This document shows positions 1-64,000 of a DNA stretch of 64,000 nt, one piece after another (the stretch's first letter is position 1; every line of letters begins with the position of its first letter). Source of the DNA: a virus. The notes under the pieces are model-generated. The model worked only from the letters and a program-made list of their open reading frames with translations. It was not told the origin of the DNA and ran no database searches. Both the position numbers and the translations under genes were made by a program. The stretch spans positions 1-64,000 of the IMG/VR virus record IMGVR_UViG_3300032291_003663. One strand, 5' to 3'.

Positions 1-102
1 CATGAGCGTACTCAATTCGTATTAGAGATGGCTAAGAAATATAAATTTAGAGGATTAACAAGATTACATATCTCAGCTTGGGATAAAACATTAAATGTAT
101 AA
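1..102 (+). CDS. queE: 7-carboxy-7-deazaguanine synthase (QueE-like), C-terminal end only
   Basis: Only the last 33 codons are inside the window; the frame is open from base 1 to a TAA at 100-102. The tail has the pattern FRGLTRLHISAWD near the end, which resembles the RLHxxxWG ending of the actinobacterial/cyanobacterial type of QueE, a radical SAM 4Fe-4S enzyme that turns carboxy-tetrahydropterin into 7-carboxy-7-deazaguanine. FolE (7486) and QueD (9549), which supply its substrate, are encoded further right, and this supports the reading. The start, the CxxxCxxC motif and the rest of the protein lie outside the window, so the call rests on the tail and context. Confidence 0.5.
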   Translation, partial: HERTQFVLEMAKKYKFRGLTRLHISAWDKTLNV

Positions 103-742
103 TATAAAAACTATAGAGCAATTAGTTAATCATACCGAACAATCAATGTTTAATGCAATAAGCCATAAGTCTAAAATATCAGATGAGATTATAGCAATAG
201 ATGGTATGAGTAGTGTTAAATGTCGCCATTTACTTAACAATATAGCAACATTAGATGATCTAAAATATTTAGAAGTTGGATCATGGAAAGGATCTACAGC
301 AGTATCAGCATTATATTCTAATAATGTTAAAGAACATACAATTATAGAAAATTGGAAACTTGGATCGGAAGGTATTAGGGATGAATTATTTAATAATTTT
401 AACAATATATTAGGATATTCTCCTAATATTATTGAAGAAGATTGTTTTTCTTTTAATCCATTAGATAAAAATCTAAAAGACATAGATGTATACTTTTATG
501 ATGGAGAACATGAGGAAATAGATCAATACTTAGCAATCACACATTATTATGATTCTCTAGCAGATAATTTTATTTTAATAGTAGATGATACAAATTATCC
601 TCCCGTTCTTCAAGGTACTTTTAGAGCAATACATGATAAAAAATTGAAAATTAATTATCATAGAACATTATTTGCTACACATAATGGGGATGTTTTTAAT
701 TTCTGGAATGGGCTATATATAGCTGTGTTATCTAAACAATAA
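95..742 (+). CDS. class I SAM-dependent methyltransferase (Methyltransf_24 type)
   Basis: A 215-residue protein. Residues 58-70 carry a glycine-rich SAM-binding loop (LEVGSWKGST), and YFYDGEH near residue 132 and LIVDD near 163 match the later strands of the Rossmann-like fold. This family often sits in polysaccharide clusters and methylates sugars, but the acceptor here is unknown. The start overlaps the end of the queE-like gene by 8 bases, so the two are probably co-transcribed. A second protein of the same type is at 34527. Confidence 0.7.
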   Translation: MYNIKTIEQLVNHTEQSMFNAISHKSKISDEIIAIDGMSSVKCRHLLNNIATLDDLKYLEVGSWKGSTAVSALYSNNVKEHTIIENWKLGSEGIRDELFNNFNNILGYSPNIIEEDCFSFNPLDKNLKDIDVYFYDGEHEEIDQYLAITHYYDSLADNFILIVDDTNYPPVLQGTFRAIHDKKLKINYHRTLFATHNGDVFNFWNGLYIAVLSKQ

Positions 743-747
743 GTATT

Positions 748-1578
748 ATGAAAAGTGTATGTATTTTAGTTTATACTAATGAAACTAATATCCCAATATT
801 AGAATTATTCTTAAAGTATTTATTTAAATACAATACAGATTTTAATATTCCAATATATGTTGCTGCTAATAGTTTTACTAAAAAAGAATTACCATATAGT
901 GATAAAGTTACCTACTTAAGTGGTAACGTATCTTTTCATGATAATGGAGGACATTTTTCACAAACATTAAGTAATATTCTCCCTCAAATTAACGAAGATT
1001 ATATATTTTACTTTTGTGACGATTATTTATTAACTAATCCTATAGACATTAGTGGATTGGAAAATCTACTTAAATTAATACAAGATGAAAATGTAGATAT
1101 GTTTACATTTGGATCTATATGTCCTATTAATCATAATTTTATTCCTATTTTAGTAAATTCATCTAAATATGAGTTTGAATCTACTATTTTTTATCAAGTA
1201 GATAATCAATATAGACATGCTTTCAATGTTCAACCTTGTATTTGGACAAAAACATCATTACAACAATTATTATTAGATAATCCTGAAATTAGTCTTCATG
1301 ATCTTGATAACTCTATATTAGAAAATAAAGATCATTATAAAATAATTTGTACTAATTATAAAATATATGATGTTTGTTGCCCTCCTGAATACTTTATTAT
1401 AGGATACATAGAAATAATAAGGCATGGTGCTTTTTTAATGACTTTAAATGGACATGATCATCTAGATAAAACATATCAAAATGATTTTTTAAAACAGCTT
1501 ATTAAAGAAAATAATTTACATAATAAACCTGAATATGATAGATATATCTGTTTTGATAAAAGTTTAATTACATGGTAA
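748..1578 (+). CDS. putative glycosyltransferase-like protein
   Basis: 276 residues. It starts with a short beta strand (KSVCILVYTNET) typical of GT-A folds and has an acidic FCDDYLL segment near residues 89-95 that could be the metal-binding D-x-D equivalent. Similarity to the GT-A glycosyltransferases further right is in fold only. It lies five bases after the methyltransferase and overlaps the next gene by 7 bases, so it belongs to one sugar-modification operon. Donor and acceptor are unknown. Confidence 0.5.
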   Translation: MKSVCILVYTNETNIPILELFLKYLFKYNTDFNIPIYVAANSFTKKELPYSDKVTYLSGNVSFHDNGGHFSQTLSNILPQINEDYIFYFCDDYLLTNPIDISGLENLLKLIQDENVDMFTFGSICPINHNFIPILVNSSKYEFESTIFYQVDNQYRHAFNVQPCIWTKTSLQQLLLDNPEISLHDLDNSILENKDHYKIICTNYKIYDVCCPPEYFIIGYIEIIRHGAFLMTLNGHDHLDKTYQNDFLKQLIKENNLHNKPEYDRYICFDKSLITW

Positions 1579-2948
1579 AGTTAATTATATTTGATATGGA
1601 TGGTGTGTTGGTTGAAGCTAAACAAATACACTTTGATGCTTTAAATCAAGCACTAAGAGAAATTGGTAGAAGTGAAAAGTATGTTATTAGTGAAACAGAA
1701 CATTTATCGATTTATGATGGCTTAAAAACATCTCAAAAATTAGAATTACTTACTCAAAATAAAGGATTACATCCAAACACATATGAAACTATTTGGAATA
1801 GAAAACAACATCTAACAATAGAGGCTTTAAAGCAACTAAAACCAAATCTAACGCTACAGTCAGTATTTAATGCTCTAGTAGAAGATGGATATAAAATCGC
1901 CATATGTTCAAATAGTGTTCGTAAAACAGTATTAACAGTACTATCTAAATTAGGTATTATTGAGTTTATTGACTTGATTTTATCAAATGAGGATGTAAAA
2001 AATAGCAAACCACATCCCGAAATGTATTGGACGGCAATAAGTATTTTAAGTATACTTCCTGAAGAAACATTGATTATAGAAGATAGTCCCCATGGATTAC
2101 TTGCAGCACATAGAAGTTGTGCTCACACAATGAGAGTAAGAAATCCTCATGATGTTACTTATACTAAAATTGCATTGAAATTATTTGAAATAGAAAACGG
2201 TATAGATATTATTACCAATAAGTGGAAAGATGAAAAACTAAATATATTAATACCAATGGCTGGTGCTGGTTCTAGATTTGAACAAGCGGGTTACACATTT
2301 CCAAAACCACTCATTGATGTTAACGGGAAACCAATGATTCAAGTAGTAGTTGAAAATTTAAATATAGATGCTAATTATATTTATATTGTACAAAAGAAAC
2401 ATCGTGAAAAGTATAACTTAGATACACTACTTAATCTAATAACGCCAAATTGCAAAATAGTAGAAGTAGATGGTATTACAGAAGGAGCAGCTTGTACAGC
2501 CTTACAAGCTAAAAAATATATTAATAATGACGCACCTCTATTCTTTGCAAACTTGGACCAATTTGTAGAATGGGATTCAAATGAATTCATGTACAAAATG
2601 CAAGAAACAGATGCTGATGGAGGTATTGTAACATTTAAAGCAACTCATCCTAAATGGTCATTTGTTAAGTTAGATAAAAATGGATTAGTAACTGAAGTAG
2701 CTGAAAAAAATCCAATATCGGATAACGCAACAGTAGGATTTTATTATTGGAAACAAGGTTCTGATTTTATCAAGTACGCTGAACAAATGATTGTGAATAA
2801 TATTCGTGTAAACAATGAATTTTATGTATGTCCTGTATTTAATGAAGCAATAAATGATAATAAAGATATACTTGCATTTAATATAAAGAAAATGTGGGGA
2901 CTAGGAACCCCAGAGGATTTACGTTATTTTATAGAAAATAAAAAATAA
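1572..2948 (+). CDS. bifunctional HAD phosphatase / sugar nucleotidyltransferase fusion
   Basis: 458 residues with two recognisable enzymes. Residues 1-205 are a HAD-superfamily hydrolase: nucleophile motif FDMDGVLVEA near 7-16, CSNS near 112, SKPHPEMY near 147 and IEDSPHG near 170. Residues 222-458 are an NTP_transferase-type domain with IPMAGAGSRF followed by FPKPLIDVNGKPM, the nucleotide-binding signature of sugar-1-phosphate nucleotidyltransferases. The fusion suggests consecutive steps, dephosphorylation and activation of a sugar or sugar-alcohol phosphate, but the substrate cannot be deduced. All HAD catalytic motifs appear intact. Confidence 0.8.
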   Translation: MVKLIIFDMDGVLVEAKQIHFDALNQALREIGRSEKYVISETEHLSIYDGLKTSQKLELLTQNKGLHPNTYETIWNRKQHLTIEALKQLKPNLTLQSVFNALVEDGYKIAICSNSVRKTVLTVLSKLGIIEFIDLILSNEDVKNSKPHPEMYWTAISILSILPEETLIIEDSPHGLLAAHRSCAHTMRVRNPHDVTYTKIALKLFEIENGIDIITNKWKDEKLNILIPMAGAGSRFEQAGYTFPKPLIDVNGKPMIQVVVENLNIDANYIYIVQKKHREKYNLDTLLNLITPNCKIVEVDGITEGAACTALQAKKYINNDAPLFFANLDQFVEWDSNEFMYKMQETDADGGIVTFKATHPKWSFVKLDKNGLVTEVAEKNPISDNATVGFYYWKQGSDFIKYAEQMIVNNIRVNNEFYVCPVFNEAINDNKDILAFNIKKMWGLGTPEDLRYFIENKK

Positions 2949-2951
2949 ATT

Positions 2952-3290
2952 TTGAATACATTATTAGGAATATTTTATGGGTTTCTAGCCCAGATTATTA
3001 CTTTTATTCAACTACAAGGAAATATAAAATACAACTGGTACCAAAAATACCCAGCAACTATATTAGCGGTTGCTATACCAATTAGTTGGTTATTTATTAA
3101 ATCGGTAGAACATTTAGTAAAAGCATATAATGGGGAAATATGGCCAAGTCGTTTAATTGGTTTTGCTGTAGGGATTATTGTATTTGGGGTAATGAGTTAC
3201 TTTTTATTTAATGAAGCTATTACTCATAAAACAACTGTTTGCTTATTATTAGCAGCAACAATTTTAGGAATACAAATATTTTGGAAATAA
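2952..3290 (+). CDS. small multi-pass membrane protein
   Basis: 112 residues, about four hydrophobic segments (near 3-18, 35-52, 68-88 and 94-111). It opens with TTG, three bases after the stop of the fusion gene; no in-frame ATG lies close by. No motif of known function was recognised. Membrane protein by composition only. Confidence 0.55.
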   Translation: MNTLLGIFYGFLAQIITFIQLQGNIKYNWYQKYPATILAVAIPISWLFIKSVEHLVKAYNGEIWPSRLIGFAVGIIVFGVMSYFLFNEAITHKTTVCLLLAATILGIQIFWK

Positions 3291-3303
3291 AAAAATAAAC
3301 AAT

Positions 3304-3537
3304 ATGGCAAAAGATCATTGTATTTTGTGTGGTGTAGAAACACCTTATGATATTAAAGTTCACGTTGATTTACGAATTGGTTATATTGAAGGAGCAGGAC
3401 AACTTTGTTCTAAATGCTATGATAGAGGAACTGATCATAGTTGTATTGCTGTTCCTAAGCATATAATTTATAACACACCTAATGATGCGGAATTAGGCGA
3501 AAAAATTAGGCAAATATATTGGGAAAATATATATTAA
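3304..3537 (+). CDS. small zinc-ribbon-like protein
   Basis: 77 residues with CILCG near residues 6-10 and CSKCY near 36-40, two CxxC knuckles spaced as in a treble-clef or ribbon zinc site. Function unknown. It is the last gene before the membrane-protein/lysis block and is followed by a TATATTTA promoter-like box (3539-3546). Confidence 0.6.
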   Translation: MAKDHCILCGVETPYDIKVHVDLRIGYIEGAGQLCSKCYDRGTDHSCIAVPKHIIYNTPNDAELGEKIRQIYWENIY

Positions 3538-3559
3538 ATATATTTATATACAAAACTAA

Positions 3560-4618
3560 ATGGAATTTTTAAAATATAAAAAGTTAGAAAAGCAACTTGA
3601 AACAAATAGCTTTGAATTAAATTTTAGCACTCTAGATAAAACACTATATTGGTTTTCCTTTTTAGGTAATATAGCCATTATTTACTTCTCCTACTACTTC
3701 TTTTCAGATGTCGTTAATTCTATTCCTGATCTAGCAGGGATTAAAGCAAAAATGTTTTTATTCTTTGCCGTTTTAATAATGACCGGATATGAGTTATTTA
3801 AACGATTTGCGTTTGAACAATTCATTACTAGTATATTTAAACATAAAAGATTAACAGTCGGTATAGTTGGGGGAGCATTAACCGTTATCGGATTGACATC
3901 CGGATCTTTCTATCTATCATTAAATGGTTCACATCGATGGATAGATAGAAGTATTCAAATAACTGCAAATATTGACTCTACAGCAAACCAAAAAGCAGAA
4001 TCCATAATAGTAATATACCAGCAACGTATAGAATTAAAAGAACAACAAATCCAAGCAATACAAACTAACGATGTTGATGGAGTATTGAACAACAGACAAC
4101 GTAATACCGTTAAACAATTAGAAGCTGACGTTAAATCATACGAACACGAACGAGATGAACGTATTGCTAAAACAGAAGATAAAACGGGTTTATCCACGCA
4201 GACTCAATTAGATAAAAATAAACAAAATAACACACTACTTGTTTTCTTAACATTCTTTTTAGAAATTATAGTACTAGTGGGTGTTGGATTTAGAGGATAC
4301 TATACTTTAGGGGCATACGGTGAAACTAAAGATTTATTTTCTACTCCCAAATACAAACAATTTGAAGAATCTCTTCAACTATTAGCTATATTATACGTTA
4401 GAGGTAAAAAGAAAAAGAACGATCCGTTAATGAATATAACAAAATTAAAATCCGTAGTTTCTACTCAAAAACTTGATATAAATCAAAAAACAATCAAGGA
4501 CTTCTATAATCTACTAGAAGAACTAGAAATAATTAAAGTAGAAACAAGACGCCGTAAAATATACAATACCGATTACGAAACTGCTCAAAAACTAGTGCAG
4601 CACGCGTTTATAGACTAA
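3560..4618 (+). CDS. large membrane protein with central coiled coil
   Basis: 352 residues. Hydrophobic segments near 28-50, 66-80, 95-125 and 222-245 suggest four membrane spans, with a charged, glutamine-rich and probably coiled-coil stretch between about residues 140 and 215. The C-terminal 90 residues look soluble and helical. No family recognised. A strong hairpin (4642-4680) follows the gene and probably separates it from the holin-like genes. Confidence 0.55.
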   Translation: MEFLKYKKLEKQLETNSFELNFSTLDKTLYWFSFLGNIAIIYFSYYFFSDVVNSIPDLAGIKAKMFLFFAVLIMTGYELFKRFAFEQFITSIFKHKRLTVGIVGGALTVIGLTSGSFYLSLNGSHRWIDRSIQITANIDSTANQKAESIIVIYQQRIELKEQQIQAIQTNDVDGVLNNRQRNTVKQLEADVKSYEHERDERIAKTEDKTGLSTQTQLDKNKQNNTLLVFLTFFLEIIVLVGVGFRGYYTLGAYGETKDLFSTPKYKQFEESLQLLAILYVRGKKKKNDPLMNITKLKSVVSTQKLDINQKTIKDFYNLLEELEIIKVETRRRKIYNTDYETAQKLVQHAFID

Positions 4619-4641
4619 AAATTCATACATATATACTGCAA

Positions 4642-4680
4642 GGGGTTATCGCGATTGTCCTATTTATCGCCGATAACCCC
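4642..4680 (+). terminator. strong stem-loop, probable terminator or RNA-processing hairpin
   Basis: GGGGTTATC (4642-4650) plus GCGAT (4651-4655) pairs with ATCGC (4666-4670) and GATAACCCC (4672-4680), leaving one bulged C at 4671 and a 10-base loop. No U-run follows, so it is not a textbook intrinsic terminator. Confidence 0.6.
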
Positions 4681-4694
4681 TAAATTATCCGTAT

Positions 4695-4934
4695 ATGAAA
4701 AAATTTTTTAGTCAATTATTTGACGACAATAACACTATTAATGAAAAAGCTGTTATTGGATTTATGGCTTTTACTATGATGTGTGTGTTTGCTATAGCAG
4801 ATGTAGTTACAGGAGCCATGAATAAACCGTTATTAGTAAATGAATTTATTTATGATTCCTTTAAAGTATTAACAATAGCTTGCTTTGGAATAGCTTCTGT
4901 AGATAAGTTTATTAATAAGAAGAAAGAAGAATAA
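4695..4934 (+). CDS. putative holin-like two-span membrane protein
   Basis: 79 residues: a short charged N-terminus, one hydrophobic span near residues 20-40 (GFMAFTMMCVFAIADVVTG), a second near 52-70, and a lysine-rich tail. This is the usual shape of a small phage holin, which would open the inner membrane for the endolysin. It is the first of several membrane genes leading to the GH19-type endolysin at 6526. Function is inferred from shape and neighbourhood. Confidence 0.5.
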   Translation: MKKFFSQLFDDNNTINEKAVIGFMAFTMMCVFAIADVVTGAMNKPLLVNEFIYDSFKVLTIACFGIASVDKFINKKKEE

Positions 4935-4941
4935 ATAAATA

Positions 4942-5340
4942 ATGATGGATAGTTTAAGCAAATTTATCCCTTTATTTCTAAGTGGAGGATGGATAGTATT
5001 ACTTATTGGAGCAGCAGGAATGATCGCTAGACTTGCAACAAGCAAGAATCCTGAAGATAAAACTCTGGCACAGGTTGTTAGTAATATATCGGCCTCTATG
5101 ATTGCTTCTCTAATTGCTTGGTTCATATTAGAGCAGTTTAAAGTATCATCCATGTATAAAGCGATTGCTTATGGATTGGTAGGATTAAACTCTCCTGAGC
5201 TATTAACAGGCATAGTTAAAATATCTACAAACTTTGCTAATAACCCAGCAGACTTTATTAAAAATATAAAAACAGGTGGAGCACCACCTCAAAAAAAAAG
5301 AATAATTAAAAAACCAAAGTCACGAATCAAAAAAGGTTAA
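4942..5340 (+). CDS. putative holin (LydA-like) membrane protein
   Basis: 132 residues with hydrophobic stretches near 8-30, 45-65 and 72-92 and a very basic C-terminal tail (KKKRIIKKPKSRIKKG). The spacing and the glycine-rich first span recall LydA-type holins. It sits between two other membrane proteins with almost no intergenic space. It could act with the 79-residue protein as holin and partner. Confidence 0.5.
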   Translation: MMDSLSKFIPLFLSGGWIVLLIGAAGMIARLATSKNPEDKTLAQVVSNISASMIASLIAWFILEQFKVSSMYKAIAYGLVGLNSPELLTGIVKISTNFANNPADFIKNIKTGGAPPQKKRIIKKPKSRIKKG

Positions 5341-5341
5341 T

Positions 5342-6046
5342 ATGAAGAGTTCAACAATTATGATTATCCTTACAGCAATAATAATAGCTGTAGCATCATT
5401 CGGAAAGTATGTAAATGATAAAATACAAGTATCCGCTACTACAATTTTAGAAGACAGATTAAAACCAGGACCCCTTTTATCACATAGGTTTGATTACTAC
5501 GGAACCTACATCAGTAGTGCTTTATCTACCAGCATTATTAATGTAGATACGCTACTTGCTCATAAGGATGAGATAATGGAAGTAAGAGAGCAAACAGGTA
5601 AAGAATGGAAAGCTTATCTTTCCACATACTTAGTTCCTGAAGAAGACTCAGTTGCTAAGTTAGCCGATAAGCAAATGGTTGACATTGATGAAAAACTTGA
5701 TGATATATTTAAGTTAGCTGAAATTGATAAAATAGGCGCTCAAAAATTATTAGAACAAAGCAATATCAAAGAAGAGTTACTATCAGTAACAGACAGGATT
5801 AACTGGTTAACAGATCTACAGTCTAGAATTGGTCAAGAAGAAACAGTTAAGATGCTATCACTTATCCGAGTATTCGATAACTTTATGATTGGTTGTTTAG
5901 CATTATCCATAATGTTAAGTGGATCAATATTCTATTCAGCTATAAGAGATAGAAAAAAAGCCCAACCTGTAAAAAAATTAACTAAAAAGACTAATAAAAA
6001 ACCTGTAACAAAAAAGAAACCAATTAAGAAATCAACAAGAAGATAA
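5342..6046 (+). CDS. bitopic membrane protein with helical periplasmic domain
   Basis: 234 residues: N-terminal span near 4-20, an approximately 150-residue helical domain, a second span near 178-200, and a cytoplasmic tail made almost only of Lys, Pro, Thr and Arg. The layout matches four-helix-bundle periplasmic sensor modules but no HAMP or signalling domain follows. In a lysis block it might instead act as an inner-membrane spanin-like or anti-holin component. Neither role is proven. Confidence 0.45.
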   Translation: MKSSTIMIILTAIIIAVASFGKYVNDKIQVSATTILEDRLKPGPLLSHRFDYYGTYISSALSTSIINVDTLLAHKDEIMEVREQTGKEWKAYLSTYLVPEEDSVAKLADKQMVDIDEKLDDIFKLAEIDKIGAQKLLEQSNIKEELLSVTDRINWLTDLQSRIGQEETVKMLSLIRVFDNFMIGCLALSIMLSGSIFYSAIRDRKKAQPVKKLTKKTNKKPVTKKKPIKKSTRR

Positions 6047-6053
6047 ATTAAAA

Positions 6054-6509
6054 ATGAAAAAAATTATAACAATATTATTATTATTAATAGCTTCATCAGT
6101 ATATAGTCAAAAAAATTATATATCTGCCGGTACTGGGTTATTTTTTAATTCTCCTATTAAAGATTGGAAAAATACATTTGGTGGAGCTATAGAATATGGT
6201 AGATATTTTAAATCAGGAATATCAGTAGGAGTTAATTTTGGATATTGGTCACTGTTAAAAGGATACGAATATAATGGAACCAAAGTAACATTCCCAATAT
6301 ATAATAATGAATACTACTCATTATCATTCAGTGGTGGATTAAATTATTTCTATGCATTTAAAGATATTTTAGCTGAGTATGACTTAAATAGCAATGTATA
6401 TATTTTTAAAGATAAATCACTATCACTATCCCTAAATTACTGTAGACAAAGCGGTTTAGGGTATGATAAAGCAGAAAGTTTTAATTTTGGAATTAATAAA
6501 GATTTTTAA
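6054..6509 (+). CDS. secreted, probable outer-membrane beta-barrel protein
   Basis: 151 residues. A signal peptide (MKKIITILLLLIASSVYSQ) ends in the YSQ motif typical of Bacteroidetes. The mature part has alternating hydrophobic and polar residues rich in Gly, Tyr and Phe, ending in FGINKDF with a C-terminal aromatic residue, as in outer-membrane barrels. In a lysis cassette it might alter the host outer membrane or exclude other phages; that is inference. Confidence 0.6.
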   Translation: MKKIITILLLLIASSVYSQKNYISAGTGLFFNSPIKDWKNTFGGAIEYGRYFKSGISVGVNFGYWSLLKGYEYNGTKVTFPIYNNEYYSLSFSGGLNYFYAFKDILAEYDLNSNVYIFKDKSLSLSLNYCRQSGLGYDKAESFNFGINKDF

Positions 6510-6525
6510 TAAAAAAAAATAAAGT

Positions 6526-7128
6526 ATGAACTTAGAAAAATTAAAAGGGCATATCCCTGATATTGTAATTGCTCAACTTCCTGATACAATTGCTAAGTTT
6601 GAGCTAAATACATCATTGCGTTTAGCTCATTTTCTGGCTCAAGCAGGACATGAATCAGGTGGATTTAAATTAGTAAATGAAAATTTAAACTATGGAGCTA
6701 AGGGTTTAACAAGTATATTTAAAAAATATTTTCCAACAAATGAAACGGCTCTTCTATATGAAAGAAAACCTGAAAAAATTGCTAATATTGTGTATGCAAG
6801 TCGTATGGGTAATAGTGATAAAGCCTCTGGTGATGGTTGGAAGTATCGTGGCCGTGGTTATATTCAGCTTACTGGTAAAGATAATTATAAAGCTTTCGAT
6901 GCTGTTGTTACCGAAAACATAACTGATAATCCTGATTTAGTAGCAACTAAATATCCATTATTATCAGCTGCTTGGTTTTTTCATAAAAATAGCTTACATA
7001 AAATTGCGGATGAAGGTGCTACGGACGCAGTTGTTACTAAAGTAACTAAGCGTGTTAATGGTGGTACTATTGGATTAGAAGATCGTATTAAGCATTTTAA
7101 AGAATATTATAGCTTATTAAACGTTTAA
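6526..7128 (+). CDS. endolysin, glycoside hydrolase family 19-like
   Basis: 200 residues, a normal size for a single-domain endolysin. LAQAGHESGGF (near residues 38-48) holds the likely catalytic Glu, and the stretch YASRMGNSDKASGDGWKYRGRGYIQLTGKDNY (about residues 92-123) is diagnostic of the GH19/chitinase class I lysozyme-like fold. It cleaves the peptidoglycan glycan strand after holin action. No signal peptide is present, so release must depend on one of the neighbouring holin-like proteins. Confidence 0.88.
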   Translation: MNLEKLKGHIPDIVIAQLPDTIAKFELNTSLRLAHFLAQAGHESGGFKLVNENLNYGAKGLTSIFKKYFPTNETALLYERKPEKIANIVYASRMGNSDKASGDGWKYRGRGYIQLTGKDNYKAFDAVVTENITDNPDLVATKYPLLSAAWFFHKNSLHKIADEGATDAVVTKVTKRVNGGTIGLEDRIKHFKEYYSLLNV

Positions 7129-7138
7129 ATTATATAAC

Positions 7139-7429
7139 ATGAAAAAGTTATTATTATTACTAACTATTGTTTTGTTTGGATGTACAACTACTAAATACGT
7201 TTATGTTAATCCAAAAGATTCAACTAATTTAATTGAGATTAAAAAACGGATTATTTATGAGGACATTTATACACCTCGTATTAATCCGTTTTACAATTAT
7301 TATTGGAACCCCTATAGAGAACCGTATTATTATTATCCAAGATTTCAAAGACCAAATTATGGTCCACCACCTCGTCCCCCAAGAATAGGTAATACTCCTA
7401 TTAGAAGATTTAATGGAGGGCATAGATAA
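7139..7429 (+). CDS. small proline/tyrosine-rich lipoprotein, possible outer spanin
   Basis: 96 residues with a lipoprotein signal: KKLLLLLTIVLFGC, lipid-modified Cys at residue 15. The mature chain is rich in Pro, Tyr, Asn and Arg. Small proline-rich lipoproteins directly after an endolysin gene are often o-spanins in phages of Gram-negative hosts. The inner-membrane partner would have to be one of the bitopic proteins upstream. Spanin role is inferred from position and composition. Confidence 0.5.
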   Translation: MKKLLLLLTIVLFGCTTTKYVYVNPKDSTNLIEIKKRIIYEDIYTPRINPFYNYYWNPYREPYYYYPRFQRPNYGPPPRPPRIGNTPIRRFNGGHR

Positions 7430-7431
7430 AT

Positions 7432-7462
7432 TTTGAAAACCCATTAAGGGTTTGTATATTTA
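7432..7462 (+). promoter_or_regulatory. Bacteroidetes-type promoter before folE
   Basis: TTTG at 7432-7435, exactly 19 bases, then TATATTTA at 7455-7462. The spacer is an inverted repeat (AAACCC 7437-7442, GGGTTT 7448-7453), which could be an operator. Confidence 0.7.
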
Positions 7463-7485
7463 GTTATAAAAAATAGTTACATAAA

Positions 7486-8214
7486 ATGGAAAACAAAAGA
7501 AGAACAATCGCCGACATTAAGGCGTTAGAAACAGCCACACCCGGCTTTGCAAATGGTATGTCACTTCAATTGCAATCACGTATTGAAGATGGTTTTAATC
7601 GCTCTCTTACAGATGATGAAAAATGGCTTATTGTAGGTGAAGCTGAAACTGCATATGGCAAATTTCTTGATGCTTTAGGTGTTGATTGGAGAAATGATCC
7701 AAACAGTATGGAAACACCTCGCCGTGTAGCTAAAGCATACGTATTTGACCTTTGGAAAGGCAGATATGAGTTACCAACTGATATTACATCATTCCCAAGT
7801 GACGGTTATGAAGGAATTGTATTAGAAAGAGATATTCCTATCGTTAGTATGTGTTCACACCACCATCAAGCAATTTTAGGTAAAGCACACGTTGCTTATA
7901 TACCTGGTAAAGAAGGTAAAGTAGTTGGTTTAAGTAAATTAAATCGTATTGTAGAGCATTTTGCTCGTAGAGGTGCTATCCAAGAACAACTCACAGTCGC
8001 TATTCATAATGCTGTAAATACAGTTTGTGAAGATAATGTTGGTGTAATGGTATTAGTACATTCATTCCACAATTGCGTTAGTTGTCGTGGTGTAAAACAC
8101 TTTGGTGCTAGTATGGTTACAAGTGAAGTATCAGGCGTATTTGCTGATCATAGTAGAACAGCTAAAGCTGAAGTACTTGAAATGCTTAAATTAGGAATGG
8201 AGGGATATAGATAA
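7486..8214 (+). CDS. folE: GTP cyclohydrolase I
   Basis: 242 residues, close to the usual length. MCSHHHQAI at 122-130 and CVSCRGVKH at 197-205 contain the zinc ligands (Cys123, His126, Cys200 by family comparison). The enzyme converts GTP to dihydroneopterin triphosphate, the first step towards folate or 7-deazaguanines. With queD and the queE-like tail in the same window, the deazaguanine route is the more likely use. The stop and the next start overlap (TAATG), so the operon continues. Confidence 0.93.
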   Translation: MENKRRTIADIKALETATPGFANGMSLQLQSRIEDGFNRSLTDDEKWLIVGEAETAYGKFLDALGVDWRNDPNSMETPRRVAKAYVFDLWKGRYELPTDITSFPSDGYEGIVLERDIPIVSMCSHHHQAILGKAHVAYIPGKEGKVVGLSKLNRIVEHFARRGAIQEQLTVAIHNAVNTVCEDNVGVMVLVHSFHNCVSCRGVKHFGASMVTSEVSGVFADHSRTAKAEVLEMLKLGMEGYR

Positions 8215-8630
8215 TGAAAAAAACATACCTAAAATGGAAAGATATTGACAAAGCTACTGATAATTTAGCTAAGCAGATTATTAAGAGTAAACTTGAAATA
8301 GATGTTATACATGGATGTCCTAGAGGAGGATTAATACCTGCCGTTATGCTATCACATAAATTAGGAATACCTTTTTTAAAAGAAGATGACGGCGAAGACC
8401 CAATGTATAAAAATATTCTAATAGTAGACGATATATGTGACACAGGAGAAACACTATCTCAATATAGTGAATTCCCCTCAGTACTAACAGCTACTCTCCA
8501 CTATAAACCAACCGCTATGTTTAAACCAGATTTCTACTATAATTTAGCTAAAGAAGATGTATGGTACTGTTACCCTTGGGAGAATAAAGATTCACAAACA
8601 ATACCAGATTATGCAACAGAAAGAAAGTAA
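8214..8630 (+). CDS. phosphoribosyltransferase-like protein
   Basis: 138 residues. ILIVDDICDTGETL (near 66-79) is the PRPP-binding loop of type I phosphoribosyltransferases, and GCPRGGLIPAVML near 31-43 matches the preceding PPi loop. In the deazaguanine neighbourhood it might act on a base or nucleotide precursor, but the specificity cannot be read. The start overlaps folE by one base. Confidence 0.8.
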   Translation: MKKTYLKWKDIDKATDNLAKQIIKSKLEIDVIHGCPRGGLIPAVMLSHKLGIPFLKEDDGEDPMYKNILIVDDICDTGETLSQYSEFPSVLTATLHYKPTAMFKPDFYYNLAKEDVWYCYPWENKDSQTIPDYATERK

Positions 8631-8772
8631 AACAAATTGGCATTTTAGAATTAGTTTAATGAAATCATGTCTTCGAATAGTAGCTGGAGTTACTTTAATT
8701 AGAGGTGAGTTATACATAGCGGGTGCTTTGCTTATAATAGCAGAATTACTTGGGATAGCAGAAGAATTTTAA
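8611..8772 (+). CDS. small membrane protein
   Basis: 53 residues using the ATG at 8611, which overlaps the end of the phosphoribosyltransferase gene; an earlier in-frame start at 8557 would overlap that gene much more. One or two hydrophobic stretches cover most of the C-terminal half (LYIAGALLIIAELLGIAEEF). Function unknown. Confidence 0.45.
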   Translation: MQQKESKTNWHFRISLMKSCLRIVAGVTLIRGELYIAGALLIIAELLGIAEEF

Positions 8773-8784
8773 TATTTATTCCAT

Positions 8785-9195
8785 ATGGCATACTCAGATA
8801 AAGTAATAGATCATTATTCTAACCCTAAAAACGTAGGGACTCTAGATAAATCTAAATTAAATGTTGGAACCGGACTAGTTGGAGCACCTGAGTGCGGTGA
8901 TGTAATGCGTTTACAAATTGAAGTAGAAAATAATATCATCATTGATGCTAAATTTAAAACATTTGGATGTGGATCCGCTATTGCTGCTTCTTCATTAGCA
9001 ACTGAATGGTTAAAAGGTATGACAATAGATGAAGCTATTAAAATGGATAATATGGAATTAGTTGAAGAATTAAATCTTCCACCTGTAAAAATCCACTGTT
9101 CTGTATTAGCAGAAGATGCTATAAAAGCAGCTATCAATGATTACAGGGTAAAAAACGGACAACAAGAATTAATATTCGAAGCTTCACACGTGTAG
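8785..9195 (+). CDS. iscU: IscU/NifU-type iron-sulfur scaffold
   Basis: 136 residues. All three cluster-ligand cysteines are present: Cys37 in GAPECGD (with Asp39), Cys62 in FGCGSAIA, and Cys105 in KIHCSVLAE. The LPPVK motif recognised by HscA-type chaperones appears as NLPPVKIHC. The protein assembles [2Fe-2S] clusters. It is followed after 11 bases by an A-type carrier. No cysteine desulfurase is seen, so host IscS or SufS would supply sulfur. Scaffold genes are uncommon in phages. Confidence 0.9.
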   Translation: MAYSDKVIDHYSNPKNVGTLDKSKLNVGTGLVGAPECGDVMRLQIEVENNIIIDAKFKTFGCGSAIAASSLATEWLKGMTIDEAIKMDNMELVEELNLPPVKIHCSVLAEDAIKAAINDYRVKNGQQELIFEASHV

Positions 9196-9206
9196 AATCA
9201 AAAACC

Positions 9207-9539
9207 ATGGTAACAGTAAGTAGTAAGGCATTAGATCATATTATATCTTTAATGATGGAAAAAGATATTACCCCCGATACACATAATTTAAGAGTAGGTG
9301 TAAAGGGTGGAGGATGTAGTGGTTTATCTTATGTAATGGATTTTGATGATAAAATAGATCCCCTAGATGAAGTAGTTAAAACAGAAGCTGGATTAAAAAT
9401 TTTGATAGACAAAAAATCGGTCTTATATTTATTTGGCACTGAATTAGATTTTAGTGATGGACTAAATGGAAAAGGATTTCAATTTATTAATCCAAATGCT
9501 TCACGAACATGTGGTTGCGGTGAATCATTTGCAGTATAA
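9207..9539 (+). CDS. iscA: A-type iron-sulfur carrier (IscA/ErpA/SufA family)
   Basis: 110 residues. Family signature GVKGGGCSGLSY (Cys37) and C-terminal TCGCGESF (Cys102, Cys104) are intact. Such proteins pass clusters from a scaffold to apo-enzymes, often for [4Fe-4S] maturation. Paired with the IscU homolog. Likely clients in this window are the queE product, the RfbH-type dehydrase (38766) and the nuclease (27589). Confidence 0.9.
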   Translation: MVTVSSKALDHIISLMMEKDITPDTHNLRVGVKGGGCSGLSYVMDFDDKIDPLDEVVKTEAGLKILIDKKSVLYLFGTELDFSDGLNGKGFQFINPNASRTCGCGESFAV

Positions 9540-9548
9540 ATCTACAAT

Positions 9549-10109
9549 ATGAAAAAACAATATATTACTAGAAAAGGTAACTTCGATTCTGGTCATAGAG
9601 TTATGAATGAAAGTATGAAATGTTTTAATATTCATGGTCATACCTATCTATACGAGTTAGAATTTGAATTTAATGAAATGGAAGAAATTGGTTATGCTAT
9701 TGATTTTAAAGAAATTAAACGCATAGGATGTCAATGGATTGATGATATTTTAGATCATGGAATGATATTAAATCCCCAAGATACACTATTGATTGAAACA
9801 ACAAAATCATACGGTTCTAAATTATGGCTGATGAGTCTAAATGGGGAAGGTAATTACTGCAACCCATCAGTAGAAAATATAGCTAAAGAAATATTCTTAG
9901 CAATGGATGTATTATTTCATTCCTACAAAAATATAGGCGTCCACAAAATAACGATCTACGAAACTCCAAACTGTTACACTACATGCATCTTAGAATCTCT
10001 ATCAGATAAGGAAAAAATGAACTGGAGTAAAGTAAGATTTAATGAAGTAAAACAATATGCTGATGCAAAAGGTATATTAGAATACGATGATAGAAAAATA
10101 AAAAAATAA
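9549..10109 (+). CDS. queD: 6-carboxytetrahydropterin synthase (QueD/PTPS family)
   Basis: 186 residues. FDSGHRVM (His16) and CFNIHGHTY (Cys25, His29, His31) supply the catalytic Cys and the three zinc histidines. PSVENIAKEI near 116 and ITIYETPNC near 141 match the C-terminal family signatures. It converts dihydroneopterin triphosphate, made by FolE, into carboxy-tetrahydropterin, the QueE substrate. Longer than the 120-residue bacterial enzyme because of extra loops. Confidence 0.9.
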   Translation: MKKQYITRKGNFDSGHRVMNESMKCFNIHGHTYLYELEFEFNEMEEIGYAIDFKEIKRIGCQWIDDILDHGMILNPQDTLLIETTKSYGSKLWLMSLNGEGNYCNPSVENIAKEIFLAMDVLFHSYKNIGVHKITIYETPNCYTTCILESLSDKEKMNWSKVRFNEVKQYADAKGILEYDDRKIKK

Positions 10110-10113
10110 AGTT

Positions 10114-10650
10114 ATGTTAAATGCAAAACAAATAGTAGATGAAGGTTTACTCTTTCTAGAACACACAAAAGGCAAACCAGCACAAGTTGGGTACGATTTA
10201 TCTCTCAAAGCCGTACAAAAAGTTGGTAACAAAATTGGTGGTGGAGTTTATAACCTATCTAGAGGTGGTGTAATCGGTAAAATATTAAAAGATAAAACTG
10301 AACTTACTACGTATACCCCAATTGATCCTATCAACTTAGATGGAGATAGAGGATGGTTACTACATGAAGGTGTATATGATATTACCTTTAATGAAGGATG
10401 TAATATACCTGATAATAGAGTAGCGTTTATTAAGCAACGCTCATCATTATACCGTAATGGTGCTATAATTAATAGTCCTGTATTTGATCCCGGCTTTAAA
10501 ACCGAATTTATGGGCACATTATTATATGTACATGAAACAATATTCATTGAACAAGATGCTAGAGTAGCACAAATTTATTTTCATGAGTGTGTTTCTGCTG
10601 AAAAATATGATGGACAGTGGCAAGGAGATAAGCAAAGAGGTTCGCTCTAA
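10114..10650 (+). CDS. dCTP deaminase / dUTPase superfamily protein
   Basis: 178 residues. Trimeric dUTPase-fold signatures are clear: FIKQRSSLYRNGA near 107-119, SPVFDPGF near 123-130, ARVAQIYFHE near 152-161 and YDGQWQG near 166-172. The segment where dCTP deaminases have the catalytic Glu (LEFYN) reads LLYVHE here, so dUTP hydrolysis or a modified activity is possible. It likely balances pyrimidine nucleotides for the AT-rich phage DNA. Confidence 0.8.
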   Translation: MLNAKQIVDEGLLFLEHTKGKPAQVGYDLSLKAVQKVGNKIGGGVYNLSRGGVIGKILKDKTELTTYTPIDPINLDGDRGWLLHEGVYDITFNEGCNIPDNRVAFIKQRSSLYRNGAIINSPVFDPGFKTEFMGTLLYVHETIFIEQDARVAQIYFHECVSAEKYDGQWQGDKQRGSL

Positions 10651-10689
10651 TATATATGTATAGCAAATAAATTAGTTATATAAATCGTT

Positions 10690-11973
10690 ATGTCAAGGAA
10701 AAAATCTTCAAAAGATACAATATTTGTACAAATAGCCTCTTATAGGGATCCTGAATTATTACCTACTATTAAAGACATGTTAGCTAATGCTAAATGGCCT
10801 GAAAATTTAAGAGTATGTATTGCTTGGCAACATGCCGATGACGATACATGGGATAATTTAGATGAATATAAAGAAGATCCACGCTTTAAAATAATGGATA
10901 TCCATTATAAAGATGCTAAAGGTGTTTGTTGGGCTAGAAATAGACTGCAAAGACAATATAGCGGCGAAACTTATACTCTACAGTTGGATTCTCATCACCG
11001 ATTTTCTAAAGATTGGGATGAAACTTTAATCAATATGTTAAAGGATCTTCAAGCAAAAGGTCATAAAAAACCACTACTAACAGCTTATTTACCTGGATAT
11101 TTTCCAAACAATGATCCACAAGGTAGAAATATAGAAGTTTGGCATACTAATTACGATAGATTTATGCCTGAAGGTCCTATATTCATAGTTCCTTGCTATA
11201 TAGAAAATTGGCAAAAATTAACTGAACCTATTCCTGCAAGATTTTATTCGGGGCATTTTGGATTTACCTTAGGACAGTTTACTTACGAGGTACCTCATGA
11301 TCCTGATTTGTATTTTCATGGAGAAGAAACATCAATATCTGCTAGAGCATATACTAATGGATATGATTTATTTCATCCACATAAACCTGTTATCTGGCAT
11401 GAATATACTAGAGAAGGAAAAACACGTCATTGGGATGATCATCAATTTTCTCCTTTAGATAAACTTTCATTTAAAAAATATAGAGCATTATTCGGTATAG
11501 ATGATGAGAGTAGAGAAGAATTTGATTTTGTGGGTGTTGATTTAGGAAAAGAACGTACATTAGCTGATTTTGAAAAATATATTGGTGTAGATTTTAAAGG
11601 TAAAAGAGTACAAAGACATACTCTAGATCAACAATTACTTCCTATGTTTTATAAAGATGAAAAAACATGGGAAAAAGGATTTGTAAAAAAATTCAAATAC
11701 TGTATTGATGTTTATAAAGGTTCTGTAACGGAAACAGATTATGATTGTTGGGTAGTAGCCTTTAAAGATAAAAATGGAACTGAAATACTTAGAGCAGATG
11801 CGGATGCTCATGAAATTATAAGAATAAAATCAGGCTCTACAGATCATGATCAATTTTACCATATTTGGAGAGAATTTGAATGTGATGAAACACCAGATAG
11901 TTGGTTATTGTGGCCACATAGTATATCTAAAGAATGGAATCATGAAATTATTGAAAATAAAATACCTAGATAA
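10690..11973 (+). CDS. GT60-like (GlcNAc-transferase family) glycosyltransferase, copy 1
   Basis: 427 residues. IFVQIASYRDPELLPTI near residue 11, GVCWARN near 78 and LQLDSHHRFSKDWD near 97-110 are the hallmarks of the PF11397 family related to Skp1 GlcNAc-transferases; D-S-H is the metal-binding motif. The C-terminal third is unassigned. Its stop overlaps the start of a second family member (TAATG), so the two form a tandem pair. The acceptor is unknown. Confidence 0.8.
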   Translation: MSRKKSSKDTIFVQIASYRDPELLPTIKDMLANAKWPENLRVCIAWQHADDDTWDNLDEYKEDPRFKIMDIHYKDAKGVCWARNRLQRQYSGETYTLQLDSHHRFSKDWDETLINMLKDLQAKGHKKPLLTAYLPGYFPNNDPQGRNIEVWHTNYDRFMPEGPIFIVPCYIENWQKLTEPIPARFYSGHFGFTLGQFTYEVPHDPDLYFHGEETSISARAYTNGYDLFHPHKPVIWHEYTREGKTRHWDDHQFSPLDKLSFKKYRALFGIDDESREEFDFVGVDLGKERTLADFEKYIGVDFKGKRVQRHTLDQQLLPMFYKDEKTWEKGFVKKFKYCIDVYKGSVTETDYDCWVVAFKDKNGTEILRADADAHEIIRIKSGSTDHDQFYHIWREFECDETPDSWLLWPHSISKEWNHEIIENKIPR

Positions 11974-13268
11974 TGAAAAAAGTACGCCTAAAAAAAATAT
12001 TCATCCATCTACCAGCATACAGAGAACCCGAATTAGTTCCTACAATTAAATCGGCCTTAGAGAATGCTACACATCCTGATAGATTAGTATTTGGTATTTG
12101 TAGACAATTTAACCCTGAAGATGGATTTGATAATGTAGATGAATTTAGAAATGATTCTCGTTTTAGAATAATGGATATTCATTACACACAAGCTAAAGGA
12201 TTACCATACGCTCGCTACCAGATTAATACAATGTTACAAGATGAAGAATATATCTGTCAACTTGACTCACATCATAGATTTGCTGAGGGTTGGGATGTAA
12301 CATTGATTGAAATGCATGATCAATTAAAGGATAAAGGCGTTAAAAAACCGATATTAGCAGCATACTTACCATATTATAATCCATTTGATGATCCGGCTGG
12401 AAGAACGATGGAACCTTGGCAACAAACATTTGCATGTTTTTATCCTCATGGTACTATATTCATTAGACCTTCATTATTACATGGATGGCAAGATATGACT
12501 GAACCACCTCCATCAAGATTTCTATCAGGACATTTTTGCTTCGCTGATGGACATTGGGCTAAAACAGTATTGCATGATCCCGATATCTATTTTAGTGGTG
12601 AAGAATTAAATTTAACTGTTCGTTCATATACTCACGGGTATGATTTATTTCACCCACATAAATTAGTTATATGGCATGCCACAATGCGTGAAGAAAGAGA
12701 TGGTATATTAGTATGGGATGATCAACATAAACGAGGTGAAGATTGGTGGACTCAACAAAATATTGCTCGCTCTAAAATTAGACAACTATTAGGTACTGAA
12801 GATAATGGATTTGACTTAACAGGATTTGATTTGGGAACTGAACGTACATTACGTGATTACGAAAAATATGCTGGTATACACTTTGGAAAAAGATCAGTAC
12901 AACGCTTTACGTATGATAATAATTATCCTCCTAATCCGGTAATTGAAGATGAAAAAGAATGGGAAGATTCATTTATGTTTTCTTTCTACCATTGTATACA
13001 ACTTAATAAGAGTCATTTTAAACATGATGACTATGATTTCTGGGTTTGTGCTTTTGATGATGAAGATGGAAAAGAAATATGGAGAGAAGATTACCAAGAA
13101 CACCAGATTAAAAATATACTAGCATCTGATGGAGAATGGTACAATGAAGAAAAATTCTTCTTAATAGATAAAATACCGGCACGTTGGGTTATATGGGCAC
13201 ATAGTAAATCTCAAGGATGGGCTGAAAGAATTGAAGAACAAACCAACTATAATTATAAAATACAGTAA
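11973..13268 (+). CDS. GT60-like (GlcNAc-transferase family) glycosyltransferase, copy 2
   Basis: 431 residues, alignable along the whole length with the preceding gene: IHLPAYREPELVPTI near 11, GLPYAR near 76, CQLDSHHRF near 95-103, FDLGTERTL near 280. The two probably arose by duplication and may add successive sugars. The divergence is too large for a recent copy. Confidence 0.8.
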   Translation: MKKVRLKKIFIHLPAYREPELVPTIKSALENATHPDRLVFGICRQFNPEDGFDNVDEFRNDSRFRIMDIHYTQAKGLPYARYQINTMLQDEEYICQLDSHHRFAEGWDVTLIEMHDQLKDKGVKKPILAAYLPYYNPFDDPAGRTMEPWQQTFACFYPHGTIFIRPSLLHGWQDMTEPPPSRFLSGHFCFADGHWAKTVLHDPDIYFSGEELNLTVRSYTHGYDLFHPHKLVIWHATMREERDGILVWDDQHKRGEDWWTQQNIARSKIRQLLGTEDNGFDLTGFDLGTERTLRDYEKYAGIHFGKRSVQRFTYDNNYPPNPVIEDEKEWEDSFMFSFYHCIQLNKSHFKHDDYDFWVCAFDDEDGKEIWREDYQEHQIKNILASDGEWYNEEKFFLIDKIPARWVIWAHSKSQGWAERIEEQTNYNYKIQ

Positions 13269-14213
13269 ATGAATTTAATATTTGAATATGCTTTTGATGG
13301 AGGAGGGAATCAGGGGTTTAGATATGTTTTTGATAGCATATATGAAACTATAAAAATTCATTACCCTGAGGTGAATTTATCTAGAGTACATACAAGAGAA
13401 CTCTATAAAGAATGTGACAGTCCTTGTGGTAGATGTGGTATATCAACATTAAAAATAATTAATGCTGATAATGATAAAACAACCGTGCTTAATTTCTGGG
13501 ATAGAGGAGTAGAAGTTATGATGCATGATTTTGGTTGGCAAACTCTTAATGTAGTTCATGTTATTGGAGGTTTAGGTATTTACTTAACAGTTGAGGAAAT
13601 TAAAGAAAAATATAATGTTAAATTTGATCCCTTTTTATATCCATTAGAACAACTAACATCATATGATTATATCCAACAATATAGAAAACCATATGTACTA
13701 GATGAAAAAATAAAAAAAGCATGTTTTATAGGTTGGGTTTACGATTCTAGAAAGCAAATAACAGATATACTTCAAAAACATCCTTTATTTGATATCTATG
13801 ACACTAATGCTGGATTAAGAGGAGAAAACTACTATGAAAAAATGAGCCAATATGCTATGACTTTATCTCTTAATGGTAACGGAGAGTGGTGTTTAAGAGA
13901 TGTAGAATCAATGGGGTTAGGAATCCCAACACTACGATCAGAAATGAAAACACCATTTTATAAAGGATTACTTCCTGGAATAAACTATATAAAAGGCACT
14001 GAACCTTCAGAAAATGCTTTCATGACATACTACGGTATACCATTTAAAGAAACAGCGGATAGATTTATAGAAGCGGCTGAAAGAACAATTAGTAACGAAG
14101 ATTTATTAAATTCTATATCTAAAAACAATTTAGAATATTATGACAATTATCTACATCTCGATAATATAGTAAAAGAATTTTTTAATGTTTTTGATTTAGA
14201 AATTTTAAAATAA
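13269..14213 (+). CDS. putative GT-B glycosyltransferase
   Basis: 314 residues. The C-terminal half has a UDP-sugar-binding-like segment, WCLRDVESMGLGIPTLRSE near 213-231, resembling the E-x7-E region of GT4-type enzymes. A CGRCG knuckle occurs near residue 51. Begins directly after the GT60 pair. Family placement is tentative. Confidence 0.5.
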   Translation: MNLIFEYAFDGGGNQGFRYVFDSIYETIKIHYPEVNLSRVHTRELYKECDSPCGRCGISTLKIINADNDKTTVLNFWDRGVEVMMHDFGWQTLNVVHVIGGLGIYLTVEEIKEKYNVKFDPFLYPLEQLTSYDYIQQYRKPYVLDEKIKKACFIGWVYDSRKQITDILQKHPLFDIYDTNAGLRGENYYEKMSQYAMTLSLNGNGEWCLRDVESMGLGIPTLRSEMKTPFYKGLLPGINYIKGTEPSENAFMTYYGIPFKETADRFIEAAERTISNEDLLNSISKNNLEYYDNYLHLDNIVKEFFNVFDLEILK

Positions 14214-14219
14214 CAAACA

Positions 14220-15263
14220 ATGGATAAACCAATTATTTCTCTTTGGGGATTCGGCCCTTCATACCGTAAAAGAATTAAACTTAACATTTTAGAAGCCATT
14301 AATTCGGGGTATGATGGTATTATGGATTATGTTATTTTAACAGATTATCCTGAAGATTTTACTGAGTTTGCAGAACAAACTGGTAAAATTAAAGCTATTA
14401 TTGATATTAAGGAAGCTAGAAAAGATTACCCTTGGTCTGAGGAATTAGAATGTATTCCTTCTACAATAATTGATGAAAAGGAATATGCAAAACAATATCT
14501 TAATAATTTACATCAAGATAAACTTTTCTCATATAGTCTTCATAGATTTTCATTTCCAACAATTTCTAAATTAGGATACAATAAAATTGTATTCATGGAT
14601 GGGGATGTAAAAATTAAATATGAAAAAATAGTAGACGGTACTATAAGCGAAGAAGACTTCTGGGCAGAATTTAATACTCCTGTAAATACAATGAAGGGTA
14701 TTGTAGCTGAAAAAGTTCATATTGAACGTATTACTTCTAATTTTAAATGGGCTAGAGCTATGGGCTCTGACCAGTCAGCATATTCTTTACAGTTGAGCTC
14801 TATTATTATCAACGAATTAAATAAAAAGTATGGTACAAATAAATTTCCACTAGTTACTGAACTTAACATTACTGAAGGTCCTTTTAGATATTATCATTTA
14901 GAATCTCCTGAAAAAGTACAAGAAGTATTCGATATATGGAATGAATGTATTAATATGATATGGTCTAATAATTTCTTTAAAAATTGTCAACGATGTGGGG
15001 GGTATATGCTATGTGACTATATGCCTGTAGGTATAGCTAATTTATATTGTGGGGTAAACGTACTAAATTTCCCAAATGTAATATTTAATATTCACATTCA
15101 TTATGAAGACAGATATTTTCTCCCAATAGCAGGAGCACCAGGACTCGGAACTCCATTTGTTGCTAGTAATACTCAAGAGGAATTTATGGAAAATAATAAA
15201 GAATTAAAGAAAGTATTAGAAGAAAGAAACGCATGGCCACATCAAGAACCTAACTATCAATAA
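14220..15263 (+). CDS. putative GT-A glycosyltransferase-like protein
   Basis: 347 residues. KIVFMDGDVKI near residues 121-131 is a D-x-D-type metal site after a hydrophobic strand, as in GT8-like enzymes. The segment around YDYMP... (CGGYMLCDYMPVG near 259-271) is cysteine-rich. Starts six bases after the previous gene. Substrate unknown. Confidence 0.5.
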   Translation: MDKPIISLWGFGPSYRKRIKLNILEAINSGYDGIMDYVILTDYPEDFTEFAEQTGKIKAIIDIKEARKDYPWSEELECIPSTIIDEKEYAKQYLNNLHQDKLFSYSLHRFSFPTISKLGYNKIVFMDGDVKIKYEKIVDGTISEEDFWAEFNTPVNTMKGIVAEKVHIERITSNFKWARAMGSDQSAYSLQLSSIIINELNKKYGTNKFPLVTELNITEGPFRYYHLESPEKVQEVFDIWNECINMIWSNNFFKNCQRCGGYMLCDYMPVGIANLYCGVNVLNFPNVIFNIHIHYEDRYFLPIAGAPGLGTPFVASNTQEEFMENNKELKKVLEERNAWPHQEPNYQ

Positions 15264-15275
15264 TAAAATAAAAAA

Positions 15276-16907
15276 ATGGCAAATATAGGCTACTACGGAT
15301 CACATAATGCCGCGATCGCTGTAGAAGAAAACGGCAAAATACTAACAGTAATAGAAATAGAAAGATTTTTAGGGTATAAAAATATAGGGGTAGCTCAATA
15401 TAAAACTCCTAAACATAAAAATGCTAGAGACTTTACTCAAATAGTTACAGATGTACTTGATTTTATAAAAAAAGAACACAATATTAGTCATTTTGATAAT
15501 TGTATCTTTACTAGTACAGATGTAGTTATAGGAAATACATTATATCAAACTCATGAAGTTATCAAAGCTAATAATTATATAAGTTATACTCACCATTTAA
15601 CTCATGCTGCTGGTGCTTTTTACCAATCACCTTATAAAGAAGCAATTGTATTTTCATTTGATGGAGGAGGAAATGATGGTAAATTTAATATATATCACTG
15701 TTTAAGAGGCCAAGAACCAGCATTGCTAGAACATATTACTAATCCTATTTTAGGTAGTCCTCATATTGGATATGATTTAGGATTTCCATATATGTTAATA
15801 GGTCATTACTTAAATGATATTGATTTTGAAGGATTAAGTGAAGGAAATTTAGTATATTCCGGTAAAATAATGGGTCTAGTTTCTTATGGTGAAGTAAGAG
15901 AAGAATGGTTAGATGATTTTATTGAGTTTTATAAAAATGACCCCAATGGAAACAATTATCAAGAAATAATAGATAAATTAGGTGAAAAAATAGGTATTAA
16001 ATTTGATACTAATAATAGATTAAAAGAAAAAATAGCATATGATGTAGCTGCTACTTCTCAAAGAGCATTTGAAGAATGTTTCTTAGAAATAGCCAAGCCA
16101 TATTTTGATTTATTTCCCGATATGCCTATTTGTATTACCGGAGGATGTGGTTTGAATATTTTACTAAATACTAGATTAGTAAATGAATTTAATAAAGAAT
16201 TATTTGTAGGTCCTGTACCTAATGATTGCGGGCTAGCAGTAGGATTATTAGCTAATTTTGTAAAACCTGAAGAACCATTTGATGTAACGTATGCTGGTTT
16301 ACCTTTATTAGATAGAAATATGTTTCAATATTATTTTAATCATTCAACTTGGTGGAAAGATGAATTAGATATGAAAGAAGTAATTAAGGATTTAGTTGAA
16401 GGTAAAATTATCGGTGTGGTAAGAGATAAAAGTGAACATGGTCCTCGAGCATTAGGAAACCGAAGTATAATATGTAACCCTTCCCTTCCTGAAATGAAGG
16501 ATATACTGAATGCTAAAGTAAAACATAGAGAATGGTATAGACCCTTTGCTCCGGTTGTACGTTTAGAAGATGTAAATAAGTATTTTGAATGGGATAGGGA
16601 ATCAAGATGGATGTCATATGCTCCTATAGTTAGAAAAAAATGGAGAAAAAAATTAGCAGCAATTACACATGTTGATAATACGGCTCGTGTTCAAACTGTA
16701 ACTAGAGAACAAAATCCTTGGTTGTATGATCTTATTACAAAATTTGAGGAAACGACAGGAATAGGTGTTATATTGAATACATCTTTTAACGTTAATAGAA
16801 TGCCAATATTAACAACATTAAAAGATGCCTTTACAGTATTTGAACAAACAGAAATGGATAGATTAATTATAGAAGACAATTACATTAAAAAATATTTAAC
16901 TTTATAA
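15276..16907 (+). CDS. carbamoyltransferase (NodU/CmcH family)
   Basis: 543 residues, full length for the family. N-terminal YrdC-Kae1-like domain: GYYGSHNAAIAV near 5-16, YTHHLTHAAGAFYQS near 104-118 with metal-binding histidines, FSFDGGGNDG near 127-136 and ITGGCGLN near 288. The C-terminal part has SEHGPRALGNRSI near 387-399. These enzymes transfer carbamoyl from carbamoyl phosphate to sugar hydroxyls via a carbamoyl-adenylate. Among glycosyltransferases, the target is most likely a sugar residue. Confidence 0.9.
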   Translation: MANIGYYGSHNAAIAVEENGKILTVIEIERFLGYKNIGVAQYKTPKHKNARDFTQIVTDVLDFIKKEHNISHFDNCIFTSTDVVIGNTLYQTHEVIKANNYISYTHHLTHAAGAFYQSPYKEAIVFSFDGGGNDGKFNIYHCLRGQEPALLEHITNPILGSPHIGYDLGFPYMLIGHYLNDIDFEGLSEGNLVYSGKIMGLVSYGEVREEWLDDFIEFYKNDPNGNNYQEIIDKLGEKIGIKFDTNNRLKEKIAYDVAATSQRAFEECFLEIAKPYFDLFPDMPICITGGCGLNILLNTRLVNEFNKELFVGPVPNDCGLAVGLLANFVKPEEPFDVTYAGLPLLDRNMFQYYFNHSTWWKDELDMKEVIKDLVEGKIIGVVRDKSEHGPRALGNRSIICNPSLPEMKDILNAKVKHREWYRPFAPVVRLEDVNKYFEWDRESRWMSYAPIVRKKWRKKLAAITHVDNTARVQTVTREQNPWLYDLITKFEETTGIGVILNTSFNVNRMPILTTLKDAFTVFEQTEMDRLIIEDNYIKKYLTL

Positions 16908-16918
16908 AATAAAAAAAT

Positions 16919-19900
16919 ATGGATTTAACTTTTTACATTGAAAAGTATGGTTCTGATAAAAGAGCAAGCCGATACACCCTTATATACCATCCCTTACTTA
17001 ATCATCTAAGAGATACTACTAATGCCGTTTTAGAAATTGGAGTAGGAACATATCAACCTGAAATACCAAGTACATTTGTTGGTAATGCTCATTTATATCC
17101 CCATTATACTCCCGGTGGATCATTAAGAGCTTGGAGAGATTATTTCCCTAATGCTAATGTGTACGGAGTAGATATAGCAGAAGATTGTAGACTTGAAGAA
17201 GATAGAATTAAAACATTCATTTTTAGTTCATTAGACAATGAAAAATGTGATAGCTTACTTCCAAATTTTCAATTTGATCTTATTGTAGATGATGGTCTCC
17301 ATACTGCTTTAGCACAAATAACAACATTAAAAAATCTATTTAAACGAGTTAAAGCTAATGGATATTATATTATTGAAGATGTTGGTGGTGGGGGTGATGG
17401 TGTTGATATAATAGAAGTATATAATAATGATCTTAAACAGATTATAGAGGGTCATGAATATCATCATGCTGGAAATGCTATTTTTATTAGAAAAAATTAT
17501 AGCGGAGCAGGAGAAATATCCTCATATGCTGAGTTTTTAGAAAGAAATTCACCTATGCCTTACGAAGAAGCTTTAATTCCTATGGAAACACCAGCTCCTG
17601 CTCCTGTTGTTCTTCCTAATACAAATTTAAAAGAAATATTTCAAGATGTTTATACAAATTGGAGATTTGGAGGATGGCCTGAAAGTAAAAGTGGTGGAGG
17701 TAGCACCATGGAAGAAACAGAAATAATTAGACAACAGATTAAACAATTAGTTAAAGATAAAGAAATTAAATCTGTAGTTGATGTTCCGTGTGGTGACTTT
17801 AATTGGATGAAAGATATAGTATATAGTTTTGAAAGCTATACTGGTTGCGATATTGTCCCTGGACTTATAGCAGACAATCAAAAATATGCAAATCAAATAA
17901 TCAAATTCCAGGAACTTGATTTAACACAAGGCAACATACCAGAGGCTGATTTGTTAATAGTAAGAGACGTTATAGGACATCTTACGTTAAATGATGGAAA
18001 AAAAATAGTAGAAAATATTTTAAAATCAAAATGTAAGTATCTTTTAACAACAACATGGTATAGTTTAGAAGATGAAAAGTATTATGAAAAACATACTAAT
18101 TTTGATCGTGAAGTAACTTTAGATAGACAATGGGAAGCAGGAGCGGCACAGTTTTATCCTGTATGCTTACATAGTACTCCTTTTAATTTTCCTAAACCTG
18201 AGTTTTATATTGAAGAAAAACCTAAGGTAGACGGATATGAAAATGGAGTAAGAAAAGGATTAGCATTCTATGAAATAAGTAAATTAAGAGAACAAACCAA
18301 ACTCTCGGCATCAATTCCCGAAATTGAAGCAACTGAAGATCTAACATTAGTAACAGGATTATGGAACATAAATAGACCAGGTAGAGATTTTAATCATTAT
18401 ATTGAAAATTTTAAAAAATTCCTAGACATACCTGTAAAAATGTTCATATACATTCCCGCTGAGTATGAATACTTAGTATGGGAAAAACGTTCTAGAAAAA
18501 ATACATATGTTAAAATATTTGAACTAGATGATATTAAAAATAATTACTATTCTCCATTTTGGGACGCAACTCAAAAGATAAGAACCAACCCTGAATGGTA
18601 TAACCAAGCAGGATGGCTTCCTGGTAGCCCTCAAGCATCTAATGAATGGTATAATCCAATTGTACAATCTAAAATGTTTATGTTGCATGATGCTAAAATA
18701 ATGAATGTATTTGATACTGATTATTTCCTATGGTTGGATGCTGGTATTACAAATACAGTATATGAAAAATACTTTACAGAACATAAATGCCTAGATAAAA
18801 TAATTCCATATCTAAAAACATTCTTATTTGTAAGTTACCCATACCAGGCAAATAATGAAATACATGGGTTTGATTTTAAAACAATTAATAGATATGCTCG
18901 TGAAGAAGTAAAAAATATTTGTAGAGGTGGATTATTTGGTGGACATAAAGATTATATTAGTGAAGCTAGTTCAACATATTATGCTTTATTACAAGATACT
19001 TTAAATACGGGCTATATGGGTACGGAAGAGAGTCTCTTTAGTATTATGGCTTATTTAGAACCTCACATTTATAGACGTTATGCTTTAGAAGATAATGGCT
19101 TAATAGTAAAATTCACACAAGCTTTATTAGATGATCAAGTACAATTAGAAAATAATGGTAATCGTGCTCATGTTTTACCTAAAGGCACGTACAATGAATC
19201 AACAGATAAAACATCATTATATATGCTTACCTTTAATTTTCCTGAACAGATTGAACATACACTAGCTACATGGCAGGCAAATTCACCTGATTGGTTAAAT
19301 AAACCATCCCAAAAAATATTAATTGATAATTCTACAGATCCACAAGCTAGAATTGGTAACAAAGCAATAGCAGATAAATATGGGTTTGAACATATTATAA
19401 TGCATGAGAATAAAGGTATTAATGGTGGGAGATTATTTGCTGCTGAACACTTTGACAAATCAGATAGTGACTATTATTTCTTCTTTGAAGATGATATGGG
19501 ATTTTATCCATCAACTGAAACAGAACTTTGTAGAAATGGATTTAGAAAATATGTCCCTAATCTATATAAGGCAGTCCATGAAATAATGGCTAGAGAAGAT
19601 CTTGACTTTTTAAAACTATCATATACTGAAGTGTACATGGACAATAATATTCAGGTATCATGGTATAATGTTCCTCAAAGTGTAAGAAGTTATACATGGC
19701 CTGATTATGATCAACTCCCAATTAATGGATTAGATCCTTATGCTCCTAGAACTAAATTTGATAAAATAGAAGTACATAATGGATTATCTTACATAACAGG
19801 AGAAATATATTATGCAAACTGGCCTATGATTGTAAATAAAAAGGGTAACTATAAAATGTTCCTCGAAACAAAATGGGATAACCCATTTGAACAAACATGG

Positions 19901-20020
19901 ATGTCATATATGTTCCAAGAATCAATGAAAAACAATATTAAACCAGCAGTACTGCTAGCAGCACCTGTTTGGCATAATAGAATAGCCTATTATAAACCAG
20001 AAGAAAGACGTGAGAACTAA
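16919..20020 (+). CDS. four-domain protein: two methyltransferases, HtrL/YibB-like domain and glycosyltransferase
   Basis: 1033 residues. Residues 1-200: a methyltransferase-like domain with VLEIGVGTY at 38-46 and VYGVDIAED near 81. Residues 232-435: a second methyltransferase with VVDVPCGDFNWM near 285. Residues 470-740: an HtrL/YibB-like domain with LVTGLWNINRPGRDF near 476 and YFLWLDAGITN near 601. Residues 765-1030: a GT-A type domain with MLTFNFPEQ near 769, INGGRLFAAEHF near 836 and YFFFEDDMGFY near 851-861. It probably builds and methylates a glycan in one polypeptide. No frameshift or internal stop interrupts it. Confidence 0.75.
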   Translation: MDLTFYIEKYGSDKRASRYTLIYHPLLNHLRDTTNAVLEIGVGTYQPEIPSTFVGNAHLYPHYTPGGSLRAWRDYFPNANVYGVDIAEDCRLEEDRIKTFIFSSLDNEKCDSLLPNFQFDLIVDDGLHTALAQITTLKNLFKRVKANGYYIIEDVGGGGDGVDIIEVYNNDLKQIIEGHEYHHAGNAIFIRKNYSGAGEISSYAEFLERNSPMPYEEALIPMETPAPAPVVLPNTNLKEIFQDVYTNWRFGGWPESKSGGGSTMEETEIIRQQIKQLVKDKEIKSVVDVPCGDFNWMKDIVYSFESYTGCDIVPGLIADNQKYANQIIKFQELDLTQGNIPEADLLIVRDVIGHLTLNDGKKIVENILKSKCKYLLTTTWYSLEDEKYYEKHTNFDREVTLDRQWEAGAAQFYPVCLHSTPFNFPKPEFYIEEKPKVDGYENGVRKGLAFYEISKLREQTKLSASIPEIEATEDLTLVTGLWNINRPGRDFNHYIENFKKFLDIPVKMFIYIPAEYEYLVWEKRSRKNTYVKIFELDDIKNNYYSPFWDATQKIRTNPEWYNQAGWLPGSPQASNEWYNPIVQSKMFMLHDAKIMNVFDTDYFLWLDAGITNTVYEKYFTEHKCLDKIIPYLKTFLFVSYPYQANNEIHGFDFKTINRYAREEVKNICRGGLFGGHKDYISEASSTYYALLQDTLNTGYMGTEESLFSIMAYLEPHIYRRYALEDNGLIVKFTQALLDDQVQLENNGNRAHVLPKGTYNESTDKTSLYMLTFNFPEQIEHTLATWQANSPDWLNKPSQKILIDNSTDPQARIGNKAIADKYGFEHIIMHENKGINGGRLFAAEHFDKSDSDYYFFFEDDMGFYPSTETELCRNGFRKYVPNLYKAVHEIMAREDLDFLKLSYTEVYMDNNIQVSWYNVPQSVRSYTWPDYDQLPINGLDPYAPRTKFDKIEVHNGLSYITGEIYYANWPMIVNKKGNYKMFLETKWDNPFEQTWMSYMFQESMKNNIKPAVLLAAPVWHNRIAYYKPEERREN

Positions 20021-20046
20021 ATTCTTATTCGTATATTTAAAAGGTT

Positions 20047-22629
20047 ATGTACCAATCAATTTATTATAGTAGAGACACAAAGACATACCATCTACGCGAT
20101 GACAAAAAGGGGTGGCTTGAATTTCCATATCGAGCCACCTGCTATGTTGCTAAAGAAACAGGTGAGTATGAAACCTTAGATGGACAGAGAGTAACTGCAA
20201 CTAAACAATATGGGTGGAAAGATCCTAGTGTTTATGAAAGTGATGTAGATAAATTTACTCGTGTATTAGTAGATGCTTACTACGAATCAGACGATACACC
20301 AAGTTACCAAAATATAGTTTATCTTGATATTGAGTGTGAAATTGTAGGATCGCTTACACAAGATAGTGTACGAGCTCCTGCTGGTAAAATCACAGCAATT
20401 GCTTTATACGATAATAGTACTAAAACATATTACTGCTATATATTAGATAATACTCAATCCATAACACCCTCTAATGAAAATTCAAGGCATATTATACCTT
20501 GCTTTACAGAGAAGGAATTATTATTAAAATTTTTAGATACGTGGGAACAATTAGATCCTACAATTATCTCCGGATGGAACAGTAAATTCTTTGATATTCC
20601 TTATCTATACCATCGTATGGCTACTGTATTAGGACAAAGTGAAGCTGTACGTTTATCTCCACTTAAACGTGTAGATGAAAATGATTTCATGGGTGAAAAA
20701 ACAACTACAATAGCAGGTGTAAACCATCTTGACTATATGTTATTGTTTAAAAAATATATTGTAGCTCAAGAGCCATCATATGCCTTAGGTAATGTAGGAG
20801 AAAAATATGTTAATTTAGGCAAACTTGACTACCTAGGCTCTCTAGACAAACTATTCAGAGAAGATATTCAGAAATTTATAGATTATAATATTCGAGATGT
20901 TGAAATTATAGTAGCACTTGAGGATAAACTTAAATTTATAGACTTAACAGTTATTATTAGTCATTTATGTCATGTTCCCTATGAACAAGTTTACATGTCA
21001 ACGGCATTAAATGAAGGTGCTATTTTAACTTATTTAAAACGTAAGAATATAGTATCACCTAATAAACCTACAACTTATAATCCCGTACTAAAAGAAATTA
21101 AAGAAGAATATGCTGGTGGTTATTTAAAAGATCCTATACCCGGACTATATGAGTGGGTTATCGATTTAGACTTTACATCACTGTATCCATCCATTATTAG
21201 ATCACTTAATATGGGTATTGAAACATTAGTAGGACGTATAGTAAATAAAGACAAATACGACAACCAGTGGTCTCTTAAAGAATTAAAATTATTAAATCCA
21301 AATACTGAAATTATTATTGAGCGTGTTAATCCTAATAAAAGTATTTCTCGCTCAAGTATAACGGCAGGTAAAATGATTGGATTAATTGAACAAGAAAATT
21401 GGATTGTATCTGCTCCCGGAGTTATATTCCGTAAAGATAAATCAAGTATAGTATGTGAAGTATTAACTGATTGGTTTAATAAACGTGTTGAATATAAAAA
21501 TTTAATGAAAAAAGCCTATAAAGCAGGTGATACTGTTAAAGGTGAATTTTATAACCGTAGACAACATGCTTACAAGATTAAATTAAATGACGTTTATGGT
21601 TGTTATGCTATTAACGGATGGCGTTATACAGATGGACATAAATTTATCTCAAAAGCAATTACATTAACGGGACAACGTTTAATTCAAGAATCTATTAAAT
21701 TTGTAAATAAATGGATGAATACCCAAATGGACACAGATGGTATAGACTATATTGTAACATCTGATACTGATTCCTTATTTGTGCAAGTTAAAGATTTAAT
21801 TCAAAAACGAAATCCTGATTTAGATACACGTAATAGAGAGGAAATGGTTAAGCAAGTTTTAAAAATAGCTACTGAAGTACAAGGTGCAGCAAATGAGAGT
21901 TTACATAAGTTAGTAGTTGATTTATTTAATTTACATGATCATCCTCATTATTTTGATTTGAAACAGGAAGTTGTACTTGAAAGAGGATACTTTGCAGGTA
22001 AACGTCGTTATGCAATTTATATTGTAAATAAAGAAGGTGTACCTGTAGAAGAATTAGATATTAAAGGATTAGATCTAATGAAATCTAATTTTCCTCCTTA
22101 TTTTAGAAAGTTTAGTAAACAATTACTTCAAGATATTATGTTTGGTAAACCTAAACCTGAAATTGATAAGCAAATATTAGCTTTTAGAGAAAGCATAAAT
22201 GAAGTAGATTGGCGTCTATTATTAAAGCCTACAGGACTTAAAAACATGGGAGACTACATAGCATCAGGACCAAAATCAGGTGAAATATTTTCTAAATTGG
22301 AACTGAAATGTCCTATTAATACTAAAGCAGCCATTTATTATAATGATTTGCTTCGATTTAAAAAACTAGACAAAAAACACCATACATTCCAGATTGGAGA
22401 TAAGATGTTTATTGCTTATTTAAAAGATAATCCATATAGAGTAGATGTGATTGGATTTAATGGATATGATGATCCTCCATTTATTATTGAGTTTATTGAG
22501 AAGTACCTTGACAAAGTACAACTATTTGACTCAGTATTAAAAAATAAATTAGAAACATTATATGAGGATTTGAAATGGGGAAAACCGATATTCAACAATA
22601 ACATAAATAAATTCTTTAAATTTGGATAA
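20047..22629 (+). CDS. 43: DNA polymerase, family B (T4 gp43-like)
   Basis: 860 residues, close to T4 gp43. Exonuclease motifs: YLDIECEIVG near 93 (Exo I), ISGWNSKFFDIPYLYHR near 178 (Exo II) and YNIRDVEIIV near 281 (Exo III). Polymerase motifs: DLDFTSLYPSII near 375 (motif A), KLNDVYGCY near 512 (motif B) and YIVTSDTDSLF near 570 (motif C). Both activities therefore look intact. It replicates the phage genome with the clamp and clamp loader encoded downstream. A weak promoter-like box TATATTTA (20032-20039) precedes the start. Confidence 0.96.
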   Translation: MYQSIYYSRDTKTYHLRDDKKGWLEFPYRATCYVAKETGEYETLDGQRVTATKQYGWKDPSVYESDVDKFTRVLVDAYYESDDTPSYQNIVYLDIECEIVGSLTQDSVRAPAGKITAIALYDNSTKTYYCYILDNTQSITPSNENSRHIIPCFTEKELLLKFLDTWEQLDPTIISGWNSKFFDIPYLYHRMATVLGQSEAVRLSPLKRVDENDFMGEKTTTIAGVNHLDYMLLFKKYIVAQEPSYALGNVGEKYVNLGKLDYLGSLDKLFREDIQKFIDYNIRDVEIIVALEDKLKFIDLTVIISHLCHVPYEQVYMSTALNEGAILTYLKRKNIVSPNKPTTYNPVLKEIKEEYAGGYLKDPIPGLYEWVIDLDFTSLYPSIIRSLNMGIETLVGRIVNKDKYDNQWSLKELKLLNPNTEIIIERVNPNKSISRSSITAGKMIGLIEQENWIVSAPGVIFRKDKSSIVCEVLTDWFNKRVEYKNLMKKAYKAGDTVKGEFYNRRQHAYKIKLNDVYGCYAINGWRYTDGHKFISKAITLTGQRLIQESIKFVNKWMNTQMDTDGIDYIVTSDTDSLFVQVKDLIQKRNPDLDTRNREEMVKQVLKIATEVQGAANESLHKLVVDLFNLHDHPHYFDLKQEVVLERGYFAGKRRYAIYIVNKEGVPVEELDIKGLDLMKSNFPPYFRKFSKQLLQDIMFGKPKPEIDKQILAFRESINEVDWRLLLKPTGLKNMGDYIASGPKSGEIFSKLELKCPINTKAAIYYNDLLRFKKLDKKHHTFQIGDKMFIAYLKDNPYRVDVIGFNGYDDPPFIIEFIEKYLDKVQLFDSVLKNKLETLYEDLKWGKPIFNNNINKFFKFG

Positions 22630-22652
22630 CCAAATAAAAATTAATACATTCA
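22622..22652 (+). promoter_or_regulatory. Bacteroidetes-type promoter before the clamp genes
   Basis: TTGG at 22622-22625, 19 bases, TACATTCA at 22645-22652. It starts inside the last codons of the polymerase gene and would drive 22657 and the sliding clamp. Confidence 0.55.
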
Positions 22653-22656
22653 ATAC

Positions 22657-22839
22657 ATGACACCAAGAGAAAAAGCATCTGAACTAATAGTTAATTTTCA
22701 ACTAAAATGCAAATCCTTAGAATATGAGGAAGCTAAACAATGTGCTCTATTAACATGTAGTGAGATATTGGGATATATGGGTGCAGATAGAGGATATGCG
22801 TTTTGGACAGAAGTAAAACAAGAAATAGAAAACTTATGA
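22657..22839 (+). CDS. small conserved protein, paralog of the 55663 gene
   Basis: 60 residues. MTPREKASEL at the start, two cysteines in the middle and WTEVKQEIENL at the end closely match a 69-residue protein encoded at 55663, so a small family is present twice. Position between polymerase and clamp, with a start/stop overlap to the clamp, suggests a replication link. Function unknown. Confidence 0.65.
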   Translation: MTPREKASELIVNFQLKCKSLEYEEAKQCALLTCSEILGYMGADRGYAFWTEVKQEIENL

Positions 22840-23576
22840 TACAAAAATTAGATTTAGTAGCAAACATTGAAAAATATTACCTCAATGGTACTGTTGAAAG
22901 TGTAAGATGGAATATCTCCAATAAAAAGATGAATATTGCATTTGTATCTCCTAACCAGGATTTAGTAGGAAGTATTAGTTGTGATGTTGATTTGGAAGAT
23001 GGAACAATAGGAATATTTAATACTAGTACATTATTAAAAATGTTAAGTATATTAGATATAGATATTTTAATTGGTATTGAAAAACAATATAAAGTACCTA
23101 CTAAACTTCTTATTGAAGATTCTAATTTCTCATTACAATATTCTCTAGCAGACCCTTTTATTATTCAGACTACACCTGAAATTTCAGAACCCGGGTATGA
23201 AGTAACATTTAATATTGATTCTGAACTTATAATGCGTTTCTCTAAAGCTAAGGGAGCATTAGGCTCTAATACTAGAGATACATTTAGACTGGCTACATCG
23301 GTAGATGATGAAGGACATAAGCAAGTAAAATTCATATTAGGAGAACCAACATCACATTCAAATAAAGTTGAATTTACAGTTAATGCTGATTTTGAAGAAA
23401 TGCATATAGGTTATTTATCATTTAATTCTGCATATGTTAAGGAAATACTCAATGCTAGTAAAAATGATATTATAGAAGCAAAGGGACATTTAAGTACTAA
23501 AGGTTTACTTAAACTTGAACTTACAACAGAAAACGGAACAGCAACATATTATTTACCTGAAGTACAAGTAGGATGA
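22836..23576 (+). CDS. 45: sliding clamp (T4 gp45-like)
   Basis: 246 residues from the ATG at 22836, which overlaps the preceding stop (ATGA); an upstream start at 22803 lies inside the previous gene and is unlikely. The two-domain beta-rich sequence with GTIGIFNTSTLLKML near 64-78 and ATYYLPEVQVG at the C-terminus fits gp45-type trimeric clamps (228 residues in T4). Assigned by sequence resemblance and by its place between the polymerase and clamp loader. Confidence 0.8.
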   Translation: MIQKLDLVANIEKYYLNGTVESVRWNISNKKMNIAFVSPNQDLVGSISCDVDLEDGTIGIFNTSTLLKMLSILDIDILIGIEKQYKVPTKLLIEDSNFSLQYSLADPFIIQTTPEISEPGYEVTFNIDSELIMRFSKAKGALGSNTRDTFRLATSVDDEGHKQVKFILGEPTSHSNKVEFTVNADFEEMHIGYLSFNSAYVKEILNASKNDIIEAKGHLSTKGLLKLELTTENGTATYYLPEVQVG

Positions 23577-23812
23577 TAAAAGGAATGATAAAAATAAATG
23601 ATGATTTATTCTTAATAAAACTAATGATGAATGAATCATATGAAAGTTTAGGACCAGAATGGAACCAGATTTCACCTAATCACAAGACGTTTAAAAAAGA
23701 TGGTAAACTATTCTTTTGTGAAATAGTAGAAGAATTGGAAATTATTGAAGATGAAATAATTAGTAATGAAATTATTACCATTGAAGATGCTGTGGAAAAC
23801 CCAACAATTTAA
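23573..23812 (+). CDS. small acidic protein of unknown function
   Basis: 79 residues, start overlapping the clamp stop (ATGA). The C-terminal third is very acidic (EIVEELEIIEDEIISNE). No domain recognised. The promoter for the chaperonin operon lies within its end. Confidence 0.55.
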   Translation: MIKGMIKINDDLFLIKLMMNESYESLGPEWNQISPNHKTFKKDGKLFFCEIVEELEIIEDEIISNEIITIEDAVENPTI

Positions 23813-23822
23813 CGTATATTTA
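23792..23822 (+). promoter_or_regulatory. Bacteroidetes-type promoter before the chaperonin operon
   Basis: GTGG at 23792-23795, followed by AAAACCC and a total spacer of 19, then TATATTTA at 23815-23822. Confidence 0.55.
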
Positions 23823-23842
23823 TTTAAACAAAAATAAAAGTT

Positions 23843-24145
23843 ATGAGTGATTTATTTAACGGAAAGCGCGGACGTCAAAAAGGACAAACTAAAGACATGA
23901 TCATTATTAAAGATTCTTTATTTGCTCCTTATGAAATTCATCAAGATAAAAATTGCTACACACTAGTAGAACCTGGCTACAATGATAATATGGTAGCTGT
24001 TGGTTATTATAACACACTTGATCACGTATTAAGTACATTAGTTCGTAACTGTATAGTAGATAAGAAAAAAACTTATACTTTTAAAGAGTATATGGTTGAA
24101 TATAAACAAATAACTGAAAATTTTAAACAAGCATTAAATTTATGA
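23843..24145 (+). CDS. conserved small protein, unknown function
   Basis: 100 residues. Basic N-terminus (NGKRGRQKGQTKD) followed by an ordered alpha/beta-like part. The stop overlaps the groES start (ATGA), so the two are translated together. No known domain recognised. Confidence 0.55.
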   Translation: MSDLFNGKRGRQKGQTKDMIIIKDSLFAPYEIHQDKNCYTLVEPGYNDNMVAVGYYNTLDHVLSTLVRNCIVDKKKTYTFKEYMVEYKQITENFKQALNL

Positions 24146-24432
24146 TAAAAGCAGTATGGGATGCCATCATCGTGCAGGTGGATGAAAAAACAGAAAAGAT
24201 GCACGGAAAGTTTATTATCCCTGACTTGTCACAGGAAAAAGCAATTGTAGGAACTATTATTGACATTGGACCCGGAAGATGGAATGCTGCTGGTGATACA
24301 CGTATTCCTATGTCTTTTAGTGTAGGACAAAAAGTGGTATTACCACAAGTAGGGCCTACTAAATTAGAATGGGAAGGTATTGAATACATAGCTGTTTCTG
24401 AAGCAAATGTATTAGCATTAATTAAAGAATAA
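24142..24432 (+). CDS. groS: co-chaperonin GroES
   Basis: 96 residues, standard length. Begins with the usual AVWDAIIVQVDE strand; a mobile-loop equivalent (KTEKMHGKFIIPD, about 19-31) is followed by the GTIIDIGPGRW roof and a C-terminal WEGIEYIAVSEANVLALI. It would cap the GroEL encoded 9 bases downstream and help fold phage proteins, as gp31 does for T4 with host GroEL. Confidence 0.9.
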   Translation: MIKAVWDAIIVQVDEKTEKMHGKFIIPDLSQEKAIVGTIIDIGPGRWNAAGDTRIPMSFSVGQKVVLPQVGPTKLEWEGIEYIAVSEANVLALIKE

Positions 24433-24441
24433 AATTAAAAC

Positions 24442-26073
24442 ATGAAAACAGCATTTAACCAAGAAGCAAAAGAAAAACTAGCAAACGGCGTCAAAAAAAT
24501 ATCTGACGCTGTAGGATCAACTCTTGGACCCTATGGTAGAAACGTAGTGTTTATAGATGAGTATGGAACAGTACGTAGTACTAAAGACGGTGTTACTGTA
24601 GCTAAGACACTTAAGGATTTTGAAGATCCAATTGAAAATATAGGTGCACAAATGGTAAAACAAGCATCTATTAAAACAGCAGATAAAGCAGGTGATGGTA
24701 CAACAACATCAACTGTATTAGCAAATGATTTAATTCAACGTTCATTTAATAGTATTAATCCAAGTACAAACGTTGTATTAGTTAAAAAAGGTATTGAAGC
24801 GGCATCTAAAGAAATTATTGAAGGTTTAAAAGAAATTAAACGTGAAATTAATTCTGAAGACCAAATTAAACAAGTAGCTACCATCTCAGCTAATAATGAT
24901 GAAGAAATCGGAGCATTAGTAGCAGAGGCAATGCAGATGGTGGGTCAAGATGGAGTTGTAACTGTAGAAGAAAGTAAAACAGGTGAAACATCACTTGAAA
25001 CTGTAGAAGGTATTCAGTTCGATAGAGGTTACAAATCAATGTATTTTACAACAGATAATAATACAATGTCTGCTGTTTTAAAAGATCCATTAATTTTAAT
25101 TTATAACGGACGATTAACATCAGTTAAAGAATTACTTCCTGTACTTGAAGGAACATCACAAACAGATAGTTCACTTCTTATTATTGCTGAAGATATTGAT
25201 GGTGAAGCGCTTTCTACTCTTATTGTTAATAAAATGAGAGGTATGTTAAAAGCAGTTGCTGTTAAAGCTCCTGATTTTGGAGATCGTCGTTTAGCAGTAT
25301 TAGAAGATATTGCTATCGTAACAGGAGGAACAGTAGTATCACCTGAAAAAGGAATGAAACTTGAACGCTTCAATTCAGATTGGTTTGGTAAAGCAAGAGT
25401 AGTAACAGTAACTAAAGATACTACTACAATAGTTGATGGATCTAGTTCTCAAGACATTATCCAATCACGAATATCTGAACTTAAAGAACAAATAGGCAAA
25501 TCACCATCCGCTTTTGAAAAAGAACATTTACAAGAACGTTTAGGTAAATTATCTGGAGGTGTAGCTGTAATCAATATTGGTGGTGCTACTGAAACGGAAA
25601 TTAAAGTGAAAAAATATCGTATTGATGATGCATTACAAGCAACTAAAGCAGCACTTGAAGAAGGATTACTTCCTGGAGGTGGTGTAGCGTTGCTTGAAGC
25701 AAGAGAAAGTATTACAATCCTAAAATCAGATGGAGAAGATTTTAATTTAGGTAAAAGAATAGCATATGCTGCTTGTGGAGCTCCTTTTCTAAAAATACTA
25801 TCAAATGCTGGTATTGAAAACACAAATGATATTATCTTTAGTCTTAGAAAAATTAGAGAGGAAAACCCTGAAAATAGCCGTACATTTGGATATGATATTA
25901 AATCAGAAACAGTTACTGATATGTTTGAAGCCGGTATTATAGATCCAATGAAAGTAGCTAGAACAGCACTTGAAAATGCAGTTTCAGTTGCCGGTACAAT
26001 TTTATTAACTGAGTGTGTAATTTATAACGAGCCTAAAAAAGATAAAGATGGTGAACAATTCCCTATGGGTTGA
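24442..26073 (+). CDS. groL: chaperonin GroEL
   Basis: 543 residues. ATP-binding signatures are intact: TLGPYGRNV near 27, AGDGTTTSTVLA near 83-94 and LLPGGGVALLEA near 409. The C-terminus ends in KDGEQFPMG and lacks the usual GGM repeat tail. Encoded with its own GroES, so the phage can make a complete chamber. The last 26 bases overlap the clamp-loader gene in another frame. Confidence 0.95.
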   Translation: MKTAFNQEAKEKLANGVKKISDAVGSTLGPYGRNVVFIDEYGTVRSTKDGVTVAKTLKDFEDPIENIGAQMVKQASIKTADKAGDGTTTSTVLANDLIQRSFNSINPSTNVVLVKKGIEAASKEIIEGLKEIKREINSEDQIKQVATISANNDEEIGALVAEAMQMVGQDGVVTVEESKTGETSLETVEGIQFDRGYKSMYFTTDNNTMSAVLKDPLILIYNGRLTSVKELLPVLEGTSQTDSSLLIIAEDIDGEALSTLIVNKMRGMLKAVAVKAPDFGDRRLAVLEDIAIVTGGTVVSPEKGMKLERFNSDWFGKARVVTVTKDTTTIVDGSSSQDIIQSRISELKEQIGKSPSAFEKEHLQERLGKLSGGVAVINIGGATETEIKVKKYRIDDALQATKAALEEGLLPGGGVALLEARESITILKSDGEDFNLGKRIAYAACGAPFLKILSNAGIENTNDIIFSLRKIREENPENSRTFGYDIKSETVTDMFEAGIIDPMKVARTALENAVSVAGTILLTECVIYNEPKKDKDGEQFPMG

Positions 26074-26959
26074 GAAATATCGTAGTCAAAATTTAGATAC
26101 ATACGTTGGAAATGAGGGTGTAAAAGCCTTCATTTCTAAATGTATAACTAACAATGATATACCTCACTTACTATTGTATGGAAAACCTGGTACAGGTAAA
26201 ACCACATTAGCTAAGTTAATTACTAAAAACATCAAATGTGATGTAATGTATATTAATGCTTCTGATGAAAGAGGTATTGATACTATTAGAGATAAAATTG
26301 TTGATTATGCATCCGCAAACAGCTTTAATCCTATTAAGATAGTAATACTGGATGAATCCGATTATATTACTGCGCAAGCACAAGCTGCACTTCGTAATGT
26401 AATGGAAACTTATTCGGCTAAAACACGATTTATCTTAACGGCTAACTATGCTGAACGTATAATTGATCCACTTAAAAGTAGATGTCAAGCCTTCCATATT
26501 GAACCGCCTTCTAAAGGTGAGGTTGCAAAACATATTGCTAGTTTATTAGATCAAGAAAAAGTAAAATATGAATTATCTAATGTAGCAGCGTTGATCAAGA
26601 CATACTACCCTGATATTAGAAAAATAATTAATGCGGCCCAACAATCTATAGATGATAATAATACTTTAAACCCAGGGGCGTTAGTACCTAATATGGATGG
26701 CGCGTTAACTGCCATTATTACCGCGTTAAAATCGAAGAAATCATCATCATGGGCAGATATTAGACAAATAGTTGCCGACGCAGATATCAACGATTTTGTG
26801 CAGTTATACACGGGATTGTATGATAGAGTAACAGAATTTACAACGTCACCCGCTGATGTAGCTATTCATTCTGCTCAATATCTATGGCAGAACAATACTA
26901 TAGCTGATAAAGAAATTAACTTTATGGCGTTTGTATCTCAAATATTAAAAATAAAATAA
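26048..26959 (+). CDS. 44: clamp loader large subunit (T4 gp44-like AAA+ ATPase)
   Basis: 303 residues. Starts with SLWVEKYRS, the RFC-box entry motif; Walker A GKPGTGKTT near 44-52, Walker B IVILDESD near 98-105, sensor 1 TANY near 135 and SRC arginine-finger motif LKSRCQAF near 146. It opens the sliding clamp with the gp62-like subunit encoded two genes downstream. The start lies inside the end of groEL, which fixes the start and implies translational coupling. Confidence 0.93.
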   Translation: MVNNSLWVEKYRSQNLDTYVGNEGVKAFISKCITNNDIPHLLLYGKPGTGKTTLAKLITKNIKCDVMYINASDERGIDTIRDKIVDYASANSFNPIKIVILDESDYITAQAQAALRNVMETYSAKTRFILTANYAERIIDPLKSRCQAFHIEPPSKGEVAKHIASLLDQEKVKYELSNVAALIKTYYPDIRKIINAAQQSIDDNNTLNPGALVPNMDGALTAIITALKSKKSSSWADIRQIVADADINDFVQLYTGLYDRVTEFTTSPADVAIHSAQYLWQNNTIADKEINFMAFVSQILKIK

Positions 26960-27180
26960 TGACACAAAAAGAATTAAACATGAACGTATCTTTAAAAGAT
27001 ACAACAGCTATCATATGCGAAAGTTGTGAAAACGAAGTATTTATTGAAGGAGTAATGCTACGTAAAGTATCTCGCTTTGTAACTGGTACTACACAAGATG
27101 CACTTATGCCTATACCAGTATTTACCTGTTCAAAATGTGGAGGTGTAAACGCTGATTTTCTACCTAAAGATAAACAATAA
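26959..27180 (+). CDS. small zinc-ribbon-like protein
   Basis: 73 residues with CESCE near 20-24 and CSKCG near 57-61, likely one zinc site. It lies between the two clamp-loader genes with one-base overlaps on both sides, a position suggesting a role in replication or transcription coupling. No family assigned. Confidence 0.65.
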   Translation: MTQKELNMNVSLKDTTAIICESCENEVFIEGVMLRKVSRFVTGTTQDALMPIPVFTCSKCGGVNADFLPKDKQ

Positions 27181-27626
27181 TGCAGATATTTGATTGGATT
27201 AAACAAGTAACATATATTAAAGATCCTTGGTCTTCATTTAGTGAAGAAGATAAAGTAACTTTTAATCCATATATGGTACATAGATTCTTATCAATGCATG
27301 AACCTTATATTGAATTAGCTAATTACCTACAACAATTCTGGCAATTAACTCATGGACAGATTTACTTGATTTACTGTGAATACTTACCTGAAAGTAAAAT
27401 ATTTGCAAAGTATATTAAATCAACTAAACCTAAAGTAAATAATGAACTATTAAGTATATTATCTAATTATTATAAGGTATCAACTAGAGAAGTAAAAAAT
27501 TATCTTCAAATACTAAAAGAAGATGAAGTAAAAGTAATCTTAAGTAGTAGAGGAATAGAAGAAGATGAAATAAAAAAGTTATTAAAAGATGAAAAAACTA
27601 CCAAAACATCTAAAGTTTCTACGTAA
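27180..27626 (+). CDS. 62: clamp loader small subunit (T4 gp62-like)
   Basis: 148 residues, short compared with T4 gp62 (187). FNPYMVHRFLSMH near 29-41 and ILSNYYKVSTREVKNYL near 89-105 resemble gp62-type proteins, and the gene follows the gp44 homolog as in T4-like phages. The start overlaps the previous stop (TAATG). Assigned from both similarity and order. Confidence 0.75.
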   Translation: MQIFDWIKQVTYIKDPWSSFSEEDKVTFNPYMVHRFLSMHEPYIELANYLQQFWQLTHGQIYLIYCEYLPESKIFAKYIKSTKPKVNNELLSILSNYYKVSTREVKNYLQILKEDEVKVILSSRGIEEDEIKKLLKDEKTTKTSKVST

Positions 27627-28530
27627 TCATAAGGAAGTAGAAATAGATTGGAGTAAAGATAAAATAGTTTCATATTCACAATACTCTACATGGGCTCAAT
27701 GTCCTCATAAATGGAAATTACAAAGTGTAGACAAACACAGAAATCCTCCAAGTATTGAACTTACATTCGGAAAAGCAATGCACACTGCTATCCAGCATTA
27801 TTTAAAGGTAATGTATGAACAAAGTGGAACGGCTGCTGATAAAGAAGATATTATTGGATTATTTGAGAATACATTTAGAGAAGAATATAAAAGTGGATTT
27901 GAACAAAATAATAAAACACACTTCTCATCAGCTGAAGAAATGGCTGAGTATTTTGAAGACGGAAGATTAATAATTGAATTCTTTCTAAAAAAACGAGGCG
28001 AACACTTCTCAACTCGTAAAACACATCTTGTAGGAATTGAATTTCCTCTTTCATTTTCACCACATGAGAATTACCCTAATGTTAAACTAAAAGGATTTAT
28101 TGATTTTATCTTATACAATGAAAATACAGATACACTTTGTATCTATGATATTAAAACATCTAAACGAGGGTGGAAGGATGAAGATAAAAGAAATGATATC
28201 AAAACATCACAAGTATTACTCTATAAAGAATATTTTAGTAAGATATTTAATTGGGATGTAGATAAAATTGAAGTTGAATTCTTCATTGTGAAACGTAAAA
28301 TTTGGGAAGGAAGTGAATATCCAATACCTCGAATACAATCGTTCGTTCCTGCCTCAGGACCACGAAAACGTTTGGCTACTGTACAGTCTTTTCGTACGTT
28401 TATAGAAGATTGTTTTAACAGAGACGGAAAACCATTAGTCAAAGAATACCTGAAACAGGTAGGACCATATTGCAAATGGTGCCAATTTAATAATAATCCC
28501 TCTCTTTGCAACAAATTGAATTCTTTGTAA
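27589..28530 (+). CDS. PD-(D/E)XK nuclease with probable Fe-S cysteines (RecB/Cas4-like)
   Basis: 313 residues. SYSQYSTWAQCPHKWKL near 27-43 is the N-terminal signature of the PDDEXK_1 family; GFIDFIL near 167 and IYDIKTSKRGW near 184 hold the catalytic Asp, Asp and Lys. Cysteines at the N-terminal CPHKW and the C-terminal YCKWC...SLC cluster match the 4Fe-4S staple of AddB/Cas4 nucleases. Likely a single-strand or recombination exonuclease. Overlaps the gp62-like gene by 38 bases. Confidence 0.85.
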   Translation: MKKLPKHLKFLRNHKEVEIDWSKDKIVSYSQYSTWAQCPHKWKLQSVDKHRNPPSIELTFGKAMHTAIQHYLKVMYEQSGTAADKEDIIGLFENTFREEYKSGFEQNNKTHFSSAEEMAEYFEDGRLIIEFFLKKRGEHFSTRKTHLVGIEFPLSFSPHENYPNVKLKGFIDFILYNENTDTLCIYDIKTSKRGWKDEDKRNDIKTSQVLLYKEYFSKIFNWDVDKIEVEFFIVKRKIWEGSEYPIPRIQSFVPASGPRKRLATVQSFRTFIEDCFNRDGKPLVKEYLKQVGPYCKWCQFNNNPSLCNKLNSL

Positions 28531-28545
28531 AAAAATATATATTTA
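28515..28545 (+). promoter_or_regulatory. Bacteroidetes-type promoter
   Basis: ATTG at 28515-28518, 19 bases, TATATTTA at 28538-28545. Upstream of the 67-residue gene at 28564. Confidence 0.5.
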
Positions 28546-28563
28546 TATTCAAATATATAATTT

Positions 28564-28767
28564 ATGGCCGGTAAAAATGAAAAATTAACACTTACGAGTG
28601 TAAAAGTACATCAAGAATTATTTGATGATTTTAAAGTTGCTAGTATTAAAAATAAGTTTAACTTACAAAAACTTACTAATAGAGCAATGCATTTATATTT
28701 AAACAATGATGATTTTCGTAAACAACTACACAACCATGCTGAATTAGTGATGAGTGGTAGTCTTTAA
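28564..28767 (+). CDS. small basic protein, possibly DNA-binding
   Basis: 67 residues. LTSVKVHQELFDDFKVASI followed by a helix resembles the strand-helix-helix layout of ribbon-helix-helix regulators. Own promoter upstream. Assignment to that fold is tentative. Confidence 0.5.
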   Translation: MAGKNEKLTLTSVKVHQELFDDFKVASIKNKFNLQKLTNRAMHLYLNNDDFRKQLHNHAELVMSGSL

Positions 28768-28784
28768 TACTTTTAAAATTTGTT

Positions 28785-30227
28785 ATGAAAGAAGGTTATA
28801 TTCCTCAAGAACAACGTAAAAAAATCTTACTATTATCGGATGACATTAGAACAACATCTGGTATAGCAACAATGGCAAGAGAGATAATTTTAGGTACTTG
28901 TCATCACTACAATTGGATAAATTTAGGAAGCACAATCCACAACCCAGATGAGGGTAAAAAATTAGATTTAAGTGCAGATTCTAACAACTTTAATGGAATA
29001 ACAGACGCTAGCGTAATGTTATACCCCAATTCAGGATATGGTACTATTGAGAAGATCAGGGATTTACTACGAATAGAAAAACCAGATGCAATAATGTTAT
29101 TTACGGATCCACGTTATTGGACATGGTTGTGGATGCATGAGCGTGAAATACGTGCTCAAGTTCCTATTATTTATCTTAATATTTGGGATTCTTTACCTTA
29201 TCCGTTATATAATAGAGCTTTCTATGAGTCATGTGATGGTTTATTAGCAATTTCTAAACAAACAGAAAATATTAATAACGTTGTATTAGCAGATAAAGCT
29301 AAAGATAAAGTTATAGGATACGTTCCTCATGGTATAAATGAAGATGTATTTTTTCCTATTAAAAAAGGAGATGCTAAATGGGATGAACTTCAAACATTTA
29401 AAAAACAAATCTTTAAAGATAAAGAATACGATTTTATCTTAATGTTTAATTCTAGAAATATCAGACGAAAATCATTTCCTGATGTTCTATTAGCTTGGAA
29501 ATTATTCGTAGATAATCTTCCTGAAGACAAAAAAGATAAAGTAGCTCTACTTGCTCATACTCAACCACTAGATGAAAACGGAACAGACATTCCAGCTGTA
29601 ATGGAAATGATATGGGGTAAAAACCCACCTAATGTGTTTATAACAGGTTTAAATAGATTTATTCCTGAACAAATGAACTTATTATACAATATATCAGATG
29701 CTACAATCTTGATTTCATCTAATGAAGGATGGGGATTGTCACTTACCGAAGCAATGATGTGTGGAAAACCAATTATTGCAAACGTAACAGGTGGTATGCA
29801 AGATCAAATGCGTTTTGAAGATGAAAATGGTAACTGGGTTAAATTTACAGAAGAATTTGGTTCAAATCACTTTGGAAAATATAAAAAATGTGGTAAATGG
29901 GCCTTTCCCGTATTTCCTTCAAATTTATCAATTGTAGGTTCAATTCCAACACCTTATATATTTGATGATAGAGCTGATTTTAGAGATGCTGCTAATCAAA
30001 TGCGAGTACTGTATGATTTAGGTTCTGAAGAAATAGAAAATAGAGGAAATGCTGCTCGTAAATGGGTTACATCTGATGAGGCTATGATGACATCTAAGAA
30101 TATGGCTAAAAACTATATTAAGTATACAGATGAAATGTTTGATAAATGGAAACCTAGAGAAAATTATGACTTTATAAAAATAGAAGAATTACCTGCAAAA
30201 CAAAATAAACATATAATTTCGTTATGA
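28785..30227 (+). CDS. glycosyltransferase, GT4-like
   Basis: 480 residues. N-terminal Rossmann half with LLLSDDIRTTSGIATMARE near 16-34; the C-terminal half has MFNSRNIRRKSFPDVLLAW near 223 and ISSNEGWGLSLTEAMMCGKPII near 309-330, the E-x7-E donor-binding motif of GT4 enzymes. The stop overlaps the next glycosyltransferase (ATGA). Confidence 0.85.
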   Translation: MKEGYIPQEQRKKILLLSDDIRTTSGIATMAREIILGTCHHYNWINLGSTIHNPDEGKKLDLSADSNNFNGITDASVMLYPNSGYGTIEKIRDLLRIEKPDAIMLFTDPRYWTWLWMHEREIRAQVPIIYLNIWDSLPYPLYNRAFYESCDGLLAISKQTENINNVVLADKAKDKVIGYVPHGINEDVFFPIKKGDAKWDELQTFKKQIFKDKEYDFILMFNSRNIRRKSFPDVLLAWKLFVDNLPEDKKDKVALLAHTQPLDENGTDIPAVMEMIWGKNPPNVFITGLNRFIPEQMNLLYNISDATILISSNEGWGLSLTEAMMCGKPIIANVTGGMQDQMRFEDENGNWVKFTEEFGSNHFGKYKKCGKWAFPVFPSNLSIVGSIPTPYIFDDRADFRDAANQMRVLYDLGSEEIENRGNAARKWVTSDEAMMTSKNMAKNYIKYTDEMFDKWKPRENYDFIKIEELPAKQNKHIISL

Positions 30228-31522
30228 ACAAACCACTTTGCGTAGTAAGCTGTCCAATAGACACATATAGCGGATACGGAGCTAGATCTCGTGATTTTGT
30301 AAAATCTCTTATCAAAGCTAAAGGAGATGAATGGGATATTAAAATTTTATCTCAACGATGGGGATCTACTCCATTCGGTGCCTTAAATGAAGATATTAAA
30401 GAAGATTTAGATTTAAAAAATAGAATAATAGGAGCACTTACAATGCAACTTAACTTCCAACCCTATGTGTGGATTCAAATTACAGTACCTAACGAGTTCC
30501 AACCATTAGGAAAACATAATATTGGAGTAACAGCTGGAATAGAAACAACTATTTGTGACCACACATGGCTTGAAGGATGTAACAGAATGGATATTAATTT
30601 AGTATCATCTGAACATTCTAAAAAGATATTTGAAACTAGTAATTTTGAACACAAAAATACTGCTGGTCAAACTGTTGAAAAATTTGAACTAAAAAAACCT
30701 ATTGAGGTACTTTTTGAAGGTGCAGATCTGAACAAGTATTTCAAATCAGATACACTTACTGATTTTAACATTTATGATGATTTAAATACAATTAGCGAAT
30801 CATTTTGTTATTTGTTCGTAGGACATTGGTTACAAGGTGAATACGGCGAAGATAGAAAAAATATTGGATACATGATTAAAGCATTCCTAGAAGTATTTAA
30901 AAACAAGAAAAATAAACCAGCATTGATTTTAAAAATATCTCAAGGTGCTCCTTCAATTATGGATAGAGATGTTATTTTAAAGAAAATAGAAGATATTAGA
31001 AATACCATAGCTGGAAAAGATTTACCAAACATATATCTTGTTCATGGAGATCTAAGTGATGAAGAAATAAATTGTATTTATAATCACCCAAAAGTAAAAG
31101 CAATGATTTCATTTACTAAAGGTGAAGGATTTGGACGACCATTACTTGAATTTAGTGTTGTTGGAAAACCAATTATCGCTAGTGGATGGAGTGGACATTT
31201 AGATTTCTTAAATGCTGAATTTTGCGGATTAGTAGGGGGATCATTGAATAAGGTACATCCAAGTGCTGTTGTTCAAAATACACTACTTGCTGAATCAATG
31301 TGGTTTAGACCAGATGATAATCAATCTGGACACGCTCTCGATGATGTATTTAATAACTATAAAGATTATCAAGAAAAGGCAAAACGATTAGCATATAGAA
31401 ATAAACAAAATTTTTCATTAGATAAAATGACTGAAAAACTAGGTGAATTACTTAAACAATACGTGCCAGAAACACCAAAACATGTTACTTTAAATTTACC
31501 TAAGCTTAAAAAAGTAGATTAA
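30224..31522 (+). CDS. glycosyltransferase, GT4-like
   Basis: 432 residues. YSGYGARSRDFVKSL near 16-30 and FTKGEGFGRPLLEFSVVGKPIIASG near 299-323, the E-x7-E region, mark a GT-B fold. Translationally coupled to the preceding GT4 enzyme, so the pair likely acts on the same glycan. Confidence 0.85.
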   Translation: MNKPLCVVSCPIDTYSGYGARSRDFVKSLIKAKGDEWDIKILSQRWGSTPFGALNEDIKEDLDLKNRIIGALTMQLNFQPYVWIQITVPNEFQPLGKHNIGVTAGIETTICDHTWLEGCNRMDINLVSSEHSKKIFETSNFEHKNTAGQTVEKFELKKPIEVLFEGADLNKYFKSDTLTDFNIYDDLNTISESFCYLFVGHWLQGEYGEDRKNIGYMIKAFLEVFKNKKNKPALILKISQGAPSIMDRDVILKKIEDIRNTIAGKDLPNIYLVHGDLSDEEINCIYNHPKVKAMISFTKGEGFGRPLLEFSVVGKPIIASGWSGHLDFLNAEFCGLVGGSLNKVHPSAVVQNTLLAESMWFRPDDNQSGHALDDVFNNYKDYQEKAKRLAYRNKQNFSLDKMTEKLGELLKQYVPETPKHVTLNLPKLKKVD

Positions 31523-31549
31523 CATATATTTATATACAAAACACAAATC

Positions 31550-31759
31550 ATGGAAAAGAAACCAACAAAAAAAGCCACTTCTAAAAAGAAAGTCGATGTT
31601 GCTCCTAAAACGAAAGTAGTTAAAAAGAAAGTATCCGATAGTATAGAAGATTCTTTCTTAGCTCCCGAAGCAACTCCTCATGTTGAACATTATGTTCATA
31701 CTAGTCCAAAAGTAAAAAAATCATTTTGGACTAAAGCTAAGAACTTTTTGGGATTCTAA
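31550..31759 (+). CDS. lysine-rich histone-tail-like small protein
   Basis: 69 residues, the first third almost only Lys, Thr, Ser and Pro (KKPTKKATSKKK), then an acidic segment and a hydrophobic FWTKAKNFLGF tail. Composition suggests nucleic-acid or membrane contact. No family recognised. Confidence 0.55.
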   Translation: MEKKPTKKATSKKKVDVAPKTKVVKKKVSDSIEDSFLAPEATPHVEHYVHTSPKVKKSFWTKAKNFLGF

Positions 31760-31778
31760 TTTATTATTCGTAAATTTA
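31748..31778 (+). promoter_or_regulatory. Bacteroidetes-type promoter
   Basis: TTGG at 31748-31751, 19 bases, TAAATTTA at 31771-31778, immediately before the gene at 31783. Confidence 0.5.
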
Positions 31779-31782
31779 TAGC

Positions 31783-32214
31783 ATGACAGATAATTTAGTA
31801 AAATGCCACTGTTGTGGTGCTGAGATGTGTTACGAATATCATCATTCTCAATACATCCAATGGATGTGCTTTAATTGTGGATATGGTAGTACATCACATA
31901 TGGTTAAAGATAGTGATTTTATAAAAAATTCTAAAGAATCACTGCCTGAATTGATTAAGGATTTAGAAATCATAGATGAAGAAGGATTTATATGGTATCC
32001 AAGTACAATTAATGTTCCTGAAAAAGGTATGTTATTTCCAAATGGTGGAAATAAAGATGCTTGGGGATGGACAGTTGCTCCTTTAATATCCATTAAAGAA
32101 GAAGAAAGATCTCGTTTTCCTAAAAATCAAACACATAGAGTTGATTTAAACCACATGGAACACTTTTCTAAGGAAAAATTTGCTGAAGCCGTTACAAAAC
32201 TAAATTCTCTATGA
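31783..32214 (+). CDS. zinc-ribbon protein of unknown function
   Basis: 143 residues. KCHCCGAEMC near 6-15 and WMCFNCGYGS near 28-37 form a zinc ribbon; the remainder has no known domain. The stop overlaps the next start (ATGA). Confidence 0.6.
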   Translation: MTDNLVKCHCCGAEMCYEYHHSQYIQWMCFNCGYGSTSHMVKDSDFIKNSKESLPELIKDLEIIDEEGFIWYPSTINVPEKGMLFPNGGNKDAWGWTVAPLISIKEEERSRFPKNQTHRVDLNHMEHFSKEKFAEAVTKLNSL

Positions 32215-32570
32215 CAAGCCCAGAATTTATAATTTGGTTAAAAGGCTTTACTGAAGCTTGTAATGATTTTACAGCAACACCAAAGCAATGGGACCGAATT
32301 AAAGAAGTATTATATGAGGTAAAAGATTATGATGATAACCCTGATCTTGATCAGGAAATAGAGAGAGGCTTCAATGATTGGTATCCAATTGAATATACAA
32401 CTGGATCTGGGTCTATATCTATTTCTGGGTCTACATCTACCTATAATAATGTAGTATGGAGTGATCAAAGAGGAAGTTGGCATTACACTAACAACCCAGA
32501 AGGATTTGGATACTATGATGCAAACAATACAATGGATATTAAGAATAAAAAAGAATTATTAAATGATTAA
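32211..32570 (+). CDS. conserved hypothetical protein
   Basis: 119 residues. FIIWLKGFTEACNDFTATPKQW near the start resembles a small phage protein family of unknown role; a serine/glycine-rich linker (SGSGSIS-type, residues 62-77) follows. Coupled to the previous gene. Confidence 0.5.
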   Translation: MTSPEFIIWLKGFTEACNDFTATPKQWDRIKEVLYEVKDYDDNPDLDQEIERGFNDWYPIEYTTGSGSISISGSTSTYNNVVWSDQRGSWHYTNNPEGFGYYDANNTMDIKNKKELLND

Positions 32571-32573
32571 GTT

Positions 32574-33191
32574 ATGCCTTCAATTAGTTATGCTATCACT
32601 GCTCATAATGAAGTAGATGAATTAATTAGACTACTAAACCAATTAGTCAATATTGCCAATAAAGAGGATGAAATAATCATTCAGCTAGACTTAACAGCAA
32701 CTATGGGGGTAAAATATATTATAGATGAATATCCCACTGTTAAAAATATTGAGTTTGGATTAAATAAAGATTTTGCTTCATTTAAGAATAATCTAAAAAA
32801 TAATTGTACTAAAGATTACATATTTTTTATAGATGCAGATGAATATCCTTCTACTCATTTAATTAAGTTACTCAAACAAGTATTAACATCTCACGCTGAT
32901 ATAGATTGTTTTGCTTTACCTAGAATCAATACGGTTGATGGTCTTACTCAAGAACATATTCAAAAGTGGGGATGGGTAGTAGACAATAAAAATAGAATTA
33001 ATTGGCCCGATTATCAAACTAGAATTTGCAAGAATATTCCTGATATAAAATGGGTAGGTAAAGTTCATGAACGACTAGAAGGATTTAAAATTATCTCTCA
33101 TTTCCCTTCAGAATATGAAGAATGGGCTTTAATTCATCCTAAGACAATCAAACGGCAAGAAATACAAAATAATCTTTACTCGCAAATATAA
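32574..33191 (+). CDS. glycosyltransferase, GT2-like
   Basis: 205 residues. SYAITAHNEVDELIRLL near 4-20 is the GT2 nucleotide-binding start and IFFIDADEYPS near 82-92 the D-x-D motif. Shorter than most GT2 proteins, but both key motifs are present. First gene of the second carbohydrate island after the GT4 pair. Confidence 0.8.
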   Translation: MPSISYAITAHNEVDELIRLLNQLVNIANKEDEIIIQLDLTATMGVKYIIDEYPTVKNIEFGLNKDFASFKNNLKNNCTKDYIFFIDADEYPSTHLIKLLKQVLTSHADIDCFALPRINTVDGLTQEHIQKWGWVVDNKNRINWPDYQTRICKNIPDIKWVGKVHERLEGFKIISHFPSEYEEWALIHPKTIKRQEIQNNLYSQI

Positions 33192-33194
33192 GTT

Positions 33195-33830
33195 ATGGCA
33201 AACGGAATATATAAGATAACTGAGGATTTTGAAAAAGCATTATCTGATTACACAGGTGCTCCTTATGTGATTACAGTTGATAATCAAAGTAACGCTTTAT
33301 TTTTAGCTTTAAAATACGAAAATATTAAAGGAGTAGAAATTACTATTCCTTCAAGAACATATCCCTCCGTACCCTGTGAAATAATACATGCAGGCGGGAA
33401 AGTAAATTTTAGAAAAATTAAAGGTAAAACCATTAAAGGGGCATACCAATTAGCTCCTACCAAAGTATGGGATAGTGCTTTAAGTTTTACTTACAATATG
33501 TACAAACCAAACACTCATATGTGTTTATCCTTTACAGGTCCGTATAAACATTTTAAATTAAGTAAAGGTGGAGCTATATTAACGGATGACTTTGATGCTT
33601 ATAGTTGGTTTAAAAGAGCAAGATATAGTGGCAGAAGAGAATGCTCATACCATGATGATAATCTCGACATGTTAGGATGGAATTTCTATATGATGCCAGA
33701 ATTAGCAGCTAGAGGATTATTACTAATGAATCAATTTTATCATGGTGGTATTCCAAGACACAACTATGATTTAGAATTATCATACCCCGATTTATCTAAA
33801 TTTCCTATTTACACTCAGAACCATGACTAA
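33195..33830 (+). CDS. DegT/DnrJ-type aminotransferase-like protein, C-terminally short
   Basis: 211 residues against about 370 for the family. It contains the cofactor-binding N-terminal part: VDNQSNALFLALKY near 29-42, a WDSALSFTYN-like strand near 91, and SFTGPYKHFKLSKGGAIL near 111-128 where Lys is the PLP residue in relatives. The C-terminal small domain is missing. It may be a reduced active form or a decaying copy. Confidence 0.6.
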   Translation: MANGIYKITEDFEKALSDYTGAPYVITVDNQSNALFLALKYENIKGVEITIPSRTYPSVPCEIIHAGGKVNFRKIKGKTIKGAYQLAPTKVWDSALSFTYNMYKPNTHMCLSFTGPYKHFKLSKGGAILTDDFDAYSWFKRARYSGRRECSYHDDNLDMLGWNFYMMPELAARGLLLMNQFYHGGIPRHNYDLELSYPDLSKFPIYTQNHD

Positions 33831-34530
33831 TAAGGTAGCTATAATGCAACCATATTTCGTCCCATATATAGGCTACTTTCAACTAATCAACTCAGTAGAT
33901 AACTTTATTATATATGATAATATTCAATATACTAAAAAGGGATGGATTAATAGAAATAGAATACTAGTTAATGGGAATGATAAAGTAATAACCTTACCTC
34001 TAAAAAAGGATTCTGATTATTTAAATGTAATGGATAGAAAATTATCTGAATCTTGGGACAAGGATAAAAGAAAAATGTTAAATCTAATACACGTTTCATA
34101 TCGTAATGCTCCTTATTTTATAGAAGCATATGATGTAATTCAAAAATGCTTGTTGGATACCGAAGAAAATTTATTTACCTTTATATTAAATAATTTAAAA
34201 AATATAAATAATTATCTTGAAATTAAAACATCAATTATAGCTTCATCTGAATTAGATATCGATCACTCTCTTAAATCACAAGATAAAGTATTAGCTATTT
34301 GTAAAGTACGAAAAGCTACTAAATATATAAATGCTATTGGTGGTATTGAACTTTATAATAAAGAAGAATTTAAAAAACAAGATATTGAATTAAATTTTAT
34401 AAAATCAAGTCCTATAAGCTATAAACAATTTAATAATGAATTTGTCTCTTGGCTTTCTATTATTGATGTAATGATGTTTAATTCTAAAGAAACTATTAAA
34501 CAATATTTAAACTTATATACTTTAATATGA
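33823..34530 (+). CDS. WbqC-like family protein
   Basis: 235 residues. Starts with VAIMQPYFVPYIGYFQLI, the diagnostic WbqC opening, then FIIYDNIQYTKKGWINRNR near 28-46. WbqC genes sit in O-antigen clusters next to DegT aminotransferases; biochemical role not settled. Overlaps the DegT-like gene by 8 bases. Confidence 0.9.
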   Translation: MTNKVAIMQPYFVPYIGYFQLINSVDNFIIYDNIQYTKKGWINRNRILVNGNDKVITLPLKKDSDYLNVMDRKLSESWDKDKRKMLNLIHVSYRNAPYFIEAYDVIQKCLLDTEENLFTFILNNLKNINNYLEIKTSIIASSELDIDHSLKSQDKVLAICKVRKATKYINAIGGIELYNKEEFKKQDIELNFIKSSPISYKQFNNEFVSWLSIIDVMMFNSKETIKQYLNLYTLI

Positions 34531-35087
34531 AAAGTATACCCCACTATTACGAAAACATCCAAGGATGGTTTAGTTTTTCTAAATTATACTCTCATGTAGT
34601 ACAGAAATATCCTAATGGAAGCCATTTTATAGAAGTTGGAGTATGGAAAGGCACATCAGCATCATACATGGGAGTTGAAATATATAACTCTGGTAAAAAT
34701 ATTAAATTTGATTGTATCGATCCATTTGTACCTGTAAAAAATGATATGCCTGAATTTGAAATAACTCATAAAGATTTAAAAAATACATTTATTAACAATA
34801 TGAAGCCACTTAAAGGCTACTACAATCTCATACTAACCGGATCTCCAGAATGCACAGAATTATATAAAGATAAATCCGTTGATTTCGTTTTCATTGATGG
34901 TGATCATTCATATAGTGCTGTTATGCAAGATATAAAAGCATGGCTTCCTAAAATGAAACCAGGAAGTATTCTTGCAGGTCACGATTACGCATTTCCCGAA
35001 GTAAGAAAAGCATGTCATGATGTTCTTGGAGAAAAAAATTGGAGTGATCCTTTTGAATGTGATTGTTGGATGGTAGAAATTGAATAA
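34527..35087 (+). CDS. class I SAM-dependent methyltransferase (Methyltransf_24 type)
   Basis: 186 residues. HFIEVGVWKGTSASYM near 32-47 (SAM loop), FDCIDPFVP near 60 and VDFVFIDGDHSYSAVMQDI near 116-134 are the family signatures. Relative of the protein at 95. ATGA overlap with the WbqC-like gene. Confidence 0.85.
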   Translation: MKSIPHYYENIQGWFSFSKLYSHVVQKYPNGSHFIEVGVWKGTSASYMGVEIYNSGKNIKFDCIDPFVPVKNDMPEFEITHKDLKNTFINNMKPLKGYYNLILTGSPECTELYKDKSVDFVFIDGDHSYSAVMQDIKAWLPKMKPGSILAGHDYAFPEVRKACHDVLGEKNWSDPFECDCWMVEIE

Positions 35088-35088
35088 T

Positions 35089-36045
35089 ATGAAATGGAAA
35101 AAATTAGGTAGGATATTTAATCCTCAAGATTATCAAACAGAGTGGATGAAAGAATTTGCTCAATGTACTAGTGCATTGGTGTTTGATACTTACGTTAGAA
35201 TTTACTTTAGTTGTCGTCCTGAAAAAGATAAAGAGGGACAAGCAAAATCATACACTGCTTTTATAGATGTTGATAGAAATAATTTATTTAATATAATAAA
35301 TGTAGCTAAAGAACCTATATTGCCACTTGGTGAATTAGGAACATTTGATGAATTTGCAGTATATCCTACTTCTGTGTTTAGAGACTATGAGGACATAAAA
35401 TTATATTATGCTGGATGGAATAGGATGAAATCAGTACCATTTAATACATCAATTGGTTTAGCTATAAGTAAAGATGGAGGTACAACATTCAATAGAATAG
35501 GAGCTGGCCCCATATTGTCTGCTAGCACTGATGAACCATTTGTTATTAGTGGTCCTAAAGTAAGAAGATTTAATGGAATACTGTATATGTTCTACTTAGC
35601 AGGAACTAAATGGATAGAACATGAAGGTAAACCGGAAATTATTTATAAACTTAAAATGGCTGTTTCTAAAGATGGAATGCATTGGACTAAAATAAATAAA
35701 AATATTGTAAGTGATATTCTAGAAGAAAATGAATGCCAAGCAGGTCCTGATGTGTTTTATCATAATGGAAAATACCATATGTACTTTATTTACAGATATG
35801 CGTTAGATTTTAGAAACAATAGAGGCAGGGGATACCAAATAGGATACGCATATTCAGACGACCTAATCAAATGGACACGAGATGATGAAAATGTAGGAAT
35901 ACATTATTCCGAACCAGGTGAATGGGACGGGGACATGCATCATTATCCCCATGTGTTTGAATTAGATGGAAATCATTACATGTTATATAATGGAAACGAA
36001 TTTGGTAAATATGGCTTTGGCCTTGCAATTTTAGAAAATGAATAA
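35089..36045 (+). CDS. glycosidase-like five-bladed beta-propeller protein
   Basis: 318 residues from the ATG at 35089; a TTG three codons upstream is less likely. Repeated blades of the GH32/43/68/130 type: YVRIYFSCRP near 40, IKLYYAGWNRM near 103, ILYMFYLAGTKW near 165, KYHMYFIYRYA near 224, HHYPHVFE near 284. It may cleave or transfer a glycan, or act as a phosphorylase like GH130. Substrate unknown. Confidence 0.7.
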   Translation: MKWKKLGRIFNPQDYQTEWMKEFAQCTSALVFDTYVRIYFSCRPEKDKEGQAKSYTAFIDVDRNNLFNIINVAKEPILPLGELGTFDEFAVYPTSVFRDYEDIKLYYAGWNRMKSVPFNTSIGLAISKDGGTTFNRIGAGPILSASTDEPFVISGPKVRRFNGILYMFYLAGTKWIEHEGKPEIIYKLKMAVSKDGMHWTKINKNIVSDILEENECQAGPDVFYHNGKYHMYFIYRYALDFRNNRGRGYQIGYAYSDDLIKWTRDDENVGIHYSEPGEWDGDMHHYPHVFELDGNHYMLYNGNEFGKYGFGLAILENE

Positions 36046-37204
36046 TATAAGTTTTAAAATAAATACTTCAACGGTAAATGATATTAAGAAGCATCTTGAA
36101 GAATGTTCAATTCATTTTGCTCCTGCTTTAGACACATATGTTAATATAGAAGAATACGCTAATAAAATTTATAACAAAGCTGTTAGATTTGAAGCATTTA
36201 ATGACTCTAAATTAATAGGTTTAATAGCAATGTATATTGACTTAAATAAAAAAATAGGATTCATAACTAATGTAAGTATAGATATTGAATATAAAGGACA
36301 GGGTGTAGGGGGTATTTTAATAAATAAAGCTAAAAAACATGCTTCTAAAAACAATATTGAATTAATTGAACTAGAAGTTTATAATGAAAATATTAAAGCT
36401 ATGGGTTTTTACCATAAACATGGATTTAATACATCCCAAATAAGTGAACAAACATCTTTTATGCAATATGAGTGTGAACGAGACTATGACCAGGAATTTC
36501 AAGATACAGCAGATCATAAGTATGCTTATAACTTTGATTTTGATGTAATGCATCCTTATATGATTAAATCCTTTGAGCCATTTTTTAAAGGAGATGATGT
36601 ACTTGAGTTAGGTAGTTTTAAAGGTGATTTTACTAAACATTTATCTGGGTATTTTGCTGAGGTAGCATGTGTTGAAGCATCTCATAAAGCTATACAACAT
36701 GCTAAAACTAAATTTAATGATGCTACAACATTCTATAATTCATTATTTGAAAATACAGTATTATCTAAAAAATATAATAATATTGTATTAACACATGTTT
36801 TAGAACATGTAGATAATCCTGTAAAACTATTAAATAAAATTAAAGAGGAATGGTTAACAGATGATGGTTGCTTATTTGTCGTTTGTCCTAATGCTAATGC
36901 TCCTTCAAGACAAATAGCAGTTAAAATGGGATTAATAACACATAATAGCGCTATCACACCAGCAGAAGCAGAACATGGGCATAGAATCACATATACATTA
37001 GACACATTAGAAAGAGATGCTAAACAAAGCGGATTAAAAGTAATTTACCGCTCAGGTATATTCTTTAAAGCATTAGCTAATTTTCAGTGGGATCAATTAC
37101 TTCAAACAGACATTATAAGTAAAGAATATCTAGATGGATGTTATGCCTTAGGCCAACAATACCCAGACTTATGTTCAAGTATATTACTAGTATGTAAAAA
37201 ATAA
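36038..37204 (+). CDS. GNAT acetyltransferase / SAM methyltransferase fusion
   Basis: 388 residues. Residues 1-145 form a GNAT domain with acetyl-CoA loop YKGQGVGGILINKAKKH near 87-103. Residues 165-388 are a Methyltransf_23-like domain with DVLELGSFKGDF near 187, VLTHVLEHVDNP near 248 and FVVCPNANAPS near 280. Two sugar-decorating activities in one chain. Overlaps the preceding stop by 8 bases. Confidence 0.85.
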   Translation: MNNISFKINTSTVNDIKKHLEECSIHFAPALDTYVNIEEYANKIYNKAVRFEAFNDSKLIGLIAMYIDLNKKIGFITNVSIDIEYKGQGVGGILINKAKKHASKNNIELIELEVYNENIKAMGFYHKHGFNTSQISEQTSFMQYECERDYDQEFQDTADHKYAYNFDFDVMHPYMIKSFEPFFKGDDVLELGSFKGDFTKHLSGYFAEVACVEASHKAIQHAKTKFNDATTFYNSLFENTVLSKKYNNIVLTHVLEHVDNPVKLLNKIKEEWLTDDGCLFVVCPNANAPSRQIAVKMGLITHNSAITPAEAEHGHRITYTLDTLERDAKQSGLKVIYRSGIFFKALANFQWDQLLQTDIISKEYLDGCYALGQQYPDLCSSILLVCKK

Positions 37205-37209
37205 ATAAT

Positions 37210-38073
37210 ATGAAAGAATACATTTTACCGGGATATAATCCCAAACTGTTGATAAAAGATAAAGAACGTATAGCAAAATTGTATAACGAATATGGTGTTG
37301 TTATATTCCCTGGGTTTTTAAAAAAGGATAAAAATTTTAAAAACTATATTAAAGATTTAAATTGGGTGTTTGAAGAAATTATTTCAAGACACAGTACTAA
37401 ATCATTACCAAAAGATTTAGGAGATAAACTATCATTGTTAAATAAACTTAAAGCAATAGATGGTAAGATAATTACAAATCTCGGTACTCAACCTAATAAA
37501 TTTAATTCATTTAATATACTTAAATATTCTCCATGTGTAGATGCTATTTTAAAAGAAATATACGGAGAACAAGCAATAATAGCTACACCTCAAGCAGGTG
37601 ATACCTTGCATTTCTTCCCATCCGGAGAAGAATTTTATAAATATAATTTACCTCCCCACCAGGACTATCAATACTTGATGCAATCACCATCCCAAGCTAC
37701 ATTTTATATGGGGTTATCATCATATAAAGAAGATGTTGGAGGACTTAAAATATGGGAAAAATCACATAAATTAGGTATATTACCTACTACAACAAATGAA
37801 TTTGGTTCATTTGAAGTTAAAGATAGTGAAATAATACTTAAAGAATTTGAAACTCTAGATTATAAATGGGAAATGGGGGATCTTGGACTTTTTGATAGTT
37901 TACTATCTCATAGTTCTATCCCTAATAAAAGTAAAAAACACAGTAGAATTGTTCAGATATTTAGATTTTCGGATCTAAACAATCAACAAGCTAAAGAATA
38001 TGATTTTAAATCTGCTACATATAAACGAGACGGAATATTATTTGCTGATATACATTCATCCTTATTAAGTTAA
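37210..38073 (+). CDS. phytanoyl-CoA dioxygenase (PhyH)-like Fe(II)/2-oxoglutarate oxygenase
   Basis: 287 residues. PPHQDYQ near 148-154 supplies the H-x-D iron ligands, GLKIWEKSHKLG near 177-188 is typical of PhyH, and the distal histidine and 2OG-binding Arg probably lie in LLSHSS...HSRIVQ near 234-252. It may hydroxylate a sugar or its lipid carrier. Confidence 0.8.
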   Translation: MKEYILPGYNPKLLIKDKERIAKLYNEYGVVIFPGFLKKDKNFKNYIKDLNWVFEEIISRHSTKSLPKDLGDKLSLLNKLKAIDGKIITNLGTQPNKFNSFNILKYSPCVDAILKEIYGEQAIIATPQAGDTLHFFPSGEEFYKYNLPPHQDYQYLMQSPSQATFYMGLSSYKEDVGGLKIWEKSHKLGILPTTTNEFGSFEVKDSEIILKEFETLDYKWEMGDLGLFDSLLSHSSIPNKSKKHSRIVQIFRFSDLNNQQAKEYDFKSATYKRDGILFADIHSSLLS

Positions 38074-38079
38074 AAACAT

Positions 38080-38763
38080 ATGACAATACACGTAATTTAT
38101 AGACACACAGACAATTTAGAAGCTTGCGGAGTAGGAAAGAATAGACCAAAATGGTTTTCATTTGATGGATGTTTAAATAATATTCTATCAACTATAGAAG
38201 ATGCTGATTTTGTGAAATTTCATTTAATATATGATGGTGAGTTTAAAGGTGAAATTGATAAAAGAATAGACCATGTAGAAATAATTAATGAAAAATCTGC
38301 TATGGGGGCTTGGGTTAAAGCCTGGGACTATGCTAAAAGTTTAGATTTAAAAGATGATGATTTAATTTATCATCTTGAAAATGACTATATGCACGCTTAT
38401 GGATGGCCCTATAAAATAATGGAATTATATGATTTATACAGTGAAGTAGATTACGTTACACTTTATGATCATCCCCATTTCTACCATCCTAATGATTACC
38501 CTAATTTATCAACTAATATACTACCCACTTATTCACATCATTGGATCACTCGCCCCAGTACTACAGGAGCGTTTATAGTTAACAAAAGAATCTTATTTGA
38601 AGATTACGACACTTGGGTGGATGGGCCAGGAGATTATCATAAATTCATATCGTTAGGAAAAAATAAGAAAAGAAATATCGTATCACCTATTCCTAGTTTA
38701 TCTACTCATTGTGAAACAGAATGGTTAGCAACAACGGTAGATTGGGAAAAATTATCTAAATAA
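38080..38763 (+). CDS. putative glycosyltransferase-like protein
   Basis: 227 residues. GT-A-like course: IHVIYRHTDN at the start, VKFHLIYDGEF near 45, then DLIYHLENDYMHAYGWPYK near 95-113 where ENDY replaces D-x-D. A TGAFIVNKRILF strand near 160 fits the acceptor side. Family not assigned. Confidence 0.55.
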   Translation: MTIHVIYRHTDNLEACGVGKNRPKWFSFDGCLNNILSTIEDADFVKFHLIYDGEFKGEIDKRIDHVEIINEKSAMGAWVKAWDYAKSLDLKDDDLIYHLENDYMHAYGWPYKIMELYDLYSEVDYVTLYDHPHFYHPNDYPNLSTNILPTYSHHWITRPSTTGAFIVNKRILFEDYDTWVDGPGDYHKFISLGKNKKRNIVSPIPSLSTHCETEWLATTVDWEKLSK

Positions 38764-38765
38764 AA

Positions 38766-40046
38766 ATGATAGAATTATCTAATATACAGGCATTAGCCGG
38801 GAACCATGTTCCAAAATATATCTACAATGATCATTTTGAACCCGGAAATACACCTGTGTATTATTCTGGTCCATACTGGGATAGTAGAGAAATAGTAGCA
38901 GCAATGGATTCTTTCCTAAATGGCAAATGGATTACAGCGGGAGAAAAAGTACACAAATTTGAAAGTCAATTTGGAAAACGTTTCAAAACCAAACATTCAC
39001 ATATGGTGAATTCTGGATCATCTGCTAATCTAATTTTAATAGCAGCTCTTAAAAAACGCTTTAAGTGGGAAGATGAAGATGAAATTATTGTATCGCCTGT
39101 TGGATTTGCAACTACTGTATCTGTATTATATCAAAATCGACTAAAACCAGTATTTGTAGATATTGAATGGGATACTTTAAACTTTGACATTAACCAAATT
39201 GAAGCTAAGATAACACCTAAAACTAAAGGGATATTCGTATCACCTGTATTAGGTAATCCTCCTGATATAGACAGGTTAGTTAAATTATGTATTAAATATG
39301 ATATAAAACTAATAGGAGATAACTGTGATAGTTTAGGAAGCAAATGGGAGGGAAAATATTTAAATGAATACTACGTAGCATATGCTAATTCTTTCTATCC
39401 TGCTCATCATATTAGTACAGGAGAAGGGGGAATGTGTTGTACAGACGATGATGAATTGAAAAAATTATTTGTTAGTTTATCATGGTGGGGAAGAGATTGT
39501 TATTGTGTTGGTTCTGCTAATTTATTACCTTGTGGAACATGTGGAAACAGATTTGATAAATGGTTAGAAAATTACGACGGCGTTATTGATCACAAATACG
39601 TATTCAGTGAAATGGGTTATAATTTAAAACCTCTAGATTTACAAGGAGCTATTGGATTGGTTCAATTAGAAAAATTAGATGAAATTGAAACTAATAGAAA
39701 ACGCTCTAAAGAAACTATCTCTAAAATATTTACAGACAATATCTCAGGGTTGAGAACACCAAGTACATTAAGCAAGGCTGATCCTTGTTGGTTTGGTACT
39801 CCATTTATATGTGAAGAGGAAGGACTAAAACACAAATTAGTTGCTCATTTAGAAGCAAATAAAATTCAAACGCGTAACTATTTCGCAGGAAATATTTTAT
39901 TACATCCTGGATATTCATCATTAGATGATTATAAGAATTATCCGGAGGCAAATAAGGTATTAGATAAGGTATTCTTTATAGGAGCAGCACCTCACTATAC
40001 TCAAGATGTATTTAACTATATTGAAGATATAATAAAAAAATTCTAA
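38766..40046 (+). CDS. rfbH: CDP-6-deoxy-4-hexulose-3-dehydrase-type enzyme (RfbH/DdhC/AscC)
   Basis: 426 residues, full length. The PLP lysine is replaced by histidine in SFYPAHHISTGEGG (near 209-222), the hallmark of the E1 dehydrase branch of the DegT family, which uses PMP. The CYCVG and PCGTCGNRF cysteines (near 246-263) match the [2Fe-2S] ligands of this enzyme. It makes 3,6-dideoxyhexose precursors. A CDP-sugar reductase partner (E3) is not visible. The next gene is a sugar reductase. Confidence 0.85.
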   Translation: MIELSNIQALAGNHVPKYIYNDHFEPGNTPVYYSGPYWDSREIVAAMDSFLNGKWITAGEKVHKFESQFGKRFKTKHSHMVNSGSSANLILIAALKKRFKWEDEDEIIVSPVGFATTVSVLYQNRLKPVFVDIEWDTLNFDINQIEAKITPKTKGIFVSPVLGNPPDIDRLVKLCIKYDIKLIGDNCDSLGSKWEGKYLNEYYVAYANSFYPAHHISTGEGGMCCTDDDELKKLFVSLSWWGRDCYCVGSANLLPCGTCGNRFDKWLENYDGVIDHKYVFSEMGYNLKPLDLQGAIGLVQLEKLDEIETNRKRSKETISKIFTDNISGLRTPSTLSKADPCWFGTPFICEEEGLKHKLVAHLEANKIQTRNYFAGNILLHPGYSSLDDYKNYPEANKVLDKVFFIGAAPHYTQDVFNYIEDIIKKF

Positions 40047-40786
40047 TGAAAATACTAGTATTAGGAGATGGAAAGTTAGGATCTGAAATAATAAAACAGA
40101 CAAATTGGGAGTATATTTCAAGAAAAAAAGATGGATTTGACTTTACAAATGCTCGTGATATTACTAAAGCACTAATAGAAGACCATCATGGAACTATACT
40201 AGTAAAAAAATATGACGCAGTAATAAACTGCATGGCTAATACTGATACTTATTCTACTGAAAAAGAACTAATGTATAAAGTAAATTATGAAGCAGTTGCT
40301 AACTTATCTGATATATGTAATGCTTATAAGATTAAATTAGTTCATATTTCAACAGATTATGTTTATGCTGGTTCTGTAAATAATGCTACTGAAGAAGATA
40401 TGCCTGTACCTTCAAATAACTGGTACACATATTATAAATTATTAGCTGATGAATATATTGCAATAACTAATTCTAATTACTTAATTTGTCGATGCTCATT
40501 TAAGTCAAAACCCTTTGAATTTAAGTATGCTTGGTATAACCAAATAGGTAACTTTGATTATGTTGATGTTATAACAGAATTAATTATTAAACTAGTTAAA
40601 GGAGATGCTAAAGGAATTTATAATGTAGGTACTGAAACTAAAACTATGCTTGATCTAGCCAAACAAACAAAACCAGAAACTCAACCATCACAAAGACCAG
40701 ATCACGCACCTGCAAATATTTCTATAGATATTAGTAAATTAAAAAATTTCTTAAATGAAAACACTAGTAACAATACTAAACCATAA
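40046..40786 (+). CDS. NAD(P)-dependent sugar reductase/epimerase (RmlD-like SDR)
   Basis: 246 residues. ILVLGDGKLGSEI near 3-15 is the dinucleotide loop (G-x-G-x-x-G), VHISTDYVYAGS near 98-109 and YTYYKLLADEY near 128-138 supply Ser/Thr, Tyr and Lys of the SDR active site. Likely reduces the keto sugar made by the preceding dehydrase. Overlaps by one base upstream. Confidence 0.85.
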   Translation: MKILVLGDGKLGSEIIKQTNWEYISRKKDGFDFTNARDITKALIEDHHGTILVKKYDAVINCMANTDTYSTEKELMYKVNYEAVANLSDICNAYKIKLVHISTDYVYAGSVNNATEEDMPVPSNNWYTYYKLLADEYIAITNSNYLICRCSFKSKPFEFKYAWYNQIGNFDYVDVITELIIKLVKGDAKGIYNVGTETKTMLDLAKQTKPETQPSQRPDHAPANISIDISKLKNFLNENTSNNTKP

Positions 40787-41489
40787 CCTACCAGAATATA
40801 CTAATTTCTTATATAGGGAATTGAAACAACATCAAACAGACACACATGATATATTCGTGTTTGATAATGCTAGTTCACCTGAAGGACAACCTGAAATTGT
40901 ACATTTATCAACAGATGAAAATTGCTATTTTGGAGGTGCTATGAACCTAGCATTTGAGTTTATATTAAATACAGATGAATATGATTCATTATTATTCTTA
41001 AGTAACGACGTTATTTTACATGGTAATAATTTTGTAGACACCTTGCGCAATGAAATGTTTGAGCATGATTATACCGTTTTATCTCCATCAGTACTGCAAA
41101 TTAGAACGCAGCCTGATATGTGGAGACAAATGTTTAATTATGGAACTAAAAATGTAAGACAAGTACCGTGGGTTGATTATATGTCACCTTTAATTCACAG
41201 ACGTTTGATTGAAGAAATTCAACAATTTGACATGCGAATGATATACGGATGGGGACTAGACATTTATTCAGGAATAGTATGTGAACAAAAAGGTTGGAAA
41301 ATAGGAGTAGTTGATTATCTTGCAGCTGCACACTTAGTAGCAAAAACAACTAAAGAAGGCAAATCAGATATTACATCTGAACAATACTTTAGATTAGCTC
41401 AAAACGGAATGGATAGTTTCTTCTCTAGTAATGGATTAGATAGTGAAAAACACAGATTAATGAATTTAGCTCAAACATATAAAGTATGA
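40755..41489 (+). CDS. glycosyltransferase, GT2-like
   Basis: 244 residues. VTILNHNLPEYTNFLYREL near 4-22 and LLFLSNDVILHGNNF near 75-89 (SND instead of D-x-D) follow the GT2 plan of rhamnosyltransferase-like enzymes. Overlaps the SDR gene by 32 bases in another frame. Confidence 0.75.
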   Translation: MKTLVTILNHNLPEYTNFLYRELKQHQTDTHDIFVFDNASSPEGQPEIVHLSTDENCYFGGAMNLAFEFILNTDEYDSLLFLSNDVILHGNNFVDTLRNEMFEHDYTVLSPSVLQIRTQPDMWRQMFNYGTKNVRQVPWVDYMSPLIHRRLIEEIQQFDMRMIYGWGLDIYSGIVCEQKGWKIGVVDYLAAAHLVAKTTKEGKSDITSEQYFRLAQNGMDSFFSSNGLDSEKHRLMNLAQTYKV

Positions 41490-42379
41490 TAACATTTTGC
41501 GTCTCAACATATAATAATTTAGAATATCTTAAATGGTGTATTAAATCAGTAAAAGAAAATGCTCATTTTAATACTGCTCCGTTTATAGTACATGCTGAAA
41601 ACTGTACTGATGGAACAAATGAATGGCTTGAAGAAGTTAAAGATCAATATAATTTAGAAATATATATTGAACCAGAAGTAAAACCTGCTCGAGGAATAGG
41701 GGGTGGAATGAACTTCTGTGCAGATAAGATAAAAACAAAATACATTATATTTCTTCAATCTGATTTCTATGTTGCTAAGAATTTTGACTTAGCTTTATTA
41801 AATGAAATAGAAAAATATGAGAAACATTATATTATATCATCCTGGAGAATTCAACCAAATATATTCAATAATCCTCCAATGAAACCGGGTAATATATTTT
41901 TTCCTATAGATTATCTTGGAGCATATTGGAATGATTTTCAAGATAAATACTTTATTGAATTTGCAGAAGAATTCAGTGAATTAAATGATATACAAATTAG
42001 AAGAGGAGAAGGAGCAGGTGGATTTATAATTAAAAAAGAAGATTGGGATTACATTGGTGGAAATGATTCATTATTTGCTCCTACATCTTGGGAGGATATG
42101 GATTTATTTATTCGAATGCAAAATGAAGGATTTGAATTTATTCAAACAACAAAATCTGTAATTTGGCATTTTGCTGGACGAGGTTCGCATCGCTTAGAAG
42201 AAAATGAAGGACAATCATCTAATAGACAAAAAGAAACAGAACATATAAATGCAGGTAAATTTTATCATAAATGGGGACAATTACCTCAAATAGATGAAAA
42301 TGAATTTGTAAAACCAATACTATCAACCAAAAATAGAATGACATATGATATCACTAATAATACCAGCTACAACATCTAA
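41486..42379 (+). CDS. glycosyltransferase, GT2-like
   Basis: 297 residues. ITFCVSTYNNLEYLKWCIKS near 2-21, FIVHAENCTDGTNEW near 33, and YIIFLQSDFYVAKNFD near 87-102 (QSDF metal site), with GAGGFIIKKEDW near 176 and SWEDMDLFIRM near 197 where the ED-D catalytic region of GT2 lies. Confidence 0.8.
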   Translation: MITFCVSTYNNLEYLKWCIKSVKENAHFNTAPFIVHAENCTDGTNEWLEEVKDQYNLEIYIEPEVKPARGIGGGMNFCADKIKTKYIIFLQSDFYVAKNFDLALLNEIEKYEKHYIISSWRIQPNIFNNPPMKPGNIFFPIDYLGAYWNDFQDKYFIEFAEEFSELNDIQIRRGEGAGGFIIKKEDWDYIGGNDSLFAPTSWEDMDLFIRMQNEGFEFIQTTKSVIWHFAGRGSHRLEENEGQSSNRQKETEHINAGKFYHKWGQLPQIDENEFVKPILSTKNRMTYDITNNTSYNI

Positions 42380-43277
42380 TCAACACTATACAGACTTTGC
42401 AATACAACAAATTCGAGAATTATATCCAAATGAAAACGAAGTTGAGATTGTAGTTGAAGTAAATGATAATGTAACATTAGGAATTAACTATAATAATGCC
42501 GTAGCTAAAGCTAAAGGTGAGATTGTGGTATTGATGCATAACGATATGGTACCACACCCTGGGTTTGTAGAAGCAATTTTAAAGCATATAGAGCGCAAAT
42601 TAGTACTCGTTTATCATCGAATAGAACCGCCTATCTACACAGACACATATTTAGGCAAGTCAATATCTGACTGTGGTAAAGATATTGAAACATACGATAA
42701 AGATAAATTTTTCTCGTATAATAGTGATGACATGATATTAGAAGGTGGTTCACAATTATTCTTTGCTGTTTATAAAGATGATTACTTAGATATAGATGGA
42801 TATACATTTAAAAAGTTTTGTGAAGATGATGATGTACATTTAAGATATAAAACAGCAGGATATCAATGTAAAGTTGCTACAGGCGCTATGGTTTATCACT
42901 TTGTAAGTAAAACATCAAGAGTTGATAACTATCAAGAAACTGAAATGCTATCTAATTTAGCGTTTATTAGAAAATGGGGCTTTAGAGTATCTAAATACAA
43001 CAAGGTATATAAGAAAGCATATACACTTAAAGGTACTGCTCCTCATGATTTAATTAATGCTCTTAATCTATGGTTCACATCTACCCTTGCAGAGGCAAAT
43101 GTGGTTGCCGAAATAAATGTTAGTACCTTTACTCAACAAGATTACGCGTTTTTAACGCAATTAAATGACATAATTGCTGAGAGTGGTGAAGTGGGCACAT
43201 TCGAATTAGGGAACGTTAAAATCAACGTTAAATCGCTAGAATCATTTGAAAAAGATTTAATATTTATACAAAAATAA
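42345..43277 (+). CDS. glycosyltransferase, GT2-like
   Basis: 310 residues. ISLIIPATTSNQHYTDFAI near 2-20, VVLMHNDMVPHPGFVEAIL near 66-84 (HNDM metal site) and KKFCEDDDVHLRYKTAGY near 157-174 are GT2 motifs. The last 90 residues form an extra, unassigned tail. Overlaps the previous gene by 35 bases; third consecutive GT2 gene. Confidence 0.8.
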   Translation: MISLIIPATTSNQHYTDFAIQQIRELYPNENEVEIVVEVNDNVTLGINYNNAVAKAKGEIVVLMHNDMVPHPGFVEAILKHIERKLVLVYHRIEPPIYTDTYLGKSISDCGKDIETYDKDKFFSYNSDDMILEGGSQLFFAVYKDDYLDIDGYTFKKFCEDDDVHLRYKTAGYQCKVATGAMVYHFVSKTSRVDNYQETEMLSNLAFIRKWGFRVSKYNKVYKKAYTLKGTAPHDLINALNLWFTSTLAEANVVAEINVSTFTQQDYAFLTQLNDIIAESGEVGTFELGNVKINVKSLESFEKDLIFIQK

Positions 43278-43281
43278 CCAC

Positions 43282-43653
43282 ATGGAAGCTATTAGCATAT
43301 TAGAAGAATTAAAATTATTTCTGGAAGCCGAAGAAGAAGTAGATGCTGAAGCTGATCTACAGATAGACGCTCCTACATCGCCTCGTCTAAAATTAGACGT
43401 TAATCCAAATCCAACTAAAAAAGGAGTAAAGGTACAATTTGTATTACCTAAAGGGTATAGCACAAATCAAAAAGAAGAATTAACTCAAAAGTTAAAAACT
43501 AAACTGAATGCTGGTTTAGCTCCACATATGTTAAGTGTAGATGTTGATTTAGATGTACCTTATGAAAATGTTATTGGATTTTTAATTAGACTAAGTAACT
43601 TTAAAATGCTTATAAAATCTATACTAGAAGAAGGAAGTAAAAAACCAGCTTAA
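43282..43653 (+). CDS. hypothetical protein with acidic N-terminus
   Basis: 123 residues; residues 8-30 are strongly acidic (LEAEEEVDAEADLQID), then a compact alpha/beta part. No family recognised. Confidence 0.5.
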   Translation: MEAISILEELKLFLEAEEEVDAEADLQIDAPTSPRLKLDVNPNPTKKGVKVQFVLPKGYSTNQKEELTQKLKTKLNAGLAPHMLSVDVDLDVPYENVIGFLIRLSNFKMLIKSILEEGSKKPA

Positions 43654-43663
43654 AATATAAAAC

Positions 43664-44053
43664 ATGGCTAAAAGAATTATCCCTAATCTATATATTGCCA
43701 TTCAAGAAGGAACTGACTTTAACATAATCCAAGATAATGCTCAAATACAAGAAGTATTATTCAATAGTGTAGTGGATGGAATTAAAGACGCAGCTAAAAC
43801 CAACAAACAAGAAGCAACAATAATAGAATTAAACTCATCAGGTAACTATATTTCTATCAATTATGAAAATTGGAAATTATCTTTAGAAAAAGCGCAAATA
43901 TATTTTGCCGGTTTAGAACAATATGAAGTGTGTGCAGATATTCAAAAAATAATAGAATCAATTAATAGTTATGAACCCAAAAGATCATATAGAAAAACTA
44001 CAAGAACAAATAAACCAAATAATAGGAACTCAGAGTGTCTTAAAACGTCGTAA
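43664..44053 (+). CDS. hypothetical protein, related to the 45739 gene
   Basis: 129 residues. The segment ATIIELNSSGNYISIN...YEVCADIQKIIESI (residues 49-95) aligns with residues 50-105 of the protein at 45739, so both belong to one small family. Basic tail. Overlaps the next gene by 83 bases. Confidence 0.5.
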   Translation: MAKRIIPNLYIAIQEGTDFNIIQDNAQIQEVLFNSVVDGIKDAAKTNKQEATIIELNSSGNYISINYENWKLSLEKAQIYFAGLEQYEVCADIQKIIESINSYEPKRSYRKTTRTNKPNNRNSECLKTS

Positions 44054-44375
44054 AAAGACAAACGAGGATGCTCAACGTGAATTATTTATTAATACTGTTC
44101 CTTTATTAGAACATATTGTGAATAGAGGAGATATGTTATTTGCTGACTATGGGATTAATTTACTTAAACATGATGAATCTTTCTTCCAAATTATAGATAG
44201 CTTAATATATATGCATTTTGGAAAAGATGCCGGGGAGATAATAATGTTTTACGTTTATGAAAGAATTAATCCTGATGGAACAATAAATCCACTATATGAT
44301 ACTGAGGATAATGTTGTTCCTTTAGATAAAATTGAAGACTTGTGGGAATTAGTAAAGCAATTAATTAAAAAATAA
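43971..44375 (+). CDS. hypothetical protein
   Basis: 134 residues with an amphipathic N-terminal helix (IEKLQEQINQII), a central SFFQIIDSLIYMHFGKD region and an acidic C-terminal part. Starts inside the previous gene in another frame and its stop overlaps the next start (TAATG). Function unknown. Confidence 0.5.
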   Translation: MNPKDHIEKLQEQINQIIGTQSVLKRRKKTNEDAQRELFINTVPLLEHIVNRGDMLFADYGINLLKHDESFFQIIDSLIYMHFGKDAGEIIMFYVYERINPDGTINPLYDTEDNVVPLDKIEDLWELVKQLIKK

Positions 44376-45025
44376 TGCCTGCTGCTAAACCATTAAGTAA
44401 AGAAGATATATTACGAGCAATGCGATTTACAAAATCAAATCGTGCTGCCGCTCGTTATCTAGGAGTATCCTATCAACATTATAAACCTTGGGCTAAGCAA
44501 TATAAAGCAGATGATGGCAATATTGACTTACCATCTCTATTTGAATTACATAAAAACCAATCAGGTAAAGGTATCCCTAAATTCTTACCCAATAAACGTA
44601 AAGACCCAAATGTTAAACTTATAATTGAGACAGGTACAGGATGGGAATCATTTACACCTGAGAAAATTAAGTCACGATTAATAGCAGAAGCATATTTAAA
44701 AGACGAATGTTACCATTGTGGATTTAATGAGCGTAGAGTAACTGATTATAAAACACCACTGTTATTACATTTTAAAGATGAAAATAAATGTAATTATTTA
44801 CTCGATAATTTAGAACTATACTGTTATAATTGTTATTTCTTATACGTTGCTAATCCGTTAACATTAGATCAAATACGTCATATTGAAGACAATACTGAGG
44901 TTAAAGCGGTAGCACATGAGTGGGATTTAACACCTGAGCAAATAGAGAATATGAAATCACTAGGCCTATGGGATGAAGATAAAAATGATGAACCTGGATC
45001 TGAATTTATAGCTTATCAAAAATAA
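44375..45025 (+). CDS. helix-turn-helix / zinc-finger (HNH-like) protein
   Basis: 216 residues. Residues 8-40 look like a helix-turn-helix (KSNRAAARYLGVSYQHYKPW). Residues 112-160 have CYHCGF and CYNCYF knuckles with LLHFKDENKCNYLLDNLELYC between them, the layout of HNH-type treble clefs, but the catalytic His-Asn-His set is not obvious. It could be a homing-type nuclease relative or a regulator. Confidence 0.6.
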   Translation: MPAAKPLSKEDILRAMRFTKSNRAAARYLGVSYQHYKPWAKQYKADDGNIDLPSLFELHKNQSGKGIPKFLPNKRKDPNVKLIIETGTGWESFTPEKIKSRLIAEAYLKDECYHCGFNERRVTDYKTPLLLHFKDENKCNYLLDNLELYCYNCYFLYVANPLTLDQIRHIEDNTEVKAVAHEWDLTPEQIENMKSLGLWDEDKNDEPGSEFIAYQK

Positions 45026-45053
45026 AATATTTATAAACACAAAAATCAAGATT

Positions 45054-45260
45054 ATGGAAAACAAGTATTACACAGTTAAAGTGGAATTTCAAATGGAAGA
45101 TGACAAAGGTAAAATTAAAAAACAAACCTTTTCATATCTAGTAGATGCTATGTCGGTAACAGAGGCCGAAACTAAAATGACTAAATGGTTAGTTGAAAGA
45201 AGTGAACGTGATTTTCAAATTAAAGCAGCTATTGCATCACCAATTGTAGAAGTACTATAA
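45054..45260 (+). CDS. DUF4494-like small protein
   Basis: 68 residues. YTVKVEFQME at the start and FSYLVDAMSVTEAETKM near 26-42 resemble the Bacteroidetes DUF4494 family, here shorter than usual. Function unknown. An ATATTTATA box at 45028-45036 precedes it. Confidence 0.6.
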   Translation: MENKYYTVKVEFQMEDDKGKIKKQTFSYLVDAMSVTEAETKMTKWLVERSERDFQIKAAIASPIVEVL

Positions 45261-45269
45261 AAAATAAAA

Positions 45270-45455
45270 ATGGCAATCCAAACTAAAGACGAAGCTCAAA
45301 GTAAAGTAGATAAAAAAGTAGATAGATCATTTTATAAAAAGAAAAAATACGTACCGTTACGTGAAGAAAGTTGGGCTGATTTAAATCAGCGAGGCGCATC
45401 TTTAGCAGATCAACTTGAATGGATAAAATTAAAGAAAAATCAAAGTACTTCATAA
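45270..45455 (+). CDS. hypothetical small basic protein
   Basis: 61 residues, lysine-rich (SKVDKKVDRSFYKKKK near 11-26), then a helical end (ASLADQLEWIKLKK). No domain recognised. Confidence 0.5.
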   Translation: MAIQTKDEAQSKVDKKVDRSFYKKKKYVPLREESWADLNQRGASLADQLEWIKLKKNQSTS

Positions 45456-45491
45456 TTAGGTAAATAATATTTATAATCAAAAATATAGAAT

Positions 45492-45749
45492 ATGAAACTT
45501 TGTGGTAACTGTGGAATTCAATTATCTTGCGGGTGTCAAAGACGAGACGCCTCTGATGGGAAATCATGTTGTGATCAATGCATAAATGTATATGAAACAT
45601 CTATTGCACCTCCTCTACCTCCTCCGCCCCCTCCTACTTCTATTCCACTACCAGTAGCAAAACCAGCTATTGTAGAAGAAATTAAAGTAGAAGAAGTAGT
45701 ACTTCCTGTTAAAACACTTACTAGAAGAAGTAATTCGGATGAGAAATAG
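45492..45749 (+). CDS. cysteine-rich small protein with polyproline linker
   Basis: 85 residues. CGNCGIQLSCGCQ near 4-16 and CCDQC near 27-31 give eight N-terminal cysteines, likely one or two zinc sites; a polyproline run (APPLPPPPPPT) and an acidic end follow. Overlaps the next gene by 11 bases. Confidence 0.55.
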   Translation: MKLCGNCGIQLSCGCQRRDASDGKSCCDQCINVYETSIAPPLPPPPPPTSIPLPVAKPAIVEEIKVEEVVLPVKTLTRRSNSDEK

Positions 45750-46134
45750 TAAATCAAATATAATTGTATTTGAACCTCTATCTATACGAACCAATAAACC
45801 TAAAACGGTTTTTGAAGAGTATAAAGTAAAAATGGCTATAAAAGTAGTAGAGGCTATCTTACATTGTATTAAATTTGGAAAATCTAAAACAGTATTTGCA
45901 GAAATAATAGTTCCGGCATCTAAAGAAATAATTTGTCTAAATATTGAAGAAAGTAACTTTTTAGATACTTTAAATATAAATTTAGATACTTTAGTAGTAG
46001 AAGAAGAATATGAGCTATGTGCTGAATTAGTTAAAGCAAAAGAAAAAATAATAAATGGTCTTCCAAAGAAAAGTACTCGTCAAAAGAAAAAAGAAGCAGT
46101 TGACGATCTTATCGGAACCATAAAAAATCTTTAG
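45739..46134 (+). CDS. hypothetical protein, related to the 43664 gene
   Basis: 131 residues. VFAEIIVPASKEIICLNI and EYELCAELVKAKEKI align with the protein at 43664. A basic tail (KKSTRQKKKEA) follows. Last protein gene before the RNA region; the tmRNA promoter lies in its final codons. Confidence 0.5.
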   Translation: MRNSKSNIIVFEPLSIRTNKPKTVFEEYKVKMAIKVVEAILHCIKFGKSKTVFAEIIVPASKEIICLNIEESNFLDTLNINLDTLVVEEEYELCAELVKAKEKIINGLPKKSTRQKKKEAVDDLIGTIKNL

Positions 46135-46142
46135 TATATTTG
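46112..46142 (+). promoter_or_regulatory. promoter of the tmRNA gene
   Basis: TCGG at 46112-46115, AACC at the start of a 19-base spacer, TATATTTG at 46135-46142: the full TAnnTTTG consensus, 20 bases before the tmRNA 5' end. Confidence 0.65.
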
Positions 46143-46161
46143 CATTAGTTCTTTAACATAT

Positions 46162-46526
46162 GGGGGTAACTGGATTTGATTGCAATGAGAATTGTAGTAT
46201 CACACGTAGAGGTAAGTGCTAGAAACTCTTTAAAACTGTACAAAACATTAACTGACGAAATGTCAACTATGACCTTTGATTCTCTTATGAGTTTCATTGG
46301 TGCTGATTACGCTCTAGCAGCCTAATTCCTCCCGTACACATCATGGGACAATTAAATAGAATGTGAAACCAATGTGGCATAGGAGCCGAATCGAACTCCT
46401 ATCACCGTCAGCTAACGCGGTGTGAGAATGTTAGATAAGTGTTCATTCTGAATAATGGAATAAACGTGTGACATGCTGGTATTATAGTTACTTTGTAAGA
46501 CGTGGGTTCGAATCCCACTACCTCCA
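46162..46526 (+). ncRNA. ssrA: tmRNA (ssrA), phage-encoded
   Basis: A 365-base gene. The 5' end GGGGGTA (46162-46168) pairs with TACCTCC (46519-46525), giving a 7-bp acceptor stem with the G3-U70 pair needed for alanylation. The T arm is GTGGG, loop TTCGAAT, CCCAC, and the D-loop-like part reads CTGGATTTGATTG. The tag frame ends in codons for Ala-Asp-Tyr-Ala-Leu-Ala-Ala and TAA at 46323-46325, matching the proteolysis tags ending in LAA. The resume codon is not certain; the frame is open upstream and could start at GAC 46254. CCA is not encoded (ACTA at 46526-46529). It frees stalled ribosomes with SmpB, here presumably the host one. Confidence 0.95.
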
Positions 46527-46555
46527 CTAAAATAATCATTATAAACAAATTAAAT

Positions 46556-46586
46556 TTTGAAACCCTATTTTAGGGTAATACATTTA
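46556..46586 (+). promoter_or_regulatory. Bacteroidetes-type promoter with inverted repeat
   Basis: TTTG 46556-46559, 19-base spacer, TACATTTA 46579-46586. The spacer holds ACCCTA (46562-46567) and TAGGGT (46571-46576), as in the folE promoter. Confidence 0.65.
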
Positions 46587-46609
46587 ATTAAATAAAAAAC
46601 AAAAATAAC

Positions 46610-46762
46610 ATGAAAAAAGCAATTTTCGCTCTAGCATTAGTATCAGTATTATCAAGTTGTGGTGGTGGATCAAATGAAGTACCAACAATAGATTCAACAA
46701 AAGTAGATTCTGTAAAGGTAGATTCAACAGTAGTAACTGATTCTTCTGCAAATGTGAAGTAA
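46610..46762 (+). CDS. small secreted lipoprotein
   Basis: 50 residues with a complete lipoprotein signal (KKAIFALALVSVLSSCGGG; Cys at residue 17) followed by a low-complexity chain of Val, Asp, Ser and Thr repeats (DSTKVDSVKVDSTVVTDSS). It has its own promoter and terminator, so it is an independent unit, probably well expressed. Surface decoy or superinfection-exclusion lipoprotein is possible, not shown. Confidence 0.75.
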   Translation: MKKAIFALALVSVLSSCGGGSNEVPTIDSTKVDSVKVDSTVVTDSSANVK

Positions 46763-46781
46763 TTTAGAATATTAAACTAAT

Positions 46782-46813
46782 AAAAGCTCTGAGATTAAAA
46801 TCAGGGCTTTTTT
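46782..46813 (+). terminator. intrinsic terminator
   Basis: AGCTCTGA (46785-46792) pairs with TCAGGGCT (46801-46808), loop of 8, followed by a T-run. Ends the lipoprotein unit. Confidence 0.8.
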
Positions 46814-46843
46814 ACATTTACTTATAACATCAAAAATAAAAAA

Positions 46844-46863
46844 AGCCGGCTTTTCAGCCGGCT
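46844..46863 (-). terminator. intrinsic terminator for the minus-strand gene
   Basis: AGCCGGC (46844-46850) pairs with GCCGGCT (46857-46863). The A-run on the left becomes a U-run in minus-strand RNA, so it ends the holin-like transcript that converges on the lipoprotein unit. Confidence 0.75.
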
Positions 46864-46883
46864 ATACAAATAAAAATAATAGA

Positions 46884-47048
46884 CTAAGCTTTCTTTTTAG
46901 AAGCTATAGACCATCCAGCACCAACAAGTGTCATAACACCACCAAGGATTTCTTGGAACATTACGTCATCAACAAGTCCTTTTGCAACAATAATACCACC
47001 AATGAAGGTTAATGAGTGCCTGATAAGGCCTAAAGTTTGTTCTTTCAT
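46884..47048 (-). CDS. small holin-like membrane protein (Pam3-gp28-like)
   Basis: 54 residues, the only minus-strand gene seen. RHSLTFIGGIIVAKGLVDD, then FQEILGGVMTLVGAGWS and a KKKA tail follow the pattern of the small Pam3-gp28-type putative holins (GG-xLVxKG ... G-xVxxLVG-xxW ... KKK). One or two membrane spans. Its own terminator lies at 46844-46863, and the upstream region carries promoter-like sequences on both strands. Family placement is from pattern memory. Confidence 0.7.
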   Translation of the reverse strand: MKEQTLGLIRHSLTFIGGIIVAKGLVDDVMFQEILGGVMTLVGAGWSIASKKKA

Positions 47049-47096
47049 AATAATTGGGTTTAGTTAATAAATGAGAACACATATAAATATGAAAAA

Positions 47097-47127
47097 GTGG
47101 GAACCAAATAGTATATTCATATATTTA
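47097..47127 (+). promoter_or_regulatory. promoter of the tRNA / tRNA-like array
   Basis: TGGG 47097-47100, GAACCAAAT at the start of a 19-base spacer, TATATTTA 47120-47127, 19 bases before the tRNA-Leu. Confidence 0.55.
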
Positions 47128-47146
47128 TATTGTTCAAAAGATATAT

Positions 47147-47232
47147 GCCCTTGTGGTGAAATTGGTAGACACGCAAGACTTAAAATCTTGTTCGCTGTAA
47201 AGCGAGTGCGGGTTCAATTCCCGCTGGGGGTA
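47147..47232 (+). tRNA. tRNA-Leu (anticodon UAA)
   Basis: Normal class II tRNA of 86 bases. Acceptor GCCCTTG with TGGGGGT (several G-U pairs), Leu-type D arm, anticodon stem CAAGA/TCTTG around loop CTTAAAA (anticodon TAA), a long variable arm, T arm GCGGG-TTCAATT-CCCGC, discriminator A. CCA not encoded. It reads UUA, the leucine codon used most in this AT-rich DNA. Confidence 0.93.
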
Positions 47233-47242
47233 CTTAGTTAAT

Positions 47243-47398
47243 TGTCAAGTGGTGAAAGCTAGATCAGCAGGCATACACACCCACTCGTCTCGTGGGCGCT
47301 GAGTTTGAAATAGATGTTTTGGGTATGGGTTGACCACAAGCCGGCTATTTTGTCCAACATTGAATCACAGCGTGGAGGTTCGAATCCTTCCTTGACAG
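47243..47398 (+). ncRNA. tRNA-like RNA A with very large variable region
   Basis: 156 bases. Perfect 7-bp acceptor stem: TGTCAAG (47243-47249) with CTTGACA (47391-47397). Canonical T arm: GGAGG (47374-47378), loop TTCGAAT, CCTTC (47386-47390). An anticodon-like arm CCCAC, 7-base loop TCGTCTC, GTGGG (47280-47296) has GTC in anticodon position but C instead of the near-universal U33. Between it and the T arm lie 77 bases closed by CGCTG (47297-47301) and CAGCG (47368-47372), where a normal variable arm has 5-20 bases. The D region is also enlarged (30 bases). It may be a degenerate tRNA, a tRNA with an insert, or a new tRNA mimic. Confidence 0.6.
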
Positions 47399-47400
47399 CT

Positions 47401-47669
47401 TAAATATAGATACAAAAGGTTGATTGGGAAGCCTTACACCTTCATTAAAAAGTTGGAATGTAAGCGAGGAGGTGTAGGAACCGAAGTAAAGCCAATCGTA
47501 AAAGTAGATGTCCACGCACCCATCTTCTACTTTCCTAAAATTATTGACACGCACGGCAACCGAAGTCATACTAGTCAAAGATTAGGCAATGCGAACAACC
47601 ATGAAGAATACCTCACTGTGCGTAGGTAAGTTTTAAGTTCTTCTGACTGTGGGGAAAGACCCACTCTTT
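47401..47669 (+). ncRNA. structured linker between tRNA-like RNAs A and B
   Basis: No convincing reading frame; instead a chain of helices: GATTGG (47422-47427) with CCAATC (47492-47497), inside it CTTACA/TGTAAG competing with TACACC/GGTGTA; AAAGTAG (47501-47507) with CTACTTT (47527-47533); ACGCAC (47549-47554) with GTGCGT (47618-47623); GTGGG (47649-47653) with CCCAC (47660-47664). Such density suggests a folded RNA that continues through the array. Whether it is one transcript or processed pieces is unknown. Confidence 0.4.
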
Positions 47670-47777
47670 AGTCAGGTGGCGGAATTGGTAGACGCATTGA
47701 GGAATCTAAACTTGGTAACATTTGTTAGATTTAATAGTAATCCTCCTTCCTTACAGGTTCGAATCCTGTCCTGACTA
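47670..47777 (+). ncRNA. tRNA-like RNA B (Leu-type D arm, enlarged middle)
   Basis: 108 bases. Acceptor AGTCAGG (47670-47676) pairs fully with CCTGACT (47770-47776); discriminator A. T arm ACAGG-TTCGAAT-CCTGT. The D arm TGGCGGAATTGGTAGACGC (47677-47695) is that of a bacterial tRNA-Leu. The middle does not form a 5-bp/7-base anticodon arm: GAGGA (47699-47703) pairs with TCCTC (47741-47745), and inside it ATCTAA (47704-47709) with TTAGAT (47725-47730) around a 15-base loop. So it looks like a tRNA-Leu derivative whose anticodon domain was replaced. Confidence 0.6.
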
Positions 47778-47990
47778 CAATGGGTAAGAGATACTCACTA
47801 GTCTTTAATTCAAGACTTAAACAATGGATTCGCAGAAAGTCTACGGCGCGAGTGGGACTTCATGGGAATAAAGGAGCGGACACAACTCCTCCCAGTAGTG
47901 TTGGATGTTTTTATGAGGGATGCCTCGCAGGTTTTTAAGAAATAGAAAACCGAAACAACTACTCATCAGTAATCTCAAGGTGGGGAAAAT
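47778..47990 (+). ncRNA. structured linker between tRNA-like RNAs B and C
   Basis: Helices seen: AGTCTT (47800-47805) with AAGACT (47812-47817); CACTA (47796-47800) with TAGTG (47896-47900) as an alternative; AGGAG (47872-47876) with CTCCT (47886-47890), extended by GGG/CCC; GAGG (47915-47918) with CCTC (47923-47926); GGTTTT (47930-47935) with AAAACC (47946-47951); ATGAG/CTCAT (47913-47917, 47962-47966). No gene-like reading frame. Confidence 0.4.
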
Positions 47991-48107
47991 AGTCAGGTGG
48001 GCGTAATGAGGGATGGTCCCGAGTCCTAGAGACCAATCGACACCTGTAAAGGTGCAAAATGATGGAGTCGTAAGGTTGCTTATCCGGTTCGAGTCCGGCC
48101 CTGACTA
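47991..48107 (+). ncRNA. tRNA-like RNA C
   Basis: 117 bases. Acceptor AGTCAGG (47991-47997) pairs with CCTGACT (48100-48106), the same stem as RNA B; discriminator A. T arm CCGG-TTCGAGT-CCGG (48084-48098). The middle has local hairpins GGGA/TCCC (48010-48020) and CACCT/AGGTG (48041-48054) but no standard anticodon arm. It shares the leader GTGGGGAAA...TAGTCAGGTGG with RNA B, suggesting that B and C came from a duplication. Confidence 0.55.
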
Positions 48108-48143
48108 CTTCTTTAAAAATGATATTTATAACAAATTAGATTT

Positions 48144-49127
48144 ATGAAAACAAAATTAGTTACTGCTTATTACCCATTACATCAAGGCCCTCCATTTTGG
48201 GGTAAACAAAATAGAGAAAGATGGTACAAGCATTCAATTGCTTCAATATGTGAAACTAAAGTCCCAATAATTTGTTATACAGACGAACTTGGTTATGATG
48301 AGCTATTTGCTGTTAAAACTGATAGACAACTAGACAATCTTACAATTAAAATGTACGATTTAACAACTAGTCAGTTTCATGATAGAGTTTATAAAGCAAG
48401 AATGGAAGGCAATCCTGAAATGTACAATAATGAGCTTCATCCATATTATAGAATGCCTGTTTCTGTTTATTGGATGAAATGGGGATTTTTAAAAATGGAA
48501 TATGAAGAAGATACTTACATATATTGGATAGATGGAGGATTATCAACTCAAGGTGTATTTCCAGGTAGAGCATCATCATACGGAACAGATCCAGGATATT
48601 TTAAGAACTATAATGGAGAAGAAGGAGATTTTTATACAACACATGAGTTTAAATTATTCGTGTTTGATAAAATATTTAACCTCAATTTCATCCCCAATCT
48701 AAATAAATTTTCAGAAGGTAAAATAGTTAATATCTGTAGACAAGATTGTACGGATAATGATTTTCATTTATTCGAAGAAAAACTAAACTTACCTAAAGGA
48801 AATATAATCTACACTAATAAATTCCCAGTAGGTGCCTTATTTGGAGGACATTCTTCCCAAATAATGAAGTATATAGATGAATTTAATGAGGTAGCAAATA
48901 AAGTTCTTGAAGTAGGAGATTATGTTTGTACAGAACAAGAAATAATGGGATATATTCATTCAATACATCCCGATTGGTTTACAGATTGGACTTTTCATGA
49001 CTTTTATCATGAAGATTGGAAATTAGCAAATGGTCCTAGTGTACTTATCCCATATAGAGAAGCATATCCTAATAATATTTCATTTAGTAAGTTATTTATA
49101 GATACTTTGGGAGCTCCTCAAGTTTAA
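48144..49127 (+). CDS. HtrL/YibB-like (putative glycosyltransferase) protein
   Basis: 327 residues. KLVTAYYPL at the start, WYKHSIASICETKVPIICYTDE near 28-49, YIYWIDGGLSTQG near 128-140 and FPVGALFGGHSSQIMKYIDEF near 231-251 match the HtrL/WlaTC plan also present in the third domain of the 1033-residue protein. Separated from the sugar islands by the RNA region. Confidence 0.65.
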   Translation: MKTKLVTAYYPLHQGPPFWGKQNRERWYKHSIASICETKVPIICYTDELGYDELFAVKTDRQLDNLTIKMYDLTTSQFHDRVYKARMEGNPEMYNNELHPYYRMPVSVYWMKWGFLKMEYEEDTYIYWIDGGLSTQGVFPGRASSYGTDPGYFKNYNGEEGDFYTTHEFKLFVFDKIFNLNFIPNLNKFSEGKIVNICRQDCTDNDFHLFEEKLNLPKGNIIYTNKFPVGALFGGHSSQIMKYIDEFNEVANKVLEVGDYVCTEQEIMGYIHSIHPDWFTDWTFHDFYHEDWKLANGPSVLIPYREAYPNNISFSKLFIDTLGAPQV

Positions 49128-49140
49128 ATACATTTATACA

Positions 49141-49641
49141 ATGTACAACATAAAACAATTCTTTAAACGCATTTACAACTTAATACGTTGGGCTCCAATT
49201 ATATGGAAAGATCAGGATTGGGATGACCATTATATCTTTGAAATACTTAAATTCAAATTAAAGAATCAAGCTAAATACATTGGAGATAAAGATCGTCATA
49301 TGTCTGCTAAACGTGATGCTGAAATAATGATGTTATGTGTTCGTTTAATTGAAAAAGTACAAAGTGAATATTACGGCTGTGAATATCAAGACTACTACAA
49401 ATCAGATATTAAATTTATACCTAGTATTTCCCACCCAGGTTGTTTTGAAATGGATGAGGAACCAATATCAGAACATTATGATGATTATTTTAAAAAATAT
49501 CCATTAATTTATAGAATGGTTCCTGATTTGCAAGCACCTAAAGAAAAAATTGCATTCCAAATGGCTAGAATAAACGGAGAACGAGCACATAAATTATTAT
49601 TTACAATATTAGAACAAAACATTAGAAAATGGTGGGATTAA
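49141..49641 (+). CDS. conserved hypothetical phage protein
   Basis: 166 residues. Tryptophan- and tyrosine-rich N-terminus (IRWAPIIWKDQDWDDHYIFEIL), then helical segments with MSAKRDAEIMMLCVRLIEK near 53-71. Appears soluble. No function recognised. Confidence 0.6.
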   Translation: MYNIKQFFKRIYNLIRWAPIIWKDQDWDDHYIFEILKFKLKNQAKYIGDKDRHMSAKRDAEIMMLCVRLIEKVQSEYYGCEYQDYYKSDIKFIPSISHPGCFEMDEEPISEHYDDYFKKYPLIYRMVPDLQAPKEKIAFQMARINGERAHKLLFTILEQNIRKWWD

Positions 49642-49787
49642 TTTTATTTATACTAGCAATAGCAGCATCACTTGTTTGGTTATGGGCTGGTGGGATTGAT
49701 TATATGAAAGAAAATCATCCTGACTATAAAGGAAAAGACTGGTTAAATTGGGATAAGGATGAAGAGGATAAAAATCAAATATCATAG
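49629..49787 (+). CDS. small single-span membrane protein
   Basis: 52 residues. Starts within the last codons of the previous gene. One membrane span at residues 3-20 (GLILFILAIAASLVWLWA), then a charged tail rich in Asp, Glu, Lys and Trp. Type III or N-in small phage membrane protein; function unknown. Confidence 0.6.
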   Translation: MVGLILFILAIAASLVWLWAGGIDYMKENHPDYKGKDWLNWDKDEEDKNQIS

Positions 49788-49815
49788 TTTATAAAAATTA
49801 TAATAACAAATAACT

Positions 49816-50469
49816 ATGTGGAATATTAAATTAAAACCCCACCAAAAACTATTCTTCATCTCAGATACTCATTATAACCATAAAAATATCTGTCGTGGTA
49901 TAACAAGTTGGACTCATGCTAATAGTCATACTAGAGATTTCCCCACATTGTCTAAAATGAATGATACTATTATAAACAACATTAACGATATTGTTGGTTT
50001 AGACGATATACTAGTTCACTTAGGTGATTGGTCATTTGGTGGGTTTGAATCTGTTAGTGAATTTAGAAATAGAATAATGTGCCAAAACATTTATTTAATA
50101 TTAGGTAATCATGATCATCATATTGAAAACAATAAAGAAAATATTCAATCATTGTTTGTAAAAACATCACATTACGAAATACTAAGAGTAATTGATGAAG
50201 ATAGTGATGATATAGAATATGACTTTGTATTATCACATTTCCCCATTGTTAGTTGGCATGACATGAGTAAAGGTCGCTTCCATATATTTGGCCATGTCCA
50301 TCTACCAGGCCATAGAAAAATAATGCCGGGTAGAGCAATGGATGTTGGATTAGAAGGAAATAATTTAAAACCATATGAAATGAAAGAAGTAGTATCACTA
50401 CTTGAAACTAGACCAGTTAAAACTAGTACTATACCTTCAGATCACCATGAAAAACAACTCAACAATTGA
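49816..50469 (+). CDS. metallophosphoesterase (calcineurin-like)
   Basis: 217 residues. All phosphoesterase motifs are visible: FFISDTHYNHKN near 11-22, DILVHLGDWSFGG near 62-74, LILGNHDHH near 94-102, FVLSHFPIVSWH near 136-147 and IFGHVHLPGH near 156-165. Dinuclear metal enzyme, substrate unknown (phosphodiester or phosphomonoester). A second one follows at 50959. Confidence 0.9.
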   Translation: MWNIKLKPHQKLFFISDTHYNHKNICRGITSWTHANSHTRDFPTLSKMNDTIINNINDIVGLDDILVHLGDWSFGGFESVSEFRNRIMCQNIYLILGNHDHHIENNKENIQSLFVKTSHYEILRVIDEDSDDIEYDFVLSHFPIVSWHDMSKGRFHIFGHVHLPGHRKIMPGRAMDVGLEGNNLKPYEMKEVVSLLETRPVKTSTIPSDHHEKQLNN

Positions 50470-50474
50470 AATCC

Positions 50475-50684
50475 ATGAAAACCTCAGAAATTAACCCCGG
50501 ACACTATTTAGAAATTATGGATCGTTTACATATTATAATATGTACTTTAAATGATCATTGTGTTGAGCATCCTATAACTAAATCGGACTGTCGTATTGAA
50601 TCGTTATTGATTAAGGCTACAGAAGAGTTATTAGATGCTTATCAAATAGCGGGAGAAATATTTTCTGAAGAAAATGATAAATAA
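50475..50684 (+). CDS. hypothetical protein
   Basis: 69 residues from the ATG at 50475; a TTG at 50466 overlaps the preceding gene. Mostly helical, with CTLNDHCVEHPITKSDC in the middle holding three cysteines. No family recognised. Confidence 0.5.
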   Translation: MKTSEINPGHYLEIMDRLHIIICTLNDHCVEHPITKSDCRIESLLIKATEELLDAYQIAGEIFSEENDK

Positions 50685-50701
50685 ATATATTTATCTGTGC
50701 T

Positions 50702-50929
50702 ATGATACGATATGCCAAACATAGTAGTAAAAACTACATTGTAATAGATAGCTCATTTGAGATAAATGAGTTAAAAGTTCCTCTGCATATCCAAATAAAT
50801 GTTGATGAATTAAGTGAAAATGATAGAAGTATCATATATCGAACAGCTGCAGTAGCTTTTAATCGTCATATCATTTTCAATAAGAATAAACCCACAAGTT
50901 TTAAAAAACCTTGGTGGAAGATTTGGTAA
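50702..50929 (+). CDS. hypothetical protein
   Basis: 75 residues with a beta-rich start (KNYIVIDSSFEINELKV) and a basic tryptophan-containing end (FKKPWWKIW). Function unknown. Confidence 0.5.
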   Translation: MIRYAKHSSKNYIVIDSSFEINELKVPLHIQINVDELSENDRSIIYRTAAVAFNRHIIFNKNKPTSFKKPWWKIW

Positions 50930-50958
50930 TTCTAAATTAATTAATTAAATTTAAGGTT

Positions 50959-51678
50959 ATGAAAACAATCGTACTTGGCGATACCCATGGTCGTTCGAAT
51001 TGGAAATTAGCAATACATCAAGACAATCCTGATAGAGTTATCTTTATAGGTGATTATTTTGATTCATTCCATATCAATACAACTGACCAAATCAATAATT
51101 TCCTTGATATTATTGAATATAAAAAAACATCAGGTAAAGAAGTTATACTACTAATAGGTAATCACGACCACCATTACTATCCCGAAGTAGGAAATACAGG
51201 TACATCAGGATACCAGCATGTAGGAAATTTTCAAATAGTTCCTACCATTGATGCTAATAGAGAACATTTACAGGTAGCTTATCAAATGAATGATTTTTTG
51301 TTTACACACGCCGGTGTAAGTAGTGAATTTATGGATAATGTTTATGGTAACAATGGATGGAAATTAGAAACATTGGTTGATGACTTAAATGAATTATTTA
51401 AGTATAAACCTAAAACATTTGACTTTAATGGTATTGATGGTTATGGAGACGATACTTGGCAGACTCCATTTTGGATTAGACCTAAATCACTAATGCGTGT
51501 GAATAAAAACACATTACGTAAGCAAATTATTCAAGTAGTAGGACATACATCCCAAAAACAAATTGATCGTAAAGGTACAGCTACAGGTGGTAAGTATTAT
51601 TTTATTGATACAATGGATACAAGTGGAGAATACTTGGTTATTCAAGATAACCAACTTACCTTCAATTCAGTAAAATAA
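50959..51678 (+). CDS. metallophosphoesterase (calcineurin-like)
   Basis: 239 residues. IVLGDTHGRSNW near 4-15, VIFIGDYFDSF near 27-37, VILLIGNHDHHYY near 58-70, FLFTHAGVSSEF near 109-120 and VVGHTSQK near 192-199 complete the motif set. Resembles Ser/Thr phosphatase or ApaH-type enzymes more than the one at 49816 does. Possibly acts on signalling nucleotides or phosphoproteins; inference only. Confidence 0.9.
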   Translation: MKTIVLGDTHGRSNWKLAIHQDNPDRVIFIGDYFDSFHINTTDQINNFLDIIEYKKTSGKEVILLIGNHDHHYYPEVGNTGTSGYQHVGNFQIVPTIDANREHLQVAYQMNDFLFTHAGVSSEFMDNVYGNNGWKLETLVDDLNELFKYKPKTFDFNGIDGYGDDTWQTPFWIRPKSLMRVNKNTLRKQIIQVVGHTSQKQIDRKGTATGGKYYFIDTMDTSGEYLVIQDNQLTFNSVK

Positions 51679-51683
51679 ATAAC

Positions 51684-51899
51684 ATGACAGTTAAAGAATT
51701 AATCGAACAACTACAACAACTCGATTCCGAATTGCATGTGTTTGTAGATGGGTATGAGGGGGGATATGATGACATAGCAATAAGTGAAGTTAAAGATATA
51801 GCATTAAACGTTCATAAAGAATGGTGGTATGGTCAACATGACAATGCTAATGATGATAAGTTTATTGATGCTAAAATTGTAAAAGGTATTGTGTTATAA
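51684..51899 (+). CDS. small conserved phage protein, related to the 63603 gene
   Basis: 71 residues. Opens with MTVKELIEQLQQLDSELHVFVDG; the protein at 63603 opens with MKVKELMEQLSTFDPETEVICS, so the two share an N-terminal module. Acidic. Function unknown. Confidence 0.6.
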   Translation: MTVKELIEQLQQLDSELHVFVDGYEGGYDDIAISEVKDIALNVHKEWWYGQHDNANDDKFIDAKIVKGIVL

Positions 51900-51906
51900 A
51901 TAAGCA

Positions 51907-52521
51907 ATGATAAGAAAATTAAAATATACATTACAAAGTCTTCAATGGATTAAAGCACTATGGAGTCCATTTAAACCATTCACTGTTAAAGGGTATATAG
52001 GCAAAACGCAAATCGGTATTCCATATTTCCTACCCAGAAAATGGGTTAAAGCAACCCCAGAATTACGAACAAAAGCAGTATTAGATAAAATTAAAAATGA
52101 AGAAAATTACAATAAATTAAATCCAAATTCAGCTCGTAAAATAAAATCATTTGATGAATTGTATGAGGAATATAAAAACTATACATTTCCTATACCACTT
52201 AAAGTAGGATTTAGTTATTGTGGTTTAGGTTGGAAAACAAAATGGACATCAACTGATTTTAGATATGAGTGGGGTCCTGTATTTTCATTTGTATTCTTTG
52301 GATATCAAATAGCATTAATGGTTGGTCATAGGGATGCTAGTCATTATTGGGAGGCCTGGTTATATTATGAATATGCCACAGATAAAACTAAATCAAAACG
52401 TAAGCGAGTAAGGCAATGTAGAAAAAGATTTCCACAAACATGGACAACACACAGGCATGATGGAGAGCCAAAAACCGTAGATTATTATACTAAAATACTT
52501 AAATTAAAATATCTAAAATGA
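51907..52521 (+). CDS. conserved hypothetical phage protein
   Basis: 204 residues. Basic and aromatic, with a distinct GFSYCGLGWKTKW segment near 103-115 and SFVFFGYQIALMVG near 130-143. May associate with membranes peripherally. Overlaps the next start (ATGA). Confidence 0.6.
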   Translation: MIRKLKYTLQSLQWIKALWSPFKPFTVKGYIGKTQIGIPYFLPRKWVKATPELRTKAVLDKIKNEENYNKLNPNSARKIKSFDELYEEYKNYTFPIPLKVGFSYCGLGWKTKWTSTDFRYEWGPVFSFVFFGYQIALMVGHRDASHYWEAWLYYEYATDKTKSKRKRVRQCRKRFPQTWTTHRHDGEPKTVDYYTKILKLKYLK

Positions 52522-52826
52522 AACGACAGGATAAAAATACAGAGATCTTAAAAACACTAATTGATAAGATGTTCGAAATATCCGGTCATTCTCTTAAATT
52601 TGAAGATGTTGAGGGTAGAACTGATAATTGGTTTCAACAATATACAATGACTGAAGCTCAAAATAAGGAGTGGCGAGATTGGGGTACTAAATTTATAAAT
52701 AAGAAACGTCGTTTTGGTGTAAAATTAGCTTCACGTGAAATGGCTTTTTTAGATTTATATTGTGGATTAAAAATATCAGATAGTAGATTTGCAACTAATG
52801 AAGAAGAAAAAAGAACAGCCGATTGA
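52518..52826 (+). CDS. conserved hypothetical phage protein
   Basis: 102 residues. WFQQYTMTEAQNKEWRDWG near 34-52 and REMAFLDLYCGLKI near 75-88 recur in small phage proteins of unknown function. Helical. Confidence 0.55.
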   Translation: MKRQDKNTEILKTLIDKMFEISGHSLKFEDVEGRTDNWFQQYTMTEAQNKEWRDWGTKFINKKRRFGVKLASREMAFLDLYCGLKISDSRFATNEEEKRTAD

Positions 52827-53013
52827 ACGACAAGAATTTGTTGTATTTAGTGAATATGGTTATTTTTCAGGATTAGCTTATGGAGGGACACCTCAATGGT
52901 CTATGAATCAAAAGGATGCTAAACCACTTAACCACATGAATAAATTTTATACTTTACGAAGTATATCTCATACAGAACTAATGTTTGAAATGCTTGGAAA
53001 CTCAAAAAAATAA
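52798..53013 (+). CDS. hypothetical protein
   Basis: 71 residues from ATG 52798, overlapping the end of the previous gene. KKKKEQPIERQEFVVFSEYG starts it, followed by a PQWSMNQKDAKPL segment. Function unknown. Confidence 0.5.
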   Translation: MKKKKEQPIERQEFVVFSEYGYFSGLAYGGTPQWSMNQKDAKPLNHMNKFYTLRSISHTELMFEMLGNSKK

Positions 53014-53028
53014 TTTTACATTTATTGT

Positions 53029-53217
53029 ATGAGAACAGAAGCCGAACGTTTATTACATTACAGAGCAGCATTTCTTGAAAAAGTGAAGAAGTGGAGATGG
53101 GAAGAGCCTAATGAAGAAAGTTATAATAGACGAGGTCGTAAACCAAAATCTAGTATACGAATTGAAGCACGTCCTAGAACTAAAGGAGAAGAACTAGCAT
53201 TTATAAATCAAAAATAA
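53029..53217 (+). CDS. hypothetical basic protein
   Basis: 62 residues, very rich in Arg and Lys (YNRRGRKPKSSIRIEARPR). The GRKPK core is AT-hook-like, so DNA contact is possible. Confidence 0.45.
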   Translation: MRTEAERLLHYRAAFLEKVKKWRWEEPNEESYNRRGRKPKSSIRIEARPRTKGEELAFINQK

Positions 53218-53220
53218 AAA

Positions 53221-53403
53221 ATGAAAAAAGTTAACTATATCCTAATGACTATTGCCGCTATATGTGCTCTTATTAGCGGAATAATTAATCTTATTAGTGA
53301 TACAGGTTTTACAGGATGGGCGTGGCAGCTAACTGTACTTATGTGGATTGGCAATTCATACATACATCAGAAAATAATTGACAGATATGAAGAAAATATT
53401 TAA
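53221..53403 (+). CDS. small two-span membrane protein
   Basis: 60 residues with hydrophobic spans near 4-22 and 30-46. Function unknown. Confidence 0.55.
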   Translation: MKKVNYILMTIAAICALISGIINLISDTGFTGWAWQLTVLMWIGNSYIHQKIIDRYEENI

Positions 53404-53418
53404 ATAAATAAACAAGTT

Positions 53419-53613
53419 ATGAATAAGTATAACGCAATTGATGGTATCTACTTTGGATTTGAAATATTTGATGAAATATTTAACGTCATAAATGAACGTG
53501 GTTATGAAAACCCGGACAATATGTTTAAAGCAGGTGTGGCAAGTGCTGAAGCTGCTGTTAGACGATTAAGAGAAAAATACTACGAAGCCATACCTAAAAC
53601 AGTGGATATTTAA
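53419..53613 (+). CDS. hypothetical protein
   Basis: 64 residues, helical and acidic (FEIFDEIFNVINERG). No domain recognised. Confidence 0.5.
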   Translation: MNKYNAIDGIYFGFEIFDEIFNVINERGYENPDNMFKAGVASAEAAVRRLREKYYEAIPKTVDI

Positions 53614-53630
53614 CAATGATATTTATAGAT

Positions 53631-54260
53631 ATGAAATACCTGTTATCCATTCTTATGTTTATTACTGTTACTGCTTATAGTCAAGATACAGTTACTATTG
53701 TACATAAATCGTATAAAACAACTTATAGTAAGTCTAAACATTATCCTGTTAAAGTTGAATGGTGGCTAACTAAAGCAATGTTAAGTTGTTCCACCAAAAT
53801 TAAACGAACTGATAAGTTCGTAGCGGACCCTAAATTACCATTAGATACCGATTTACAACCAGATTATAACTCTTCTGGATTCGATCGTGGTCATAATTTT
53901 AACGCCGCAGATGGCGCTTGTAATCAAACAACTATGATTGAATCTTTCTATTTCAGCAATATGACGGCTCAATACCCAGCATTAAACCGTGGTGATTGGA
54001 AGACATTAGAAATAATGACTCGCAAATCAGCACTTGAAGAAGATTCAATCCACATATGGTGTGGGTCCGTAGGTGAAGCTAAAAAGATAGGCACAACATC
54101 AGTTCCTACTCAATGTTGGAAAGTTATTTATATTAAGAAAACAAATAAATGGGAAGCTTACTTATTCAACAATGACTTAAATAAAGCTGATGGTATAGAA
54201 AATAATCAAGTTGAAGTGAAAATCATTGAGCAAATTACAGGTTTTAAATTTAAAAAATAA
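53631..54260 (+). CDS. secreted DNA/RNA non-specific endonuclease (EndoG/NUC1-like)
   Basis: 209 residues from ATG 53631, chosen because the product then starts with a clean signal peptide (KYLLSILMFITVTAYSQ); an ATG at 53616 adds five residues. The catalytic DRGHNF motif is near 83-88 and the metal-binding Asn region NMTAQYPALNRGDW near 107-120. The enzyme cuts DNA and RNA without sequence preference. Export to the periplasm or medium suggests degrading competing DNA or nucleotide scavenging. Confidence 0.85.
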   Translation: MKYLLSILMFITVTAYSQDTVTIVHKSYKTTYSKSKHYPVKVEWWLTKAMLSCSTKIKRTDKFVADPKLPLDTDLQPDYNSSGFDRGHNFNAADGACNQTTMIESFYFSNMTAQYPALNRGDWKTLEIMTRKSALEEDSIHIWCGSVGEAKKIGTTSVPTQCWKVIYIKKTNKWEAYLFNNDLNKADGIENNQVEVKIIEQITGFKFKK

Positions 54261-54265
54261 ACATA

Positions 54266-54583
54266 ATGGATAGCATAGTAAAAAGCGTTATATCTCGTTT
54301 TGAAACCAGAGCAGAGATGGGAAATAAAAAATACGGTACAGATCTTGATAGAAAAGATCTAACACCATTAGAATGGATTCAACACCTACAAGACGAACTA
54401 CACGACGCTTACCTATACTCAGAAAAATTAAAGATTGAATATATCAATGGAATAAAACAATTAATGAGTGAGTGGATACAGGAGAAAAAACTTCAAGGAG
54501 CCAATGTTCCTGTTGAAGCATTTACTGCTGGATTTTATGCTTATTTATTAGAAAAAAAGAACGAAGATAGTAACAGTAATTAA
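54266..54583 (+). CDS. MazG-like or related helical phage protein
   Basis: 105 residues. RAEMGNKKYGTDL near 15-27 and EWIQHLQDELHDAYLYSEKL near 37-56 have the E-x3-D pattern of all-alpha nucleotide pyrophosphohydrolase-like phage proteins. Activity not certain. Confidence 0.5.
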   Translation: MDSIVKSVISRFETRAEMGNKKYGTDLDRKDLTPLEWIQHLQDELHDAYLYSEKLKIEYINGIKQLMSEWIQEKKLQGANVPVEAFTAGFYAYLLEKKNEDSNSN

Positions 54584-54585
54584 AA

Positions 54586-54616
54586 TTGGAAACCCCACTT
54601 ATCAATATTATGTTTA
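54586..54616 (+). promoter_or_regulatory. Bacteroidetes-type promoter
   Basis: TTGG 54586-54589, AAACCCC at the start of a 19-base spacer, TATGTTTA 54609-54616. Drives the DUF932-type gene. Confidence 0.6.
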
Positions 54617-54646
54617 GTGTATTAAATAATTAAAAAATCAAAGGTT

Positions 54647-55438
54647 ATGACTGTTACAAACAAAAGACAACCAATGGATCTTGTAGAAATACAAGACATC
54701 TGTTCAAGTGCATTTACAGCTGTATCTGCACCTAATGTTTCATCTAATTATACTCACATTCCAACATCTCAAGTAATTGAAGACATGGTTGAGTTAGGAT
54801 GGACACCAGTAAGTGCTCAAGAAGTTAGGGCACGTAAAGGTAGAGGATTTCAGAAGCATATTATTCGTTTTCAAAACCAAAACATTACTATTAAGGGTAA
54901 TGATGGTGATGATGTATTTCCTGAACTGCTATTAACTAATAGTCATGATGGTAAAAACGCATTTCATCTAAGAGTTGGATTGTATCGTTTAGTATGTTCA
55001 AATGGACTTGTAATTGCTGATTCTGAATTTAGTAATGTAGCAATTCGTCATATGGGTTATACATTTGAAGCACTTCGTGAACAAGTATTAACCATGATTA
55101 ACACATTACCTAATCTTGTACAGAAAATTAATACATTTAAAACCACAGCATTGTCAGACGAACAAATAATTGAATTTGCACTTAAAGCATCTGAATTGCG
55201 TTGGAAAAATAAAAATATAACATTAGATATGGATGAATTAACTAGTTCACAACGTGATCAAGACAATGATCCAAATCTATGGACGGTATTTAACCGCATC
55301 CAGGAAAAATTAGTTAACGGTGGTATCAGTTATACAAATGGAAAGAAAACGCGTAAAGTAAGAGCTCTTAAGAATTTTACAGCCGACATGCAGTTTAATG
55401 GTGAATTATGGCAGCTGGCAGAAGAATATGCTAATTGA
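54647..55438 (+). CDS. DUF932/DUF945 family phage/plasmid protein
   Basis: 263 residues. Central FHLRVGLYRLVCSNGLVIADSEF near 104-126 is the family hallmark, followed by helices with VLTMINTLPNLVQKI. Such proteins are common early genes in phages and plasmids; a role in DNA metabolism or defence evasion is suspected but unproven. It forms a single-gene unit between a promoter and a terminator. Confidence 0.85.
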   Translation: MTVTNKRQPMDLVEIQDICSSAFTAVSAPNVSSNYTHIPTSQVIEDMVELGWTPVSAQEVRARKGRGFQKHIIRFQNQNITIKGNDGDDVFPELLLTNSHDGKNAFHLRVGLYRLVCSNGLVIADSEFSNVAIRHMGYTFEALREQVLTMINTLPNLVQKINTFKTTALSDEQIIEFALKASELRWKNKNITLDMDELTSSQRDQDNDPNLWTVFNRIQEKLVNGGISYTNGKKTRKVRALKNFTADMQFNGELWQLAEEYAN

Positions 55439-55455
55439 TGTTGTATTGTTATAAA

Positions 55456-55480
55456 AAGAGCTCGGGAAACCGAGCTCTTA
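55456..55480 (+). terminator. intrinsic terminator, overlapping the next promoter
   Basis: AAGAGCTCGG (55456-55465) and CCGAGCTCTT (55470-55479) form a perfect 10-bp stem with a GAAA tetraloop. The bases TCGG and GAAACC also serve as the upstream box of the promoter at 55462-55492. Confidence 0.85.
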
Positions 55481-55492
55481 TCTTTACATTTA
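55462..55492 (+). promoter_or_regulatory. promoter embedded in terminator
   Basis: TCGG 55462-55465, GAAACC, total spacer 19, TACATTTA 55485-55492; drives the gene at 55511. Confidence 0.5.
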
Positions 55493-55510
55493 TGGTATAA
55501 ATTAAAAATT

Positions 55511-55663
55511 ATGAGTAAAATTAAAGAAGCACTTTTAACAGATAACCACATAAGCCTAAACCCAGATATGATTGATGCTGATTATCAATATGAACAGTGG
55601 CTAATACAGCAACAGCAAGAAGAAGAATATTATGCATTATTAACTGAACTAAATAATCAGTAA
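55511..55663 (+). CDS. hypothetical small protein
   Basis: 50 residues, helical, with a glutamine/glutamate-rich stretch (LIQQQQEEEYY). Coupled by TAATG overlap to the next gene. Function unknown. Confidence 0.55.
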   Translation: MSKIKEALLTDNHISLNPDMIDADYQYEQWLIQQQQEEEYYALLTELNNQ

Positions 55664-55872
55664 TGACACCAAGAGAAAAAGCAGAAGAATTATTTGATAA
55701 AATGTTATATAATGATGGGAATAGCTATCATCATTGTAGTCATTATGTAGGTAAAAACTGTGCATTAATAGCAGTGGGTGAAATCGTAAAGGTTATCGGG
55801 TATGATCCATTAACATTAGGACAAGCAGAAATATATTGGGAAGAAGTTAAACAAGAAATAGAAAAGCTATAA
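55663..55872 (+). CDS. small conserved protein, paralog of the 22657 gene
   Basis: 69 residues. MTPREKAEEL and WEEVKQEIEKL flank a middle with a Cys-Ala-Leu motif, as in the 60-residue protein next to the sliding clamp. The extra residues include an HH-rich insert (YHHCSHYVGKNC), possibly metal-binding. Confidence 0.65.
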   Translation: MTPREKAEELFDKMLYNDGNSYHHCSHYVGKNCALIAVGEIVKVIGYDPLTLGQAEIYWEEVKQEIEKL

Positions 55873-55878
55873 GTAAAA

Positions 55879-55909
55879 TTGGAGGGGTAAAACAATATTC
55901 ATATATTTA
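55879..55909 (+). promoter_or_regulatory. Bacteroidetes-type promoter
   Basis: TTGG 55879-55882, 19 bases, TATATTTA 55902-55909; upstream of the HExxH gene. Confidence 0.6.
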
Positions 55910-55928
55910 GACATGAAACTAACCTCTT

Positions 55929-56378
55929 ATGAGCAATATATCTTTATATACTCGCACTCGTAACTTAACACGGAAGGAATTAGTTATCTATATTAAAGAA
56001 GTACTTAATCTGTTACATAAAGAATATCACACCCCATACCATAAGAAAATTAAATTTAAGATATATAGATATAAAGCACCTAAACGCAAACCAGGTGTTA
56101 ATGTTTTAAGACGTAATACAAAACATTTTAAAAATATGGCGGATTGGGTTAAAGATGATAACTTAATTACTATTCATTTAAAACGAAATAAAACAATAAA
56201 ATCTTTAACTATATCTTTATTACACGAATATTGCCATTATACTCAAGATATGAATATCTACTACGACTTTGCCGACAAATATGGCTACTGGAAAAACCCA
56301 TACGAGATTCAGGCTGAAGATTTTGCTAGGGCTAATACTGAAAAAGCATTTGAAGAATGTAAATGGACATTTGTATAA
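55929..56378 (+). CDS. HExxH metalloprotease-like protein
   Basis: 149 residues. LLHEYCHYTQ near 96-105 holds the zinc-binding H-E-x-x-H motif; the third ligand may be Glu in YEIQAEDFA near 129-137, as in gluzincins or SprT-like proteins. Basic first half (RYKAPKRKPGVNVLRR). Small proteases or protease mimics of this size are known among early phage genes. Substrate unknown. Confidence 0.7.
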   Translation: MSNISLYTRTRNLTRKELVIYIKEVLNLLHKEYHTPYHKKIKFKIYRYKAPKRKPGVNVLRRNTKHFKNMADWVKDDNLITIHLKRNKTIKSLTISLLHEYCHYTQDMNIYYDFADKYGYWKNPYEIQAEDFARANTEKAFEECKWTFV

Positions 56379-56411
56379 TGGTTTTCCCAATATATTTATT
56401 TAAAAAATAAA

Positions 56412-56660
56412 ATGACAATGAACATTTATGAACAACTTTTAGAAATCCATGAACAATTAAGCGATGATGAAATGTGGCTTAATATTTTAGATATTGCTTA
56501 TGATGAAATAGGAGCAGATAGTATTGATGATCTAATTGAAAAGGCAACTGAAAATGAAGATGAAGGGATAATATATAATTTGATTGACGAAGGCGAAAAT
56601 ATTTTGTCGCTGAAAGATTTAGATAATTATATAGATGGAGACGATTTTGACGAATATTAA
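56412..56660 (+). CDS. hypothetical highly acidic protein
   Basis: 82 residues with about one third Asp and Glu (IDDLIEKATENEDEG; YIDGDDFDEY at the end). Size and charge recall DNA-mimic inhibitors, but no similarity was recognised. An alternative ATG is two codons downstream. Confidence 0.5.
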   Translation: MTMNIYEQLLEIHEQLSDDEMWLNILDIAYDEIGADSIDDLIEKATENEDEGIIYNLIDEGENILSLKDLDNYIDGDDFDEY

Positions 56661-56680
56661 TCAGTTATAAAAATAAACAA

Positions 56681-56899
56681 ATGGTAGAAATTAATTTACA
56701 AAGTGCGTATAACATAGCTAGTCTATTCGGATTTGGTATTTGTATGTATAAGATATACAAATTAGAAATAATAATTGAGTTACTTAAAACTAACCAATTA
56801 CTAAGCGCTATGACTAATTTTGTTTTAACTAAAACACTTAAAGATAAAGGTGTAATAGGAGAAGATGAATTAGAAGCAAAGATTAAGGAAGAATTGTAA
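56681..56899 (+). CDS. small membrane-anchored protein
   Basis: 72 residues. Hydrophobic N-terminal segment (IASLFGFGICMYKIYKLEIII), then an acidic helix (KDKGVIGEDELEAKIKEEL). Function unknown. Confidence 0.5.
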   Translation: MVEINLQSAYNIASLFGFGICMYKIYKLEIIIELLKTNQLLSAMTNFVLTKTLKDKGVIGEDELEAKIKEEL

Positions 56900-56923
56900 C
56901 CATAAAAAGTAGTTATACATTTA
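56893..56923 (+). promoter_or_regulatory. Bacteroidetes-type promoter
   Basis: ATTG 56893-56896, TAACC at the spacer start, 19 bases, TACATTTA 56916-56923. Confidence 0.55.
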
Positions 56924-56943
56924 CTTAAACAAAAATAAAGGTT

Positions 56944-57234
56944 ATGGATAAAAATCTCAAGTCATTATTGACAAGTTTAGGACTCATTTTGTTATATTAC
57001 TACGCAACAGTAGGTATAGTTAAACTTATTTGGAACACGGACGATGATTATAAATTTGAAGGCCGAGTTAAATTTTTAGTTTTATTATCTATTTTGTTTT
57101 CTATCATTTACATATTTGGGATATATTACGTTGTTGGATTACACCATGTTGATTCGTTTTATAAATTTTTTATTGTAGCACAATTGATATATGTTGGTTT
57201 AGGTGTTATCTTAAATGCATTAATTAAGAGATAG
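56944..57234 (+). CDS. small three-span membrane protein
   Basis: 96 residues with spans near 7-27, 44-66 and 74-93. Function unknown. Confidence 0.55.
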   Translation: MDKNLKSLLTSLGLILLYYYATVGIVKLIWNTDDDYKFEGRVKFLVLLSILFSIIYIFGIYYVVGLHHVDSFYKFFIVAQLIYVGLGVILNALIKR

Positions 57235-57235
57235 T

Positions 57236-57266
57236 TTTGAGAAACCAAGTAATATTCATACATTTA
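57236..57266 (+). promoter_or_regulatory. Bacteroidetes-type promoter
   Basis: TTTG 57236-57239, GAAACC inside a 19-base spacer, TACATTTA 57259-57266: one of the best matches in the window. Confidence 0.7.
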
Positions 57267-57285
57267 CGTTATAAAATTAAAATGT

Positions 57286-57543
57286 ATGAAATTAACATCA
57301 ACCTTAGACAAAATTACAGAACAAGTATTTGGGGCAAAAACATGTGACGAGGCTAAACAAATTGTTATTGCTTACCTTAATGAAAGTAAAATTAAAGAAA
57401 CAGATCGTATTAAAATGATTAATGAAGTTACTAATATGAAGTATCTTTACAAAGTACAAATGTATATTGCTAATGCATTATTGAAATATGAAGGATTAGG
57501 GGTTGGCAATAAGCCAACCTCTCCTTCTGTTGATGAAAATTAA
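57286..57543 (+). CDS. hypothetical small protein
   Basis: 85 residues, helical (TEQVFGAKTCDEAKQIVIAYL) with a short disordered end. A good promoter lies 20 bases upstream. Function unknown. Confidence 0.55.
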   Translation: MKLTSTLDKITEQVFGAKTCDEAKQIVIAYLNESKIKETDRIKMINEVTNMKYLYKVQMYIANALLKYEGLGVGNKPTSPSVDEN

Positions 57544-57559
57544 ACGAAATAAATAAGTT

Positions 57560-57775
57560 ATGAAGACAGCAATGCAAGAATTATGGGAGTGGATTGATGC
57601 TAATTATCATGAAGATAGTTTTAATCTAAATGATGCAAAGGAAATATCGCTTCAACGAGAACAAGATACAGCAATAAAATTCCATAGATGGATGTTAAAA
57701 AACGACACAGAACAAAACGCAGAAATATATTTTCATTATAGCGATAATGATATGTGGAATGAATTTTTAAAATAA
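57560..57775 (+). CDS. hypothetical small protein
   Basis: 71 residues, acidic, aromatic (WEWIDANYHEDSF; YFHYSDNDMWNEF). No domain recognised. Confidence 0.5.
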   Translation: MKTAMQELWEWIDANYHEDSFNLNDAKEISLQREQDTAIKFHRWMLKNDTEQNAEIYFHYSDNDMWNEFLK

Positions 57776-57788
57776 AAATAAAATAATC

Positions 57789-58058
57789 ATGGCTGACTTT
57801 AGTAAACAATGGTGTGAAATAAATGATCCTGAAATGCTACATGACTTTGATATATTTGAAGAACATAGCAAACTACAACAAGGATATGGTATTAATTTTA
57901 TATGTGAAGGGTTTGGTTTTGTAATGATAGCTAAGGGACATAACGATGAAATATTGTTAGCTGTACCTGATGAAGAAGACCATAATATGGTTATTTGGGT
58001 TGATTATGATGATTTTATAAATAAGGAACTAAAAAATCATAGAGAATTTCCTATATAA
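57789..58058 (+). CDS. hypothetical small acidic protein
   Basis: 89 residues with a beta-rich middle (GINFICEGFGFVMIAKG) and many Asp/Glu. Function unknown. Confidence 0.5.
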   Translation: MADFSKQWCEINDPEMLHDFDIFEEHSKLQQGYGINFICEGFGFVMIAKGHNDEILLAVPDEEDHNMVIWVDYDDFINKELKNHREFPI

Positions 58059-58104
58059 ACTGAATTTTTGTTTATATATTTACTTAAACAAAAAATTGTA
58101 AATT

Positions 58105-58203
58105 ATGGATAAAGTTAAATTAATAACATGGGTTGCTATAATGGCACTTGGTATTGCACTTTGGTATTTTATATTTAAGTTAATAACTAACATTCTAAAC
58201 TAA
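58105..58203 (+). CDS. tiny single-span membrane protein
   Basis: 32 residues, nearly all one membrane span (LITWVAIMALGIALWYFIF). It has the usual A-rich leader and the gene after it starts 7 bases downstream. Very short, so coding is plausible but not certain. Confidence 0.45.
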   Translation: MDKVKLITWVAIMALGIALWYFIFKLITNILN

Positions 58204-58209
58204 AAGGTT

Positions 58210-58620
58210 ATGGACAACAAAGTAACACTTACAGAACAGCTTAAAGCATTTGATGACGGCCGTATTATTGACAGTAATGGTAGTGAAAATGACTGCTACA
58301 ATTTTTATGATTGGTTTTGTTCCGACAAGGCTTTAAAAGCCAAATCCGAGAGACTATTTAGGGCAGTAAAGCGTTGGGTAGAAAAACGCAACACCGATAC
58401 AGATAAAGTATATGTTTTTTTTAAGAATAATTGTCCTATGAATGGATCATTATATGATGATTTTCGTATTTGTGATGTTGAAACGGGGGATGTAGTTTGG
58501 ACAGTAACACCTAAAAGTGGACATAGTGGATTAGCAGAGATTTGGGGCAGACAAAATGAATTTAAGGGAGCAATTATAACGGGAGAGACTATGAATGAAA
58601 TCTATAGAAGTAATTTTTGA
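58210..58620 (+). CDS. hypothetical protein
   Basis: 136 residues. NGSENDCYNFYDWFCSDKALKAK near 23-45 resembles a phage family of unknown function; an ordered beta-rich end follows. Its end carries a promoter box for the next gene. Confidence 0.55.
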   Translation: MDNKVTLTEQLKAFDDGRIIDSNGSENDCYNFYDWFCSDKALKAKSERLFRAVKRWVEKRNTDTDKVYVFFKNNCPMNGSLYDDFRICDVETGDVVWTVTPKSGHSGLAEIWGRQNEFKGAIITGETMNEIYRSNF

Positions 58621-58665
58621 AACTAAATAACGAGCGTATATTCATGTTAACCAAATAAATAAAAC

Positions 58666-59007
58666 ATGAAACAAATCGAAGTAAAATTATTAGGTTTAAA
58701 CGAATTAGGTGTTAAAGAATTAAACGAATACTACAAACACAATATTACAAAGTATGATAATTGGCCTCCATTTAAATATGGTCAAACATTAGGTATAACT
58801 AGAAAACGTTTCAAACAACCTAAAGCTTTCTATAATAGTGGTTTAAATACATATGTGGGTAATTTCGATTGTCAACAATTAGTATTAAACGAAGATGGTA
58901 GTGAATGTAAATACGGAGGTGGTAACTTCTCATATCAAATAAAGCATTTCAATCATAAGATATATGAAATAGAGGTTATAGAAACATTTACAGAAATAAA
59001 GCTTTAA
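58666..59007 (+). CDS. hypothetical protein
   Basis: 113 residues, basic and aromatic (WPPFKYGQTLGITRKRF near 33-49), with cysteines near residues 69 and 81. Function unknown. Confidence 0.5.
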   Translation: MKQIEVKLLGLNELGVKELNEYYKHNITKYDNWPPFKYGQTLGITRKRFKQPKAFYNSGLNTYVGNFDCQQLVLNEDGSECKYGGGNFSYQIKHFNHKIYEIEVIETFTEIKL

Positions 59008-59053
59008 GGCAAGGTAATGTTCGTACATTTATGTTAATTAAAAATTAAAACAT

Positions 59054-59251
59054 ATGGAGATTAAACTAACATTTACCGAAACTCTATTACTACAAGAGTC
59101 AATAGCAGCTCGTTTACAACTCATACAAAAGTTAATGACAGTATTTAGTGAGAATGAGGGTACAGAGGAATTAATTAAATACTATAATGGTGAAGTAGAT
59201 AAGTTAAATGCTTTGCAAATCAAACTAACAATATCACAAGTTATAAGTTAG
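59054..59251 (+). CDS. hypothetical small protein
   Basis: 65 residues, almost fully helical (ETLLLQESIAARLQLIQKL), perhaps a coiled-coil dimer. Function unknown. Confidence 0.5.
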   Translation: MEIKLTFTETLLLQESIAARLQLIQKLMTVFSENEGTEELIKYYNGEVDKLNALQIKLTISQVIS

Positions 59252-59308
59252 TTACATAATAGTTAACAAAAAATAGCAAAGCTTTCGCAATACAACACCT
59301 CAATACAA

Positions 59309-59356
59309 ACATACGTATATACGCTTGGAAATCAAGTAAGTATAGCATATGTATGT
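59309..59356 (+). other. imperfect RNA hairpin in intergenic region
   Basis: ACATAC (59309-59314) pairs with GTATGT (59351-59356); the inner CTTG (59324-59327) pairs with CAAG (59333-59336) around a GAAAT loop. It precedes the 59377 gene and lacks the usual promoter box of this arm, so it may be a leader or a small RNA. Confidence 0.4.
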
Positions 59357-59376
59357 TTAACTAATAAAAAATAATA

Positions 59377-59562
59377 ATGGAAACGGATTTAAAAAGACTA
59401 TTGCAAACAGCAACTAATTATGGTAATGAACAAGGATATATTACTCATGATGAGGTATCAAATTTATGTAATGGCGATGTAGAATTAACCGAATGGGTTG
59501 TTAACCATCTTAAAAGATTAAAGAAAAACAACGCAATTCAGTTTGAGCTTGATCTTGTGTAA
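59377..59562 (+). CDS. hypothetical small protein, paralog of the next gene
   Basis: 61 residues. LLQTATNYGNEQGYITHDEV...VVNHLKRLKKNN has the same plan as the 59-residue product at 59607 (a short helix, GYI, then a positively charged helix). Possibly a miniature winged-helix fold. Confidence 0.55.
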   Translation: METDLKRLLQTATNYGNEQGYITHDEVSNLCNGDVELTEWVVNHLKRLKKNNAIQFELDLV

Positions 59563-59585
59563 CCAAGTTTTTATTTGTATATTCA
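59555..59585 (+). promoter_or_regulatory. Bacteroidetes-type promoter, weaker match
   Basis: TTGT 59555-59558, AACC near the spacer start, 19 bases, TATATTCA 59578-59585. Confidence 0.45.
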
Positions 59586-59606
59586 TTTAAACAAAAAATA
59601 AAGGTT

Positions 59607-59786
59607 ATGACTAAACAAGAAGCATTACAATTAGTACTTGATCAGATTAAGGAATATGGTTACATTAGTGAGGATGGTATTTTGGATGTGTGTGATGAGG
59701 AAATGAAGTTAGTTAGTTTTGTTCATAAGCAGCTAGCGAAAATGGTTGAAAATGGTGAGTTGAGTGATGATGAATATGGTAAATAA
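59607..59786 (+). CDS. hypothetical small protein, paralog of the previous gene
   Basis: 59 residues. LVLDQIKEYGYISEDGILDVCDEE...VHKQLAKMVENGEL aligns with the 59377 product. More acidic. Function unknown. Confidence 0.55.
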   Translation: MTKQEALQLVLDQIKEYGYISEDGILDVCDEEMKLVSFVHKQLAKMVENGELSDDEYGK

Positions 59787-59824
59787 ACCAAATAATTTTT
59801 TATACATTTAAATAAATAAAGGTT

Positions 59825-59998
59825 ATGACTCAATTTGAAGAAAACAACCCAGAACAACTTAAGGAATTTACTCGTCAACTTAGAATACTAATGGATGATT
59901 TTCATCCAAACTTATATACAATTGATGGTGTATGGGAAGGTGCCGCTAAAATAGAACAAGCGATTAAAGAAGTATTAGAAGGAGCCAATAATGGATAA
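59825..59998 (+). CDS. hypothetical small protein
   Basis: 57 residues, helical, acidic start and end (TQFEENNPEQLKEFTRQL). The ATG of the next gene overlaps its last codons. Function unknown. Confidence 0.5.
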   Translation: MTQFEENNPEQLKEFTRQLRILMDDFHPNLYTIDGVWEGAAKIEQAIKEVLEGANNG

Positions 59999-60173
59999 CT
60001 ACAACACATCAGGTGATAATTTAGGATTAAGGGTAGTATTGTTTTTAATATTCACAGCATTAAAGCTAACACACTACATAGGTTGGAGTTGGATAGCGAT
60101 AACGTCTCCGTTGTGGATACCTCTAGTTATGATTATATTTTTAGCGTTGATTCACAATATTTTCAAGCAATAG
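59991..60173 (+). CDS. small membrane protein
   Basis: 60 residues, hydrophobic from about 11 to 58 (LRVVLFLIFTALKL; SPLWIPLVMIIFLALI), two spans. Overlaps the previous gene by 8 bases. Confidence 0.5.
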   Translation: MDNYNTSGDNLGLRVVLFLIFTALKLTHYIGWSWIAITSPLWIPLVMIIFLALIHNIFKQ

Positions 60174-60215
60174 GAAACGTAATTTTTGTTTGTACATTTA
60201 ATTAAATAAATTAAT

Positions 60216-60413
60216 ATGTTAACAGAACATCAAAGTGAATTGTTTAGTAAATTAATAGATGCAAGTTGGGAAGCAGACAACACAGCTAATTCACCGCTTA
60301 CAAGGGATTTGGCGCGCAATGAATTTTGGCGATTAAAGAAAGAATTGATGAATGATATGGGTACGGAAGCGTACCTTTTGTTTGTGGCACGAGGTAAACA
60401 GATGTTTGCTTAG
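60216..60413 (+). CDS. hypothetical small protein
   Basis: 65 residues, helical (EHQSELFSKLIDASWEAD; RNEFWRLKKELM). A promoter box TACATTTA at 60193-60200 precedes it. Function unknown. Confidence 0.5.
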   Translation: MLTEHQSELFSKLIDASWEADNTANSPLTRDLARNEFWRLKKELMNDMGTEAYLLFVARGKQMFA

Positions 60414-60461
60414 ATGAAACCAAATAATTTTTTTATACATTTAATTAAATAAATAAAGGTT

Positions 60462-60746
60462 ATGCAAGACATTAAGTATCCAATCGGTTTCGAAATTTTC
60501 AAGTTAGAGGAAAATAAAGAAGAGTACACTGTTACAGGTACTATAGCTAAAGCATATCGATTTAGAGATTTCGATAGCGCCTATGACCTTGAAAAATACA
60601 TTCAGAAGCACATAGACTGTTCAGGTATTGATTTCGACTCAGAGTATTGTCAGTTTTTTGCTTATACTAAAACTATTGAGCGAGCAAAGCAATTTGTTAA
60701 TGATATAACTGCTTGGGTAGAGAAGGTAAAGGAATTAGTAAGTTAA
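60462..60746 (+). CDS. hypothetical protein
   Basis: 94 residues, alpha/beta, acidic, with EKYIQKHIDCSGIDFDSEYC near 48-67. Promoter box TACATTTA at 60436-60443. Function unknown. Confidence 0.5.
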   Translation: MQDIKYPIGFEIFKLEENKEEYTVTGTIAKAYRFRDFDSAYDLEKYIQKHIDCSGIDFDSEYCQFFAYTKTIERAKQFVNDITAWVEKVKELVS

Positions 60747-60793
60747 TAATAAGGGCAAAGTAACAATCATACATTCATATAAATTAATAAGTT

Positions 60794-61006
60794 ATGAAAT
60801 ACGAAATAACAGATCAAGTCACATACAGAACAATATATTTTACTATTGAAGCGGATGATGGTAAAGTATATAATGTAAGTGTTGCAGAAGAAAATGAATG
60901 GAAAGATAATTGGAGAATAATGGATGAAGATGGTAATGAAATAAATGACAACTCAGAATTGTATGATGCCTTAGTTGCGTTATGTAAAGAAAGTATAAGT
61001 AAGTAA
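60794..61006 (+). CDS. hypothetical small protein
   Basis: 70 residues, beta-rich and acidic (YRTIYFTIEADDGKVYNVSV). Function unknown. Confidence 0.5.
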   Translation: MKYEITDQVTYRTIYFTIEADDGKVYNVSVAEENEWKDNWRIMDEDGNEINDNSELYDALVALCKESISK

Positions 61007-61059
61007 TTTTTTGTTACCAAACTATTTGTGTATATTTAGTTAAATAAAAAATAAAAGTT

Positions 61060-61251
61060 ATGAAAATTAAAGAAATACAAGACGGAATAGTAAATAACTT
61101 AGGGTACTTATATTCAAGTACACCAACATTTGCTTCGGACATACGTAAGTGTACTAGTTTACTTGAATTAGTAGTAATGTTAGGTCAATACGGATATGAT
61201 AAACAAGGCGCAATTGGTGTATTAGATGGTGTAATAGTAACTAACGAATAA
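61060..61251 (+). CDS. hypothetical small protein
   Basis: 63 residues, helical (SLLELVVMLGQYGYDKQGA). TATATTTA at 61031-61038 with TTTG 17 bases upstream of it. Function unknown. Confidence 0.5.
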   Translation: MKIKEIQDGIVNNLGYLYSSTPTFASDIRKCTSLLELVVMLGQYGYDKQGAIGVLDGVIVTNE

Positions 61252-61268
61252 TTAAATAAATAAAGGTT

Positions 61269-61460
61269 ATGGCAAACATGAGTTATTGTAGATTTGAGAA
61301 CACGCTTAGTGATCTTTTGGATTGTTTTAATAACATGGATAGCGGTGATTTAAGCGCGAGGGAATTTGCTAAACGCAAACAAATGATTAAAGTATGTATG
61401 TCGATTGCTTGCGACTATGCCGATCTTTTAGAAGAAGAATTTGTTGATGACGAAGATTAA
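61269..61460 (+). CDS. small conserved phage protein
   Basis: 63 residues. MANMSYCRFENTLSDLLDC is a start found in small phage proteins of unknown function; two more cysteines and an acidic end follow (LLEEEFVDDED). Confidence 0.6.
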   Translation: MANMSYCRFENTLSDLLDCFNNMDSGDLSAREFAKRKQMIKVCMSIACDYADLLEEEFVDDED

Positions 61461-61653
61461 AAACACAACGGTACCTCATGTCGGGGACACAATTGAACTA
61501 CCTGACGAATCGCTACGTAAAGTAATTAGAGTAGACGATAACGGACTAATTTGGTACGGATTGCCATATGGGGTAGGACAAACGATAACGAGCAGTATTG
61601 TACGGGTGATTAGAATAAATGGAAATAATATGATAACGAATAACCCAGCATAA
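61447..61653 (+). CDS. hypothetical small protein
   Basis: 68 residues from ATG 61447, overlapping the previous gene; two TTG codons just upstream are less likely starts. Beta-rich (VGDTIELPDESLRKVIRVDD), resembling a small SH3-like barrel. Function unknown. Confidence 0.5.
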   Translation: MTKIKNTTVPHVGDTIELPDESLRKVIRVDDNGLIWYGLPYGVGQTITSSIVRVIRINGNNMITNNPA

Positions 61654-61827
61654 ATGAATTTTTTTCTCACGCGTTTTTTTGTTACGGCGATAAAAGCAAA
61701 CAGAAACATAACGTTACATAGAAGTGATAACACGGGTAAACGTGTGACGACGAACAGTGATGAACGGGTAGACGGAAAAACGGGTAAACGGGTAGATAAT
61801 AGGCTGGATATGTTACGTAAAGAATAA
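61654..61827 (+). CDS. possible small basic protein with GKRV repeats
   Basis: 57 residues starting directly after the preceding stop (TAAATG). NTGKRVTTNSDERVDGKTGKR-type repeats are encoded by near-identical DNA copies of ACGGGTAAACG (61732-61742, 61790-61800). Codon use is richer in CG than in the neighbours. It may be a real gene or a repeat region with a chance frame. Confidence 0.35.
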   Translation: MNFFLTRFFVTAIKANRNITLHRSDNTGKRVTTNSDERVDGKTGKRVDNRLDMLRKE

Positions 61828-62231
61828 CGTAAATACCGTGTGTTTTTTGTTTCGACAACGTACACATACGGCGAGAGGTAATTAAAATTTGCGCGCTAAT
61901 ATTAACGATTATGCGCGTTTTTTTGTCGTATGGGTGTAGAGTAAAGTGGGTAAAACAAGATATAAGTATATCAAAACATAGGCATATCGGTATTTTTTTA
62001 TGTGTGGATATGTAATGGTATGTGGAACGCTTTGAGGGTATGGGTATTGTGATATTATGTTGTGATGCAAATATTCAACCCAACACTACTAAAACACTTC
62101 GAACATTTTTGTATATACAACGTTTCATTTTTTGTTTGTTGCTTTTTTGTTGTATTCATTTGGAACCGTAGTTTTGTTTTCGTTTTTTATCGTCCGATTA
62201 TATATTTTTTTTTGTTTTAATTATAAACAAA
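61828..62231. other. 404-base noncoding region, GT- and T-rich
   Basis: No supported gene. After the terminator at 61891-61924 comes a GT-rich stretch with repeated TATGGG/TATGTG words (about 61928-62060), then long T-runs (62125-62215). Such asymmetry between early genes could mark a replication origin or a transcription-free spacer; no iterons were confirmed. Confidence 0.4.
61891..61924 (+). terminator. intrinsic terminator
   Basis: CGCGC+TAAT (61892-61900) pairs with ATTA+GCGCG (61908-61917, one bulged T), followed by seven T. Confidence 0.75.
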
Positions 62232-62262
62232 ATTGGAACCCGAAAAAAACGTCGTATATTTA
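62232..62262 (+). promoter_or_regulatory. promoter of the AT-hook gene
   Basis: ATTG 62232-62235, GAACCC, 19-base spacer, TATATTTA 62255-62262, 49 bases before the start codon. Confidence 0.65.
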
Positions 62263-62310
62263 ATTGTTAATTTGATTTGATAATATAAATTTTTAAAAAC
62301 AAAAAAGGTT

Positions 62311-62577
62311 ATGGAAACAATGATTCAAGCAACAGCAGAAACAAAGCAAAGGGGACGTAAAGTAAACCCGAACAGTGTTCGTCAATTGAAATTTCAAATG
62401 AGAGAAACACTTGCAGAACAAGGATTAATGGTTCAACGGGGTAGAAAACCAAACGAAACGAGTGCACGTCAACAACGACTTGCAGTGTTTGCAGAACGAA
62501 TTGCAAACGGAGAAGTTGTTAAACGTGGACGTCCGAAGAAAGTAGCTATTGAAACAACTTTGTTCATAGCTGAATAG
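62311..62577 (+). CDS. AT-hook DNA-binding protein
   Basis: 88 residues with three hook-like cores: QRGRKVNP near 13, QRGRKPNE near 42 and KRGRPKK near 71-77, the last with the full GRP core. AT-hooks bind the minor groove of AT-rich DNA, which the phage genome is. It is a single-gene unit with a long leader, its own promoter and a terminator, so it may be strongly expressed early. Could organise phage DNA or silence host genes; inference. Confidence 0.75.
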   Translation: METMIQATAETKQRGRKVNPNSVRQLKFQMRETLAEQGLMVQRGRKPNETSARQQRLAVFAERIANGEVVKRGRPKKVAIETTLFIAE

Positions 62578-62598
62578 CTGATAATTAGGGGTTATTAG

Positions 62599-62632
62599 CG
62601 AGACCTGACTCAAATGAGTTGGGTCTTTTCTT
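62599..62632 (+). terminator. intrinsic terminator
   Basis: AGACC-T-GACTC pairs with GAGTT-G-GGTCT (62601-62611 and 62616-62626) around AAAT, followed by TTTTCTT. Confidence 0.85.
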
Positions 62633-62650
62633 GTCTAGGATGTATTTGGG

Positions 62651-62800
62651 GAACTCAATTCTTATAAGTATCTTTATACCAATTTTATTTGTGTCATAGA
62701 CATAAAGACGTCTTAAGCAGCCTACCTCTGATCTCTTCACCTGTTTCATTAGGCGCCTATCCAAATCGATAATGTAAACGTACGAACAAGAATTGGGTTT
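62651..62800. ncRNA. candidate structured RNA closed by a 13-bp stem
   Basis: GAACTCAATTCTT (62651-62663) pairs with AAGAATTGGGTTT (62788-62800) including G-U pairs. Inside are GTAT/ATAC (62668-62679) and GCCTA/TAGGC (62720-62724, 62750-62754). It lies between a terminator and a promoter, has no gene-like frame and is richer in GC than the flanks. Strand unknown. Confidence 0.4.
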
Positions 62801-62816
62801 ACAAACAAGTTCTCAA

Positions 62817-62847
62817 TTTGAAACCATGTTTTTATCACGTACATTTA
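62817..62847 (+). promoter_or_regulatory. Bacteroidetes-type promoter
   Basis: TTTG 62817-62820, AAACC, 19-base spacer, TACATTTA 62840-62847: an exact-spacing match. Confidence 0.7.
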
Positions 62848-62865
62848 TGTTATAAAAATTATAAT

Positions 62866-63051
62866 ATGGAAAATAAAACACCATTAAACCATAACGGCTA
62901 CATAGAAGTGATGGGAGACAAATTCGATTATGCTATGGTTTTACTAACAAATGCATGGTTTGAATGGAAAAATGGACCATTAACAGAAAGTAGTGATATT
63001 GAACTAGCAAAGGAAGACATAATAGATCATATTAGGACAATCATTTATTAA
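62866..63051 (+). CDS. hypothetical small protein
   Basis: 61 residues from ATG 62866; an earlier in-frame ATG (62818) lies in the promoter and is rejected. Acidic, with DYAMVLLTNAWFEWKNG in the middle. Function unknown. Confidence 0.55.
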   Translation: MENKTPLNHNGYIEVMGDKFDYAMVLLTNAWFEWKNGPLTESSDIELAKEDIIDHIRTIIY

Positions 63052-63093
63052 CCTAATTATGTTGTGTACATTTATGTTATAAAATTAAAAATT

Positions 63094-63249
63094 ATGTATA
63101 GTTTAAAATGCAGTTATTACACAAAGCAATTTTCATCAATTGATGAATTAGTTAACGATGTTATTGTTAGTGGGATGGATCCCAACTATGAAATTACATT
63201 TAACGGTGAAGGTATGGATGAAGAGGTAATTGATTATATCCAGTTCTGA
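63094..63249 (+). CDS. hypothetical small protein
   Basis: 51 residues from ATG 63094, after a promoter box TACATTTA at 63067-63074; the earlier ATG at 63064 would overlap that box. Function unknown. Confidence 0.5.
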   Translation: MYSLKCSYYTKQFSSIDELVNDVIVSGMDPNYEITFNGEGMDEEVIDYIQF

Positions 63250-63309
63250 TGGTGTTCATTTATTAACTCAGTTTTGTTATATACATTTATTTAAATAAAA
63301 TTATAAATT

Positions 63310-63540
63310 ATGAAAGTAACAGATTTAAAATCGAATTACAGTATTTTTGGAAACAAGGGTAATGTATGGAACAACACAGCTCACATTTACAAGTCAGGTG
63401 AAGGTATATTATGTGGCACACCGGCTCTAAGTAGTAATTGGGCTCGTATTGAAAATGTTGAACATATAGGATGTCCGACATGTTTAGAAAAGTATAAAAA
63501 GGAACAATTGACAGAAGTATTAGGTGCGGCATTTATTTAA
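63310..63540 (+). CDS. small cysteine-containing conserved protein
   Basis: 76 residues. NTAHIYKSGEGILCGTPALSS near 22-42 and HIGCPTCLEKYK near 52-63 resemble a small phage or plasmid family with a possible C...CxxC metal site. Promoter box TACATTTA at 63282-63289. Confidence 0.55.
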   Translation: MKVTDLKSNYSIFGNKGNVWNNTAHIYKSGEGILCGTPALSSNWARIENVEHIGCPTCLEKYKKEQLTEVLGAAFI

Positions 63541-63602
63541 GATGACATTCCGTTATTAACTCGATTTTATTATGTACATTTATTTAAACAAAAATTAAAT
63601 TT

Positions 63603-63866
63603 ATGAAAGTAAAAGAATTAATGGAACAACTAAGTACATTTGACCCGGAAACAGAGGTAATATGTTCGTATGTTGACCACACAGATTACACCTACAAGTT
63701 ACCAGTTGCTGCTCTTGTTTTAGACAGTCCGTATGATTCGAATGGTTATTCAGGTATTGATGGAACAGAAATTGATGAAGATGGTTATGATGACCATTGG
63801 GATGAAGAAGGTGAGTATATTGGACCTAATAAAGCATTGGTTATTGTATTGGACGGTGTAGAATAA
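63603..63866 (+). CDS. small acidic conserved protein, related to the 51684 gene
   Basis: 87 residues. MKVKELMEQLSTFDPETEVIC aligns with the start of the 51684 product; the second half is very acidic (GTEIDEDGYDDHWDEEGEY). Promoter box TACATTTA at 63575-63582. Confidence 0.6.
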   Translation: MKVKELMEQLSTFDPETEVICSYVDHTDYTYKLPVAALVLDSPYDSNGYSGIDGTEIDEDGYDDHWDEEGEYIGPNKALVIVLDGVE

Positions 63867-63874
63867 AAAAAATT

Positions 63875-63900
63875 GAAGCGTCTCAGAAATGAGGCGCTTC
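63875..63900 (+). terminator. intrinsic-type terminator hairpin
   Basis: GAAGCGTCTC (63875-63884) pairs with GAGGCGCTTC (63891-63900) around AGAAAT; only a short T-tract follows, while an A-run precedes, so it may act on both strands. Confidence 0.7.
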
Positions 63901-63901
63901 A

Positions 63902-63932
63902 TTTGTTAACCCAATTTCGATTTGTATATTTA
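63902..63932 (+). promoter_or_regulatory. Bacteroidetes-type promoter
   Basis: TTTG 63902-63905, 19 bases, TATATTTA 63925-63932; drives the gene cut by the window end. Confidence 0.65.
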
Positions 63933-63973
63933 CACTGTTAAAATAATTTATTAAAAATTAAAATTTAAAGTTT

Positions 63974-64000
63974 ATGACAAAAGAACAATTGTTAGAGAAA
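63974..64000 (+). CDS. start of a small protein gene, cut by the window end
   Basis: Nine codons (MTKEQLLEK) follow a good promoter. The start resembles that of the 59607 product (MTKQEALQL), so it may be another member of that family. Nothing more can be said. Confidence 0.4.

Follow-up and report, generated by a model that had tools for sequence, protein, structure and literature searches.

tRNA-framed RNAs with diverse middle parts in the tRNA islands of uncultured phages: an apparently new class

Phage tRNA arrays are usually seen as codon-supply or anti-nuclease devices. The tRNA cluster of phage T4 also contains stable non-tRNA RNAs that are co-transcribed with the phage tRNAs, two RNAs in one phage group. 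The RNAs described here would resemble them in that co-transcription; the T4 RNAs, however, are not known to us as a cargo-swapping superfamily. The tRNA shape put to a non-decoding purpose is also found in the tRNA-like structures of plant RNA viruses, which lie at the 3' ends of genomic RNAs and in several cases have a pseudoknotted acceptor, and in engineered tRNA scaffolds, which are man-made and carry their cargo in the anticodon arm. The closest parallel in architecture is tmRNA (ssrA, RF00023): a tRNA acceptor and T arm sit on a structured non-tRNA domain that replaces the anticodon arm, and some of the phage elements look pseudoknotted as well. Unlike tmRNA, the main class of the phage elements (B class) has a canonical D arm with G18G19, cargo types are very many, and a true tmRNA is separately encoded. 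GOLLD and ROOL are structured phage RNAs of unknown function near tRNA islands (PMC12286853); they share the phage setting near such islands, but are several hundred nucleotides long and have no tRNA frame of their own.

Anatomy of RNAs A, B and C

The window, the whole stretch of 64,000 nucleotides that was analysed, comes from a virus record of 91 kb. A preliminary description had pointed out three oversized tRNA-like RNAs in it, here A, B and C, and their boundaries and pairings were recovered exactly as it had given them (Table 1), including the perfect 7-bp acceptor of each. It had assigned a canonical T arm to all three, which holds for the 5-bp stems of A and B; the T stem of C has 4 bp. 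B and C indeed lack an anticodon arm, to which it must be added that A possesses an anticodon-like arm (5 bp/7 nt). A phage-encoded tmRNA 0.7 kb upstream of A, absent from that description and missed by ARAGORN, belongs to the same RNA island.

Table 1. Features of the RNA island in the window (positions in the window)
Feature	Position	Strand	Evidence or remark
Phage-encoded tmRNA	46162..46529	+	Rfam RF00023, 81.4 bits, E 5e-30; same RNA island
Ordinary tRNA-Leu(UAA)	47147..47233	+	ARAGORN; Rfam 53.7 bits
RNA A, class-II-like tRNA frame with giant variable arm, G73 at end	47243..47398	+	homologs, paired alignment
A, anticodon-like arm, 5-bp stem, 7-nt loop UCGUCUC (family YYGUCUM)	47280..47296	+	alignment A3
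A, giant variable arm, 5-bp and 7-bp helices	47297..47372	+	helices 4 and 5
X1, conserved hairpin, loop UCCACGCACC	47501..47533	+	12 further loci, 85-96% identity
X2, conserved structured RNA without tRNA frame	47540..47668	+	10 other distinct homologs
RNA B, tRNA-Leu-like frame, hairpin cargo replacing anticodon arm	47670..47777	+	same cargo in 16 contigs; Rfam tRNA 39 bits
B, cargo hairpin GAGGA...UCCUC, inner helix AAUCUAA(A)C/GUUAGAUU	47699..47745	+	94% identity, flanks random
X3, conserved spacer RNA candidate, first hairpin UGRGUAAGAGAUACUCA	47778..47990	+	7 other loci, 70-85% identity
RNA C, tRNA frame, long central hairpin	47991..48107	+	homologs, covariation

The anatomy of the tRNA family (RF00005), that is a 7-bp acceptor, a D arm and a 5-bp/7-nt T arm, is present throughout, the exceptions being the D arm and the T stem of C. 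RNA A pairs its acceptor as UGUCAAG/CUUGACA and its T arm as GGAGG-UUCGAAU-CCUUC; the A-type model has a 3-bp D stem, the anticodon-like arm, a two-helix variable arm with an invariant GACCAC...GCCGGC at its apex (47332-47345), the T arm and G73. RNA B has the acceptor AGUCAGG/CCUGACU (47670-47676/47770-47776), the T arm ACAGG-UUCGAAU-CCUGU, a D arm and A73, and its GAGGA/UCCUC helix lies near the usual position of the anticodon stem. The open reading frames over B resemble the usual read-through of tRNA sequence. RNA C uses the acceptor of B, closes its T stem with CCGG/CCGG and has an altered D arm: close to where that arm normally sits is the hairpin GGNA-YGG-UNCC (48010-48020). As a lead only, CCUCCUU at 47742-47748 of B is like the anti-Shine-Dalgarno core and is largely paired inside B, partly to GAGGA.

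ARAGORN calls the tRNA-Leu alone, and Rfam at gathering threshold returns over the whole window that tRNA-Leu and the tmRNA, nothing else; A, B and C fall below the curated threshold of the tRNA family. A permissive local Rfam search aligns B to the tRNA model at 39 bits (gathering 29), leaving an insertion of 34 nt, and finds no match for A or C. Some relatives score 29-50 bits against that model. The view that these are not ordinary tRNAs with known introns is borne out by these scans, and no intron family (group I etc.) of Rfam matches the inserts of about 40-80 nt. A decoding anticodon arm (U33, purine 37) is found neither in B nor in C, and the A loop has U37. A tmRNA-like RNA in the strict sense, which had also been proposed, is not supported: in the Rfam scans of window and loci no tRNA-like element matches the tmRNA model, whereas separate tmRNA genes do, and the alanine identity pair G3-U70 is missing from A, B and C, where 3-70 is U-A, as in nearly all homologs. 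The GOLLD and ROOL models match nothing in the window or the scanned loci. A literature search, with most subscription papers outside its scope, found no description of such RNAs. The class is thus apparently new within that scope, since no Rfam family covers A, B or C at gathering threshold over the window and the tested defining features of tmRNA and of GOLLD/ROOL are absent; the frame itself is tRNA-derived.

Conservation, distribution and cargo diversity

Relatives of A were retrieved by an internal motif of the variable arm, not by the acceptor, which gave 31 stretches, two of them probably chance matches, and about 28 homologs in environmental viral contigs. Twenty-three distinct sequences were aligned. 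Across the 32 pairs of their 6 helices, 98.1% of cells are paired, and 23 of the 32 pairs change on both sides. Compensatory cells number 140; shuffling leaves 41, and sliding the partner strand no more than 20. Many contigs are related, so that the changes counted here and for C are not independent events. The anticodon-like arm (helix 3) is 99.1% paired, with a covarying stem and a conserved loop, and 10 of the 12 pairs of variable-arm helices 4 and 5 change on both sides. Of the seven acceptor pairs, 1-72 (U-A) and 2-71 (G-C) are invariant and the other five vary. The C family, likewise retrieved by an internal motif and not by its acceptor, comprises 42 elements from environmental viral contigs, the window copy counted among them, and in addition one that is cut by a contig end; its helices are 98.5% paired with 38 compensatory cells against 14 in shuffles, located in the acceptor end, the GGNA-YGG-UNCC hairpin and the T stem, and its variation is below that of A. 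Hence the covariation in related phages that the preliminary description had named as a check was found in both families.

RNA B is conserved in a different manner. Its cargo is near-invariant in 16 further environmental viral contigs, and pairs of elements are 94% identical in the cargo, 91% in the T arm and 84% in the D arm, but the 96-nt flanks on either side are at 0.48 identity, the random baseline being 0.49. As the cargo is the best conserved part although the flanks are unrelated, it is under purifying selection, and the element moves as a unit. The minimum-energy z-scores of A, B and C are not significant (0.08, -1.24 and -0.86), and the case for the three therefore rests on comparison, not on stability.

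Fetched loci totalling 1.92 Mb were searched for the frame, defined by a perfect acceptor, a T arm and the position 8-9 rule, and gave 309 elements not called by ARAGORN, 260 of them distinct, with a background of about one match per 0.6 Mb of Markov-random DNA; the loci had been chosen for such elements, so the count is not an estimate of abundance. Judged by this background and by the conservation elsewhere, with compensatory changes in A and C and a near-invariant cargo in B, the three RNAs are not a product of chance. Homologs, pairing and the wider set of framed elements likewise support the earlier proposal of a new class of oversized tRNA-like RNAs. The acceptor AGUCAGG/CCUGACU occurs in 186 of the 260 distinct elements, a class first seeded by that very acceptor; as an unseeded control, exact AGUCAGG was present in 28 of 47 further elements of loci fetched by the A or C motifs. 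Most elements share the common acceptor, A73 and a tRNA-Leu-like elbow, and carry their cargo between D arm and T arm.

The cargoes form 163 clusters, of which 131 are singletons. With one representative per cargo type, 23 of 129 have a helix of 7 bp or more ending 0-2 nt before the T stem; shuffles give 4.8 +/- 1.9 and other offsets 5-9. Several cargoes resemble H-type pseudoknots, with a modest overall shift (mean z -0.78). In two elements, L167:6590-6778 and L044:4212-4392, the D loop holds a long insert, inside which a T-arm-like hairpin (GUGGUUAGAAUCCAC) is nested. This insert is common to both while their cargoes differ, and therefore parts of a single RNA recombine separately.

In viral contigs at least 120 matches were found to a B pattern (5' acceptor with TGG, gap, 3' acceptor) that does not require a T arm, and nearly all the matches listed have one. 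Prokaryote genomes (257 Gb) yielded 7 contigs with a more specific B pattern, each metagenome-assembled and three labelled Bacteroidota; the family is therefore one of phages. Among cultured phages (INPHARED) A gave no match, B and C gave at most short tRNA-like pieces or tRNA halves, and a composite frame query gave tRNA halves alone among the matches listed. One B-like subfamily with a changed acceptor, AGTGCAG/CTGCACT, is present in the Manatee Spring podovirus (MW202828, L122). Tenacibaculum phages and crAss cr4_1 have no AGUCAGG element, and degenerate tRNA-like stretches are present in them; in Tenacibaculum phage pT24 (L125), the inter-tRNA spacers at 2100-3270 look like such stretches, and two genes are annotated there as 'tRNA-Undet'.

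tRNA-gene features and possible roles

The tRNA-like elements have the flanks and position of tRNA genes. C74 occurs in 98% of them, compared with 100% of the true tRNAs in those loci; U-1 is found in 81% and A73 in 96%, and positions 75-77 are as in tRNAs. Of the 373 tRNA or tRNA-like genes that neighbour an element within 1 kb, all 373 lie on its strand. The elbow is retained, with A15:U48 in 83%, although nucleotide 48 adjoins the cargo, and G18G19 in 90%. Recognition by RNase P and the CCA-adding enzyme, as put forward in the preliminary description, would find in U-1, C74 and the elbow the features that it needs. The full leucine set (A14, A15:U48, G18G19, A73) is found in 73% of the AGUCAGG class, in 17% of non-Leu tRNAs of the same loci and in 100% of tRNA-Leu. 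In E. coli, leucylation can do without the anticodon arm but needs A73, A15-U48 and G18G19 (PMC9976931). Leucylation of B is therefore a specific prediction, but the set is no proof of charging, because Arg and Gln tRNAs have part of it. Compared with bacterial tRNA-Leu, the B class is alike in its D arm, identity set, C74 and array context, and differs in the absence of a decoding arm, in a fixed, unusual AGUCAGG/CCUGACU with A1-U72, and in a cargo of about 40-80 nt. A 1-72 pair of A-U or U-A occurs in 88% of the elements in motif-fetched loci versus 26% of tRNAs; this weak end pair may keep the RNAs out of elongation. RNA A carries G73 and hence is not a leucine acceptor by LeuRS rules; its G73, G2-C71 and GUC loop fit tRNA-Asp.

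Confidence in the anatomy is high; the functional role is proposed tentatively and could well be otherwise. The reading that accounts best for the data, which we consider fairly probable, is a superfamily of tRNA-framed non-coding RNAs specific to phages, matured like tRNAs and bearing functional cargo, probably as effectors. A, B and C would be transcribed together with the phage tRNAs and most likely matured by the host tRNA pathway through a 5' cut by RNase P, 3' trimming and CCA addition. Each would fold into a tRNA acceptor/elbow domain plus a separately evolving structured cargo, which would replace the decoding domain in B and C and stand beside it in A. The frame would be a handle for maturation, stability and perhaps charging, Leu-like in the B class and Asp-like in A, while the work would be done by the cargo. 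The majority are probably host-takeover or anti-defence effectors, each with a different host RNA or protein target, which would explain so large and fast-changing a repertoire. More doubtful is a cassette system in which a common leucylatable, CCA-tailed frame would serve to mature, stabilise and perhaps localise an unlimited range of exchangeable cargoes against host translation or defence, A acting with the phage tmRNA. On these data, part of the array in many uncultured phages is another kind of gene, skipped or weakly scored by tRNA finders. It would be a natural counterpart of the engineered tRNA scaffold and a large new source of structured RNAs. The tRNA islands would be a likely place for RNA-based counter-defence. 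The variety of cargoes on the tRNA frame suggests that a wider RNA tool set is made there.

The RNAs might instead be decoys for tRNA-targeting defences, as the preliminary description had considered, offering acceptor, T arm and CCA to nucleases or transferases directed at the ends or elbows of tRNAs, while the middle merely blocks use in translation. A defence loading tRNAs through T arm, acceptor and CCA is known in Cas12a3 (PMC12851939), phage tRNAs counter defences (PMC11555353), and acceptor, T arm and C74 are conserved. However, a pure end-decoy needs neither a B cargo conserved above the D arm nor a variable arm of A that covaries around invariant loops, and we regard it as unlikely. 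Real decoding tRNAs with an undescribed intron or huge tolerated inserts would have the canonical acceptor, D and T arms, the GUC of the A arm and the placement of the GAGGA/UCCUC helix of B, but the would-be intron is the most conserved part of B and has no Rfam intron match, the 163 cargo clusters are unrelated, and in A the invariable U37 and the mostly C33 of the loop, unlike decoding tRNAs, argue against decoding; this makes the explanation very improbable. Decaying tRNA genes or functionless recombination debris could leave many singleton cargoes and nested T-arm-like inserts. This last reading is scarcely credible, being already contradicted by conservation: perfect acceptors, a retained 15:48 pair, C74, covariation and conserved cargo amid random flanks.

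A partnership of the A-type RNA with the phage tmRNA, for instance in ribosome rescue or takeover of host trans-translation, draws on their strong co-occurrence and on the GUC loop and G73 kept by A. A tmRNA is nearby in 14 of 27 A loci, in the window and in L044, versus 1 of about 155 other loci (ARAGORN) and 0 of the 11 Rfam-scanned loci apart from L044. Yet order and spacing vary (0.3-6 kb, either side), a second A subtype is mostly without a nearby tmRNA, no phage-encoded SmpB was found, and the association may be just a clade effect. The partnership is also silent on B and C, and we consider it quite unlikely. The idea that the GUC loop reads the first codon of the tmRNA tag was dropped, as the predicted tags begin with D, A, V or G. 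The predicted tag of the window tmRNA ends ...GADYALAA; the tmRNAs of the window and of L137, L145, L146 and L152 have long conserved predicted tags, such as DEMSTMTFDDLMAFVGADYA(L/V)AA, that exceed the normal degron tag in length. ORF clustering gave no partner protein common to the loci, and a neighbour-protein search for related contigs found nothing. Elsewhere in the window, a sugar-modification cluster of the phage (10690-16904 and 28785-43277) comprises glycosyltransferases, a carbamoyltransferase and a DegT-type aminotransferase.

Spacer RNAs and the order of the island

The spacers between the three RNAs are, as comparison of the loci indicates, two or three additional conserved RNAs in mosaic arrangement across phages. 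The X1 hairpin changes on both sides in two pairs, and X2 in 11 of 25 predicted pairs; the covariation of X3 is weak. X1 is a repeated feature of tRNA arrays, where it often separates tRNA-Trp from tRNA-Tyr, and X2 directly precedes B in the window, C in L111 and tRNA-Leu in L146. A is often only 5-10 nt away from a tRNA. The island of the window reads tLeu A X1 X2 B X3 C, and others, always on one strand, read A X1 X2 tLeu tmRNA, or X2 C. Further orders are tTrp X1 tTyr tGln tSer A and, with b for another tRNA-like element, tGln C b tSer b b X3.
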